Source of the DNA: Protonemura montana
Lineage: Eukaryota; Arthropoda; Insecta; Plecoptera; Nemouridae
Direction of reading: 5' to 3'
DNA length: 64,000 nucleotides
NCBI GenBank assembly: GCA_947568835.1
Contig: OX387604.1
Location: forward strand, 6,231,860 to 6,295,859
The position numbers and the translations under genes are program-made. Of the stretch, positions 1 through 64,000 are shown one piece after another (position 1 is the first letter of the stretch; the number at the start of each line of letters is the position of its first letter). Under the pieces are notes generated by a model. The model saw only the letters and a program-made list of their open reading frames with translations, was not told the origin of the DNA and did no database searches.

Positions 1-391
1 ATTCTCTCCACGGTGTTCTATGGCGGAAGCTAAAAAACTAATTCGTAGGTTGAAAAATTCGCCCCTAGGAATCCAAATTAAACTTTGTAATTAGCTTATA
101 TCCTCATTAAGGAAAGAGATGACGAACCATCTCAACTCGCAGGCAATATTTTTTTGTTACCTTGCGTGTCTTCATTAATTTTTATTATCTACTTTATACA
201 GTTTTCTTTTTCTTTGAGACAACAGAAATTTTGATTTTAATAAATAACTTTGTACACAGTGTGCTTTTATAATCCATAGTGGCTGAAGCGAAGCTGTTTA
301 TTAATTGTATGCCAATTTAAAAGTCTGATGTACTTTATTTTCCTAACAACAATTGTGTTCAGGGATTTTGTTTGATTTTTTGTTTCTGTTC
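1..391. other. no gene seen
   Basis: A+T-rich unique sequence. I see no open frame of note, no RNA gene and no repeat. Confidence 0.6.
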
Positions 392-433
392 AGGTGGATG
401 GGTAGATGGGTGGAGTAGATGAATAGGTGGGTA
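392..433. repeat. degenerate GGTGGATG-type tandem repeat
   Basis: A short run of variants on GGTGGATG, GGTAGATG and GGTGGGTAG. It is impure and only about 40 bases long. The stretch that follows (445-660) is C+T-rich on the plus strand and contains a run of 12 C at 633-644. The open frames here come from this pyrimidine bias and carry no recognisable domain. Confidence 0.6.
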
Positions 434-660
434 GTATATTGCAACTTTAGTTGCCACCTAGCCCCGTTCCACCCTCTCTCCCATAATATCCCTCTTACCC
501 TCGCCCTCGCCCCATCACCTCACTCCCTCTCCCTCCAGCTCTCGAACTGTCGGTCTCTCGGTCTTTGTCTCGTGATCTGTCTCCGCATTTCATGGTATTC
601 TACTTGATTCAGAACACACCGCGCTATCTCCGCCCCCCCCCCCCTCATCGCCCTCTCCCA

Positions 661-1151
661 CAGCCCCTTTGGCAACCCATGACAACGCTAGGTGGGAGCC
701 TCTGTTGTCATGGAAACGGCCCACGCGAGCAGGTACAAAACATCATATAGATCCCGTTTCATATGGACCAATTACCTGTTTGGATGAACACAATATCGAT
801 ACCAGTGCTGCCACGTGATACCTACTATTATATTATAACTCTTGTCAGGATACCAGAGGAAATTCCTTCTCACGAGTAAAATAAATGTACACTACAAAAC
901 TACGTGTTGCTTGATATTTAAGAAAATATTGCCTAGTTTGTGGAATTAAAATTAAATTTTAGCCTCTCAATTATCGTGTAAGAATCTTGCGGCTAAAAAA
1001 AACTAATTTGAAACGTTAAAATGCCTCCGGGATGCTGGTAGGAAAAAGTTAAATGACGCTACTCTACCTTCTGCAATCAACTCGCCCGTTTGCTGGCTGC
1101 TAATTATTTTTAAAACCAGTGTAGCTTGCACGAATCAACTCCATCAACCCC
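661..1151. other. no gene seen
   Basis: Unique sequence with no domain, RNA gene or repeat that I can recognise. Confidence 0.6.
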
Positions 1152-1223
1152 GAGTCCTGAGTCCTGAGTCCTGAGTCCTGAGTCCTGAGTCCTGAGTCCT
1201 GACTACTGACTCCTGACTCCTGA
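1152..1223 (+). repeat. 7-bp minisatellite GAGTCCT
   Basis: Seven nearly perfect head-to-tail copies of GAGTCCT are followed by variants (GACTACT, GACTCCT) to about 1223. The change from GAGTCCT to GACTCCT happens once, near the right end, as expected for an array growing by slippage from its left part. Confidence 0.95.
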
Positions 1224-4200
1224 ACACCGACAGGCCATGAAACAACATTCGTCTACACTTTTCAAATGAGGGGGTTTCAAATAATTCTGTGCAATATACA
1301 ATTTTTAATAATCCGACTTCACAACTGGTATTGGCGTCAAATACCTCTTATTATAATTGGTTGCCTTTAGAAAGCTTACACTGAGATCATATACCACTAT
1401 ACTCCTTACAACAAATTGAGTTTTATAACCGGATATTTTGAAAGATATTAAAGATATATTTTTTTATTATTAATATTATTATTTGCCTTCAGCGTTGAAA
1501 ATGTGCGGACGAGAGATGTTGTGGGTATTTTCACGAGATTTTCACCAATTTACATATTTTTCATCTTTCCAGAGGAACAGACACGTTATACTCGTTTGTT
1601 TTTCTTTGTGCGTTCTTTCATTATGCTTTTACGCTTGAAATACCAGTTTAAAGTGTAGTTTTCGTGGCAGAATTTCACGCAGGTACCAAGTTTTTCGGCC
1701 AGTTGAGGAGGCGCAATTTTTTGTGCTATTAATTAAAGACAAGGCTGGCCCAGGGCTGTATTTAGTATTTCTGGTAACCTGTACGAAACAATGTTTCAGT
1801 TTTTTATTCGAGATTTTCATCAACATATAATACCAATTTCTACCCCAAAGAAGTAACTGTGTATCTCTTTTATGCCGAATTATTTGCACTATCACTTAAA
1901 ATCCGAAAAGCAACTATATTTAAAGACTTTGGATTATTAACTGCATAAAAGTTGCGAGGAGGGTCACACGTTTGGGTCACACCCAAGCTAACGGCTTGTG
2001 CTTGGTTGTGTATTGCAGTTAAATTTCAAAAGAAAACTGCCCGAAAGAAAGCCCCAAAAAAAAAATTGAAATCAAGTTTATTTTTCGAAACAATCTACGC
2101 CTTAGGGAGGACATAAATTTGTTTAATTTTTCCATTTGTTTAGTATTTCAGTCTCTTATATTTTCCACCTCTAAATGTTTACACTGGGCCATGGTTCAGT
2201 TAGGCATTCCTAATTTACGATTTGAGGTTGCCATGCGAGTAATTCAGTAATTTCAATGACGATTTTGCCACAGTCAACCCAAGTGGAGATCGTGCTAGAA
2301 ATCCACTTGGCAAATTAGTAATACTTCCAGGTTAGAGAAACTTTATTATGTCTCTTTCATCTTAGGCGATCTGTAATCTGATCTAAGCAACTTTATAATA
2401 TCAGATTCTGTATGAACTGTAATACTTCAAATTTCACACAAGAATAATTATGTCAGTTTTGCATGTTCAAACGAAGGTAGCACATCTAATGTCCACGATA
2501 TCTCAATTACATTAATGAAAATAATTTCAACGTGAAAGTAAGGAATTTCCTTGATAACCGTATCTAGTAAATGCTTTCCTTTTTCAAGTTACCGCTTCTC
2601 TCGTAATTTTATGCTACGAATTTAAAAATTATGATCAGATTTTAGAAGTTATAAAAAGGGACACAAACTTCAAACAGGTCTTTCCATTTCGATCGACATG
2701 CACAGTTATTTCGTTTCAAACTTTATATTTTACCTAATCAAGTTAATAATTAGTTGGTGGATTATTTTACGTCTTCTAAAATGAATGCAAAGTTTTAACG
2801 ACTATACCAGTTAGGTAGATGTCACCATCAAATTAACTTATTTATTTATCAGTGAAACGAGTTTTCCTGTAGAAAGGATGTAAAACAAATCAAACTTGGT
2901 TGTTATTTTCTTGTCAATATTTTCCTCTGCATTGATTCCATCACGGATGCACGGTGGAGCTGAAAGTTAATTATCGTGCAAATAACTATGTTCATAATTA
3001 AGTACGAACAACGTGAACATTTCAGTAGGTTTCTGATTATCTCTGCACAAAAAAAAATATCACTCCAAATTCCATAAAATTGTACCATCTCTCTTCCCCT
3101 TCCATCCCATAATTACATCCACGGAATCACTAATCTTATATAAAGTTCAGTTTATTTAAACTCCAATATCGTACCCACATAATAGTTTTTATGCTCGACT
3201 AAATTTTAACAAATACATTTACCGAATCTGCTGTGCCTATTGTATTTTACATTTTTTAATTAGAAGCCTCCTCAGACGATGGTAAAACGCAGAAAAACTG
3301 CTCTGTCGCTTTTTGAACTCAGTGTTTGTCACTAAAAGATGGATAGCAATCACATGATCTAAAAAAAATTTCCTTTTTTTTTCATCGCGTCTCTCGTTTA
3401 ATAAAATCACTAAAAAAAATTAGCTTAATCAACGATCAACTAAATAAAAACTAATTATGACTACATAAGTGCCCCAATACTAAAGTCAACTTTGACTTAG
3501 TGTTTTGAAATTCATCCAAAATCTAGAGACGTTCAACATTTTTAAATATTAAAAACAACGTTTTAGGTTACTCAACTAAAATTAAGTTTAATTATTAAAT
3601 CTAAGTACTCAAATAAACGTAACAGTTCAAGATATTTATCCAAAAATATCAATTGAGGCGTTTGGGATACTTAAGAAGTGCAAGAATAAACGTTCACTGC
3701 TCTAAAAGTAGCTCTATAATGTTGTATACTTCCTCTCATTAAATACATAATTATATTCACTCTTCCCTTATTACAAGAAAAAATTACAGCTCAATGGTGG
3801 TGTACCTTTGGCAAAGGGTTAAGAGTTCAGCTTTAGAACTTGAGCACTCTTGCATGCTTCCAATTGGCTCACGCCTTGGGTGCCAACAGCCGTCAAGGGT
3901 GCCGCCAACCCTCCCCAGCAACACCCACCCGACCACCCACAGGGGCGACTTGTAAGAACCGGATTGTGTTGTTTCGGGTAGGAACTCCACCAGCTAGACC
4001 ACAACTTCGAAAACAATGGGCGGCGAATGGGGCAGGAACTGCCCGCTAGCTCGAAGGCGCACTCAGCACTGACAAAGCTAGAACATTTACCAATTAAAAA
4101 CATCTCGCTTGCGAATAGCTGAGAATGATGAAACAGACTTTTCCAGGACATCTTTATGAAATGTAGCTTGTTCTTGATATTAGCTGATGCCTGTAGGTAT

Positions 4201-4492
4201 TCCGTAAATACCACATTTTTATGTCTCACTCTTTCATCATACATACAGGATAATGCTCTTTCGTAGCATTTTCATTATCCAAATGGAAAGCATAATGCAG
4301 ACTTTAACAGCGCACTTGGAAACAAGAAATTACTCCACAAAGCTAAGTTAAACACTCATCCCTTTGCTGCTGTCATTCTCCTGTTTACGAACACTTGGCT
4401 CTCTTTTTGCAACTCCGACGCCGCACACTAAAACTTATGCAGGGATCGCAATCTCGTGGAGGCTAATTACTGAAAACTAAATGCACATTCTA
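1224..4492. other. long stretch without a recognisable gene
   Basis: A+T-rich unique DNA. Minus-strand frames at 1629-1895 (88 codons) and 2903-3088 (61 codons) have no family resemblance that I can see. A G+C-richer pocket at about 3840-4070 opens several overlapping frames on both strands, including 141 codons on the minus strand at 3819-4244. Overlap on both strands suggests low stop density, not coding. No tRNA-like boxes were found. Confidence 0.5.
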
Positions 4493-4519
4493 TTTTTTTT
4501 TTTTTTTTATTATTATTAA
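4493..4519. repeat. T16 tract followed by (ATT)n
   Basis: A run of 16 T is followed by three or four ATT units. On the minus strand this reads as an A+T-rich tail, as left by retroelements inserted in the minus direction. No element body can be recognised beside it. Confidence 0.7.
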
Positions 4520-4731
4520 ATGCAGTACTTGGGCGATCTTTTACGAGTATCTAAATTGTGACAATACGACGAATACGAATAGAATAAAAGCTTCTTGTTG
4601 CGAACTGTTGAAGTGATAGGGCAGGTGCCGAAAGCAGAGTGCAAATCAGAGACAATCGTTCCCCAGGGTGCAACCATGAACCCCGACGGTACCACTGGTT
4701 AATGATATCGCTTTCTCACACTGTTTTCGGG

Positions 4732-4870
4732 GATACTGGGGTTACTGGGGTTACTGGGGTTACTGGGGTTACTGGGGTTACTGGAGTTGCTGGGGTTACT
4801 GGGGTTACTGAGGTTACTGGGGTTACTGGGGTTACTGGAGTTGCTGGGGTTACTGGAGTTGCTGGCGTTA
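4732..4870 (+). repeat. 9-bp minisatellite ACTGGGGTT
   Basis: About 15 head-to-tail copies of the 9-mer ACTGGGGTT, with sporadic ACTGGAGTT, GCTGGGGTT and ACTGAGGTT variants. Because 9 is a multiple of 3, all six frames inherit a periodic peptide. The plus-strand frame 4639-4947 reads as Gly-Val-Thr triplets, and minus-strand frames read as Ser-Asn-Pro or Thr-Pro-Val repeats. I regard these as by-products of the DNA repeat, not collagen-like genes. Confidence 0.95.
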
Positions 4871-4934
4871 CTTTTGTTATGGAGCATATTGGTGTTACTG
4901 TGACTTTGTTTAACTGTGTCACTGTATCACTACT

Positions 4935-5016
4935 GTTAATGGTGTAACTTGGGTGAACGGTGTTATATGGGTTAATGGTGTTACATGGGTTAATGGTGTT
5001 ACATGGGTTAATGGTG
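4935..5016 (+). repeat. 18-bp minisatellite
   Basis: Four and a half copies of an 18-mer with consensus GTTAATGGTGTTACATGG, starting at 4935, 4953, 4971 and 4989. The third and fourth copies are identical and the first two are diverged. It lies 65 bases after the 9-bp array and shares the GTTA/GGTGTTAC vocabulary, so both may derive from one ancestral repeat (inference). Confidence 0.9.
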
Positions 5017-6097
5017 ATGTCACTAGCAGTCTGGATAGCAGCAGCTACTGCTGTATGGTGCTCATGCTCAGATTTGACTTCGTAACACCGAATTTGCGCG
5101 AAAAGTTACCTTATATAATGGGTAACCTCTGAAATAACCTTGATGCTTGCCCCAATGAGCGAGCGGCATGCTTCAGATTTTTTTACAACTATGCGAGTTT
5201 TCAAGATATGGATTTGAGCGTTTTGTCGAAATGAATTTTACAATGAAATGTTCTTGGAAGAAAACTTTTAAAATATCTGAAGTTTTTTAAAGGGTGTAAT
5301 AAAATACAGAAGAGCAAAAAGCTAATAAAAATGTGATTATTTTCACAATCCTATCAAAAAGTGAATCTCAGTTTTTAAGTTTTTCATAAGCTGCCATAAC
5401 TTTTAATTCGAGTTAAAAGAATGAAGATCCAGAGACTGGAAAAATTATCGTCAGCGCTGTAAACGTGCGTAATTATTTTATTGCTGTAAGTAACTTTTCG
5501 TCCTTCACTGGCCATTATGAGTTGAAAACATTTCCTAAAGCATGTTATTGTCTACACATTGGTGTCCTGTTTTGCACATGCTTTTTCTTGAGATTCTTTG
5601 TATATTTCCTTGCTAATTCCAGTGAGTAACGCTTCATAGCGAAGACACATTTATTTAAAAAATAACCATTTCAAAGGTGTGTATTGAGTGTATTTCGCAC
5701 TTGAAAACATTGCTGTAGCAAAACGAAATCGGACAGTATTTTTACTTCACTGAGCATTCAAAGAAGTACCTATTTTGAAAAGTTTTTTGAATATCATTTC
5801 TAGCCAAAAAAAGACAAAAGGCATATCATAATATAATTTCTTTTTAAAACTGTCTGTACCTTCACTTTTTTTCATTTATATCTTTGTTTTGACTGTTACG
5901 TAAAATCAGCTTGACAATGGCCGAACTGTTTAAGTGCTCAATATTATTTTATATAAATAGGGACAAGCTTCCAACAACTGCTTGCGTGCATGTCAGTAGT
6001 CGGTATTGAGTAAAGAGGTATGGATTAAAGGCATTGTAGTGTGAAGTAATCAGGCAGAGTAGTGAGCGGGTGCACACACTCACAGATCTAGCGTCGA
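5017..6097. other. no gene seen
   Basis: A+T-rich unique sequence. I see no domain, RNA gene or repeat. Confidence 0.6.
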
Positions 6098-6172
6098 TCG
6101 GTGTGGGTCGGTGTGGGTCGGTGTGGGTCGGTGTGGGTCGGCGTGGGTCGGTATAGGTCGGTGAGGGCCGAT
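6098..6172 (+). repeat. 10-bp minisatellite GGTGTGGGTC
   Basis: About seven copies of GGTGTGGGTC. The first four are perfect. The last three decay (GGCGTGGGTC, GGTATAGGTC, GGTGAGGGCC). The 130-codon minus-strand frame across it contains a Thr-Asp-Pro-rich stretch produced by the repeat. Confidence 0.95.
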
Positions 6173-9069
6173 GAGGCCTCGTGTGCGACCAAGTCAACGC
6201 ATATTGTGGACCGGGAGCAGCGGCGGCGACGGCTCTAACTACATCCGCTCCACTAAAGCCAGTAGTCGAATGAAGCAGGAGCTTGACGCTAAGGACTAGC
6301 AGGTTAGGAATAGACAGGGCAGTGCCAGGCAGAGCAGGCAAGTTAAGGATAGGGAACTATTGCACTAGTCGGAACGAAGCACCCGCGTTTATTTCATTGT
6401 TTAGACAAAACAAAATTGGTAAGAGGTGGTCTTTGCAGTTGGATTTCATCAGTCCCGAGTCTGCAGTGAACATCCGACAGAAAGTTCTTTGAAACTGTAA
6501 CCTTTGTTTACGCACTAATACGAATTTTGGAAATTGATTAGATCGTTTTGCGAGTATACTCTTTGCTACTGTTAAAATGGTAACACATTACAATTTTACT
6601 TTCGACCAAAGTGTAGTTAAAGGGTGGTTTAATTATGGGTAATCATTGAGTTAAATGGTTCATTAACATATACACCTATTTAAAATTAACTGTTTTACGG
6701 TAACTCATTTGGAAAGATTCTCTTCCAGTTTTACCTCTATTTATTGTCATGTAAACCCTTAAGCAGGCCCTCAACTATACGGAAACAAGAGTCATCCTGT
6801 TAAGTTATCCAGGGAGCAAGTTCCTCCTTAGAAACTTTGTATGTAAGATCCAAATACACATCCTGCCATCCTCGGAATTGCTTGACCGAACCTTGCCACA
6901 ACTTGGATCGTCAAGTTAAATTCAAGCGTGTACCCTTAACTCTCCCTCACATCTGCATCAATGGACTAGAATCTTTCAAGTAACCCTTTGCGCTGAAGAA
7001 CGAATGCTAAGCGCACCCTTAATTTGGATAAATGAGAGTTTATGGCTGTTTTCAAATGTGAAAAGCATACGACAGTTACGGCATGTGGCATACGAGGAAC
7101 GGCTTGTTCAGTGCTCAACCTCTATATCGATGTCAGTGTGATTCGTTTAACATCATCGTATGCGAGCTGCAGCCTCTACCTGAAATCAAGAGGATGCTTT
7201 CGGGAGCACGTAATAGTTGGCGAGCTTAACGCGGTGAACTTCGGTCGGCTGTGGAGCACGGGCATGAGATTGGGGCAGGGGCGCGGGACGAGGGGGTGGT
7301 TAGGAGAAGGGAGAAGGAAGAGATCTACTTAAATGGGCCTTTGCAATAATGGGATTAGCCCTCAGGCCGTTCGCAAGGCACGCAGGATTTCTGCACCACC
7401 TTAATACTATCGGGAAAGAAACCCGGCGCCATGCATGGAAATACTCTAGCGATAATAAAATGATAAAATACAAAATTAATAATGAAATATAGCATCAAAG
7501 AGAAAAAATGTTTCTATGCGCGATCAAATTTATTCTTGGGGTATGCTTCGTGACACTGCCGCCAAATAGCCGTTGATTTAGTGTGGAAAGCTAATATCAA
7601 GGTCGTAACAAGGCAGATGGACATGTTAACATGGGGTTGATCCAGAGGGTATCTGTGATTTTCATGAATGCGAGTATCAGAGCTCTAAAATTTATATTTG
7701 GAGTTTGATTTAAATCAATAAAAATGTTTATCGAAGTGCTTTAAGTTTCTTTTACAAGAAGAATTATGGTCGTCTTTGTTAGGTGTGAGCTTGGATGTTC
7801 CGTTAAATAAAGTTGGCAACGTAAACTGAAAGTGACAATGATACCCTCACGTTCTGAGATCAAGTCCTCCAGAAAATGTGAACTTCAAGGCAAACACCAA
7901 ACAGGTGAATACTCTAATCATTCCATGGGTCTTACTCTTGTTTCTAATTCCCAAAGATGAGTCTTGAGCAGAATTCTAGGTCAAAGGATGACATCTGTTC
8001 ATATTTAGCGTTGATTTATTTTAAGCGGCTGCTATGATATCGATAAATTTGACATGCAGCTGATGCCAGAGAACAGTTATAAGTCGTGTGCCCTTCAAGA
8101 AGTATACATTAAGGAAACGCTGGTGTAAAAGGAAAGTTGTAACTGTATAGGTGAACCAAGAAATATATACTCTTGCCAAACCCTGGAAATTAATCAAAGT
8201 AAAGTTTTCCAGCTTGGTATTAATTATGATTTATCACTGCAAGGTTCTATAGAATCCGAAAGTTTGGCTTTATGGACCAAAAGTAGCAGATCCTAATGAA
8301 ATACCGAAACTACTGTGCATTGAAGTGAAGTTTCTAACAACAAAATGTCAGCAGGCAAAATGTAGATATAGGTGGAAAACTTGGTGGAAAACTTGCAAGG
8401 TGGGCCTCGGTGAATTACGAGAAGACCCTGCTCCCAAATCCATGATTCTAGTCTGCACTCTGCAGGAAGTACGAACCAACTTCTTAGTGGAAGAATACCA
8501 TGCACTTAATATTATCTACGCTTTATGAAGCGGGCAAAGAACAAGTCAAATATGCTATTTGCTTACATTTGGCATCTCGCAAAATTTGTGACGTTAATAC
8601 CATTTGTTTTCGGGCAGTCTTAAAAATGCATGAGCAATATTAAAAGCGTTTTGGAGGCCTGCAGTTCGCAGAGTTGACTTTGATGCCGTTGTTTACGCAG
8701 GGAGTTTGTAAATACAAGCTTTTACTTGAATACATATGTACGCCAAATAAACCGCTATCTCTGAGAGTAGCCAGAGGTTACCAGGAATATATCTTTCAAG
8801 TTTTGTACATGTCTTAGACTACAGAGCAAAGTCAACATTCATTTACATTTTGATTACACAGGTTTGTGGCCGGATTTAACTTACGGCGTTATTTGAAATA
8901 AAACACAATAATTTACATGCCTATACATATAGATAATATTTTGAAATGTATCTAAAAGGTTTATCAAAATGTTAGGAGTAATATTTCACACCTAAACAAA
9001 CACTGACATTTTATGTTGGCTACCTCCACTGAGCAATATACACTTTTCCAGATTTACAATCGCAGCAAA
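6173..9069. other. no gene recognised
   Basis: Unique DNA. The plus frame 7042-7332 starts with ATG and runs 96 codons, but it ends in an Arg/Gly-rich low-complexity tail made by a G-rich pocket at 7240-7320 and has no domain I recognise. A 67-codon frame at 8325-8528 contains a short Ala-Lys-Cys-Arg-Tyr segment discussed in the findings. No RNA genes were seen. Confidence 0.5.
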
Positions 9070-9090
9070 TTTTTTTTTTTTTTTTTTTTT
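9070..9090. repeat. T21 homopolymer
   Basis: A run of 21 T. It could be the poly(A) tail of a minus-strand retrocopy, but the flanking sequence shows no recognisable element and I found no target-site duplication by eye. Confidence 0.9.
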
Positions 9091-11036
9091 AATATTGTAT
9101 CACTTTTCATAAAAATACGAGTTGTTACAAGCGGGGTCACGACGGCGGAAGTATTTCTTGTAAGATGTTTTACGCCTTTCCGCATGGTCGTCTACTACGA
9201 CATATTCCTTGCAGTTTATATAAGGATGTTCATGGCGTAAGACGCACCGATTTTGCTTCGTTGGCCCTAGTTTACAGTAGCTGTATCAAGAACGTGTACC
9301 AAATTGACAGGCCTAGATCGTGTTCATCTCAAGAGATATTGGATCAGATCAGATCTGAGTGGATTCGAACGGAACGATTCGGATCGTGGACCTAGGATTC
9401 TTGTTATATTTCTTCCGTCTTCTGGCAAGGTTCACCTGTGCCAACGGATTCAGCTGCTCAGCCCGCTGCAAATTTGGTTCAGCTGGTCTACGAAAGCAGA
9501 CCTGTTCTTCTGCGTAGACGTAGGTATAGGTAATTGGTGTGATCTTGTACACTTACAGCTCTAGGCAGAGTTTAGTCTTGAACGAGATCATTAATCACTG
9601 CAGCGCTGGCGGCTCCATACTTCCACGTGACCTTGCATGAACTAACCTGACCTCAACGCCTGTTCATTTGTTATTTGGGAGTGACACTCCATTACAACAT
9701 GGTACGAGACACTTTGATGAGAAGAGATGAGACGGTCTACGAGAGAGGAGAAAGTGGAAACACTGTTTCCGGTGTCATGAATTGCTAGTTGATGTCAACG
9801 GAAGAATATAAACACAAGGTTAATGTCAAACAAAATTCAGGATGGAAAACCCTCATCGAAAATTGTACGGCAGCAGCGTAATTTCCTTTGCCGGAGAGAA
9901 TTCTCATATTTCGTAAAGTTCCTATGATATGAAGAACGGTGGCAGTTATGATACTCTAGCCAAATAATTGCACTGATCTGAGAACGAGGATTTGCCTTAT
10001 CCTCGATATTGTATAACAAATGTATCAACCTATGGATATGTGTGTCCGGCAGAAAGCCAATTAGTAATCTGAAACCCAGCAGAGTTACCAAGCTAGCGAT
10101 GAAGAACACGCTCTAACATTATTCACTCTAATTTCAAAATACGCCACGAAATCGCCATGTTTACCGAGCTCAATTTGTTTCATTCTAGGCCATTCGTTTT
10201 CTGTAACGTTTTGATGCTTTCAGCTTTCGCAACTTTCCTTTACAAGTCGGGCTTACATCACCTTCATGTGGCATGTACCCTGCCTGCACGTGAAAGGACA
10301 ATAATTTCAAAAGATATGGGGGGTCTTGCATACAAAGTGGTTTCTATACCTATATGATAAACATGTTATATACTAATATGTAATGTATATATAGTTACAA
10401 TGTGTATTTTAATACGAGAAACGGCTTTAAAGCGTTGAAAAAATTCAGTGCATGGTGCATTGTGCGGTGTTTCCTGATGGGACTTAGTCTGAAGAGAGAG
10501 GAATAATTTTACTGTGTCTTCACTCTATTTTGTAATATTAACTTTTCTCCAGCATCCTTTGTCCAATTTTAGTTGTAATTTGAACTGTCCGGGGCTCGAT
10601 TTCCCGCTTGGATACACGTTTTTAAGATAAAATATCTTATGCGCATAAATCGAATAAAAAACCACCAAAAACTGGCATTCGCAATCTCAATAAGAATTCA
10701 CACATCAATCAATTAAGTTTGGGTTCAAAATGAGAGAGATCCTTTTACAATCAATAAGCAAATAAATGAAAAGAAAATCACACTTGTAAATAATGTTTAA
10801 GAGCGACACATTGTGCAATCGGTGCCAGGCTTATAGCAAGTGCGCAAGCAAAGAATGTTTAATATCCTAGTCCCGTATACGTAACAGTTTGTTTCCTGTG
10901 AAAAGTGTGACTTTTAGAAAGCAATTTCCCCGTCTTTCGCTTGTTATTAAGTTGCTTCGTAGAACGTAATTGCTCTAGTACACCTATTCAGGTGGTTAGC
11001 TAAGGAGCGTAACATGAAATGTTCATGCAAGTGACT
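9091..11036. other. no gene recognised
   Basis: Unique DNA. A short GATC-rich patch at 9340-9390 includes the 10-base palindrome TCAGATCTGA at 9349-9358. Frames at 9304-9564 and 9837-10109 show no known domain. Confidence 0.5.
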
Positions 11037-11053
11037 GCCAGCCAGCCAGCCAG
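11037..11053. repeat. (CCAG)n microsatellite
   Basis: About four copies of the tetramer CCAG/GCCA. The same tetramer recurs at 18593-18628. Confidence 0.8.
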
Positions 11054-14000
11054 AGCTGAGAAACTTGTCCGCCTGCACGCTATGGCGTACTCCAAGGTAT
11101 CACAAAAAGCGTCAGCTAGCAAACTTTGCACTACACTCCGCTCCTTGTCGATGGCATATTGCGTACGATTTTAGCTCGACTTGGAAATAAAGGAAATTTA
11201 ATTTGACAACAAAATAACTAGAAGAGAAATTAATAATATCGTGATGTTGTAGGTATACTTCTCTTGAGTCAATTTGCTTCATTAAATTAATTTATATCCC
11301 CAGCGAATATCTGCGAGATTAGTCCGTAATAATACGAGCTACCGCTCGGTAGGAGGACAGAGTAGTCTATTACAAAATGTAAATTATTATACCTGTACGT
11401 TAAAGCATTGTCTTCATGTGCATTCACTTGTTCGGTTTGAATTTTCATTACTTCCTTTGCTTATCTTTCGTGATGAATCAAAATAATTATACGATGCACT
11501 AATGCATGCATATATACCTATAAAAGTAACGAGCGTTCAGGATGTCTTAAGATGCAGTGTTATCGGAAAACTATAAAGTCCACTTGAGAAACAAAAGCGA
11601 CTCATGCACTGAAAACGTGTCATCAAGTACCCTTCCCCTCAACCCTCCTTCCCCCTCACTCAAAACAAACCCCACTCCCGGTGGAGAAGAAGTCTCACAC
11701 AGAAACAATCGAAAAATGTTCAAAGGCAATGCTGCAACAACAAAACTAACGAGTACTTTGAATAGTTAAAAACCACACGTGTTTAATAGCACGGGAATAA
11801 AATTGACACTTTATGCTTAGAAGTGCTTGTGGTAGTTGAATTTTATGAGAGTTATTCATTCCAGGTACTAATAAATACAAATATGCAGTGAAATAAAATC
11901 TCATTAATGTTCCTTTAGCATCATAATGTGTATTTTTCTATTTATTTTTGGGGAAAGCATTTTCAGTATATGTACGCGCTAATATCATGTCTGAGGCAGT
12001 GCGCTAAGTACTCCGTTTAGGAAACAGCTAAAGTCCATGTGTAAATTGGCAACTCTACACGGAAGTACTTTTGATACTGGCGATGGAAGTTTTTTACTAA
12101 TTGCGGAAACATCATTGTATCATGATATTGAAGCTGGAAGAGCGAATGATGAATTCAACCAAATACAACTAACAAAATTGAACGAGCGAATTCCAACTCT
12201 TTTCCGGGGCTTATAGTGAAATAAGGTTCGTTATTCGTAAATTTGCTATTAATTTGCAATGCGAAGGTATTCGAGCAATCCCCAAGAAGCTTACATCTTT
12301 GAACACTGGTATACTTTTAGTAAATTTGTGAACCTCTTACAAAATTTAATATGTATCTCCCAAAAGCATAATCTTCCAATTCAACATTCACACCAGTGCT
12401 AGCGGAATGAAATGAAATCCATGCAACGAATGCCGTACTGTGCTTCAGTTTAATATGACTGATATTGCAAATATAATTCTCGTTTGCAAATACCTATATA
12501 TTAATATTTTGCAATCATATTATGTTCGCTAAGAGTTTTAATTGGGGGAAGCGTACTTATAATGATGGTAGGTACGTAGAGCGACAACAGCTGTAAAATT
12601 GCATTCCGTATTAAATTCTGGATAAATAACGGGAAAACAAATTTATCTCAACAACTCTCGTATACTCGAAAATAAAAATCAAATTTACGCAGGAGATATT
12701 CGCTGATTAAAAAGAGAGTGCAATTTTATTAGATTAATAATACAACCAGAAAAAATTTGTTTCACATAACGTACGAACGTTTATACTGAGGAAAACGTTA
12801 TATGACACAATTCTATTCTACGTTTCCAACTTGTTACCTCTTACCAGTTTCCATAATTTGAAATTGTCATGAATGTGATTACGCTCCTTGAAGTTCGTGT
12901 GGAAACTATTTCCGCACTTGCAAAATACCCAAGAGTGCCCTCTCTTACTTTACGCAATGAAAGTAATTTCAATTATAAATCGTGTTCCTTATTGCATTAA
13001 TCTCCAGAGCATTGCGCAATCCTTGCATCGTTTGAGCGTCGTTCCTGACTAAATTCCGGCGACGCTGATTTCGTTTGTCCACAAAACGTGCCTAGCTTAA
13101 CTCCGCTTAATTCGACGCTTTTAAAACTCGTTAGAAAACGGTGGAAGTGCCAGGTCTCTCCAGCTGCCTGCTCAAAGCGTAACCTACAGCCCACTTCACC
13201 ATCCATCGAACGGATTCTCTTCACATCCTCCTCCATGTCTTCACCACTTGTTGGCAATTTTGTTAAGATTAATGGAAATTAGCTTCAGGTCAACAAGTTT
13301 TCAGGTCCAATCGAATTGCAAAAGGTGTACCGAGCTGTAACGAGGTGTACCGAGCTCATTGGCGGACGCGTATGTGGGTGGATGGGTGAGTGGGTGGCGG
13401 GCGGCCGGCCGGCGGGGTGGGGGCATGCTGGCATCCACAAGTGTGTAGAGACTCCCCACATCCAAGGCTTGCCCGTTAAAGGCTCGGCAATACAACCACC
13501 TATTTATCCCTTTTTACCACTAACACATAATTACTGGATACGTACCACGAGAGTAACCTGACATGCGCATGCCATAACGCTATCGTATAGGTCACTTATC
13601 ACAGTCGAACGTGTGTTTGAACAAACGAGTTTGGCAATCGCATCGTTGAAATGTACTCACCCCTTTCCTGAGTTTCGATGTAACTGTAGGGAATGTGAAC
13701 AATGTTCACCAAAATGCGGGAAGTATAATTGAATGATTGTTGAAAGCATGAGGCATCAGTTTTGAATATTCGTTCTGTGTGTGGCTAGTTTGTTTGTGAG
13801 TACTTAATTTGTTCAAAGCGTAATGCGAGTCCAGGTAGTTCAAATTGGATTGGAATTTGGTAATTATTTTGTCATTAGTTGTAGATATTTTGAGGATAGT
13901 GTCATGCTGCACGACGAGCACGGATTTGGACGATTTTCTTGCCACACTGAAGAAATTCTAGAAAATTTAAAATATGTCACTGACAATTTGATGGTACAAA

Positions 14001-14385
14001 GAATTGGAGCAAAACTCGGCTGAGAACGACTGCAAAAGCTTAACTGTGTCAAAGTGACAGACGGTAAGGAGAGGAGAGTAAGGATATTTTTGACTCAGTG
14101 ATATAGCGGCAGAAATCTTATGCAAAAAACAAATTAATTTTCAACAAATTTTAGCAAGGGGATCGAAATTCGGCAACTCGGAAACTCGGAGTAGTGGCTT
14201 TGTTTCTGCGTAAAAGTACTTTGTATTTCACTCTAAAGAATATGTCACTCCAAAACTAAATAACATGTTTTTCTTTAATTCAAAATTAATTTTACTGACA
14301 AACCATTTCCGACATTATTGCCTCACCTAGTAATTTTCCCGCACGTGCTACATTTATGCATGCAAACCAATTGAATTGAATCTCG
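11054..14385. other. no gene recognised
   Basis: Unique DNA. A G+C-rich patch at 13340-13432 contains GGTGGGTGG and GGCCGG runs and opens frames on both strands. The plus frame 13823-14023 (66 codons) lies about 370 bases upstream of the retrotransposon tail but shows no reverse-transcriptase motif, so I do not join them. Confidence 0.5.
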
Positions 14386-14387
14386 TT

Positions 14388-14636
14388 GAAAAAAAGAGCC
14401 TCACCCTACACAAGCAAGCAACTGAATTTTCTTTAACAAGATGTGCCAGTAAATATAAATGTAAAGAAAGTATTAATGATACAAGTCCTGGAGCTATGGG
14501 AAAAAAACTTTTTCAGTTACTCCCCAAAAATATTCAAATTCTAAAGGACGAGAAACAATTTTTAAAGCTGTTAAAGGAATTTTTAAGGGATCATTGTTTT
14601 TATACTCTTGACGAATTTTATACAAATGTATAGGTA
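14388..14636 (+). pseudogene. C-terminal fragment of a non-LTR retrotransposon reverse transcriptase
   Basis: The last ~80 codons of a jockey-like LINE ORF2 protein, the reverse transcriptase that copies element RNA at a nicked chromosomal target. What is seen: an open frame with the C-terminal pattern common in invertebrate LINEs, namely Ser-Pro then Met-Gly-x-Lys-Leu, then LLPKNIQ, then a Lys/Leu-rich helix (FLKLLKEFL) and the closing motif FYTLDEFY, stopping at TAG 14634-14636. The catalytic Tyr-x-Asp-Asp box and the endonuclease domain are absent because the copy is cut off at its 5' end, as in incomplete target-primed reverse transcription. No genuine start codon exists; the open frame begins in flanking DNA. 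The 3' UTR and ATT tail follow directly. Family assignment rests on remembered consensus, not on a search. Confidence 0.72.
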
Positions 14637-14720
14637 CTAGAAGTAGGAAGTTGATTTTTTTTTTATATATAAAGTGACAATTGTCGATATCATTGTATGA
14701 TTTTATGACAAATAAAACAT

Positions 14721-14745
14721 ATTATTATTATTATTATTATTATTA
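14721..14745 (+). repeat. (ATT)8 tail
   Basis: Eight perfect ATT units at the 3' end of the retrotransposon copy. Such tails are part of many LINEs and can seed microsatellites. Confidence 0.95.
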
Positions 14746-15136
14746 ATGCCTAGTGAAAATAGGAACCATCCTACATTTTGTTCCGAAATCATTTATACAT
14801 ATTTGACAAAATCACTAACAAAGACCATAATAAATATGTTGTTCTGCGTAAGAGTTGTTTACCCTAGCAGAAGGTGCCGTGGCAGAAATGTGTAGCAGAA
14901 ATTCAGCAAGTAAACCTGGTCGGTAATAGGGAAATGGTTGTGTTAGCACGGGAGGGGAAGCTAGGGATTGAGAGGGTGGGGAAGGATCGCGCATGGTCGC
15001 TTTTCCAGTGAGCACAGCTTTACATTTAGCCCCAAGCTACCTATGCTGTTACCATGGTGATTGAGCCGCACAGCAGAGCGCGTTGCCAACCGAGCTGGGT
15101 GCGAGCAGTATAGGGCCAGCACTGAGCACAGCACCC
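14746..15136. other. no gene seen
   Basis: Unique sequence that becomes G+C-richer toward 15.1 kb. No domain or RNA gene was recognised. Confidence 0.6.
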
Positions 15137-15202
15137 GGGGTGTAGCGGGGAAGCCCGGGGGTTGCCGGGGGTGGCAGGGGGGAGGCCGGGGCGGGATGGG
15201 GT
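15137..15202 (+). repeat. G-run cluster, quadruplex-prone
   Basis: At least seven runs of four or more G occur within 66 bases on the plus strand (for example CCCGGGG, AGCGGGG, CCGGGGG, GGCAGGGG), separated by 3-9 bases. This satisfies the usual pattern for an intramolecular G-quadruplex. The spacing is irregular, so it is not a simple tandem repeat. The long minus-strand frames here reflect the pyrimidine-rich complement. Confidence 0.75.
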
Positions 15203-16344
15203 GAAAGCCTACGACATGGAAATAAATCCATATTGCAATTGGGCGAGATTTCACGCATAATATAGAACCTATAAGCACGTGTGTTCCGGATGGTAGCTAG
15301 GTACTGGCTATCTCGGGGATTTTAAGGGCTATGAACTAAGCGACCACTTGTAGCATGCTAGATAGCACGCAGATGACTGAAACCTTAGTCAGGGACGTCC
15401 GAAAGTCATCTCACATATATTATTGATGAATCATTTTCGGGAATACAGAGCGCTTATGAGGTGATTCTCTTTTTTTTCCATCCCGCTCTCTTGCCCATGT
15501 TTAAAAGCGTACAGAAGGGTGTATTAATTTACAAAGCGCGAACACGATTGCTTTTCGTAAATTTTATATAACTTTTTCCCAAACGCAGCAATTTTCATGT
15601 CCTTTCGTATTTAGGACTTGGGGAGATGGCAAAAAATGTTGCCTTCCACTTTGCAATTCTGTTTGAATTCAGAAGCAAATAGATTTGTGAAAGCATTTTT
15701 TGAAAATTGTTTATTGGGAAACAGAGCAGGTGAAATGTTGTTTGGAATTTTCAGAAACGAGATGTTTTACCTATCAGTAGCCTGGGGCAAATAGCAAAGC
15801 ACTGTTACACGCTAATAGAGAGCAACTCATATTTTATATTGAAGACCGAGTTTCTCATGAAATTAAAAAAAAAAATCTTTGTAATGCTGTTTACAAAAGA
15901 AGAAAGAGAAGAAAAATAAGAATACGTTAACGAATAACCTGCAAAGAAATTCCTTAATGATTTTTCATATTTTAAATTAATATCTGCAAAATGGAACTTC
16001 TTTTCAAAATTAGTGCAAAGCAAGAACGCAGACAGGTTTCTAATTATAAAACATATAACAATTGAATCTCAGGAGACGAAGACACGCTTAATTATGGTAG
16101 GTATAACAAACTAGTTGAGGGATGGGTAGCTGGTATAGCGACAGAGGACATCTAGGTCACAGGCTTCGGTCACGATTTGTAAGGATGCCTACCGTTGTCA
16201 TATAAAGTGTTCAAATCAGAAACAACACATATGTGCGTACTTTATCATAAACTTTGAGTAGAATTCCATTTCCTGGCACTATATTACCAGAAGTCAGATA
16301 TTACCAAAACAATCTCTTGTCTCGCCACCGCAATCACCGCGATA
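15203..16344. other. no gene seen
   Basis: A+T-rich unique sequence. I see no domain or repeat. Confidence 0.6.
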
Positions 16345-16530
16345 TCTCTACAGTGTCTACAGTGGCTATTGTTTCTGCAGTTTCTACAGTTTCTACAGTT
16401 TCTACAGTTTCTACAGTGTCTAAAGTGTATACAGTGGCTATTTTTTCTACAGTTTCTACAGTTTATTCAGTGTCTACAGTGTCTACAGTGTGTACAGTGT
16501 CAATATTGTCTACTGGGTCTACTGTCTCTG
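16345..16530 (+). repeat. 9-bp minisatellite TTTCTACAG
   Basis: About 20 copies of a 9-mer with consensus TTTCTACAG or TGTCTACAG. Several diverged units (TGGCTATTG, TGTATACAG) interrupt a pure block at 16378-16420. The plus-strand frame 16254-16583 reads as Ser-Thr-Val triplets and a second frame as Leu-Gln-Phe/Cys repeats. Both follow from a repeat length divisible by three. Confidence 0.95.
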
Positions 16531-17703
16531 CGATACGATATTTGCCACCTGATATTGCATGCACCCGACGTTATAAAAGATAGCGCACAAAACGGTCATT
16601 ACTTAAACGCATAGGAAGTACAGTGAGTGCAAAAGGTGAAAGACATGGGAAATTTTGTTTGGGCATTTCCCTAGGGGATAAAGATTTGTCTGTTGGCGGT
16701 GTGTGCTCTGTAATCAAGCCAGGGGTTACAAATATAGGTTGGACTGTAGGGGGTGGGGCGGATTGGGAGGGAAAACCCATTTTGTTCCCCTTTCCCCTGC
16801 TCATTAGACTGGCGAGTAATTAAAAAGGCGCATCGCCACTCAAAAGAGAACGGCATATAACAAAGATGTGGAGGGTGGAATATGTTCGGTGCTTGTGTGC
16901 TCCTGTGCAGCTCGGTGCTCTTTTTCTCCTATTTTTAATCGTCGGAAATAAAAAAGCAAATGCGACCATTTGTTGGCCATTATAAAACAAAACTCTTGAC
17001 TCTTAGAAATGCACCTAAAATACGGACTGCCCGACTCAAGTACTAATACGCGTGTAATTCTTTCTGAGCACTGGGCACAGAGCCCTGAGCATTTTTATTG
17101 CCGCAGCACTATGGAAGTCAAACGTAAATATCTACGAGCCTTGATTCTACTTGCAGTGCGGACAATCTCTGCCTTTTTGACAAGTGCGAGGTAGCGAGGT
17201 CAATTCCCTGCTTCTTTGACAACTGCTAATTTAATCAAACGGTTTGGAGCATTTTGTACAGCGAATCCCGCCAAACATTAACGATTTGCAAGCATAGTTC
17301 AAGCAAATTGTTTCAGAGGTAAACACTGCTGCAAATAAGCCAGACTTTGTTTTTTGAGTCGCGTACATGCGATATTTTTCAAATCTAAACATACAAGTTA
17401 ATTTATGATCAGGTGCAGCGCCGCATAAATTTATCCGCAAAGTCAGAGCGAAGATAAATGGAGGGCATGATCGCGCGCTAGCACAAATTAGAGTCCCGAT
17501 GAAAAAATGATATTGCACTTGCTTTGGTGAAAGTAATATCGCAAAGCGCATCTCTGTCCGCTGCTTCAGTAGCTCCACCTCAAAATAGAAACAATACGAT
17601 GTGTAATGAGACTTGCACATTCGTCGCAGGTGTTGGTGGTGTAAGAAAGCACGGTCTTTACATATTTCTAAGACTTATCGAGCAGGAAATAGTGGTAGTG
17701 AGA
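16531..17703. other. no gene recognised
   Basis: Unique DNA with short overlapping frames on both strands. The longest, on the minus strand at 17231-17620 (129 codons), has scattered Cys and no recognised domain. Confidence 0.5.
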
Positions 17704-17718
17704 GGGGGGGGGGGGGGG
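17704..17718 (+). repeat. G15 homopolymer
   Basis: Fifteen consecutive G followed by AGAGAG. It is one of five long G or C runs in the window. Confidence 0.95.
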
Positions 17719-17780
17719 AGAGAGCTTAAACGTGTTAGGCCTGAATGACGTGAGCATTATAAATGCTAGTAGCCCCGATC

Positions 17781-18134
17781 AAGCGCCTAGCATAGAGTGC
17801 CTAGCATAGAGCGCCTAGCATAGAGTGCCTAGCATAGAGTGCCTAGCATAGAGTGCCTAGCATAGAGTGCCTAGCATAGAGTGCCTAGCATAGAGCGCCT
17901 AGCATAGAGCGCCTAGCATAGAGTGCCTAGCATAGAGTGCCTAGCATAGAGTGTCTAGCATAGAGTGCCTAGCATAGAGTGCCTAGCATAGAGTGCCTAG
18001 CATAGAGCGCCTAGCATAGAGCGCCTAGCATAGAGTGCCTAGCATAGAGTGCCTAGCGACGAGCGGCTACAGTAGAGCGGCTAGAATAGAGTGCCCTGAA
18101 TAGAGGGCTTGCGTAGAGCCGACATGGTACAGAT
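17781..18134 (+). repeat. 14-bp minisatellite with a 112-bp higher-order repeat
   Basis: Twenty head-to-tail copies of the 14-mer GAGYGCCTAGCATA run from 17781 to 18060, followed by about five decaying units to 18134. Almost all variation is at one base, C or T in GAGYGCC. Reading that base along the array gives C T C T T T T T C C T T T T T T C C T T. Units 5-12 (17837-17948) and 13-20 (17949-18060) carry the same order, so an eight-unit, 112-bp block has been duplicated. They differ only by a GTGTC change in unit 13 and the decayed end of unit 20. No reading frame stays open. Confidence 0.97.
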
Positions 18135-18592
18135 AGTTGACGCTTAGCCTCTGAATTGGTGCTGACGCCAAGCCTCTAGATAGAGACGAGGAATATTTAG
18201 TCCTATCACACCGTAACGTTATCTAGAGCCGACATCATGCAAACTTGAGGGAATTTAGCGAAAAGTGTTCGCCAGCGAGCTGGAAAAGCAATCCAAGTCG
18301 GAAGTCCCATTCGATTACGTATGATTGCACCATAATGAATCACATTTCCATTTAGTATCCATTGAAAAAAGTGAAGACTAAGTAATGTAGATACTCATTT
18401 ATTAGTAAGTATAGGTATTCAACAGAGACGCGGTCCCAGTAGGAAGTCTTTGTCTACACTTGTTTTGGTAAGCCATGTTAAAGAAAGTCTGACTCGTAAA
18501 AGCTCTCAATAAAATGCTTAACAAGCATTTTTTCGTTCCCTGTTCATTAGGCCTTTTCATGCAATATTATTAACCCTCATAGTCATCTCTGG
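18135..18592. other. no gene seen
   Basis: Unique sequence. The 13-base string AGAGCCGACATCA/GGAGCC-like occurs near 18114 and 18225 (AGAGCCGACAT), suggesting the minisatellite's flank was locally duplicated. Nothing else is evident. Confidence 0.5.
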
Positions 18593-18628
18593 AGCCAGCC
18601 AGTCAGCCAGCCAGCCAGCCATCCAGCC
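18593..18628 (+). repeat. (CAGC)n microsatellite
   Basis: Eight copies of CCAG/CAGC with two variants (CAGT, CATC). Same motif as at 11037-11053. Confidence 0.9.
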
Positions 18629-18902
18629 GTAATTGGACGTGATTACTAGAAAAGAATGGATGGGACAGTTCCCTCGGCCTATTCCTCTAGCCGCCTGTCT
18701 GGCATCTCCCGTTTCCCATCCCCTGAAGTCCATCGTACCCTCCCCATCCCTTATCCCTTATCCCCCACACCCAACCCACCCTACCTCACCCTAAGTCCAT
18801 GCCCTCTTCCAGCACGTCCTTCCATCATATCAGGATCAGAATCAAACAACGAGTTCAGACATCATGAAAAGGGTCTTCTTTAAAAAATATATACATGCCT
18901 TA
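18629..18902. other. pyrimidine-rich unique stretch
   Basis: C+T-rich on the plus strand, with CCCTTATCCC-like degenerate repetition at 18740-18780. No gene was recognised. Confidence 0.5.
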
Positions 18903-18925
18903 CATATATATATATATATATATAT
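18903..18925. repeat. (TA)n microsatellite
   Basis: Eleven perfect AT/TA units. Confidence 0.95.
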
Positions 18926-21900
18926 CTTAAATAAAACTTGGCCATTGAAAACTAAAACGAAAGGTACGTTGTGTTCGGTGCAGCACATCTTCACCAGTCG
19001 AATATTGACAAAGACATGGCACAATAAAACGAAATGATAAACTTTTATAAAGACGCCGTTAGCGGATTGACTAAGATGACACTTCAGCCCCCACCCTTAC
19101 CCCCTTCTCCAAGGTTCAATATAGGGCGGAGTGGGTGGAAAGAGGCGGGAGCTGGGAGCAGGGAGCAGGGAGAGAGTAGAGGGATTGTGCGGATATCCCT
19201 AAGCCTTAACTACGATGAAGAGTATTGGCGATTTCTTCTGGTTGAAAAGACGGGGCTAATTTAAGACAGTCGCACGCAACAGTTGCCAGGTAACTTGAGA
19301 CACATTTTAAGATAAAGAAATCCACGAGAGGCGCTGGCTGTCACAGGTTTTTCCAAATCTCCAACATTACAATCTTTAACTTCGGCCAAAATTAAATTTC
19401 AAGAATTCGTTCTATTTTTTCTTGAGGATTTTTTTTGTGTGGATGATTAAAAAAAATGTTTAAAGAACCAGTTAATGCAGGTGGTGGAGCGTCAGATTGT
19501 ATTACATTTTTGATATCCATATAAAAATCTGATATTCGTCAAGTTGCAAGAGTTCCAAGGCCGTAAGGCTAGAAATTTTTTTAAATTTCACTAAATCCTG
19601 TCAAGATTTTTTTCTCTAGCTATTTTGTTCAGAACTCAGTTTTCCCACAAAGTAATGGCACATGACATGCTTGGTAATGTACTGACAGTGACACGTTTAT
19701 GAGGGCATTTTTATTTAAAAGCCGAAAATATTTCCGTAAGTATTCTCATTGGTGAAAAGGTTACATCAAAATTGATGGTCGCGCATCGTAAAGGTCACAA
19801 TAAAGTTACACACAAATTTGGCGTTTTCATTTATCAGTTGAACAATACAATATTTAGCGGAGTATTGCACACAAACTAAAAAAATTAATAAAAATAATCT
19901 TTCTTTCATCTTTTCAAGTATTTGTTGCCAGTAAAGTCCCAATAACGGATAATTCGTAATTTTTATAACTTTACGCTTGATGAGTCAAAAAGGATAGAGT
20001 TACTTAATACTTATACAGCGGGCTCCAATGCAATAACGATTCAATCAAGTCTGTTCCACACACAAAGCCCACTCCTAGCGATAAGACAAAAAGAAACAAG
20101 TTCCCTAAGCGGATTTGAGTCGGGACGAGCTGGCATGGCGCTGGCTTTGAAGCCCAACTCTTTGTCTGCAACGAGTCGAGTGCTCGCTAGCGGGCACATG
20201 GGCAGGGAGTCGAACACCCACGAAAACTTGCAGCACTGCCCAGCCAAGGATGTTCAATCTTGAACACATTCATGGAGCAATCAGAGGGCCGACTAGTCTA
20301 ACTCTGGACTAGGGACTGGAGCCCTTCACTCTTCGCGGCTTGCCAATCACCAAACACACAACCTGATTCACTGGAACTGGATTTAGAATAATGACCGGGA
20401 CCGGGACCCGGGGATGGTCTTTTTGGTGTCCAATAATTATCGTTGCCGGGGATCGCATCAGCAGAAGATTATATTTACATATATACATATACGAACTTGC
20501 CTGTAGTTCCTTCTCGTCCCAGATGTCATTTCTTTATTGGATGACTCGTCGTTTAGAGAGCTGACGAAGCACACAAAAAGTTTAAGCTTTATCACTAGAA
20601 AGGCTATGGGAAAAATGAGAATGCGAAAACTTTTACTTCGTGGATTCGCTAGTTTTGTTTTCAAACACAACTATTTGCTCTCTTAAAACCCTACGGGTGC
20701 CTGTCGTGCAATCAAGTAGTAAACATTCCATAAGTATTATGGCACAAACGAGATTCCGGGATCTAAGTAACTTTTTTAGGGAAACTATAATCCATGATCA
20801 TTATTGCTAGACATAATTACGGAAAGGGTAGCAGGTTAATGTAAACTGCTGCCCGGAAAACCCTTTCCAAGTTACGTGCACAGCGTGGCATTTAAAAGTA
20901 ACAAGCAACGCCATCTGGGTGGACGTTGCGAAAACTAGCGCGCAACGCCGACTGGAGCTTTTCCGTTTTGCTCACAGAGGGCCAGCGAGAGCCGGTGAGT
21001 GCCAGCGAATGCAGCATACAGGTGCAGAATGCATTGTGCAGCAAGCAATCTTGTCATGTTTTCAGCTATCAGTAATCAGCCAGGCAGAAAACAAGCACAT
21101 GCAATAATTGCATTCAGCGAGTACGTAGACACTCTATGCTTTGCTAGATGACATAATGACAGTTCCCTAGCACGCTATGTATTTATTAGGAACAAAATGT
21201 GTCAGATGACATCACGAAAATGTCCCACAATAATTATGGCACACACGCCAGTGCCTTCGTTTAAATGCAGGGGTGATGGGCAACATTGAAATAAAGTACT
21301 TATGAGGGACGGTGGCGCGTATGACAGCTGCAATTGTAATTGTGTGGACACAATTTAATCAACAGCATTAACACAAAGATGTCAAACCAGTCCTCAAGTT
21401 TGTTTCAAATGCCTTTATCGACTTTGACGTTTCTAACGTAATTGTCGCGGGGAATTGGTATAACGAGAAAATCAGCATTTTTTGTGCTTGTACGCTGAAC
21501 TTGCAGTCTTTACTCGTGAATATGAGTGGAAACACTGACACAGATGGAGCAAGATCGATATGGCCCACTCCGAGGCAGTGGCCTGCTCCACGGCTTGACA
21601 TCAGTATGACAGAAGTGAAGGAATGGAGCCTGGATCCTGGAAGCTTGAGACTGGAGTCGCTTGAGGAACAGGAAGGGGCAACGAATGAAAGTATTTGATC
21701 TGCACAGATAAATAATCACTGCTATTGGTTCATCTTGGTTGCAAGCCCGTGCTAACTTGATCGATGGTTACACTCGGTATATTAGTTTTTTGCAAGTATA
21801 CAAATTGTAAGTCGGATAATTTACTACGGTAAAAGGCAACTTCGTTGCCCGATTTTTCGATAATTACACGCAAAAAAAGATATAAAACGTATTTAGGCGT

Positions 21901-22424
21901 TGAAAAGTTAGTTTCTTATGTCTAGGTGTTCAAATATTTAAGACGATCAGCTGAGACTAAGAATTCTAGCTTGGGATTCTAGTTTTCATATCGAAACCTT
22001 TATGTTATTTATACCTGTTTATTTTGGCAAGGAGTTTGTACGGAACGACCTAAAGAGCGTCGAGTCGTATCCTTGAATACTTTTCCCTACTGTTATCTAA
22101 CAAATCACAAGAGTAATATTGCTAGTAATAAAGTTCAGGAATGTTAAAACATAAAAATGTTCATTTTATGGTTTGCATTATAATGTAATTTGAGTGCAGT
22201 AATTTGACACACCAGTCTAATTGATTGATGAGGAAAACAGTTTCTTATGAGCATACTTTTGCAGGCATTCTCAAGCATTCTTAGAACTATCACTCAAGTT
22301 TCTAAGCTTACTGTGGTATAAGTTTCCAAATAAATGTGTCAAACAATGGGAGACCCAAATAAATCAGTATTGCATACCTGTTCTAATTATACGTTCTAAT
22401 GTGAATTGAGGTAATAAGAACTAT
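18926..22424. other. long stretch without a recognisable gene
   Basis: Unique, A+T-rich DNA. Small frames exist on both strands (for example 20041-20247 minus and 20919-21107 plus) but none carries a domain I know. A GGGAGCA-type run at 19140-19172 and GACCGGGACCGGGACC at about 20393-20410 are short degenerate repeats. No RNA genes were seen. Confidence 0.5.
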
Positions 22425-22471
22425 GTGTTGTTGGTATTGTTGTTATTGTTGTTATTGTTGTTGTTGTTGTG
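22425..22471. repeat. (GTT)n with ATT interruptions
   Basis: About 15 GTT/ATT triplets, ending in a pure (GTT)5 block at 22456-22470. It lies 50 bases from the hammerhead ribozyme. On the ribozyme's strand it reads (AAC)n and lies downstream. Confidence 0.95.
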
Positions 22472-22521
22472 GTAAGTAACGGACTTGCTCTGGTGGGATT
22501 GACTTGTGGCCCTAAAAAGGA

Positions 22522-22577
22522 CCTAAAAAGTCGACGTTTCGTCGGCGATGGCGCCGACATCTTCAGGACAGTCTAGA
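22522..22577 (-). ncRNA. minimal type I hammerhead ribozyme, Penelope-like element type
   Basis: A self-cleaving RNA motif read on the minus strand. Core: CTGAAGA (22566-22560), one unpaired U, stem II GTCGGC/GCCGAC (22558-22553 with 22546-22541) capped by a six-base loop, GAAA (22540-22537), then CGTC with predicted cleavage after C at 22533. Stem I pairs 22532-22530 with 22567-22569, leaves a 2x2 internal loop, then pairs 22527-22522 with 22572-22577, including two G-U pairs. Stem III is only the self-complementary ACGU with no loop, so cleavage would need two RNAs to pair. Metazoan Penelope-like retroelements are known to carry exactly such minimal, probably dimeric hammerheads in their flanking repeats. 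No reverse-transcriptase or GIY-YIG frame survives nearby, so this is a solo remnant. Folding is by hand. Confidence 0.82.
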
Positions 22578-22740
22578 ACTTACTAATTGTTATAATTCAA
22601 TATTAAAAAATATTCGATTGCAAATTGCGAACGGGAAATACAAGACGATCGAAAATTTTGTTAAATAAATATCTGGTTGTTGGTAAAAACTTCAATTTAC
22701 CGTCTTTAGACTGAAAATTTGTCCTCAGATTCCGCTTTAA
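22578..22740. other. spacer, possibly Penelope-like flank
   Basis: A+T-rich sequence between the ribozyme and the conserved-box repeat. In a Penelope-like element the sequence around the ribozyme would be the flanking repeat, so part of this may belong to it (inference). No frame survives. Confidence 0.3.
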
Positions 22741-23110
22741 CGTATATTTCAAATGTGAGCCCCTGAATGCAGCCCGCAGAGCAAAACAGCATCTAAAGAA
22801 ATTGCCTCGAATAAATACCGCTAACTATCAGAACTTGACACTGATTTGTCTTTAGCGCACCTTATTAATCATAATATTTTTTTCTAAACATTTCAAGTCA
22901 TTTTAAATCTAAGCCCCTGAACGCAGCCCGCAGAGCAAACTTAGTTTTTTTGGGAAAATGCGAGAAATGGTGTACACAAAATATAAATGCCCCGTGAAAA
23001 CTGGAACTTATAATGGTTTTCATGCATTCAGTTTCGTATGAGCTTTACTTAATATTACCTTCATATATATGTTCAATGCTAGCCCGTGAAAAACAAACTT
23101 GGCACCTCCA
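22741..23110 (-). repeat. conserved-box repeat, cluster 1 (three copies)
   Basis: Three copies of one repeat on the minus strand, with boxes at about 22760-22786, 22914-22941 and 23079-23106, spaced 154 and about 158 bases. The box reads TTTGCTCTGCGG then GCTGCATTCAGGGG. The first two copies match it almost perfectly. The third has lost the middle but keeps CAAACTTGGCACCTC, shared exactly with a copy at 35.5 kb. The DNA between boxes is much more diverged than the boxes. The monomer length resembles a satellite. No frame spans it and I know no family with this box. Confidence 0.8.
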
Positions 23111-23875
23111 CCCAAGAAAGAAAAATTATTATTAAGCACGCTGAATAGTCTACTCGCAGTTACTTTTGTCAAGAAGTTGAACTTGTATGTATCTTCCCCA
23201 GCTACAGAAGCAACCAAGAATATTATTAGCTTGATGCACTAAATATTTTTGCACACTTACATTTTTTTGTTAATTTAGTTGAAGCTATGTTATGTCAACG
23301 CAGAACCTAACTAGGATGAGAAAATGCTTCAGGAGAAGCTTTCAGTTCGCCACCAGATAGACACTTGGATATACACTACAAGCGACTAATATATTTATTA
23401 TCTAAGTATGATTTAAAACAATGCATGTATAAATTAACGCATTAGAAACCAGTCGATGTCACGCTGTCAAAACTCCAGGACAGCAGTCTTAATTTCATGA
23501 AACAATAGCATCCAACCAAATTGTTGCGATGTTTTGAATGCAAGAGGACAATAATTTGTATTTCAGAAAGTGTGCATAATTCCTTAATTCCTAGTGGTGA
23601 CTGCGTTAACGTTTGGCTACTGGATTATAATAACAACTTGTTAGGATTAACAAACCATGAGCGAGTTATGAGTGGGCGTTACTGATGGTCAATGTGGTGA
23701 AAGCCAAGAGAAAGATGGCCGTGGATCTTGTAGGCCGTTGGTGGTGCTAGTCTGGAAAGTAGCAAGTGTAGCGGAGAGTGTAGAGCTGAAAGCGTGAGAG
23801 ACCTGTTGCCGGCATGGGCAGCGTGGCTCCCCGTGCTTGGTTCAAGATCGGCCCAAGCCTAGGCCGGAATGCGCG
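23111..23875. other. no gene recognised
   Basis: Unique DNA, A+T-rich to about 23.65 kb, then a G+C-richer pocket at 23.68-24.0 kb. No domain was recognised. Confidence 0.5.
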
Positions 23876-23913
23876 GATGCCGCTCACCGCTCACCGCTTG
23901 CCGCTCACCGCTC
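23876..23913 (+). repeat. CCGCTCA minisatellite
   Basis: Five copies of a 7-8 base unit CCGCTCA or CCGCTTG within a CpG-rich pocket. Confidence 0.85.
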
Positions 23914-24808
23914 AGTTCCCGACGTACGAACACCGGTTAAGGACATCATCTCACGTGCTTAGACTTCAGATAGCACGCCAAGGAAATGGCCGAGAATGCT
24001 AAGGCCGAGATGAGAAAGAACCGACACGAAAGGGTGGTCTTTAAACTTTCATCTGGAAAGATTTTTCGCGATTTTTTTCTTACACTTTCCTATCACGATT
24101 GCATCAATTCAATCTGCGAGTGCGAGATTATTCGTAGAAAAGTGGAAATGTGGTGAAACTGAACTTTAGCCATCATGGAAACCTGAATAGCACTTGTGAT
24201 TCTGGGCTGGGAAAAAGATATATTTACCGGGACTTGGTAAAGCTAGAAACAATTCTAAATGCTACCCGTATAAATTGGACTTGACTGAGGTTTCAATCAC
24301 AGACGGATATATCCAATTATTTTGTAAACACTATACTGGCTGTGATGCCATACATCATAAAAATTAATTGCAGTGAGCACACACGAGTTGGCATTTTTCG
24401 CTGGATGAAAAATTCCCCTGCGCCATTCGTTTAGAAAATATTGCCTTTAAAGAGAATTATAAAGTTGTAAATTTGTTGTTGATATTGCATGCTTTATTAC
24501 TTTTTATCTTTTTATCTCTTCTTCCAAATAGAATCGGAATGGCTGCGTTGTGTGGTGTTGTGCTCAGCCGGGCTGGAGGCACCGACAGAATGGTTGCTTT
24601 AATGTGACTCTGGGAGCCACATGAAGCTAGGAAGGCAGTCAGCAGTTTATTGGCACGCCCGGAGGGGCGCCTGCCACCGACGCCTCCCCCCGCCACAGGG
24701 CGAAATACTGGTGATTGACCTATTTCTAATCTGCACTTGCCTCATTAAGCTCACCACGTTTCTAAACTACTGGGTAATTTACTACTCGATGACATTTTCA
24801 TTTAAAAA
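23914..24808. other. no gene recognised
   Basis: Unique DNA. The minus frame 24457-24696 has no known domain. Nothing else is evident. Confidence 0.5.
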
Positions 24809-24843
24809 CACTCACACACACATACATACAAGAGCAACTCTTA

Positions 24844-24893
<50 letters not shown>

Positions 24894-24926
24894 GACACAC
24901 ACACACACACAGACACACACGGGCAC
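24809..24926. repeat. compound microsatellite (AC)n-(CT)n-(AC)n
   Basis: A short (CA)n/(CATA)n block, then about 21 uninterrupted CT units at 24847-24888, then interrupted (AC)n to about 24920. The frame through it is a Ser-Leu repeat artefact. Confidence 0.97.
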
Positions 24927-25549
24927 ATGCCTTCACACACCATTATCTGCATACCTGCATATTGGTAGAAGTTTTGAATTTTGAATCTCTGTATATTCAC
25001 AGTTCCAATTTATTTTGATAATAAAATACCGAGAGGCTTATTTTTTTCATGTGCCTCCCAAGACAATGTGGTCCCTCTGAGGCAGGGGTTTCAGTTTCAC
25101 CTCTACGCTTTTTCTCCTACTTTTAAACAAAGGCGAAATTTAATGTTATAGCTAGCATGCTTTACCCTCTTCTCAAGATAAGAGATGTGTTTTTCGTAGG
25201 GAAAGGCCGCCTTGCGTTATCGGTCCAGCATCTTGTTATCTATTTGGGCAGAGAAAGTGCGAGGCTATTTATTAGCTGGCGCTTAATAAAGCAACACACT
25301 AGGTGCCACCATGACTAAGGTTTTACATGGTTTTACGTTCGAGACTAAATCATGGCAAAGAATTGTGTTCCGAACATGCAGGTCATGTGTGATTTAAGCT
25401 TGAGCTTACTGATGTTTGAAAATGGAGAGGACTTGTGTCCGATGGTGGCCTTGATGCACACAGGAAAATACCCTGATTACGCCAGAGCTTTCTATTCCAG
25501 GATTTCGTCCTTGTTTACCCTTTCAGATTTACCCTTTTCCCCCTGATCT
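24927..25549. other. no gene recognised
   Basis: Unique DNA. The plus frame 25352-25546 begins with ATG and runs 64 codons without a domain I know. Confidence 0.5.
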
Positions 25550-25735
25550 CATATGGTTCAAACTTACACATGGTTTCACTCTAATTCCACATTGGTTTCA
25601 CCTTGGTTTCACATTGATTTAACCCCAAATTTCCCATAATTTCACATAGGTTTCCCCATACCTTAACTTGGTTGTACCCTGCATTTAATCATGGTTTCAC
25701 CTAGGTTTCACCTGAACTTTTACCCTGGGTTTTCT
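25550..25735 (+). repeat. degenerate TGGTTTCAC-based repeat
   Basis: Around ten imperfect occurrences of GGTTTCAC, GGTTTCCC or GATTTAAC at irregular 10-25 base spacing. Two related ATGGTTTTAC units lie just upstream, near 25319-25335. It looks like an old, decayed minisatellite. Confidence 0.65.
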
Positions 25736-27865
25736 CTGATCCAGATCTAGTTAGGCCTGTTTTGCCCAGTATTATCGGTTTTTTCCTGGTAACTTCCTAT
25801 GAGTCAGTCGGCAAGTTGTGAGCCGAGGTCTGCATCGTAACTGTTGGTCATGGTAAGCCACCCTCCACAGAATAATACCTTTTAGAGAGGGGGGCAGTGG
25901 AGGGGCCAGTGGTAAAAGGATGTGGGGAGAGCGGTGCGATTGATTGGATTGATTTGAAAAAGACAGAAATAGAACTAGAAAATGAGAAAACTTCTGGAAA
26001 AGAACGAAGGCAAAGAACATCGTACATTGAGAGAAAAGCGATGAAAGAACCAGTGTGTTTTCGTCTTTAGAACAATTTCTTTGCGTATTCTTCTGCTTCA
26101 TTAAGTAAATATTTCATCAATGATTGGTCGGGTCTGATCTGGTATAGTGAATATGACTATATTTAACATGGTGATTTGAGATGAATTTATCATTTTCAAA
26201 CAAGAATAAAACAAAGTGGCAAAATATATTTATAATGATGGTAAGTTCTTATTTCGTTGCTTAACCTACACGCTCAAGAACAAATGTGGTTATTAAAGCT
26301 TACACTGTGCTCATCAGTCGACGGACCTTCATCTAGTGACCTTTGACCGAAGACGGCTTTTCTTAGCCAAGCTTGTAATATGTGAGTGTAACACTATAGT
26401 ACTCCCCGTGCACACATCAATGACCGAGCGCAATTCAAAGAGACGGCTCTCGCGAGGGCAATCGTCGCTGCCAGGCACTGCCCAATGCCAGGTTTGGGAG
26501 AGGGAAGCTGCTGCCTGCAGGCCAGCATGCAAGCACGTTAGTTACTTACACTATCTACTGGGAAAAACGTAAGACGGCTCCACCAAACTACAAATTATTC
26601 ATGGCACTCATTTGATAAGTCAAACTGTATAGTCTCAGGCTTGAAACTGTTGCAAACACCTTTATGCAATGAAGATTCAAGAAATTAGGACAGCAGTGCT
26701 CTTATTTATTCGTATACTTGAAATGAGTAAAGCAAACAATAGGAGACATTTGCTGCAAAGCTCTCACTACGAAGGAAATCAGCTAAAATCCATCTGTATC
26801 TATCTGCGCAACATTAATAATCGCGTCCTAAAAATATTCGCTCTCTTCTTGGCTTAGTTTTCTGCACAATACCAAATTTTAAACTCGCAAGAAAAAAAAA
26901 ATTAAAATGGCGATACCCTCAAAGAAGTACTTAAAAAAAACTTCGAGTTTTCCTCTAACAAAGATACAGACACAGTACCAGCAACGCTGGAAACATACCT
27001 GCCGACTGAAACATGATAATGAAACCGTTTCCAAGAGATTCATTGCAGTTGGTACCTTGCAACCATAACCAACCATATCAAAATAGGAAATGTGTATAAT
27101 AACTTTGAGTCGGTTTCAGAATGGCAGCTTCCCTCTCGCCATCTACACGGCATGAGAGTGAGAGAGTAGGTTGAAAGCATTACGAGAGAAAGAGCGTTTA
27201 GAAGAACAAACGCAGTACGATAGCCTGCATTACTGACTTTCAACGCGCAATGCGATGCCCATTTGTACGCCACATAACCATTGGTCTACAAATAGGTATA
27301 GTATTCGCGGTGCGATGCCAAACCCAGCTAGATCCATAATATTACTCCCAACACCGAAGCCACGTATTCCAAGGCTTTATTCATTTCAAATGGTCAACGA
27401 GAAATAACGGACAGTATTCGTGGTATTAAACACACTCACATATACGCATCTACGTACACACACCCATACTTGCTAATTACATATATGTACATATCATGCA
27501 GTCTCGCTAAAGTAGACAATAATTTAAATCTTCGTCCAGGCTCATTCAAGCTAACTACTCCCGCCACCAGCGAGTCATTATTGTGCAGAGCAGTCAGCGG
27601 GAATGGTTAGGCTTGCAGACCCTGCGACATAAATAGAAGTCCAGATAGATACAAATTTCAGACCACTTAACTATTATTTCCTTGTTTCTCTCACAACTTT
27701 AAATTCTTGGGTCCTGAAAACTGTAACGGTGTTTTAGGCGAAGCAACGAAATAAAAATAAAGAAAGTGAAATGACTTTTCTTTGAAGAAAGCAGTTATCA
27801 GTCTGGTATTGAGAGTTTAGTGGGTGGGGCATGCGTTATCTCATTCACTGGCTATCGTCCGGAAA
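25736..27865. other. no gene recognised
   Basis: Unique DNA. Minus frame 25772-26101 (109 codons) and paired overlapping frames at 26329-26572 show no domain. No RNA genes were seen. Confidence 0.5.
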
Positions 27866-27897
27866 CCGACGCCAATGCCGATGCCGACGCCGTAGCC
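27866..27897 (+). repeat. (GCCGAC/GCCAAT)n hexamer repeat
   Basis: Five units of the GCCGAC family. A purer run of the same hexamer lies at 54462-54492. Confidence 0.85.
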
Positions 27898-29594
27898 AAG
27901 AAAGAATGCACGGTAACGACTAGTATCTAGAGCGAGATCATTGACCAGCTTTGGTCGAGGGTGGTTTTGTTATTTGCAATTGCAAAACGTGCAATGTTCA
28001 TCGTTTTACTGTAAATTACAGTTAAGAATGGTAATAAATCGTTCCAGGGATTCTTGCACTCGATTGGGGATCCCTTTTTCTTCAAATAAATAGGGTCACA
28101 AAAACTTTAATTGAATGCCAACGATTAATTAAGGCAACCTATAATTAGTTCCCTTATAATATTTTACGTCTACGAACAGTTCATTGCGATTAAAGCTGCA
28201 CTCTAACACTATTTTATACAAAGTTTATTTTGAGAAGCTGCGTGCACAGGCCTAAAGACCCAACATGAAACTTACAAACGTATACTGGATTTAAAAATAT
28301 CAAATAGAGAACTTTTAACGCATAATACTCGTAATATCAACTAAAACTGAAGTTTTCTTAAAGTACCGTTGTTGGGTTACTTCAGAAACGCGAGTATTTT
28401 TTTAAACAGGAAACCCCGAAGAGACTAAGAGTAAAGTAAGAGTCGCCATTGTGCTGTGTGCATGGTTCGCTCATTACCAGTATAACCGGGAAGATAGCAG
28501 CCAAGAAAAGATCCTCCCACAATAATGGATTTTTGGAACACTTGTAACGATAATCACTGAGGCGCTAAAAACATTAAAAAGAAACATTTAATACCTTAAT
28601 ATTCGCTAAAAAACGCAAATTTCCCAATTTTTTGTTTAGTTTCTTTCCGCAGATAACGGTTGAAATTTTTTTGCACGACGTGTTTCTTAAGTGTGAATTC
28701 TGAACAATGCGTCTCGATTAAAGGTAGTTGGGTACCAAGAGCATCTTCTGAGGTAATAGATCTTCAACAAAGACGTTCTCGTTACTATAAGTAAATTGGT
28801 AAAACAGGAAAAAGTTTTGCTGTTCGACTGCGGCAGTGATAAAGTGTGTTCATGAGAAGTTTTTCCAGGGTGTGAAACTTGACATAGCTGAGACGGTGTG
28901 GGTTACGCGCCGATGTTGTTGGTTAGGGCTGCTGTGCAGAGGACAGCACAAGATGGATCACTGCCTGCAAAATCGTTCGTCTATTATTTACGAAAAAACA
29001 GAACCCTTGCCATTTTTACCATCTCCGTGTTATATATTATCTATAGGCCTATCTCTGAGAATGTAAGACAGTAGCAAGTGCTATCAGAAAAAAAAGAGAA
29101 TAATTGATGAGAGGGATTGCGCACAAGTGGTCTTAACAATTTAATGTTTAAGAGATAAGCTGTTATGATCTTTGCAAGCATGGAATGCGAATGCTGAGCG
29201 TGCCCAATAAAGGGTGAAATAATTTTAATTTTGAAATTCACGTTGCGTTTCAAAGCATTAGTTGTATTTCACTGCATTCAAAGTGCTGTGCAATCGGTTT
29301 TTATGTATATCTTTAAGTTAAAACTAAGCTAATTGTTTTAAGAAACGTTACTTGCATTAATCACCTATCGTTGATGTTTTCAATCATTCAGTCATCCAAA
29401 CCGGGCTTGCCTTTACTGCCTTTCCTGCCTTTATTTCTTTTACTCTATACTGTCTTGTGGATTTTACTGAAATTTTCAGACGGTAAATGCCATAGGGAGT
29501 GTTTCCACCCACCCCCAAATATGTACGCACGAAAATAACACCGTATATATATTTGTCACAAAAAACAAAACAGAACGATATATTTTACTAGCAA
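27898..29594. other. no gene recognised
   Basis: Unique A+T-rich DNA. Frames at 28836-29066 (plus) and 29041-29253 (minus) overlap and have no known domain. Confidence 0.5.
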
Positions 29595-29834
29595 CTAGCG
29601 TTGGTGGTGGTTGCGAGGTTTGACAAAGGTAGTTGGATTTAAATAGAAGCTAGTTTTCGGTCTTTCGTGTATGGCTAATAAGACGTCGAGGGTGAAAATA
29701 TTTCCGAGCTGATTCTTTCGCGGGTTTTTTTCTGGAACGTCAAAAGACAACGCGGCTTGGAATTTCGTGACGGCAGGGAGTTGCGGAGTTTGTGTTTCTT
29801 GTTCGGAAATTGGTAGGTTATAAAAGTTTCCGGT
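29595..29834 (-). other. possible terminal exon, unknown product
   Basis: On the minus strand a ~45-base pyrimidine-rich tract (29880-29837) ends in TTTCAAG at 29835, a good-looking 3' splice site. The next 79 codons stay open in phase 0 to a stop at 29597-29595. The peptide is hydrophilic, with a Pro/Gln-rich start and a basic His/Arg C-terminus. I recognise no domain. A 65-codon second frame is also open, which weakens the case. No AATAAA follows within about 100 bases. Read from the ATG at 29903-29901 instead, the pyrimidine tract would encode a Phe/Leu-rich stretch resembling a signal peptide; I think the splice-tract reading is more natural. This could easily be chance. Confidence 0.15.
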
Positions 29835-31164
29835 CTTGAAATTAAAGAGAGGGAAAGAAAAACAAACAAGAAAATAAAAAGTAAGTAAGTCTTTAGATAG
29901 CATGGAATGGATTTGAATGCTAGAGCACAGCTCTAAGGCATTCTTCTTGCGGTAAGGGAAGTACTTAACTGCAGGCGGACATGCTGGTATTATACATATA
30001 CTCTTATAGTGTGTTTTGGAAAAGAAGCTATCAGACAGTTTGTCTTCTCTCTCACTCTAACTCTTAAACACACATACTAACCCTAACACAAGTGAGTCCG
30101 CACTAATCAATTCAAGTCGATTATAGGGTGTTCGTGACACGATTGTTTAAGTAGCTAATTGTTAACTTCTGCTAAAACGTACAAAATTAAATTAAATTTC
30201 TCAAAGACGGTAAATTACAGAAACATTTTAAGATGTTTGGTTTCATGTGCACAGCTTATAGAGGATTAATGGATTTAACGGTAAAAATCGGAAATAACTT
30301 TTTAAAGACTTGTTTGGCGGAAACATCTTTTTTGCGTTAGACGACGAAGCCATATATCTAGTTGATTGAGGAAGCTGGGCCGCGAAGTAATTGTTGCTAT
30401 GTGCAGTGCACACTGCAATCAAATATGCATTCATCCTCCGATCGTGAAGCAACTTAATCTGCTCACAACAAAATGGCGAATAAGTCATCAAAAGTCATTC
30501 AGAAGTGAGCAAGCTTTTCAAATGATAGATATTTTTTGTTTCTCGCAGAAAACCAGTCTTCAAAAATATTCCAGGGTGGCCTTAATGACTTTCTGTACGA
30601 AAGTAATAAAAACCAGTTTGACGAATAGATTTCGCCCAGCTGCAGTGACTTAATGAAGCTGTCTGTTGTAATCTTGAGAATTCCAATCTTGAACATCTTG
30701 CATGCACAGGCAGGGTGGCTTCACACTTTGCAATGCAACAGCGATCTGACAACATATGTAACTCTTGAATTAACGACCATACGGGCAGACTTTATCTTGA
30801 CTAACTATTTACCAGTGAAACATGCTCGAGCCATTTCATATCGACCACTAAGGATGGAGCTTGTAAGGCGGCCAGCTCGCTAGCAGTGCAAAGCGTGTGC
30901 AAAGGGTGCGCGAGACGCGAAGATGCGATAGGATGCAGCGGCAGCGGCAGTGCCAGCAAAGAACATACATCACAAGCTTGCCGCGGTGCCGTTACTCTCT
31001 CACTCTGGGTGTCTCACTCTGGACAAAAGCTCAGGGTAATTAAGCAACACGACGTCTTATCACGGACCAACCACACTCCAATGAAGCAAGCAAGAGACCA
31101 ATCTCATTTCACCCACATTCTCGCGCTTTAGACGAGATACTGCAATACAATCCATGCTGTACCT
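29835..31164. other. no gene recognised
   Basis: Unique DNA. The plus frame 30366-30653 (95 codons) has scattered Cys/His and no domain I know. A G+C-richer pocket lies at 30860-30985. Confidence 0.5.
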
Positions 31165-31400
31165 GCCACGTGACATTGGCACGATGCCTGCATCAAGCAG
31201 GCACGATGCTGGCACGATGCTGGCACGATACCGACACGATGTTAGAATGCTGCTGGCACTCTTCAAGCATGATTCTGGCAAAATGGTAGCACAGTGTAGA
31301 CCCAATGCTGGCAAGATAATGGGACATTTGACGCAAACCGCTACTGGCATATAAAGACTAGAAACCAGCACCTGACCAGCACGATGACAGTTTAATGCTG
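31165..31400 (+). repeat. degenerate 11-bp minisatellite GGCACGATGCT
   Basis: A pure core of three units at about 31199-31230 is flanked on both sides by decayed units (ACACGATGTTA, AGCATGATTCT, GACCCAATGCT) out to 31400. The 152-codon minus frame 31060-31518 crosses it; 11 is not a multiple of 3 and the frame has no domain, so I treat it as chance. Confidence 0.8.
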
Positions 31401-31733
31401 GTGTAACAGTAAGATAATAATTGAGATGGGCTTTTACGCGTAGAAATGCGCGGGAAATGCAACACATACCTACTAGATTGTGTTCCAAGGCGCAAGGTTT
31501 ACCTTTCATAACATTCACTAAATAGCATCATCTTAAAGCGTAGATTATACCATCATAAGCAAAGATGCTATCTCCAATAACAGGTGTAAAGATGGTCCTT
31601 ATATTATTAAAGGTATCCCATGAAAGACAAAGGATATTGACTGTATCCTTAAGGCTAACGGCAGAGTGTGAATGCGGTCAGCGGGAGCTGGATATGCGAT
31701 GCTGTGGGGTAACAGTCGGATAGAAGCACAACT
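31401..31733. other. no gene seen
   Basis: Unique sequence. No domain or RNA gene was recognised. Confidence 0.55.
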
Positions 31734-31795
31734 AAAACGGGGAAAACGGGAGAAACAGGAGAAACAGGGGAAACGGAGAAACGGGGAACGGAGAT
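31734..31795 (+). repeat. 9-bp minisatellite GGGGAAACA
   Basis: Six or seven purine-only units of 8-9 bases (GGAGAAACA, GGGGAAACG). The tract is almost pure purine on the plus strand. The minus frame across it reads Val-Ser-Pro repeats as a by-product. Confidence 0.9.
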
Positions 31796-33512
31796 GGAGA
31801 GAAAACCTTTCTCCTTGCTAGCAGTAACACCGGCTCGGTCCAGACTCCAGACTGCAACCCCGAGGCTTGTCGCCAGAGACGGTGCCCCCAGGGTGATCCT
31901 AATCCAGACAAGATAACGTCTCCCCACTAACCTTCTCATGCGATTTCCTTGTAATACAACGCCGGTAGACGGTATTATTTTTCGGTGTCTTTTGTGCGCA
32001 CGAGTTTTGAGTCTAACAATGACTAGGTTATTTCAATGAAATACAATACGTGACTAGATAAGAGTTTATGTTTTAATTGAAAACATCGTGTAACGAGGCA
32101 TAAAGCGCGGAACTTGGTTGAACATGATCACTGATGTGCAAATTGCAAATTGCAATCCGCATGGAGAACCGATTAGAACGATCAATGTAACACGCGGTGG
32201 TCAGGCAAGTAGATGCATGCATGCATGCTGGCGAGTTGCTCTGAATGCCTCGGAATGGCTCTGAATGGCTCTGACTTGCACCGCGGGGCACGCGATGAAT
32301 CAAGAACTAAGCCAGCATGGTGTAAGCGAGCCAGCCCTTCTTGTTGACCATATTTCGTTGCTTAATTCCTCCAGAGAGTTGCCACTAATTCGATGTTACG
32401 TGGTCCTCCACCTCGTAAATCCCGTCACATCATAAGTCAAGTGAGCGTCCCCTGTATCTAGCAATGAAGCAACATAGTTCACTGTACAGAGCAAACCTAC
32501 AGACCAGACCCAGGGAGTCGACCGAAAGATATCCAGGTTAAGTGGCGCATGAATTAGATTAGGTTTTAGAGCGACGCTCCTTTATGTAAGGATGAGTGTG
32601 TGCGAGTATGTATGGGTGAACTTAAAGATGTTGCACGTGGGGATGATGAGTGTAAAAATGCTTGCAGCGAGTACTGGAATTTTTCGTGTTTTCTCATTCT
32701 TGTTACCGTCAATTTTATTCAAAATGAATACGCAAATGCACGTTAATTTATGAAAGATTTATTCTGTCGGACTCTCCAGAGTGTCTAACGGACTTCCAAA
32801 TAGAAAATGAAACGAGATTTAAATAAAAACAAGCAATTTTTCAGGAATTTCTTGATAAGGAAAATTAGAATGTTTTGCTTCTCAAATATCACCCGCGTAG
32901 TATGACATGGTATCAGCGTTGATTCAGATATGTGACCTCCAATATTTGACCTCAAACGGTGCCGGCTTGTGGCGTCGCCTTAGTGTACCAAGTCTAGCAT
33001 CAGACCATAAATCATCCCCCATGCAATGTTGGCGAAAAATAGCATTCGTCGCCCTCTCGAGATGGGCATGTGGTTATCCGGCTGTGGGTAAACTGCACGC
33101 GTGTATGCAAGATGCAAGACACTTGCAATTGCTATGTTAGCACCATTGACAGGCCGTATGGGGCTGGCAAGCCCTGTCTGCCTTGCTGTCCCCCCCCCCC
33201 TCTCCTAACCAGTACCCGGGCCGGCAAGCATTTCCCTGTGTTTTTTAGCCGTTACTTCCAAATGTCATCCACAAGAGCTTGGGGATTTTAATCATTACTC
33301 TTCCTTGACTAAGCTCTGTTCGTCAATCTTGTGGGTGGAAATGTGGGTTGGAAATAGTTTAGCTAATTCCTTGATGATGCATACCTAATAGCTAAACGAA
33401 AGTTTTGTTAGCTCTGAGTAAAGAAAAGTCTAGAAAAACACAATCTAAAACGCTTCTGCAGGATGGCTATTTTGTATCCCACTGTGTGGACTGTGAGGGA
33501 GTTGGACTGGAT
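31796..33512. other. no gene recognised
   Basis: Unique DNA. Contains a short (ATGC)4 run at 32212-32229 and a C11 run at 33190-33200. Frames at 32073-32303 and 32907-33291 have no domain. Confidence 0.5.
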
Positions 33513-33558
33513 GGTACGACGCTATACGACGCTATACTACGTTCTACGACGGTACGAC
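33513..33558 (+). repeat. TACGACGCTA-type short repeat
   Basis: Four or five imperfect units around TACGACGCTA, ending near 33558. Confidence 0.75.
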
Positions 33559-33780
33559 TGAACAATCTTCCAGCCATGTTGGTCGTGGCCACTCGGGAGA
33601 GCGTTAAGCGTCCCCATCACCAAGACAAGGCACAAGTGCAGTGTTGTGACTCGTGTGGGTTCCAACGGCTAACGAGGCGCGCAGCTTCTAGCAGCTTTGC
33701 GAGCTAGTAGAAGCAAGGGCAGCTAGCAGCCATCATGCGTCAAGTGCGTCAAGTGTGTCTGACAATCCCCGGGCACTTAA

Positions 33781-34356
33781 TATGAAGTATTAGCACTACT
33801 GGTGCTAGGACGCTTTTCCGCTCGACCCCGACCAAGATGGCCAGCGGAACAAGAGAGAAATGAACAGACCAAAGGAAATTGGTGGGAAAGGAAAGAAAAG
33901 CTTGCTACAATATCCCTGTACGAGAATTCACAGGAAAAGAAAAGTAGACACTACGACAAATGTAATGATATTCGAGCTCATCGTTGGAAGTGGAGAAACT
34001 ATCGTAACATGTTTTTGTATTTGAATAGAACCAGGCAAGCAAACTCCCCAATGAATCTGCAGATACACAAAGCACTGTTCACTGGTCGCATGGGAGCATT
34101 AAACCTAGAGACCATCCCAACATACGAAGATGGTATACTCGAAATAAAAAAAGTATTGATAAAAGCGAGTCATCGAGGTTCTGTTTCAACGAATTGTATG
34201 ATTGTACAAGGACTTTTCGCCGGGCAAGATGGAAATACAAAAATGAATATTCCAAAAAATGCAAGTCAAAATGAGAAGCGTGTTTTTATTTATATGTCTC
34301 TAATTTGGGTAAAGAACAATGAATCACTGTTCCTGGCGCCGCGCTTATTTACTTGA
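33781..34356 (+). other. longest open frame in the window, unknown
   Basis: The frame is open from just after the stop at 33778-33780 to the stop at 34354-34356, 191 codons. It has no ATG until 34009, so an ATG-started product would be 115 residues. The upstream part is rich in Lys/Arg/Glu/Trp; the downstream part is mixed, with an Asn/Lys-rich stretch and a hydrophobic segment (IYMSLIWV). I recognise no domain. My rough estimate is that a frame this long is expected less than once by chance in 64 kb of this composition, but the upstream third is G+C-richer and so has fewer stops. It could be an exon, a decayed mobile-element frame or chance. A 100-codon frame at 33405-33707 lies upstream in a different phase. 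Confidence 0.12.
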
Positions 34357-34887
34357 CATTTGGCTACTATGAATTGGCGACACGTTCACTAGAAGAATAT
34401 ATTTACTACCCATGCAACTTTCTCTTCTTGTAATGGAACTTGACTTGTCTACAGTATGTATAAGTTAATAAGTTAACTGTGGACTTTTTGTTTCCTGTTT
34501 TCAGTATTGAAACCCATCCAATCACAAACATTCCACGTGGCTGTTTAGCACACATGCATTTTTGCGATAGAAACCAACGACTTGCCACTAGTCAGTTTTA
34601 ATGAGCAACACACTGTTTGGTATAACAATGGTTAATCTACTGCGGACGTTACGACTGAGGAGTATCTCTGCACCTACCAGTATCTATAAGCCGCATGTTT
34701 GTCAGTCGCAAATCTTAAAATGACATGATAAAATTTTCAAACATTACCATCATTATGTATGCATTTTAAATTATGTGCCTAAAATGTTTCAGTGCGGTTT
34801 TAAGACAGTCCATCTGTTTAAACAACTAAATCAGCAAAGACGATAAATTTGAATAAAAAATGAAAAATAAGTTAAGAAATAATTTCG
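34357..34887. other. no gene seen
   Basis: A+T-rich unique sequence with nothing recognised. Confidence 0.6.
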
Positions 34888-35730
34888 ATTGGCCAAGTTT
34901 GCTCTGCGGCTTGCGTCCCGGAAAAAAAATCATTACCCTCTTATTTGACTGCACGCTCAAAAATGAAATGCTTGTGACGTAATACCACGAAAAAAACTGT
35001 TGCTTGTATCAGTTAGCAAATTGTACGTCAATGATATTGTACAACGTTGCACGCGGTCGATTAAAAAAAATTAGATGCTGTAAAAGGTTTCATGAGCTAG
35101 CATTTCAACACACATTGCTATCAAGTGTTATTCTTGTTACAAATAGGTTACTCTTTTTTTTGTGGTTTTTTTATTTTACCTACTCAAAATAATTACTCCT
35201 TGTTTTTCTCGTTTTCCTGTTAATTATTTTCTCGGAAAATTGTTTTCCAATACGCTGCATTAAGAAATCGATCTGAAACGACTTAAAAATTGTCTACGGG
35301 CCTTATTCAAAAGTAAAACAATTTCGAGAACATGACTCGTGAGTCATGTTGGATGCATACGCAAAAGTAGTGACAATACCGGAGGGTCTGTAACAGACTA
35401 TAAGTGACTGAATCATTTAAATACGTCTTGTTTAATACGATGTTATTCGTAGTTCTGATGGGACCTTTAGTTTGGTAGTTCAAGTTTCTTAAAGACTAAG
35501 AGGTGCCAAGTTTGCTCTGCGGGTTGCATTCAGGGGAGCAGTTATGAAATAAGTTCAGTACCTTCGGATGCTGGTTCTACGGCTAAGAGTGCAGTGCTCA
35601 GAACAAAATTGGTTGCTGATCAAGACGAGTTCTACATTTTTGTTAAAATCGTTCTAAAGCATTCTTTCCTAACTGTCAAGTTTGCTCTGCGGGCTGCATT
35701 CAGAGGCACGTATTTCAAATGCGTTAATAT
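34888..35730 (+). repeat. conserved-box repeat, cluster 2 (three copies)
   Basis: Three plus-strand copies of the same repeat as at 22.74-23.11 kb, with boxes starting at about 34896, 35509 and 35679. The last two are 170 bases apart; the first is 613 bases upstream, close to four monomer lengths. The second and third copies keep TTTGCTCTGCGGG and GCATTCAG nearly intact. The first keeps only the left half (TTTGCTCTGCGG). Weaker similarity extends about 45 bases to the right of the box, where all better copies carry an ATTTNAAAT-like core, and includes an AGTTCTGAT match about 70 bases to the left. No protein frame is conserved. Confidence 0.78.
35329..35350. other. perfect 22-base inverted repeat with AP-1-like sites
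   Basis: The arms are AACATGACTC and GAGTCATGTT, ten paired bases around a GT centre. The right half contains TGAGTCA, the consensus for AP-1/bZIP factors, and the left half the near-match TGACTCG. It lies between the first and second boxes of cluster 2. A regulatory role is inference only. Confidence 0.55.
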
Positions 35731-37103
35731 GGCATTGGAGACCATGTCTGTTATCGTTATTCTCTTGTTTTGATCATTCCTTTCTTATTTGTTTCAAATT
35801 ATTTCCTAGTTGTGAACGCCAAAAAATGTTGCATGAATAGAAAGACGTCAAATATTAAAATATATAAATAGGAACATTTTTATTTTTCATTTATAAGAAG
35901 CAAGTTATTTTCATCTTTTTAACTTTCAATGTTTGGCAAATTTACTAATTAACTGGAAAGAAAATTCACCAAAAGAAAAAAGTTCAGTTTCATTGTCAAT
36001 GAAGTTGTCTAAATGGCATTCCTACATGTGCTTTGCTTCCTGCTCTTACTCCACTTCAGAAATTATAATAAAGTAGTTTTAATTATTAAAATCGTATACT
36101 TTATTATAAATTCTGTACAGATTTTGTACACGATCAATGCTTAGTGAAACAAAATATTGAGCCCAAAATTTGTCCGGCATGCTCTAAATCAAGCCTTAAA
36201 CTCAACCCCCAAACCCCAAACCCCAAAAAGTCATCCGTGCTCTTCGCTGATGAAGCCCAACAATCGTCGGCCACAAGTGATATATAATACTCTACAAATT
36301 CATTACAACCAGACAAAAACGAAAGTTCTGGTACAAATTATTTTATACACTTTGTTTGTCGAGGGGTTTTATTTTGAGTGGGCGTTTTAACAAATGGCTT
36401 TAAACAGGACGTTAACAAGTATTAATTTAAGCCCTCTTTTCTCTGTTCGCAAACCTCTAGTTCGTATTGCAAGAATTATTTGAGTATGAGACGTTATTTA
36501 GCAAGTAAATATATTTATGAATAATTTGCACATTCATTCTCAATGCGTGAGAGCAATGAAATGTGTTGTTACTATGAAGAAATGTTCTTTAGGAATAATA
36601 GCGCTTAGTTGGGCATGATCGGATACAAAGCGGGTTTAGCTATTACAAGAGAGCAACACGCGTGCTTTTCTGTGTTTCGCTTTGTTTCTCTATTAAGGTA
36701 AGAAAAAGCGAGTAGCACGAGCTCTATGGAAAGTTGTTTTATTCATTCAAAAGTCACGTCTATCATTTGGGTAGTGTCAGTAATTATTCTGTCTCTCTAT
36801 TCTCGCCTAGCCCCGAAAAAAGTTCGCGTTTTTAACTAATCTATTTTTAACTTTGGTCAGTTTAAAATGTACGTTCACACGAAGCGAAGTATCTCAGTTA
36901 AAATTAATCCAATTATAAAATGCAAATAACTAAATAATAGGTAGTATATTTCACCACAGAGCAGCTTAAGCTTGTAAATGTTCCAGAAAACTCCATCTAG
37001 GCATTTAAAGTCCATGCTGTATCTACAACAAAACTTTCGTGCGAAGCGAAAAAGCGCGTACCAGTGAAGCTACAGCACCAGCAAATAGAAGAAGAAGCAT
37101 ATA
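35731..37103. other. no gene recognised
   Basis: A+T-rich unique DNA. A CCCCAAA x3 run at 36204-36230 is too short to be a telomeric array. No gene was recognised. Confidence 0.55.
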
Positions 37104-37148
37104 ACCAGAAGCATAAGCATAAGCATACGCATAAGCAGCAGCAGCAGC
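37104..37148 (+). repeat. (AAGCAT)n-(AGC)n compound microsatellite
   Basis: Four AAGCAT/ACGCAT hexamers run into five AGC trinucleotides. The frame through it is His/Lys- then Gln-rich. Confidence 0.9.
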
Positions 37149-40100
37149 CCATAACTTGTCAAGCCGGCAGACAGAAGCAGTCCGTATGCTACAGTGCAGT
37201 GAAGCTACGAATCACAAGCAGCGCCTGCTTTAATGAGGGTTTATTTTCATTAACCACTTCTATCCCACATTTCATGGCAGCAGCCCCCGTAAAATTTTTC
37301 AAATACTATAAACTTGCCGGTATAGCGACGGCGTCCACGCTCACAAGGGCCAGGGCGGGGTGGGCGGGGTGGGGCAGGCAGGGGGGCGATCGTGGATGCA
37401 GATGTTTCATTTAGACTGCATGCTCACTAAACCATCGTCACATGTTTGCAGACCAAAGTTTTCATCAGCGGTTGAATGGCCACAATACATTTCACAGAAA
37501 CCTTTGGAAGAAACTGATCTCGTAATAGCCAGCTATCAACAATAATAGCTGGAAAACATTCTCGTCATTATTACTAAGATGGCGATGCTTCAGAAAATGA
37601 TTGCCAGGGCAAAGTGTCGTTATAAATGGGAATATGTCCGCGAGTGGTGCAAGAAGAAGCCGTTATGCCGCGCAATGGCGTGCATGTCATGGTTGAATCT
37701 GGACCATAACACCGCGATGGGTCGGGAAAGATATCAGCCCATTACGGTACACATAAGAAACGATTGCCTAATTTGAAACGAAGCTGCTCCTTGGCCTTCT
37801 CCGCCTTCATCTCAAACCTCAAATCGCCGGCTTTTCGTGTAATATGTTCAACTCATTCGAAATTCCTAGCGCAGGGAATTTTAATGGAACTGTATTTTTA
37901 GTCCGGCCCCTGCGAACAAACGGTTTCAATAACGCGAAGAGAATCTCGTAAAAAACATGCCGATAATGGCCTCGTATTCAATACCTATCTGGAAAAACGG
38001 ACAACTCAGACACCTACGAAAATGATCCAATCTTTCGAACGATTCTCATCTTCACGAATGTCTTTGAAAAGTTTGCAGTTTCGTTATATTCGTGAGGTAT
38101 CTATCTAGAGGACATAAGAAAACTATGTGAGTAAAATAACAGGGGCTCATCTAGACTAGAACTGCGTCGTATCCTTTTCCATTTAGGTACAGTCTGGTAA
38201 ATCCACTTGTGGCATTCTCTTTTACTTAAATCTGTACGAGGTATAAATACTAACAAAATACTTTCACATGTATACGCTTTCTTGATAACGTACTCAAACA
38301 TTTTAAGTGCCTGCTCCGAAAAGCATTTACAGCTTTTTACCCTTCACCCAGCGGAGAAAAATCTACACGATACGCCCCTTTTAGACTCACTTCTTATGCT
38401 CCTACTAATTTAAAAATCAAATACACTGCACGCAACGCAAAGTAAAATATCATCGTATTTTTGACGTGCAAATTATTATTCTAGATGAGCATGTTTACGC
38501 TGGCAGCATAAATTGCAAACGTAATGGTGCCTAATTGCACATGTCGACAAGCTGAATATGCGCTCATTACACCTTGAGTACAATAATTGTTCCCGTGCGC
38601 TGCAGACTGCACCGATAATCAGTCTGGTAATGGACGACGCCCGACACCTGACTTGCGGCGCGCAGCGACGCTCTCGTGCGTTAACTCGACGCCAATGCTA
38701 ACAGCAGCTTTACAGACACTCTAAAAAATGTATTGTGCGTCCTCCGCATTCTCAGATCACGCGAAACTCAGCTTTCTCTAATTTCTAGGTCAATATTCAA
38801 TACCAATCCACCACTGGAGGCTTTGTTACTTGAATGTGACAGGGGTGAATTTTTGGTTTGATTTTGCGATTACTTTGTCTATGTCTGGGAGCCTTAGCAC
38901 TCAAAAAACACACCAGCGAGCTAGAAGCAAATTTTTCTGTTCAAGATGTATTCCCAAATGCTTTCTTTAACTGGCTACGCGAAAATATGAGCGACTTTAG
39001 TGTGTGTGGCCAATGAAACGTTATACATTGAACTAGCCCACAGATGGCAGTCTTGAACTTCACACCTTATTATAATACATTTAATACTGTGTATTATAAT
39101 ACCATTGATGAGAGACATTTTTTTTTTATGTCGATTGAGAATAGACATCAAATAAAGCCGACGCTATACAATGATTTACCACAGAAAGGCAACGAAGTTA
39201 AGTTACACCTGCTATTTTCAAATCATCGTGTTGCGAAACACTCCGAGATCTTTGCTAGTTTAAAATAAATCGAACATTTCGATATTACAGCTAAGAAATT
39301 TAAATTTCAAAAAGTTGGAGGGAAAGCACAGCTGTAAAAGGGTTTCTTATTATTCTAATTGGCTTTAAAGCAGCCGTTTTCTCCTGTAGAGCACGAACAC
39401 ACATACCTAAAACACGGAGTAGCTGCTTTTTAGAAATAGTGACGTTCCGAAACAAAATTCATGTCTTCTTTTCACTCGCTTCGCTTGTCCTATTGCTTTT
39501 AGCTTTTGCATTAATATAAAAAGCAGTTTGTTATGTTTAAGGCAGCATATCATACCGACGGGTCAGGTGATGAGCTTTATGGAGTATAGGCTCTCAGTAA
39601 CATTATATTCTGTAATAATATTCATTTGTACAAGTCAAAAAAGTTGTTTAAAGCCTTGGCAATTAAAAATTAAACAGAAAATAATATTTCATTGATCAAG
39701 AGCCAAGAATATTTTTATTCCAATGAAATTGTTTACCTAACCATTCTCTTTGTCGTTTTCTCACCGGAAGTGTAATTCTGAAGTAACTCGCGAGCTCGTT
39801 AAAAGTTCTCAATTGAGAGCATGAATCTAAAACCCAATGCAACGAATAAATGTCAACTGCAGACTACTTTCTGGCTTATTTTCTCACTACACCATATAAA
39901 CTAGAGCGTCTCTGATTTGACACCATTATTCTTTGCAAGATGTCTCAATAACATAAATGTTCTTAAGACTGGCAGAGTTATTTCGAAAAAACTGTCGATG
40001 GAAAATTTTAAATCTTAAAGTAAATATTTTACGGGGAAAGATGCTCCAATATTGTCAACTAAAACCACCCAATGGTGTTACACTTAACATCAATAAACTT

Positions 40101-40555
40101 AAACACCCATTTCCACATGAAATCCACGATTCACAGGAAAAGTTTTACCAAATTATCTCTCTAGGAATTTTTAATTACATCAATATTTTTCATTGTAATT
40201 ATCAATACTTATACAGAAATATTTCTGGAAGCTAAAAATATTAACTGCTCCATAAGCCATCATCGTTGAAAAGCCATAGGACCGGAGACCAAAGTCCCGA
40301 TCGCATACAATTTCACACAGATCCCTCAAAGTGGAGCCTCTAGCACAACCGATCCTATGTGCATGTAATGTCAGATTCAGTGGTGACCACACTGAAGAGG
40401 ATTCTGCCAATTTCCCAAGCTCTGATTACGATTTGTGTCCGCTCCAGCGAGCCGTCTCGCCCAAGCCGAGCCCGTGGGGCTTACAGACGAACGCGGAGTC
40501 TCGAGGGACTTCCCCAGGCCCGTGCTGCTCGGCACACACGTGCCAGCATCGGCTG
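37149..40555. other. long stretch without a recognisable gene
   Basis: Unique DNA. A G+C pocket lies at 37330-37400. A perfect 8-base hairpin (CCAGCTAT/ATAGCTGG, eight-base loop) is at 37529-37552. The ATG frame 37579-37776 (65 codons) is basic and Cys-containing, without a known domain. Around 40340-40590 a G+C-rich pocket opens three plus and two minus frames at once; the plus frame 40331-40726 (131 codons) might hide an exon, but overlap in all frames makes this weak. Confidence 0.45.
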
Positions 40556-40573
40556 CCCCCCCCCCCCCCCCCC
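40556..40573 (+). repeat. C18 homopolymer
   Basis: Eighteen consecutive C, the longest G/C run in the window. Confidence 0.95.
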
Positions 40574-40626
40574 ATCACGGCGGTGACGCTGACCAAGTAC
40601 CCAGTACAGATAACACATAAGGTATA

Positions 40627-40866
40627 TTGGAAAAGTACCCAAATAGTCCACGAACGCTGGGGCACATTGGAAAGGTACCCCGAATACCAAATTAATGCTA
40701 GGGCACAATTTGAAAGATGCCCATAAAGCAAACGATGGAAAGGTACCCAAATATCAAACGCAAGCTGGGGCATATTGGAAAGGTACCCAAATATCAAACG
40801 CAAGCTGGGGCACATGGGAAAGGTGCCCAAATATCAAACGCAAGCTGGGGCACTTTGGAAGGTAAT
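40627..40866 (+). repeat. 40-bp minisatellite
   Basis: Six copies of a ~40-base unit beginning TTGGAAAGGTACCC and ending CAAGCTGGGGCA, at about 40627, 40667, 40710 (truncated), 40736, 40775 and 40815. The last three are nearly identical, the first three diverged. Because 40 is not a multiple of 3, the long minus frames across it (134, 89 and 80 codons) change phase between units, which argues against a coding role. Most units contain a KpnI-type GGTACC. Confidence 0.95.
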
Positions 40867-43480
40867 ATGTAAGAAAGATATGATTATTCTCTTTAACGTT
40901 CGGCTCTGAAAGCAGATTCGACACAAGTTTTATTACATTTACGCGAAAAGAAAATTCTGAAAAGCGATGCTCACTTACTTTATTAGTGTCAAGCAATAAA
41001 AGCGGCTTTGACGCCTGGTTGCATTAGAGAAATGTAAAAAAGGATGATTTTAAATTGATGGTGTCGGCGATACGATCTTTGCTGCAGTGGATTTGGTAAC
41101 CGCCTAATTTTTTTTGTCATTTTCTAAAAGTGTGAACATGGGAGTCTTAAAATTTCAGGGCCTAATGTGGTACACCGTGGTTAATAAACTTAATTGCGAG
41201 TTGTTTCTCTACCACAAGTTGAACATCGCATGGCTTACTTACTACTCAACTCGCAATTTAGTTAAACTATCGTCAAGAGGCAACTATGTTTCAATGTTCT
41301 AGTCTCAACTTGGATGCAGACTCGACCAGTCTCAAGTCTGCTACGGCTATCTAAGATCACAAACTCGGTCTCGACACAGAACGATTCAGCCCTTGGACCC
41401 TTGAAAGACTCTCCCATTACAGTGCTCACTAATTCTTATCGTAATGCCTGAAGGGATCAAGAATTGCTAGTGTGCTAAATGAGATAAGATTGGCTCAAGG
41501 GCCGAAGTGCACTCCGCGCTGTTGTACCCACAACAAGATAATAAAAATATACACAAAGGATGTCAGCCAAACTTAAAGTCTTCAAGTAAAGAAGACGAGG
41601 CAAATGTGCCCCGCGAGTAGAATAACAAGCAGGAAACCTCTTAAGATACATTTCAAGAGAGTGCGTCAGAATGTTTTGCTGACTCTCTTAATAACATCCG
41701 TGATATAAGATTTTAGAAAAAAATTTCAAAGTCTTGCTTACATGTATAAATACTTTTCATTCCCATAAAGAAGCTAGCAGAAACTACTGTTTTTCTGTAC
41801 TTTACTTAATGGACCCATCAATACGACCTTTTTTTACGAAATATCACTTATTTGCACTAAATTCTGTACTTTTGATGAAGCTACGTATCTACGTCGCAAA
41901 TCTCCAGCTCTAAACTCAAATCCATACCCCGTGAGAATAGAAATAATGTGAATGCATTCATGTGTATGTCTATTCGTGAATAAGACGTTGAGCCGAGCCC
42001 CGAACAAGACAGAACCTTGTTCTGAACCCAGAAGGCTATATAACACTCGACTTATTATTGTGATACATCTCCCTGGAGAAATTTCAGCCATGCATAATAT
42101 CACAAGTCGTACAGAATACTTGTCTTCTGGCTTATGTGCCACTGTATACCTTCTACTACAAGAATCTTCTCGTGTGTTGTTTTTGTAGGTATGTGTGTAT
42201 GTGTGTAAGAAGCGAGAGTTTCATATCTGTCTCTTTGCCTTCAATCGTGGAATAAACTAAAATTGTTATTCACATTAAAATACCGCGCAAGATGAGAAAT
42301 CCGTCGCGTTTGGTGGAAAAGTCGATTGTGGTTGTGTAAGTCAGCAGGCTGTGCTAAATCTGTGATACAGCAAGCGGGGACGGAATTTCATTTGCGCTTT
42401 CAACCAGTATGTATCTATTTTCTCTGAAGAACCGATGAGTTACAAGAACTCATTTAACAACGACCAGTGATTGTAAAAAGTCTATTTTTCGTTGCTTCAC
42501 TGATAAGCGTGGCAACTCCATAGCTCTTTGTTTCATGATTATGAACAACGGGGCGCTTTTCCTGCTTACTAAAAGACGTACTCCGACACGCATATGCGCT
42601 TGTTTTTGTGTTTCTAGGGTCACGTACTTACTTGTACTCGTAAATTTCCATATTAATTTTCTTTTAATCTTCCGACCAGCCATATCTCTCTTCTAGTGCG
42701 AGGCTTGGCGTTTTGGGACGATACCCACCCCATGAGGATACACGATTCAGTACTTACCTGCAAACAAACACGAGAAATCCATAAACATTTGAACAAACAT
42801 GAATTAACTAATGGGCCTAAAAGCTGTAAGACACGAGATGGTTGACTAATATCAATATTAATGTATTACATAACTATTTATTACGTATAATCTCATTAGT
42901 TTTACATTCATTGCGTTGGTGGTCTCTTTATACAGTGACATGAAATGCCACGTTGTAGCAAGGATGTATTATGATCATTGTGTATTTGGTTTAGTTTGGG
43001 AGTCTAAAATGTCGCATATACACACTGAACAGCGTTTACGCCACGCAATTAGTATGAGCACGATTGATTACAAAATGGCAAAACCGCCGTTTAAATATGC
43101 TTCATTTTCTGAAGGTTGTAAAAAAATGCGGCTAGAATAAAAAATGCCAATCAAAAATAGAGTAAAAACATTTGCTTGCCCAGGAAAGTTACAAATGCTA
43201 CATTCTTTTTCTTCAAGCATAGTATGTGGACGTCTCCAGTATTACCTACGTCCTATCAGTGGCTGTTAATGATATCGCCTACATTGACGATGACGACTAT
43301 GTGCAGCATAAACAGTTTCTAATAAAGGAGCGAGTAAAAGTGCAAGTCTGTTTGGTGGGCCACGAAATGTGAATGATAACCCATACACACCTATTACCTA
43401 GCGCTATCTGATGCGTCCGTTGCCTGCATTGCGGTGTAGACTCTCACAGGCAACAGGCAATACCAGTCCTTGCCTCTATG
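40867..43480. other. no gene recognised
   Basis: Unique A+T-rich DNA. The minus frame 41834-42142 (102 codons) and the plus frame 42916-43140 (74 codons) have no domain I recognise. No RNA genes were seen. Confidence 0.5.
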
Positions 43481-43735
43481 CCACCCGCACAACCCGCCCC
43501 CACCCGCCCCCTCGACCGCTTTCCTCCCTCTTTCCCCAACAGCCCTTTTTATATGTGTGAAAATTGATTTTACATTTCAATAATATATACAACGATTTTG
43601 CTCCTGAATCAACGTTCCGATGGAGACGCACTGGCGATGGCCACGTCAGTAGTTCGGCGCTAAATACAGCAGCGCAGGCCGGCGCAGGCGGCGCAGCCTG
43701 GGCGCAGGTGGCGTCGAGTTTGTAACGCACGATGT
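43481..43735. other. G+C-rich pocket, no gene
   Basis: Contains a CCCGCCCC-rich segment at 43490-43535 and a GGCGCAGGCGGCGCAG-like patch at 43677-43710. Overlapping minus frames (110 and 76 codons) show no known domain. Confidence 0.45.
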
Positions 43736-46700
43736 TTCTATTGCTAAACGATTTCCTCGTAAAGCCGTAAAATCCACCATCATTGATGGAATGAAAATAT
43801 TGCTGCATTCAAAATGAATTTCAGTTGATAAAGATGCCATGCTAGTGGGTAATTTAAAAAAAATGAGGATAGACAAAGAATTAGCTTAATCCATTGGTTA
43901 ACAATTCTTCCCTTCAGCGCATCTATCTCCATAGTAATTTGTAATGCTTTACTTTGGGCTGGTCACTTTTATTGGCACACGAAAGCGATCGGACCACGCT
44001 AACTGTAACTAAGCAATTTATTCATTAGATGGACATCAATTTGGTTATTGATGAGTTTGGTTGAAAATAAGTGCTCTGATCCTGAGGATGGTTCACATTA
44101 AGTGTTGAGGGCGGAATAATAATATTTTTACCCTCACTCAAGTGGCTGGAGCATGAATAGTCAGTCGAAGGGTAAAGGTGAGAACATGCGGAAGGAATTG
44201 CCACAGGAATGGCATGGAAAAGCATGGAGAGCACGATAGCTGCAGTGAAGTCGAGAGCTTGCTCATTGTATAGTCGCAGCTTGGATAGAGGAAACGTCTA
44301 GTGCCAATAATACCATGTTTTCTTAACACCATACCTCCTCCATTAGCTCCAGTCAAATGAAACCGCTTGTAGAGACATACTTCACAGACATGGCTGCAGC
44401 CTTCGGCAAGTTTGATAAATATTAAATATTATTAATATATTTGAAAAGAATGTGCACGAAATGCTATTTTGCATACACACAAGGTAGGTACCCAAGAATT
44501 ATATGAGCATGGCAGGTAAATGGTAATAGAGTGTAAGATGAAAAGATTGTTTCACTTTACAGCTCTCATTCTTCTTCTGCGTATTTTCAATCCCACACAA
44601 TGGCTTTGCTTTTCATCACTATTATGCAGTTTCATTTCTAAGAATAGTAGCGTTAGAATTTTAAACCTTAACTTGAAACTACTTCCGTTATAGTTTTATG
44701 CACTTTACCTATGCAACGCACTTACTGAGTCAACGTAGTTCCTCGCAAAATTTTCAAATTTCAAATTTGCAGCTGAATTGGCGTGCACAGGAAGCTGATC
44801 GTTTGAATCAGCAGTCAATGTGCCTGCTGACTTTTGGAGACTTTTGAGTTTATAGGAACAGTCGTTATATAGGCCAGCGTAAATGTTAAACTTTATGCTG
44901 AGAAAACGGGCCGGCAACACGTGGCAGCGGTAGGTTCCAGTCAATGGCGCTTATGGCCGTCCTTTTTAAAGCAACCACCACAACTGAATAATTATGACAC
45001 AAAATACTAATACATGTATTTCAATCGTTGAGGTCACACATGTAAAAAGATTGATTGAGCGTGAACAAGTCTCAAAAGCGAATAACCTTCAAGAAACAAT
45101 TAAATCAACAATCAAAACGACGGGGACTCCATTACTGTCGGTAAAGTAGTCACTTGACGGCAATTTTTCTAAAAGACAGTTTAACATTAGTGCTGGTCCT
45201 CTGACTATACCTATAAGCTCAATGGCAACACTAATGAATGCCCGAGTGCAATGGTTAAATACCACAAGTACGTTTAGTTAATAAATCGGCTGTGAGCTGC
45301 ATTCCACGCTCCAGTAGGATCATCAAATGGCCGTGCCGTCTATTTGAGCGCAGCACTACACGCGATCTGCTGGTTTTACTCATCAAATTTGAATTAATCA
45401 TTTTGGACGTTGCAATAACATTTAAAGAACGTGGTCGATGACACTGCATGCACCAAAATTGATCGAATCCACTGGGCACATAAAATACTTCTATCATATT
45501 TTCAATAGTGGCTCTCAGATCATCTCAGCATGATAGCTAAAGTTCGTGAACGAGTTGTCCATTGATTGTTTTTGTATGGATATGGTGAAAGTGTTATAAA
45601 AATATAAGTTTTACTTCGAGCACGAAAGAGAAAGAACGTTATTGGCACTCAAGAATATTGTTTTGTCTCTATTTTTATTGAAAAATATCATTGAATGATT
45701 CTTCAAGATAAAATCAAGCAACAATGTACAATGTTAAAGATTTGTTAAACATGAGTGGATTATTTCATTTATCAGGCCGTCACTAGTATTCAATCATCAA
45801 TCGGGGTTGGACCTATGTTATTTTCCCTGTCAGCGTTCTCACAACACGTTGCATGTGATGTGCTTCATAACAAATCGGCTTGCCATCACCGAACACAAGG
45901 TAGAGGGGAAGCAAGAAAGGATTAAAACGCCATAGCACATTTCGATAGGTAGTATGACCAAAAAGTGTCCGCTTGGGATTTCTATAACGAAATGAGGGGG
46001 CTATGGAACGCAATCTAGCGGATTCACTGAAGCAAACAGGGATAAGACCATGGAGATTGCTAAGATTTGAGGAAGGCTATGGAAGATGGAGACGTGGTGG
46101 GGACGGTAGGGTTGGACGAGGGGTATGGGCGAGGGGAAATACAGGAAGATGCTATTTTCCTGATACAGAGAACATAGTCCTTGAAGAATCTCATCAAGCC
46201 ACAAAACTCGTTAAAGCGAATAGAGGGAAGAATAATAAAATATCTGACCAAATGACCAAAGTACGCTCGCAGCAAAATGTACAAGACTCCACGGTCAAAC
46301 TATGAGCTTATGAATGTATCTCGGTGCTATTGGATGTGGCTAATATTTGGAAGTATTGCCAAAAATGATATAAATCATAGCACTGGCGGAGTATGATGAA
46401 TGTTGATTATTGCTGCATTACATTTATTTTAGAAGCAATCGGTATGGCAGCATAATATGCGCCGAGAGCTGGATAATAGGCTGATAGATAAACCAATGCA
46501 ACTTCACATGAATCTGATGTGATGTGATAATATGATCTGTATAGTAACTGAGATAAAATGGCATCACATAATATTCTGATAAATAAATATCTAGCTGTTG
46601 TATAAGGCACATTTTGGCATTTGCCCAAAATGGCGGCAGCTGCACAACTGGTCGTTCCATCTTATGTTATGAAATACAACTAAAGTGACATTTAAGAGCC

Positions 46701-47885
46701 AAACCTAAAGACAAATGAGCGAACATTAATCAAAATTTTGAAAAGATTTGTAGCAACATTCTAGAACCTCGGCTGCACAACTCGGTAGTGTCTGTGAGTA
46801 ATACGAGAGAGAAATAATGAACCATGTTTTCCTCTACAAGCTTTCATTTAAACAATTTCAGTAGACTTTTCTTTCGTTAAACGGAAATCGATATTCTGGA
46901 CAAGAATATTCCAGTGTTTCACTGCGCAAACCATTCAAGACAAGATTGAACAATTTTAATCGTCGGCAAAGTATACCAGTGCCTAAATTAAGACGGGTTC
47001 GCCACGACATATTAACGGCCGAGATTTTCCTTCAAGAAAGAAGACCGAAACGTGTCAGTGTATTGCTGTCACCAAACTAACCTATTCCAAAGAAGGCATG
47101 TAACGTTCTGCTATTGTACGACACTGCATTCCGTGAATATCGCCGTTGGCATTCAACAATAAAAAAAAAAACATTTCCGCTTGACACTAAAACTGGCCTG
47201 GCGAAATACGGCGCTGCCGTTGCTGATCTGTTGTTAATATCATCAGTTGCCAAGATGATGGCATGGCACATGGTTGAAACTTTGAATTTCACTGAATCGA
47301 AATCATAATAGAGCGCGTAAAAAGCGAATGGAATTCGCTAATGGCAACAGCTGCAGGCGATGTCATGCACAGAGAGCACACAACATTTTCCTACGCCAAT
47401 TAAACGATATATTTGTGTGTTTGGAGCTTCAAGTTGCTGCGTTTTTATTTTATGTTGCATAGGGTATGAATAAAACAAGTTCACTATAAAAATAAAATAT
47501 ATCAAATGGCATTAAAGCCAAACAAGGTTAATGCAATATAACGTAAAATAATCTGTATCTGTCTAGACAAGCAGATTCATATGAGGGTCGTAAACATTAA
47601 ACTGCACCAGCAGCACTCGTAAAATACCTTCAACGCTGCTGCCTTATCAGATAACCATGAGCAAATGATCTATCTCGGCTTCGAAATCTTTATTATGCAA
47701 TACAGCTTGGCTATCATATCACTTAAAGTCTTATCACACTAAGGAAAGGATGCATGAGAAACGACGTCGTTCACCTTTGTCTCTTGAATAAGAACGATCT
47801 AATTTTCATGGAGTCGTACCTAAGAGTGCAGGTCGATGACGCGATTTCTAGCCAACGCAGCCTATGGTACCCATCATATAGGCTG
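43736..47885. other. long stretch without a recognisable gene
   Basis: Unique A+T-rich DNA. The plus frame 46003-46305 starts with a sense ATG and runs 100 codons with a Gly/Arg-rich middle made by a GGGGACGGTAGGG-like stretch; two minus frames overlap it. The minus frame 45255-45497 shows no domain. No RNA genes or clear repeats. Confidence 0.5.
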
Positions 47886-47969
47886 TGGGACCCTTGAATG
47901 TGTCCTTGAATAATTCCTTGAATGTGTCCTTGATTGATTCCTTGAATGTGCCCGCATAATGTCCTTGAA
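47886..47969 (+). repeat. 12-bp minisatellite TCCTTGAATGTG
   Basis: Seven units of TCCTTGAATGTG. Units ending in AATGTG alternate with units ending in AATAAT or ATTGAT over the middle of the array, giving a short 24-base higher-order pattern. Confidence 0.9.
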
Positions 47970-49008
47970 ACCCCTGTTTCCTACTCGCTTGTCAAATGTC
48001 GGTGAGTGAAGCATTGCGGGTTTTTTCCGAATTTTTTTTTTGAAGAAACGTTAGTACAAACTTTTACGTGCGTCACATTGTCCAAAACTGTCCAAAACTG
48101 TTCGAAAAAAGTTGATTAGCCTAATTTAACAAAACTCTTTAAGCATTGAAACACTTTTAACTAAATATTATTATGCAGAAAATGTGCAATACAAATTAAA
48201 AAGATTTCGTTTTCCAGCTCTCATCAGAAGTTCATAGAACAAATAATTTTATAGGTGTAAAAATGTAAAAGTTGGACGCCTTTGTTTTCCTTCCCCCAAA
48301 CCATTTTATCAGCAAAAAGTGGGATCATTTGAGCTACTCTAAAGGCTCAGCACCTGGATCTCTGCGATCTGGCATAGAACAAATCACTAGATGTGCTTAA
48401 ATTTGAACCTAGTACCAATGCTGTTTCTATCGTGTTACTTCAAGTCGGAGACCAAGAAAATTTTGCAAGAGAAATTACCGTGAGATTTGAGATGGGATTA
48501 GATTCCACTTCTGTCTCTTGATCAAAAATGATGTAACTGATGAAATGACATTGTATTATGGCAATCTTAGTAAAGTTCAAGAACCACTTCAAGAAAACAA
48601 GGCGTTTCAAACAAATTTTTATAATTTTTATAATGCTATTTGGTAACTTAAACAACTGTGTCAAAAGAAGTTCTTACAACGTAAGACCGGCAAAAATGTG
48701 CACGAATGCGATGAACGGGTGTTTCGGCTTAAGTTTGCTTGGCGCATGGACCATGTTAGATATTGCACGACCTTGAAATGGGTCGAGTATGTGAGCCATG
48801 ATGAACTAGTTTCCAGATGAGATCCCAGCTGGCGTACCGGTAAAACTAAGAAAGGCATTTTCATCATAACGAAGTGGGTGCTAAGTGACACGTAAGAAAG
48901 AAATTGTAAGGGAAACAATAATATTCGAAAAAAATATTGAGACGGTAAACCAGATATTTTGTCGTCAGAAAGACCATTGGGAAACATCAAAAGTGTGTTG
49001 AATGGGAT
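47970..49008. other. no gene recognised
   Basis: A+T-rich unique DNA. Overlapping frames at 48558-48776 (plus) and 48661-49014 (minus, 117 codons) show no domain. A hammerhead-like core on the minus strand near 48210-48226 lacks matching stems and is rejected. Confidence 0.5.
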
Positions 49009-49082
49009 ACACATATATATATATATATATATATGTGTGAGTGTATGTGTGTGTGTGTGTGTGGAGGGGGGGGGGGGGGGGG
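49009..49082 (+). repeat. compound (AT)n-(GT)n-G17 tract
   Basis: About 11 AT units, then interrupted (GT)n, then 17 consecutive G at 49066-49082. Three simple repeats abut within 74 bases. Confidence 0.97.
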
Positions 49083-49324
49083 CATCTTGCCGCTGGCTTT
49101 ATAGGAGGGACTTAAATTTATACTTTCCATTAAATGAAAGAGAAAGAGAAAGCTCTCCAATCGCCGAATACGCAGTTGTTCTCGATAAAATTGCGGAGAG
49201 CTCTCCAAAAAATATGACAATCATCAATTGATTTAAAACTGTAATTCAAAGTCAGTAGATTTTCCTCATTGTTAAACTGTGTCAGATGAAAAATCGACAA
49301 AAAAATGGTTTCGCTAAACGTCAT
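49083..49324. other. no gene seen
   Basis: Short unique stretch with overlapping small frames on both strands. Confidence 0.55.
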
Positions 49325-49458
49325 TATAGAAATATATATACATATATATTTATATTTATATATTGATAATTTTATATAAATTATATAATATACAATATAT
49401 ATACATAGTTTATATATATAAACTATTTATATATGTTATATATTATTATACATATATT
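49325..49458. repeat. A+T-only palindromic tract
   Basis: About 130 bases of nearly pure A+T built from TATA/ATAT/TTTA blocks. It contains a perfect 22-base palindrome at 49405-49426 (ATAGTTTATAT and its complement). Such sequence can extrude cruciforms and unwinds easily. It may be a decayed (TA)n or an A+T-rich mobile-element core. Confidence 0.8.
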
Positions 49459-52400
49459 CAGCTGGGAACAAAATTTCCAAAACTCTTTCATTTGCTTGGT
49501 ACCCTGTAAACTTCAAGGGTACGTAATTATTTGGGGTATCCAGTCTTGGAAAACGCTTTAATCGTCCTTTGTTTGTGGGAATGTACCTCAATACTGAATG
49601 AAATGTGGAATTTACGACAAAACCTATCGAATTTTCACTAGGCAACTTACCAGCTAGATTGGCCAATGATCTTCTAAAAAAATATGTTATGTTTTCGTGA
49701 TTAATTTAAAATATTTGAGTTTTTGGGTTTTTGGGTTATTTTTCAGTGTAAATACCATTTTTTTTAATGTACCATGATATCAAAATAAGCAACCTATACT
49801 GACAATTAAAATAATTATTAAAAACGGCACTAACCGTACGGTTTCTGCTTTCGAGTGTACGGGATTTTTTTTTATGTTCCAAGTTGATTTTGTTTATCGA
49901 TTTGGAAGATGTTCGGATTCTTTGTAATTCCCTGTTCCCGCGATTTTTAAACTTAAAATTTCATCGGGCCGTGGACGGGTCGCGGTCGAATTATAACAAA
50001 GTGTATTCCGCTTTAAAGCCAGTATCACACTCGATAGCTTAGTGAGCGACGAGACGAAATCAGCTCCCTACAAACTGTTACGCTTTAAAATTACTACAAA
50101 ACATCAAACGTGTATGTCATCAATTTATCACGCCACTAATCTTATTTTCTAATAAAGAGATACTGAGATAAACGGGGTATGCAACAAATATGTATAAGCA
50201 TAAAGCAGCATTATTTTCCTTATGCCTTAAACGAATCACAACTTGTAGGACTCAAATTAATTTTGTTGTGCTCTAGAATGTAACTGTAATCAAGGATATT
50301 AAATAGCAATTACACCAGCATTTAAATGCCACTTTGAGAGCACTTAGCCCGTCTACGACTAATTGATATTAATAAATAATAATAATGCGAAATGTGCCAG
50401 TAAATAACTAAGTGGAGCAGTGTGTGTGTATACGATGCATGTAGCCACAGACGTCACCGATAAATTGTTGTCAGGAGTTACCCTGAAATTACTGTCGCCT
50501 TTTGAGTCCTGATGCCCTCAATTTCAAACCTGCTCCGAAGCGCGCTCAGTTCTGCGTTACCTTTTACTAACCGAATATTATTAAACCTATACATCTCTGC
50601 ACGAAACACATATGTATGTACATATCATGCATCTCCTAGGAAATAATCATATTTCCTAGAGGATGCTTAGTAAAAATAAACTGCGCTCTACGTTTGACGA
50701 ATATTTGACGATGCCGACATACACGAAAGTAAACTTGGTGGACGTTAACGAGTTTCGAAGTATAATTCCATGCCGGCTCGTTCTGGGTTTCCACCAAATG
50801 TTCCTAAGCAAACTATGTCGCAATGAACGAAAAGATAATCAATATTAGGACCGCGTATGACTGAACTGAGAACACGTCTTTACGCTAAGCAGAGAAAATC
50901 AAACCCTGAAAAAAGCGTCGTTCTTCCCGCAAGCTTTAGGAATGTCCATGTACAATGAAATTGGTCCAACTCAATCAGGTCTTTTGTCAGGGAGCCAAGT
51001 CGCGTGTCCCTGCTACCTCGGGGCGTAGCAATGGAGAATATGAGGGCACGGGATGGGGCTGCTCCTCTGGCTCTGGATCTAGCTCTGGCTTTGGCGCAAG
51101 CACGGAGCTGATGGACCAAAGAGGATGCTGCCAAAATATCTTGCTGTTACATCTGTGCCACCCGGCAATCTAAGCCATAACGACAAATATTGGACTCGCT
51201 TACTCACTTCTTTCTCACGAGGGCGGGTTTTCAACTTTATTGTCCTATTAAAGACGATAAGAATGGTCCACTTTTCCTTTTAATTAAATCCACATAAAGC
51301 ATTTGTGCTCAATGTAAAACCGAAATAAAAATACTAGTCATTCCTAAAAAACTCCCAGTTGTAAAATTGGAATTAAAAACTGGTGTAATATATTACCTAC
51401 ATTATTGATTTGACAAATTGTTATATTTGGCGACTGTAAATATGCCAAACAATTCCATATACCATTTTCGTAGAAGTGCATTTCTTTTGTTCAATGATAT
51501 TGCCTAGCATTCGCAACCTTTCATACACGTGTTCCGTCTGACTTGTCCCATGACAACATGTATCCATTACAACCATAGGCGACACATTCGCTGTTTTGGG
51601 TGTACCTTTATGACTAAACATTTTTATATGACAAGAATGATTTAAATTTAAGCTTGCCGGTGCTGCATCGCTATTGACCATTCTGCCCGATGCTGCTAGC
51701 AAAATCCGAACGTGGCTATGCGAAGGCAATCAGGTTGGAAAATGATCTCAGTTTTTTTTTGTGTTTAAGTAAAAATAGCACTTCCACACAATCCTCATTG
51801 CAAATTGATAACGTACCCGCTGGCACCATAATGCGAGATTGCGAAAAAATCCATCGTGCATGCTATTAGAGGTGTGGAGTGTTTATTAAAGCCGAGAGTT
51901 TTTGTCATGCACGTTGGGCGCATTGGGCACGTGGGGCACGACGGGGACACGAGGCACGCTGGGTGAGAGTTCTTGGATTGGATTTGGGGATTGGTTTCGA
52001 AGCGCGCTCTCCGACCCAGCCCTGCCCAGCCATGCAGCATGCCCGCTTTTCCGAACGGCGCGCTCCGTGTTTATTGCCTGATCAATTATTATGCGACACG
52101 TTTTGAGTGGGGAAACCGGCGCACGAAAACCCGCTATTGACAGAATTCACGCACAGAAAATTGTTACCGAGTTCCGAATTTTAAGCATATACATCGCAAA
52201 AGATTTTTAAGCAACTTATAAATTGTTGGAGCCGGTGCTGTTTAGTAAATAAATACAAGAGGGAATAAAGTTGGGGAAGAATTTGCAAGTTTTGCCAGCG
52301 TCTGTAAGTCAACAATTAATTCTCCTCCTGACATCTCTAAGCTCGAATAAAAAGAATTAATAACCTTATACATCTTCCACGTCACGGAATTATCATCTTC

Positions 52401-52531
52401 TCTTTCACAAGGACGAAAGATTTTTTTTTCCTTTCTTCGACGTCACATTTCTCTATCCATCAGTCTCGCTTTCGCCGACCTTTTCTCGTTTTTCCCCAAA
52501 TTGGTGTCAGGGTTTTAATGGGAAATGAGGT
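49459..52531. other. long stretch without a recognisable gene
   Basis: Unique DNA. A GGGCACG/GGGGCACG-type degenerate repeat lies at 51915-51965. Frames at 50955-51173 (Ser/Gly-rich from a GGCTCT repeat near 51060-51090), 51421-51729 (minus, 102 codons) and 51879-52106 carry no domain I know. Confidence 0.5.
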
Positions 52532-52568
52532 GGGGCAGGGGGGCAGGGGGGCAGGGGGGCAGGGGGGG
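52532..52568 (+). repeat. GGGGGGCA repeat, quadruplex-prone
   Basis: Five G-runs, of 4, 6, 6, 6 and 7 G, separated by CA in an ~8-bp tandem repeat. Very short loops between long G-runs make an unusually strong candidate for an intramolecular G-quadruplex on the plus strand. Confidence 0.92.
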
Positions 52569-54461
52569 CCCAGAAGCTGGTCTAGGCGCTGGGAGGAGAG
52601 GATTTTGTTGAATGACGTTCTGGTGTCCCACAGTTAACGAGCCTAATATCCTGCACCCCGTCCTCATCGAGCAGTTCCAGTCACTCACAATCGCTCCCCG
52701 CACCCTACGACCCCCAATCACTCCCAATCTAATCTCTCAGACACCCAACCTGCACCATCAGAAGTTCATCGCGCCTACATTTTACCACCTCTTCAAAAAG
52801 TTGTTTAAAACTTATAAGTTTTAAAATATGCTTCTTAAAGCGGACGCCATATTCCATTTCGCCATCTGCTTGCAAGAATAATTGTGGGTGTTGTTGAATA
52901 AGGGGTCGAGCACATAACAGTGGTAAACAGTTTGCTAGTGCGTGCATTTGCGTGGGAACGTTCGGGCTCCCCCAACCACCCCTACCCAAATGGGGCACCG
53001 CGCTAGGGAGCAAGGTGTGTGTGAGAAAGAAGAATCGATGATCGCACGATGACGGAGTTTGCTTACTGGCGTGCAGCAACCTGCCTCGCTACTGGCCAGC
53101 CGGTGAAATGTCAACTTCTTACTGACGACACACTCCACAGCGTTCGTGCCCCCTCCTCCCCCACCCCCCATCAACTACCAACCACCACATGCCCACCCTC
53201 GCGACCAAAATCCAGGAGTCATGTTTTTACGTGTGGCTCACCACGCCAAGATAGTGATTTATTATTCTAGCTGACAATATGATTGGCGGTGATTGACTTT
53301 TCGTAAAAACGTAGCTTAGCATTCTGCTGAAATCTTTCTATAAGCCGTTTTATTTGAGAACAAATGCAAACAGCATTCGAACCCAATTACATCGTCGTCT
53401 GGTTTTGAGAAATAGCGTTGAATGATGATCCTAATGACTTGTGATCGGTTAGCTGTTAGGGCTCGGAAAATGTAACGAGTTACGTAACATTACACCTAGA
53501 ATCTATTACCTGTGCTCGGGAAATGCTTTATCAAACCCTCAAGAAGTCGATTCCGTGTGAAAGATAGAGACAGTTTCGAATGCCGATGAAAAGGAATCGA
53601 TGTGAATGACAGTGCGAAATTACTAGGAGTAATTACTACCTATATAGGATTCTAATTGAAGTTTCAGTCTGGCAATATTTTTTATTTTATCGTGGTTCAA
53701 ATACAAGCGACTATGGCCGCAAATAAAAATAACGAGAAATCATGACAGTAAATACTGGCTAGAGCCATAAAATGAACACTTGCTATGTTTTTTGCTATGA
53801 AAGGTAGGGTTTAACTTTAAAGTAAAATCAATTGCGCTTTATAGCTCTCCGTCTAAGGTTTTACGACACTAAATAAATATTTTATGAAATATTTAGATAA
53901 CTAATGATATTTTCAAAAACGTGACATCTGTGAATGGTTGGAAATGATTGATTGATTGATTTGTGGTGTTTAACGCGGCTCTTTTAACACCACTGATGAA
54001 ACGCATAGAAATGGGTGGCTAAACGAACTGAAATGCAAATATTCTGAAACATTTTCTATGAGTTTGAAACGAACATTCAAAGTGTGGGCGAAAAAATAAA
54101 TGCAAAAAGTGATGCCTATATTTCCCCCAAGTTTTCTTCTGCTTTTATCACTGTAAACCCACTTATCCAATAAAAACAGCAAAAGCTCTACATATTCATG
54201 AACGATCTATAAAAGTTTTGATGAAAATAATTCTTTATTGGCCACATAAAAGTATCGGAATATTCTAAATAAAAAGAATATAATAACAATAGTGAGCGGT
54301 CGTGATTCTCTTTGTCCAAAAACTGAGCTAGTTTGTTAATGTCGGTCGGGCGAAGGCAAGACAGTGTTGAATCGTCACGTGCAAGTCCAATGGCAACGGA
54401 GGAAGCATGCTGATGGCCCTTGATGTGTGCCTGATATCGCTGGCCCAGCCACCCCAAGCAC
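52569..54461. other. no gene recognised
   Basis: Unique DNA. Contains (GATT)4 at 53946-53962. The minus frame 52729-53079 (116 codons) and overlapping small frames near 53.0-53.2 kb lie in C-rich patches and show no domain. Confidence 0.5.
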
Positions 54462-54492
54462 CAACGCCGACGCCGACGCCGACGCCGACGCC
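54462..54492 (+). repeat. (CGACGC)n hexamer repeat
   Basis: Five nearly perfect copies of GACGCC. Same hexamer family as at 27866-27897. Confidence 0.95.
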
Positions 54493-54967
54493 CAGTTCAT
54501 GCTACCATGGCGGGCAGCGGTGCTCGATCGTTGACTATACGCGTACATTTCACAGCCACAACTTTTATATTACCCAGCTCAAATAGCGTTAATAAAATGA
54601 AAGAGCATTACGTTAGTCTTATTTTGAACACGTAGTATTGTGAACAAAAAGCAAAACTTAAAAAATATATCGCCTGCACTATGAAAACGTTATAATGTTT
54701 TACACATGCTTTCAAGGCAAGAAATCTCAATTTTGTTTAAACTTTTCCAAGTAGATACGTCGACTTTTGGAGCCAAAAAGCGGTTGCATTCAATATCGTG
54801 TATGACAAGACTTGAGCAGAGCTTCGTGCAAAAAATGTCTGGTTGACTAATTTGATTTTCATTGCTCTATGAATTTATATCATAGGTTTTTTGTCACACC
54901 TGCGTTGTACTGTTCGGCTTATTTTTAAAAGGCAATAATCATGCAATGTTGCAAACAGTAATCCCTT
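54493..54967. other. no gene seen
   Basis: A+T-rich unique sequence with nothing recognised. Confidence 0.6.
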
Positions 54968-55140
54968 TGTGTTAACGAATCTGCGTTGCATATGCATCCG
55001 AATTCAGGAAGGACTTTCTTCTCGTTCAGTTGATTGTATGCTTGTATGAATGAATCTGCTTAACATATCCACCCTAATGCAGGTAGAACTTCATTTTTGT
55101 CCTCAGTTGGTTGTATGCTAGGATGAATGAATCTATTTAA
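54968..55140 (+). repeat. ~76-bp tandem repeat, locus 1
   Basis: Two full units and the start of a third, with GAATCT at 54977, 55052 and 55129 (periods 75 and 77). Shared blocks in order are GAATCTGCTTAACATATCC, CCTAATGCAGG (or CGAATTCAGG), AACTTCATTT, CAGTTGGTTGTATG and GATGAAT. The same family recurs at 56.64-56.84 kb. No frame is conserved and the repeat is not one I recognise. Confidence 0.88.
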
Positions 55141-55756
55141 GGGTGTAACTGCACTCAAATTTTAAACATCTTTTTTGACTTCCAACATTTTTTTACTAAA
55201 GTATTGTTACTTCTTTCTTGTATTTAATATAATTAAAAATGGAAGTGGGATGGAAAATGCTACAGCAATGAAAACATAGGACCTCTTATAGAATTTGTCG
55301 TCTTTACAATGCTATTTATTTACAGTCCGTGGCACGTTGGGTGCACGAATTGATTGGTCAAAACTATGAAAATGCGCGAAATAATCACGTTTTGACTGGA
55401 GTTTTGAAGCGTGCTTGATGCAACGAATTGTTTTTTTTTTCGTGGTAGATAAATTTAAATTACATTATATTTAGTATCTTCAGCTTAATCTTTCAGTTAG
55501 GGCGTCTTCAGTCATTTTAAAACTAATTGACTTTTGAAAAATGCGGGCATCTAAAATGTGCTGTACAGGGCGCCGATCACGTTTTTTGCAGCGGCTAGCT
55601 CTGGAACTTGAGAAGTTTGGTACCTGTTACATTATCCGCTGAGCGGAGCCAGACAATGACAACTTTTGACAAGAAAAGGGTTGATTGCAGTCTATTCTCT
55701 TGCATTTAAAGTTTATCTTAAGATTTGTTTCCTTTGTCAACCTCTGCAATCGGCAG
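55141..55756. other. no gene recognised
   Basis: A+T-rich unique sequence. The end of this stretch could be intron if the following exon is real. Confidence 0.5.
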
Positions 55757-55876
55757 GGAATCGAATATGAAGATGATGTCTATGCAAATGGAAAATTAGT
55801 AAATACCATTTTAGAATATCAACATCAAGCCCGGTGCCTTTATGATGAAAGTGGTTTCCATTGCATATTTGAATGA
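55757..55876 (+). other. possible terminal coding exon, unknown product
   Basis: A pyrimidine-biased stretch ending CGGCAG at 55756 looks like a 3' splice site. The next 39 codons are open in phase 0 to the TGA at 55874-55876. The peptide is acidic, begins GIEYEDDVYANGKL, and has two Cys eight residues apart near its end (CLYDESGFHC). Its composition resembles a real secreted-protein tail more than most frames here, but I cannot name a family. After the stop come about 110 bases of A+T-rich DNA without AATAAA, then A20 at 55986-56005. That order would also fit a 5'-truncated retrocopy of an mRNA. Upstream in the same frame to 55685 the sequence is open but hydrophobic. Confidence 0.22.
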
Positions 55877-55985
55877 AAACACAAAATATTTACTTTAATA
55901 ATATTTATAAAACATTGACTTCTTGAAGAATTTTTCTTATGCTGATAAGAAAATCCTCCAATTTCTGCTCCAATTTTATCATATT
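55877..55985. other. A+T-rich stretch after the possible exon
   Basis: Would be the 3' UTR if the exon or retrocopy reading is right. AATAAT and ATTTATAAAA occur; canonical AATAAA does not. Confidence 0.3.
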
Positions 55986-56178
55986 AAAAAAAAAAAAAAA
56001 AAAAACTAACAAACAAACAAGTAAATCAGAAAGACGCGACGCGCGAAACAGCGACGCTTAATTTTCTTGTAGTTGCATTTTCAAAGGAGGTGTGCATTCA
56101 AAGAAGTATGTTTCATGGTCAGTTTCGCGGTCAGTAGGCACCTGTTATCGTTCGGTGAAAAAAAAAAAAAAAAAAAAC
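55986..56178 (+). repeat. two poly(A) tracts, A20 and A21, 153 bases apart
   Basis: A20 at 55986-56005 and A21 at 56158-56178. The segment between them is CpG-rich at its left end (AGACGCGACGCGCG) and has no tRNA-like A or B box. The pair could mark two retro-insertions in tandem, or one short SINE-like unit ending in the second tract (inference). Confidence 0.85.
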
Positions 56179-56639
56179 TTACATTGTCAAGTCCTTCCGT
56201 GTTTAGGGGTTTTCATCCAAGCTACAATTAAAATATTGATCAATCTGAATTGAATTTTTAGCATATATACACGGCATTTTGGTTTTTGATAAAAAAAATA
56301 ATTTTGAATCGTGTTTTTATAAGAACATTTAATTTTGTATTGCAATTTTATTATTAGGTTAAATTGTACTAAGACAGTCAGTAATTGTAGTTGGATTTTG
56401 ATAAAAATTTTAGTGTAACCTAGTCAGAAAAACTGCCACCTGACTATAAAGAAGAAAAGTTTTATAAACAGATATTTTTTTTAATAAATTGTCATAATCA
56501 TATATCCCTTATACCAGCTACCTACCTTCGACTCTTTTCTTTGCTTGCTGATTGGGGTGAGGTTAAACATCTATCTCAATCGCACTGTAGGCAATATAAC
56601 ACGGTCTAAGTTTTAGCAAAAACCACTTTTAAGGCTTCC
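56179..56639. other. no gene seen
   Basis: A+T-rich unique sequence with nothing recognised. Confidence 0.6.
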
Positions 56640-56850
56640 AGTTTGCAACGAATCTCAGGACCGCCTGCATGCCCTTTACATAACCACCCGAATTCAAGTA
56701 GAACTTCATTCTCGTAGTAAGTTGGTTGTATGGTTAGCATGAATGAATCTGCTTAACATATCCGCCCTAATTCAGGTCTACATTTACCCCCTCAGTGTAT
56801 GTCCTAGTGTGAACGAACCTGAGTATCATATGCATCCTAGTTCTGACAAA
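56640..56850 (+). repeat. ~76-bp tandem repeat, locus 2
   Basis: The same family as at 54.97-55.14 kb, with unit starts (GAATCT/GAACCT) near 56650, 56745 and 56815. The first unit carries about 20 extra bases. The middle unit shares TGAATGAATCTGCTTAACAT with locus 1 exactly. Locus 1 and locus 2 lie about 1.65 kb apart in the same orientation, flanking the possible exon and the poly(A) tracts. Confidence 0.85.
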
Positions 56851-58172
56851 TACGGCAGATACCTTCTTCAGCTATACGATTTGCGATGAGACAAAGACAG
56901 TAAGACTTGGCATTCCTGGTCCCCACTGCACCTTGCGCCGCGACGAGATGCGCGACGAGTCGCGTCGCGACGCAGTTAAGTGAAACAAAACTATGTCGAC
57001 GAGACACCTTACAGTTTAATTAATTTCTGCTCCGTGTTTGTAGCAAGCAGTAGTGAGAAACATCCGCAGACGAGACGGAAAATGGGCATTCGCAAAAGAT
57101 AGACGAAGAAGAAAAGTCTTGTTGAATATCTGCATCCCCATATTATTATAGAAATACGCCTTTCCTTAGGTTTCCCAGTTTGGCAGTGCGCTCGAATTTC
57201 CCTAGCGGATAATAAAGTAAGCTTCCCGTTATTTTACGTCATTAGCCCTTTCTTATTTCCGTTCTTCAAATTAGAGGTTTAATTGGGGAAAACACTGATT
57301 AGTTATTTAAAAAGTTCCTGGATAGTACAAGTTCCTTGCAATATAGACCAACCGGTCGCTTTAATTCGATATGAATATTTAGCCGTGCTAAACACATTAC
57401 GAACCCATTAAATGCTCTACGAGCTTGCCGATGACATTTTTGATGAAACTACAATTTTTATTTGAGTGCACTCTCATTATTTAAGTGGATGCAAATGAGA
57501 ATGACTTCCACGTCCACTTGTGAATTCGCTCGTCTTCTCTTTCCAACAGCCGTGTGCATGTCTTATCTCTGAAATTGTACTTTAGTCATACATGTTGTTG
57601 GTTCAGATTTTAGCTCCCTCCCATTTTCCCTTCAATTTCCTGAGATCCAGTAGGTACTCGAGCCGTGTGAAGTACCCGATATAGCGATAGATACCTTCGC
57701 GCGGTGCGCGGAGCACCCACAGCTCCACTGCGCATCCAAGGCCCAAGCTCCTTACCCCGCCCTGCGTCGGCACTTTTGTGCTCATTTAACATTCGTAGCC
57801 CTTGTTCCCATGCGCGTTCTACCCCGTGACAATTAATAAGTAGTTTTCAGAATGGGAAAAGTGCATTAGAAGTGGTCTTGTATTAAATGTGTTGCAGTGT
57901 TTTCGAATCTCGACCAACTATGTCCTTTCTAATACCTTGTAACGGGGAACCTGGCTTTTAATCGCGAGATAATATGTAAATAAGACTGTATGAATATGCA
58001 ACGATACACCTCGTGCATATTACGGCGTAACGAAAACTGCATTCGCTTTTCCGTTCCCTGACATCGTCATTTTCACACGGCATCAATATAAATTCGGCAT
58101 TTTGTGAGAAATAAAAATAAATGGAAATTATTTATCAGAAAGGAGAATATTTAGAAAGCGTGCAATAACGTA
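56851..58172. other. no gene recognised
   Basis: Unique DNA. A CpG-dense patch with repeated CGCGACGAG words is at 56937-56977. Another small G+C pocket at 57690-57780 opens two minus frames without a domain. Confidence 0.5.
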
Positions 58173-58193
58173 CAGCGCCTGCTTTGGGCGCTG
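58173..58193. other. perfect GC-rich hairpin
   Basis: CAGCGCC and GGCGCTG form a 7-base stem around a 7-base loop (TGCTTTG). It does not match the histone mRNA stem-loop and no gene ends beside it. Function unknown, possibly chance. Confidence 0.5.
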
Positions 58194-60043
58194 CATTTTA
58201 AAAAGCATTGGAACAAAATTGCAATTTCATTTCGCATGGACTACATGGCAGTTTCTTAAGTGCGTCATGTTACGGATATTTAAACAAGTCTGTATGCTTT
58301 GTGTACAGAAGATGATTAACGGTGGGCACATAAAGTTGCCGATTAAGAGTTGACAAGATACTTCCAAGATCATCACTCTTCATTAACGCAGCTCTCATTT
58401 CTTCTCATCGAGTAGGATGCTAGAGACAGGACCGCAACAAAGGCGTTTTGTAAGCCAAGGCAGGCCCCCAGCCCCCTGAACCTCCAAACCAACCCCGAAA
58501 CCCTGATCGCCTCGATCTTGCATGCGCTTAAATTTCACACCGTCACTACCTCATTAACTGACAGTATCATTCCCACAAACAATTTAGTCGTTATTTTTCA
58601 TCAGGAAAGCAGCGGTGAGTAATGAGCATGACTATTGATCTTTAGCTATTCGATGATTTTCACATCTTTGGCACTCAAATGTAAAAACAAATTTGAATAA
58701 GTAAAAAAAAGCTGTACATGGTATCTGAGCTGATAACGGCAGAGCACCAGTGCTGTTCTCTCGACCATTCTTAGCACTTTTCACTTATTTAGGTAGATAC
58801 CCATTATAAAAGGCCTGAGTGCATGCTGCGATGCAGATAAGGGAAGAAGATAACTAGGTTAGTTTCTCAAGCCATGAGAAGTTTGCATGGTGAATGGCTG
58901 AAACATCCTTCCTTGCAAGTGGATTAAAATGTTGCGCCACACTTTTTATATTAGAACTCGCCCTCTCCACCCATGTAATGCAGTGTGCACAAAAGTAGTC
59001 GTATAGTCTAGTCACCTAGTTCATGACGTCACAACATGCCGACATCTTATCACGTGAGAGCATGATGCCATGTTCCCATGGGTAATCTAGCGGTGAGATG
59101 ACTGTTCCTCCCCTTACCCCCTTTATCTTTCACAACCACGGTACATTGCACTGCAGTCACCACGTCAGGATTGTCATACACATCAATTGCTCACAGCCGT
59201 GCCACGTCTCCAAACACAATATCACCTAGATAAGACCTACTTTTATCTTACAGTTATTTTTTATTTTCTCATGATACTCGGCTTATGGCAAGTGTTCGAT
59301 AATGTACTAAGGTCACTCTCAGATGACAACACCATGATTAATGAGGCCATGACTAGGCCTATAAGTATCAAGTTAAGTTGTTGTTGTGTACCCTGGTAAG
59401 ACAGCTCACCACCCAGCCAGATAGAGAGAGGTTGGGCAAACCGACCAAGTCAGAGGCAAGATGAGCCAGTCAGGACTATGCAACATCAGCTGCCCAAGCT
59501 GGAACTACATTAAACGCTCTCTTATGCCCCATAAAAAATGCCAGGTCTTACACGCTTTGGAAAACAACATTAACTTTCATTTCGCTATCTTTAAAACGTA
59601 AAAAAGTAATAAAAGCTGAAACCATGGTGCAAAATACGACAGAAACTCAAGAGAGATTCTTCGTCGCAGTGATGCATTACTATTTCTTGTTTCAGGGTTT
59701 TCGTGATAGCTAGAAGTCGCAGGAAAGTTTAGGCGGCCGAGACTTAACTGCAGTTGGCTCGATTGGTGGTACGACTAAGAAATAGTTCTGCTTGCAAATG
59801 TAGAGAATGGATCCTAGAATGTGTTTCAGAAAGAAAGATAAATATGTAACAGAAATCCTTTGACTTCATCATTCTAATCTCAAGTTGAAACACGATGCGT
59901 CCCACCAGAAGCGATTTGGACCACAGAAATTGATCAAAATTTACTGAGTTCATTAGTCCACTTGGATCTATGCCACTGAATTCTACATTGTTCTGGCAAG
60001 TCTTTTGTTAGAATAGCGAAAGTTATTTGTTCTTGCAAGATCA
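58194..60043. other. no gene recognised
   Basis: Unique DNA. The plus frame 59187-59399 (70 codons) has a hydrophobic stretch (YFYLTVIFYFLMILGLW) but no domain I know. Confidence 0.5.
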
Positions 60044-60066
60044 TTTTTTTTTATTATTATTATTTT
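60044..60066. repeat. T9-(ATT)n tract
   Basis: A short T run followed by four ATT units, similar in make-up to 4493-4519. It could be the tail of a minus-strand retroelement, but no element body is visible. Confidence 0.75.
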
Positions 60067-63000
60067 ACCTTCAATAACTATTATAGCTAATCTGGTTTTC
60101 AAAAAGAAAGGAAACGGTAATCAGGATCCATCTTGTTCCTGCCGACTTAACTATGTAACTGCAACCAACTGCACTTCTAATAGCAATCTTTGAATGCAAT
60201 ACTGCTAATAAGATAGGAAGAATCAACTTTTGAGTAAGGTTTAAGTCAAACCTAAGTATTTTTAGCCAAAGATTATGCTTACATCCAAACTTCCTCTGAA
60301 TCGCTCAATAATAATTGGAAGGTTGCGTGCGCAAAGGATCTGAGGGGTGTTTACGTAATATAAGCGATCAGGCTTGTTTCTCATAATCACTTCCACAGAT
60401 CAACTGAGAGACTTCCTGTTTGTGTGCTTTCAGTTACCGAAAGAGTCACGGAAAATCGAGGTACAACGACGGTATCAAAACATAGAACAGCATAAAATAA
60501 AATAAATTGAAAACTTTTTGTCTTGACAGGACAAGTTGATTCAATTTCTGTACGGAAAAAAAAGGAAAGGGACTAGAAACTCGAAAAGTTTCTAACTTTC
60601 TGACCCGGCGTGGCACCTCGAACGGCTGCGCGTGTTCTGGATGACTGCACTCTCGAATTTATTGGTGTAGCGTCTAAAATGGTGTGCACCAGCTTGTCTT
60701 GTTGGCTCCACTAGCTGCGTTGACTGCACTGACTGCACTGGCCGAAATTAGCGCTTAGGGAAAAATTACACGGTGAACTTTGGATTTAGGTTCTTTTTAA
60801 AACATAGATAACTTAGTTTTTTCTATTGCGTAAGGGCAGTGGGGGGGTTTGGGCCTCTACGACACTTTTGAATTCATGGTTATTTTGGATAAAATCAACG
60901 TATTGTGGGAAACTTCTAGTTTGATTATTTGAAAAATAAGGTGAGACTCGTGCTTCTGCTCACAAACTAACCGTGAAACCCACCTAACGTCTGTAGTCAA
61001 TGAGACAAGTGCCGCCCCTTGGTAAATGAATACATGGAGAAAAGACATTTTCATAATTGTTTGCTCAAAGTTGCCGATTTCGCTATTCTACATTCTCTTC
61101 TCTGCCGCCATTAATAGTACAGCCCAGAAGATTTTGAAGAAAGTATTATGCATGATCATCTTTCAATTTAAAATTCTGCACGAACCTTCACAAGTAGGCA
61201 CAACCATAGAGTAGAAAAGAAGGGTTATTGTTAAATGATCACCTACGGTACATCCATTCTCCACAGAGTAGTCATAGTGCAAACTCTACCTGGCAGAAAC
61301 CGGCATTCGATGACTTGTTAATAGCTATTTCATAACAGCGAAAACGACAACCCCATAGATGCACTATTGATAGACTTAAGTAATCTAGGCCATATGAATT
61401 ATGTAAACTATGCCTACATGCACGTATATAGGTACATCCTATGATGAATAATAATTCTATCGTCGATGCAAAAAAACAGTGTACATTTGCATTTAACTAC
61501 GTCCACCAAGATCGAGTGGTAGATAAATACAGTCTACTTCTGATCTATATATCAATTAGTCTACTCTAGTGCCTGGCAATTTTAATTACACACTAAAGCC
61601 GCTAGAGGATAATTTCTCTGTGGGTAGCACTGAAATGCATGGTAATTATGCTTGCATTGCGTTAAAAACAAGCAGAACCGGTGGCACCAGTGGAACTAGT
61701 TGAACCTAGACGACTGAATGAATGGCACAACTTTGTAAATGTTCAAAGCCACCAAACTATTTAAATAAAGTCAACGCAGTAGATCACTGTAAAAACGCCG
61801 AGTTAACTAAAACATTACTTATTTTTAAAAGAACAACAAAAATCAAGAAATTACATGCCACGAAATAATGCCTTTTCCTAACGCGAACGGTGCCTCTAAT
61901 TTGCGCGTACCGCCGTTGCCCAAGAAAAGCTGGTTCTGCAACCGTTCCATCGGGACCATAACTTTCGTACTTTTTCACGCTTCTGTTTGTTATCCGAGCC
62001 CCACTTTTGTTCGAAATTCCTCGCGGAAAAGGGCTGTTGGGGTCCATTTGCACGTTGCTTCGGTTTTGGGGTATAAAACTGTACTTTGGTTGGTCATTAC
62101 GGTCTCTTCGACAACTAGGCTCACGTCTCTACCAAGTGTCTGAAACTGTTGTGTTTTCGTTGAAACTTGAAAACAAATAGGGAAAGAACTTGTAACCAAA
62201 CCTACAAATGTTGAAGGGCTCATAATATTGCAATTCCAAACAAGCCACTATCGATAGCTAATTTTCTCTGCTCATGTGCTATCGTTATCAATAAAAGCTG
62301 TGTTATTAAGGTGTAAAACTGTATGACTGTTTAAGGTGCATAGATCAAAATTGTCCAATTGTGCAACCTATGTTTGGACTATAATCTAGAACTACAAACA
62401 ATGACAATTTAGGTGCAGTGGCGAGATGACCATCATCAGATTGTGGCACAGTCGCTTTATATTTATTGATGAAGGTTTTATATCAAGTGATTGATTAAAA
62501 TTTAAAAAACTAGCCATCGTATGAGCCAACGTAAAGAGATATGTGTCTCTGTTTCGTCTACCAGTTTCTATCTAGCAGAAAATCGAAATTGAGAAAACTG
62601 CACTGAGGATTCTCTTTGGTTATCCAACGGAAATATAGCGGCCATATTGTCACTTATATTACGCGGCCAAGCGCCCAACGACTATTATTCAAATGAAAAC
62701 CAAAATGGGTTGAAAGTAAGCACGCCAAAAGGATCGACAGGCCATTGAATGTAGTTTTTAAACTGTTCTTTTGGAAATAAAAAGATTTTGTGCACGATAT
62801 TTTTTAAAACGGTCGTTGCCTTAACTTTCTAAGGTAGGTTACTTGGAATAACAACAGTCAATGCGTCTATGGTAAGCGCTGTTTTAAATTCTACATTTGG
62901 AAAAAAGACGCTGGTTTTAAACCATGTACCGAAAATCTCCTGAATTTAACTTTATCTTGCCGAGGAATGATGAAAGTTCAGCCCCTACTCGAACATCGAG

Positions 63001-64000
63001 TCAAGCCTCAGAAACTATCGCCTATTCTATTTCCCAGCCCTATCCCAGAATATTTTCAAACGGTTTGTTTAATGAGTTTCCCAGTGAGTGACTGAAAAAC
63101 TTCATGGGTATTGGGAAATTCTTTGAAAACAGGGGAAGGGGGCGAATTGTATTGGAAACCCAGATCACGTGTTTGTGCTTGAAACCCATCAGACTTCCTT
63201 TCCTTTATGAATGGGGCCGATTATTTGAAGTTTTTCTCGGCTTTCCAACAGAACTGCAGTGGCCAAATGAAGAAGCTCGTTTTTCGAAGAATATGGCAAC
63301 TAATTCTTTAGCGTTTTCTTTATCTCGATTAACAGAAGCCTTGGGTGAAATAAGAAAAGGAAACTTTTACTTCCCTCTGGCCGTAAAACATAGTCAGGAT
63401 ATGAAAGGTTGCAAAAATGTTCCAAATAAAAGTAATAGGATAACGTGGTGATTGCCCTAAAATCGTTCTGGAGGCGTGACATTTATACTACACGAATTGG
63501 ACTACCTCATAACATAAAGATAATATGACTTGGAGCTACCCGAAAATAAAAGTGCGAAACCCTCGTATCCCGTTGGCTATGAATAACTCTCACCTCCATT
63601 TCCGATTCCCTCCTGTCCCTATTTCCCTGCCTTCTTCCTTCACAATAGATTTAAGGCCTATGCTAAATGTGAGAAGAAGTCCGTCAACAACTTCTTCAAA
63701 AGTTGTACTGGAATTTTCGCAAAGTCTCTAGCATTTGAAGGAACTTGCTTTTAGGGATGAGGATACACTTTCACTCAATAAATATAGATCCCGTATTCTC
63801 TCTCGAAAATTACTTGCCTAGCAATACCTACATCCATAAAACCAGCATTTGGAATCCATTTTGCATGAGTGCTCGAACCGGATTAGTTGTAATTCGTACT
63901 CTGAAGTCTGAAAAACTAGGTTCACTTCGTCTCTGCAAATATGTATAGTATCTAAACATTTTATTTCACTCTCTGCGAAAAATTCGGCAATGCAAGAGGT
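60067..64000. other. long stretch without a recognisable gene
   Basis: Unique A+T-rich DNA to the window end. TGACTGCAC is repeated about three times at 60719-60742. A G7 run is at 60841-60847. The 10-base palindrome CTATCGATAG is near 62249. Overlapping minus frames at 61784-62053 and 61990-62223, and the plus frames 63104-63451 (115 codons) and 63745-63948, contain no domain I recognise. No RNA genes were seen. Confidence 0.5.

Follow-up and report, generated by a model that had tools for sequence, protein, structure and literature searches.

A minimal hammerhead ribozyme in a solo pseudo-LTR of a Penelope-like element, with a histone-like hairpin beside its predicted cut

How does a well-kept hammerhead ribozyme come to lie in a stretch of DNA from which the rest of a retroelement is missing? 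The window, i.e., the whole 64,000-nucleotide stretch of Protonemura montana DNA analyzed here, carries a hammerhead core on its minus strand at positions 22533..22566. A preliminary description had assigned this core to the Penelope-like element (PLE) type and had found no PLE coding sequence nearby, and a genome search for the PLE endonuclease likewise returned no match within the window (150 of 219 candidates scored). Here, the feature was identified, with a probability of roughly 0.9, as a solo, tail-less pseudo-LTR insertion of an endonuclease-bearing PLE. It belongs to a known kind, the minimal PLE hammerhead, well preserved within a solo pseudo-LTR, and its membership of that kind is ordinary. 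The part worth following is a hairpin that the clade has conserved beside the predicted cut.

The ribozyme and the arm that carries it

Read on the minus strand, the window sequence is ACTGTC-CTGAAGA-T-GTCGGCG-CCAT-CGCCGAC-GAAA-CGTC-GACTTTTTAGGTCCTTTTTAGGGCCACAAGTCAATCCCACCAGAGCAAGTCCGTTACTTACCACAACA, followed by an (AAC)n microsatellite. The stretch from CTGAAGA to CGTC (22566-22533) is the core that had been described, and it is real. It is made up of CUGAAGA (22566-22560), an extra U between A9 and stem II (22559), stem II with its loop (22558-22541), GAAA (22540-22537), and CGUC (22536-22533), which is the type I arrangement (CUGANGA ... GAAA ... UH, with an open stem I). Self-cleavage is predicted between 22533 and 22532. 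A relaxed descriptor search, proposed at the outset, succeeded: a loose core pattern matched the window once against 0.03 matches expected, and 3 of 100 shuffles reached one match. The exact core with AUG was present at 209 places in the genome (258 Mb), compared with 1 in the reversed control. The proposed check with Rfam hammerhead models failed, giving no match at the gathering score or at E values up to 10 in 22300-22800. These models expect a stem III, which the minimal PLE variants do without. Cervera and De la Pena reportedly described minimal PLE hammerheads of this sort in 2014, with helix III missing or reduced.

Stem II of the window copy consists of seven Watson-Crick pairs; the pairs had rightly been called perfect, but six had been counted, and the extra U before the stem had gone unmentioned. 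Stem III is the palindromic 2-bp ACGU, as described. By itself, the ribozyme would be unable to close this stem; it would depend on another RNA, on a further copy within the same transcript, or on the PLE protein. The view that it can act only as a dimer was too strong, since in the available text of PMC11167929 a PLE hammerhead cleaved only when its own protein was added.

Stem I is the weak part of the window copy. Its 5' strand (22567..22570), AGUC in the family, is UGUC here, and its 3' strand is GACU (22529..22532). Position 3 is A in 38 of 41 aligned copies and T in the window copy, L020, and L036, so that only three contiguous pairs (GUC/GAC, formed with 22532-22530) are left. The statement that the core and all stems are intact was therefore correct for the core and stem II but not for stem I, in which the fourth pair is broken. 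The two-part stem I with an internal loop was not upheld. The sequence 5' of ACAGTC differs between short copies, being either the inverted partner or host DNA, and in copies with an element body (for example, L024 and L028) it is an untranslated region (UTR) ending in CCTCGACACAGTC. By eye, the CCU of this UTR end could pair with the AGG of the hairpin described below, so that a second part of three pairs may exist in copies with a body.

The core is part of a 108-nt arm at 22465..22572 (minus strand), which is 98.1% identical to the arm at locus L010 and ends as other tail-less arms do. The RNA 5' end of this arm would presumably lie at 22572, and the putative reverse-transcription start site CCACAACA is located at 22465-22472. 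Directly 3' of the arm is an (AAC)n-type microsatellite (22427..22464, minus strand), and the tail is absent. The window copy is thus one arm with no tail and an intact core. The minimum-energy fold of 22480-22590 had a z-score of -3.36, with none of 200 shuffles equally stable; it contained stem II and the hairpin, the latter enclosed by an outer stem, and stem I was absent.

Only 2 of 108 positions differ from the family majority, namely, the A3-to-T change that breaks the fourth stem I pair and an A-to-G change inside the hairpin that gives a U-G pair. So few differences suggest that the insertion is fairly young. Short head-to-head insertions of the repeat are common in the genome, so special retention of the ribozyme is not needed as an explanation. 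Of the two explanations first offered for an intact ribozyme in a dead remnant, the recent insertion thus fits the 2/108 differences, and retention became superfluous, as 28 of 39 loci compared are short pairs. Alternatively, the host could have domesticated the ribozyme and preserved it here for a function of its own, as the intact core might indicate. This reading is very improbable, because all 13 core nucleotides are kept in 32 of 41 aligned copies, which makes intactness the rule, and because stem I of the window copy is weakened. The sequence comparison suggests a fairly young, short insertion and not a specially retained ribozyme, and the window copy is probably not transcribed as an element.

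The repeat family and its integration signature

The 201 bases surrounding the feature had at least 70 matches in the genome (40 of 438 candidates scored). The full element expected from a search with this flank was recovered in part: copies with an element body were found, but among the copies seen, none linked the AUG in the core to a complete open reading frame (ORF). For the N-terminal peptide, at least 150 genome places were obtained, the window included (150 of 688 candidates scored). Copies were fetched in 10-kb stretches (20 copies) or in stretches of about 1 kb (18 copies). The repeat unit that they share is 108 bp long, and at most fetched loci two such arms stand head to head with a few bases between them. 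Matches of Rfam microRNA models on these inverted arms were taken as foldback artefacts.

The arrangement of the arms was analyzed with a 141-nt query (the L010 arm plus tail) at 39 loci, comprising the window, L009-L045, and L049; L046, a repeat of the L015 insertion, was excluded from the pair count. Arms were present in both orientations at 28 of these loci and not at the other 11, and the 28 are short head-to-head pairs of the repeat alone. Exactly one tail was found in every one of the 28 inverted pairs. In all of them, one arm ended at query position 139-141 and its partner at 91-111 (27 at 106-111), and 26 pairs were flanked by a direct repeat of 5-16 nt, the short ones of which may be due to chance. 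Exactly one tail per inverted pair is the integration signature of PLEs. The family combines pseudo-LTRs that bear a tail and a short target duplication with a hammerhead inside the pseudo-LTR, both of which characterize PLEs. A single PLE insertion was observed three times on C12 with a spacing of 4,978 bp (L015:822-1045, L015:5800-6023, and L046), apparently amplified inside a larger tandem repeat.

A type I hammerhead in a short repeated copy is also what would be expected of a retrozyme, a non-autonomous tandem-repeat element that spreads via small circular RNAs. Metazoan retrozymes (PMC7229834, available text) are likewise short and carry type I hammerheads, but they consist of direct tandem repeats with canonical hammerheads, and the same text separates the canonical retrozyme motifs from minimal PLE variants. 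In the window family, direct tandem repeats of about 170-400 nt with a canonical hammerhead were not seen; the copies are inverted arms with a PLE tail, and the repeat adjoins PLE-like coding sequence. A retrozyme is therefore very improbable.

The PLE assignment of the preliminary description was supported by loci at which the same repeat is joined to a PLE-like endonuclease frame. At L048, a 150-aa open endonuclease-like frame (GVYEVPCGDCAQTYMGQTGR...) is followed by a UTR and an arm that lacks GAAACGTC, so the ribozyme of this copy is broken. At L049, a broken endonuclease-like frame is followed by a UTR and an arm with both core and tail. In addition, at L024, a C-terminal coding piece (...RTIREAIEIERRPHNMNKRDDSIRLPHVWRPV...) leads via a 3' UTR to an arm with its tail. 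The L048 stretch had at least 149 genome matches (150 of 219 candidates scored), with open frames of up to 856 aa. By its motif, we take the frame of L048 and L049 to be the GIY-YIG-type endonuclease (EN) of a PLE. A Pfam search with the frame gave no match, so this name rests on the motif together with the join to the tail, the inverted arms, and the hammerhead. A sister family (L051) is 78% identical in the L048 stretch and has its own hammerhead with other stems; its 487-aa frame presumably comprises the reverse transcriptase plus EN, as the motifs recognized by eye indicate. The eight equal-scoring places of this family each lie within about 1.1 Mb of a contig end.

Two candidates were rejected. 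The genome search with PF01541 gave a single place (L047), and this GIY-YIG match looks like a host gene, presumably of the SLX1 kind by its motif. A 747-aa frame at C12:16591974, considered as a complete PLE, overlaps a 36-bp minisatellite that grew from a PLE arm within an apparent host gene. The 36-bp minisatellite at L093:1-330 is of this kind and amounts to a satellite derived from a pseudo-LTR. At C14:1575023-1653055, seven equal matches to the N-terminus recur at intervals of about 12,987 bp and point to another large tandem repeat carrying a PLE piece. A distant PLE group (L068, L069, and L071), with about 45-46% amino-acid identity, has a different hammerhead, in which an extra A replaces the U, and no histone-like hairpin. 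The core pattern was also found in at least 120 stretches of viral contigs and the hairpin pattern in 2; the PLE endonuclease motif was present in none of these 122 stretches, and six or more stem II pairs, wobbles allowed, were present in 1.

Presumed start codon, proposed copying, and compensation in the stems

A9, the extra U, and G10.1 together form an AUG (22558..22560, minus strand), which is the presumed ORF start. The U was present in all 41 aligned copies, and the peptides are alike in families A, B, and C. Conceptual translation from this AUG gives MSAPSPTKRRLFRSFLGPQ for family A (L010) and MTSRDLSKRREPRPFLGPT for family B. Of four family C copies translated, L067 and L073 are open through the hairpin, while L059 and L076 stop before or in it. 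The presumed ORF would start at CUGAAG-AUG in the ribozyme core, with translation probably beginning at this AUG. The window family has the type I order in common with the minimal PLE hammerheads of PMC6155905, whose helix III, according to the available text, is missing or reduced; it differs from them in the extra U after A9 that makes the AUG. An overlap of ribozyme core and presumed start codon would constrain how PLE RNAs are made, ended, and copied.

As far as the available texts go, PAc of Anolis (PMC11167929) and Pen2a of Adineta vaga (PMC3846280) share with the window family the inverted pseudo-LTRs, short target duplications, a GIY-YIG endonuclease (putative in the window family), and a tail of ~30-40 bp on one pseudo-LTR. 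Both also provide a precedent for an ORF starting inside the pseudo-LTR; PAc has a minimal hammerhead as well, and its ORF starts at hammerhead stem II. The tail is optional in this type of element (PMC3846280 describes it as a feature that one of the inverted repeats may carry), whereas it occurred exactly once in 28 of 28 inverted pairs of the window family. A strict rule of one tail per pair is not stated in the available text of either paper. PMC11167929 describes the tail as the stretch between two reverse-transcription start sites and both target strands as being extended, with the start site the same on either strand (available text).

For the window family, we infer an RNA start, a cleavage, and two-sided copying of the following form. 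The element RNA would start at about ACAGUC, and its first nucleotides would form stem I. The start codon (CUGAAG-AUG) would lie inside the ribozyme core, so placed that 28 nt of the ORF would precede the cut; 3' of the cut, the conserved hairpin and then an AC-rich loop would follow. Reverse transcription would have two start sites, one for each side of the target break; they are CCACAACA and the end of the 33-nt tail, located 96 and 129 nt into the presumed ORF. Copying would run toward the RNA 5' end and would give head-to-head inverted arms with one tail, and loss or truncation of the partner would leave a solo arm like the window copy. The use of each start site once per inverted pair examined would be a constraint on PLE copying.

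The preliminary description had named stem changes without compensation among genome copies as a result that would speak against the ribozyme. Such changes were seen within the subfamily but not between subfamilies. In the 41 aligned arms, there was no within-subfamily covariation of the stems, and the changes were scattered, as in dead copies. Departures from the majority amounted to 8 of 532 cells in the core, 20 of 738 in stem II, and 18 of 656 in the hairpin; the remaining 3' part had 108 of 1959, subfamily marks included.

Between families A, B, and C, the core was identical in the three family majorities (13 of 13 columns), and both sides had changed in two pairs of stem I, four of stem II, and one of the hairpin. 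This comparison was made with 14 copies hand-chosen among the fetched loci, and two of its five measures were not above shuffles. Cells in which both sides had changed numbered 27, compared with 9.3 in shuffles that do not keep relatedness (0 of 500 reached 27), and structures slid along the alignment gave at most 7. The number of both-side-changed pairs (7 versus 5.9, with 166 of 500 shuffles as high) and the number of further pair types (9 versus 11.6, with 496 of 500 as high) were not above shuffles. A second comparison used 57 distinct 34-nt cores, taken from the 100 listed among the 209 genome places, again with shuffles that do not keep relatedness. The six stem II pairs analyzed were paired in 87.7% of cells, compared with 66.7% after shuffling (maximum of 1000 shuffles, 71.9%), and 87 both-side cells were counted, compared with 29.6 in shuffles (largest, 49). 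When stem II was slid by 1 to 3 positions, 24.6 to 51.8% of cells were paired. Judging from these alignments, the stems compensate between subfamilies and merely decay within the subfamily, as neutral decay predicts, so that the core is backed by covariation at the family level in addition to the pattern match.

A histone-like hairpin beside the predicted cut

The hairpin GGUCCUUUUUAGGGCC (22508..22523, minus strand) matched the Rfam Histone3 model with 16.2 bits, below the gathering score of 34; the whole sub-threshold match to the histone 3' hairpin spans 22483-22528 (minus strand). The hairpin is kept in several PLE subfamilies of the genome as GGYCCUUUUUAGGRCC, starting 9 nt after the predicted cut, and in the families inspected it is followed after 15-16 nt by CAGAGC. 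In the window, CAGAGC is located 15 nt 3' of the hairpin (22487..22492, minus strand) and may be either a histone-like hexamer or the 5' strand of the AC-rich loop. The hairpin was identical between family majorities in 14 to 16 of 16 columns, compared with 5 to 10 of 14 in the following spacer; the 0/7 for family B in the CAGAGC row of that comparison is an artefact of a one-column misalignment. A hairpin at this place distinguishes the clade from PAc and Pen2a as described in the available texts, and no PLE hairpin resembling the histone signal was found in the literature covered (open papers, titles, and the starts of abstracts).

With the histone 3'-end signal (RF00032), the PLE hairpin shares a six-pair GGYYCU stem, a U-rich four-base loop, an ACA-like 3' flank, and CAGAGC. 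The loop is UUUU in most PLE copies and UUUA or UUUC in the host histone genes. Unlike that signal, the PLE hairpin is located in a presumed ORF and scores below the gathering score, and the likeness is known from sequence alone. If the likeness were functional, the hairpin and CAGAGC would be a working 3'-end signal bound by SLBP and perhaps by U7, which would end PLE RNAs without poly(A) and tie them to S phase. Both terminal repeats would carry the signal, with the copy close to the promoter being disregarded, as happens with the poly(A) signal in LTR elements.

A genome search with the histone model (E up to 10; 75 of 43,389 candidates scored) gave 61 places, of which 36 lay in the histone cluster, a tandem array at the beginning of C11, 2 were further histone copies, and 23 were others. 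The first repeat of the cluster contains H2B, H2A, H4, and H3 frames. Sixteen of the 23 other places were inspected; 13 were PLE copies, recognized by eye from the tail or hammerhead (two of them belonging to one inverted pair), and 3 were not. At 25 bits or more, 9 of the 10 other places were PLEs. The tenth, a 32.8-bit match at L058 (C1:4719400-4719540), belongs neither to a PLE nor to the histone cluster.

Several of these results speak for mimicry of the histone signal. The best PLE copies score like host hairpins: 7 of 10 PLE loci scanned with RF00032 matched, with 30.8, 30.0, 27.5, 25.7, 25.7, 22.7, and 18.6 bits, compared with 37.1, 33.2, 31.2, and 27.3 bits for the host histone hairpins. 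No PLE reached the gathering score of 34 bits, nor did three of the four host genes in the cluster's first repeat. CAGAGC follows the hairpin of three of the four host genes at a spacing close to that in the PLEs (17 nt in H2B, 17 nt in H2A, and 18 nt in H4), and H3 has GAGAGA at 19 nt. The two-part pattern of hairpin plus CAGAGC occurred at 344 genome sites and at none in the reversed control. A histone hairpin consensus occurred 29 times in 263,820 bases around PLE copies, and in every case CAGAG followed at a distance of exactly 15 nt. The stem of family A is the same as that of host H4, with one loop base differing, and an SLBP gene is present in the genome.

Against this, the PLE copies share descent as one lineage, so their histone likeness counts as a single event, noticed after the fact. 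The window family scores low, and 3 of the 10 PLE loci (L030, L034, and L067) gave no histone-hairpin match at E values up to 1; the distant PLE group is without the hairpin. Moreover, a cut at this signal would cost that repeat both of its reverse-transcription start sites. U7 snRNA was not found in the genome: the Rfam search gave no match over the cut-off (best E value, 3.4), and a guide-plus-Sm pattern matched 30 times, compared with 88 in the reversed control. Six candidates from the U7 search were folded, and none had a convincing 3' hairpin; when one candidate was paired with nine histone or PLE pieces, none of the nine duplexes was better than 95% of 500 shuffles.

The coding sequence offers another source of the likeness. 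Within the presumed ORF, the hairpin encodes R-S/P-FLGP, beside the reverse-transcription start loop. With codons treated as equal, six Watson-Crick pairs are formed by 32 of 6912 codings of RSFLGP and 32 of 4608 of RPFLGP. All of these codings have the histone stem, and 16 of each 32 also have the histone loop. So few codings give six pairs that the pairing itself looks selected. The pairing exceeds what the peptide demands, yet peptide and pairing together yield much of the histone look. CAGAGC, too, has a possible partner: in two of four folds (families A and C, but not B or D, the piece of D having been shortened), it is paired with GCUCUG of the tail. This pairing could close the AC-rich loop in which synthesis starts.

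On balance, we favor the view that the PLE's own protein uses the hairpin, which is close to the AC-rich start loop, as an element for recognition or folding, with the histone likeness arising from peptide and pairing. In the available text of PMC11167929, the RNA required for insertion falls within the ORF's first 172 nt, and the start of synthesis is placed in an AC-rich stem loop at 111-118 nt; no hairpin is described there at this place. In the window family, the 3' strand of stem I has an alternative partner, AGUC (22504-22501), with which it forms the outer stem around the hairpin. Folding for minimum energy produced this outer stem in the window copy as well as in families A, C, and D. 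The outer stem and hammerhead stem I share one strand, which suggests a switch; the hairpin, conserved next to the cut, could determine whether the ribozyme folds or the RNA adopts a different state. This role is predicted from sequence and folds, and the fold of family B, which has neither the outer stem nor the CAGAGC pairing, does not fit it.

A role with the element's own protein or in folding is more likely than histone mimicry, which we consider doubtful. Equally tentative is the idea that the clade carries a three-in-one module, in which a start-codon hammerhead, a histone-mimicking hairpin sharing the stem I strand, and a reverse-transcription start loop are combined. If the histone signal were real, it would be a retroelement route without poly(A), timed to S phase; if the module were real, element RNAs would be made and kept like histone mRNAs, and retrotransposition would be coupled to DNA replication. 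One copy of the hairpin, at L060:254-393 (minus strand), has the loop AAAA within a longer perfect palindrome, as if it had been locally inverted.
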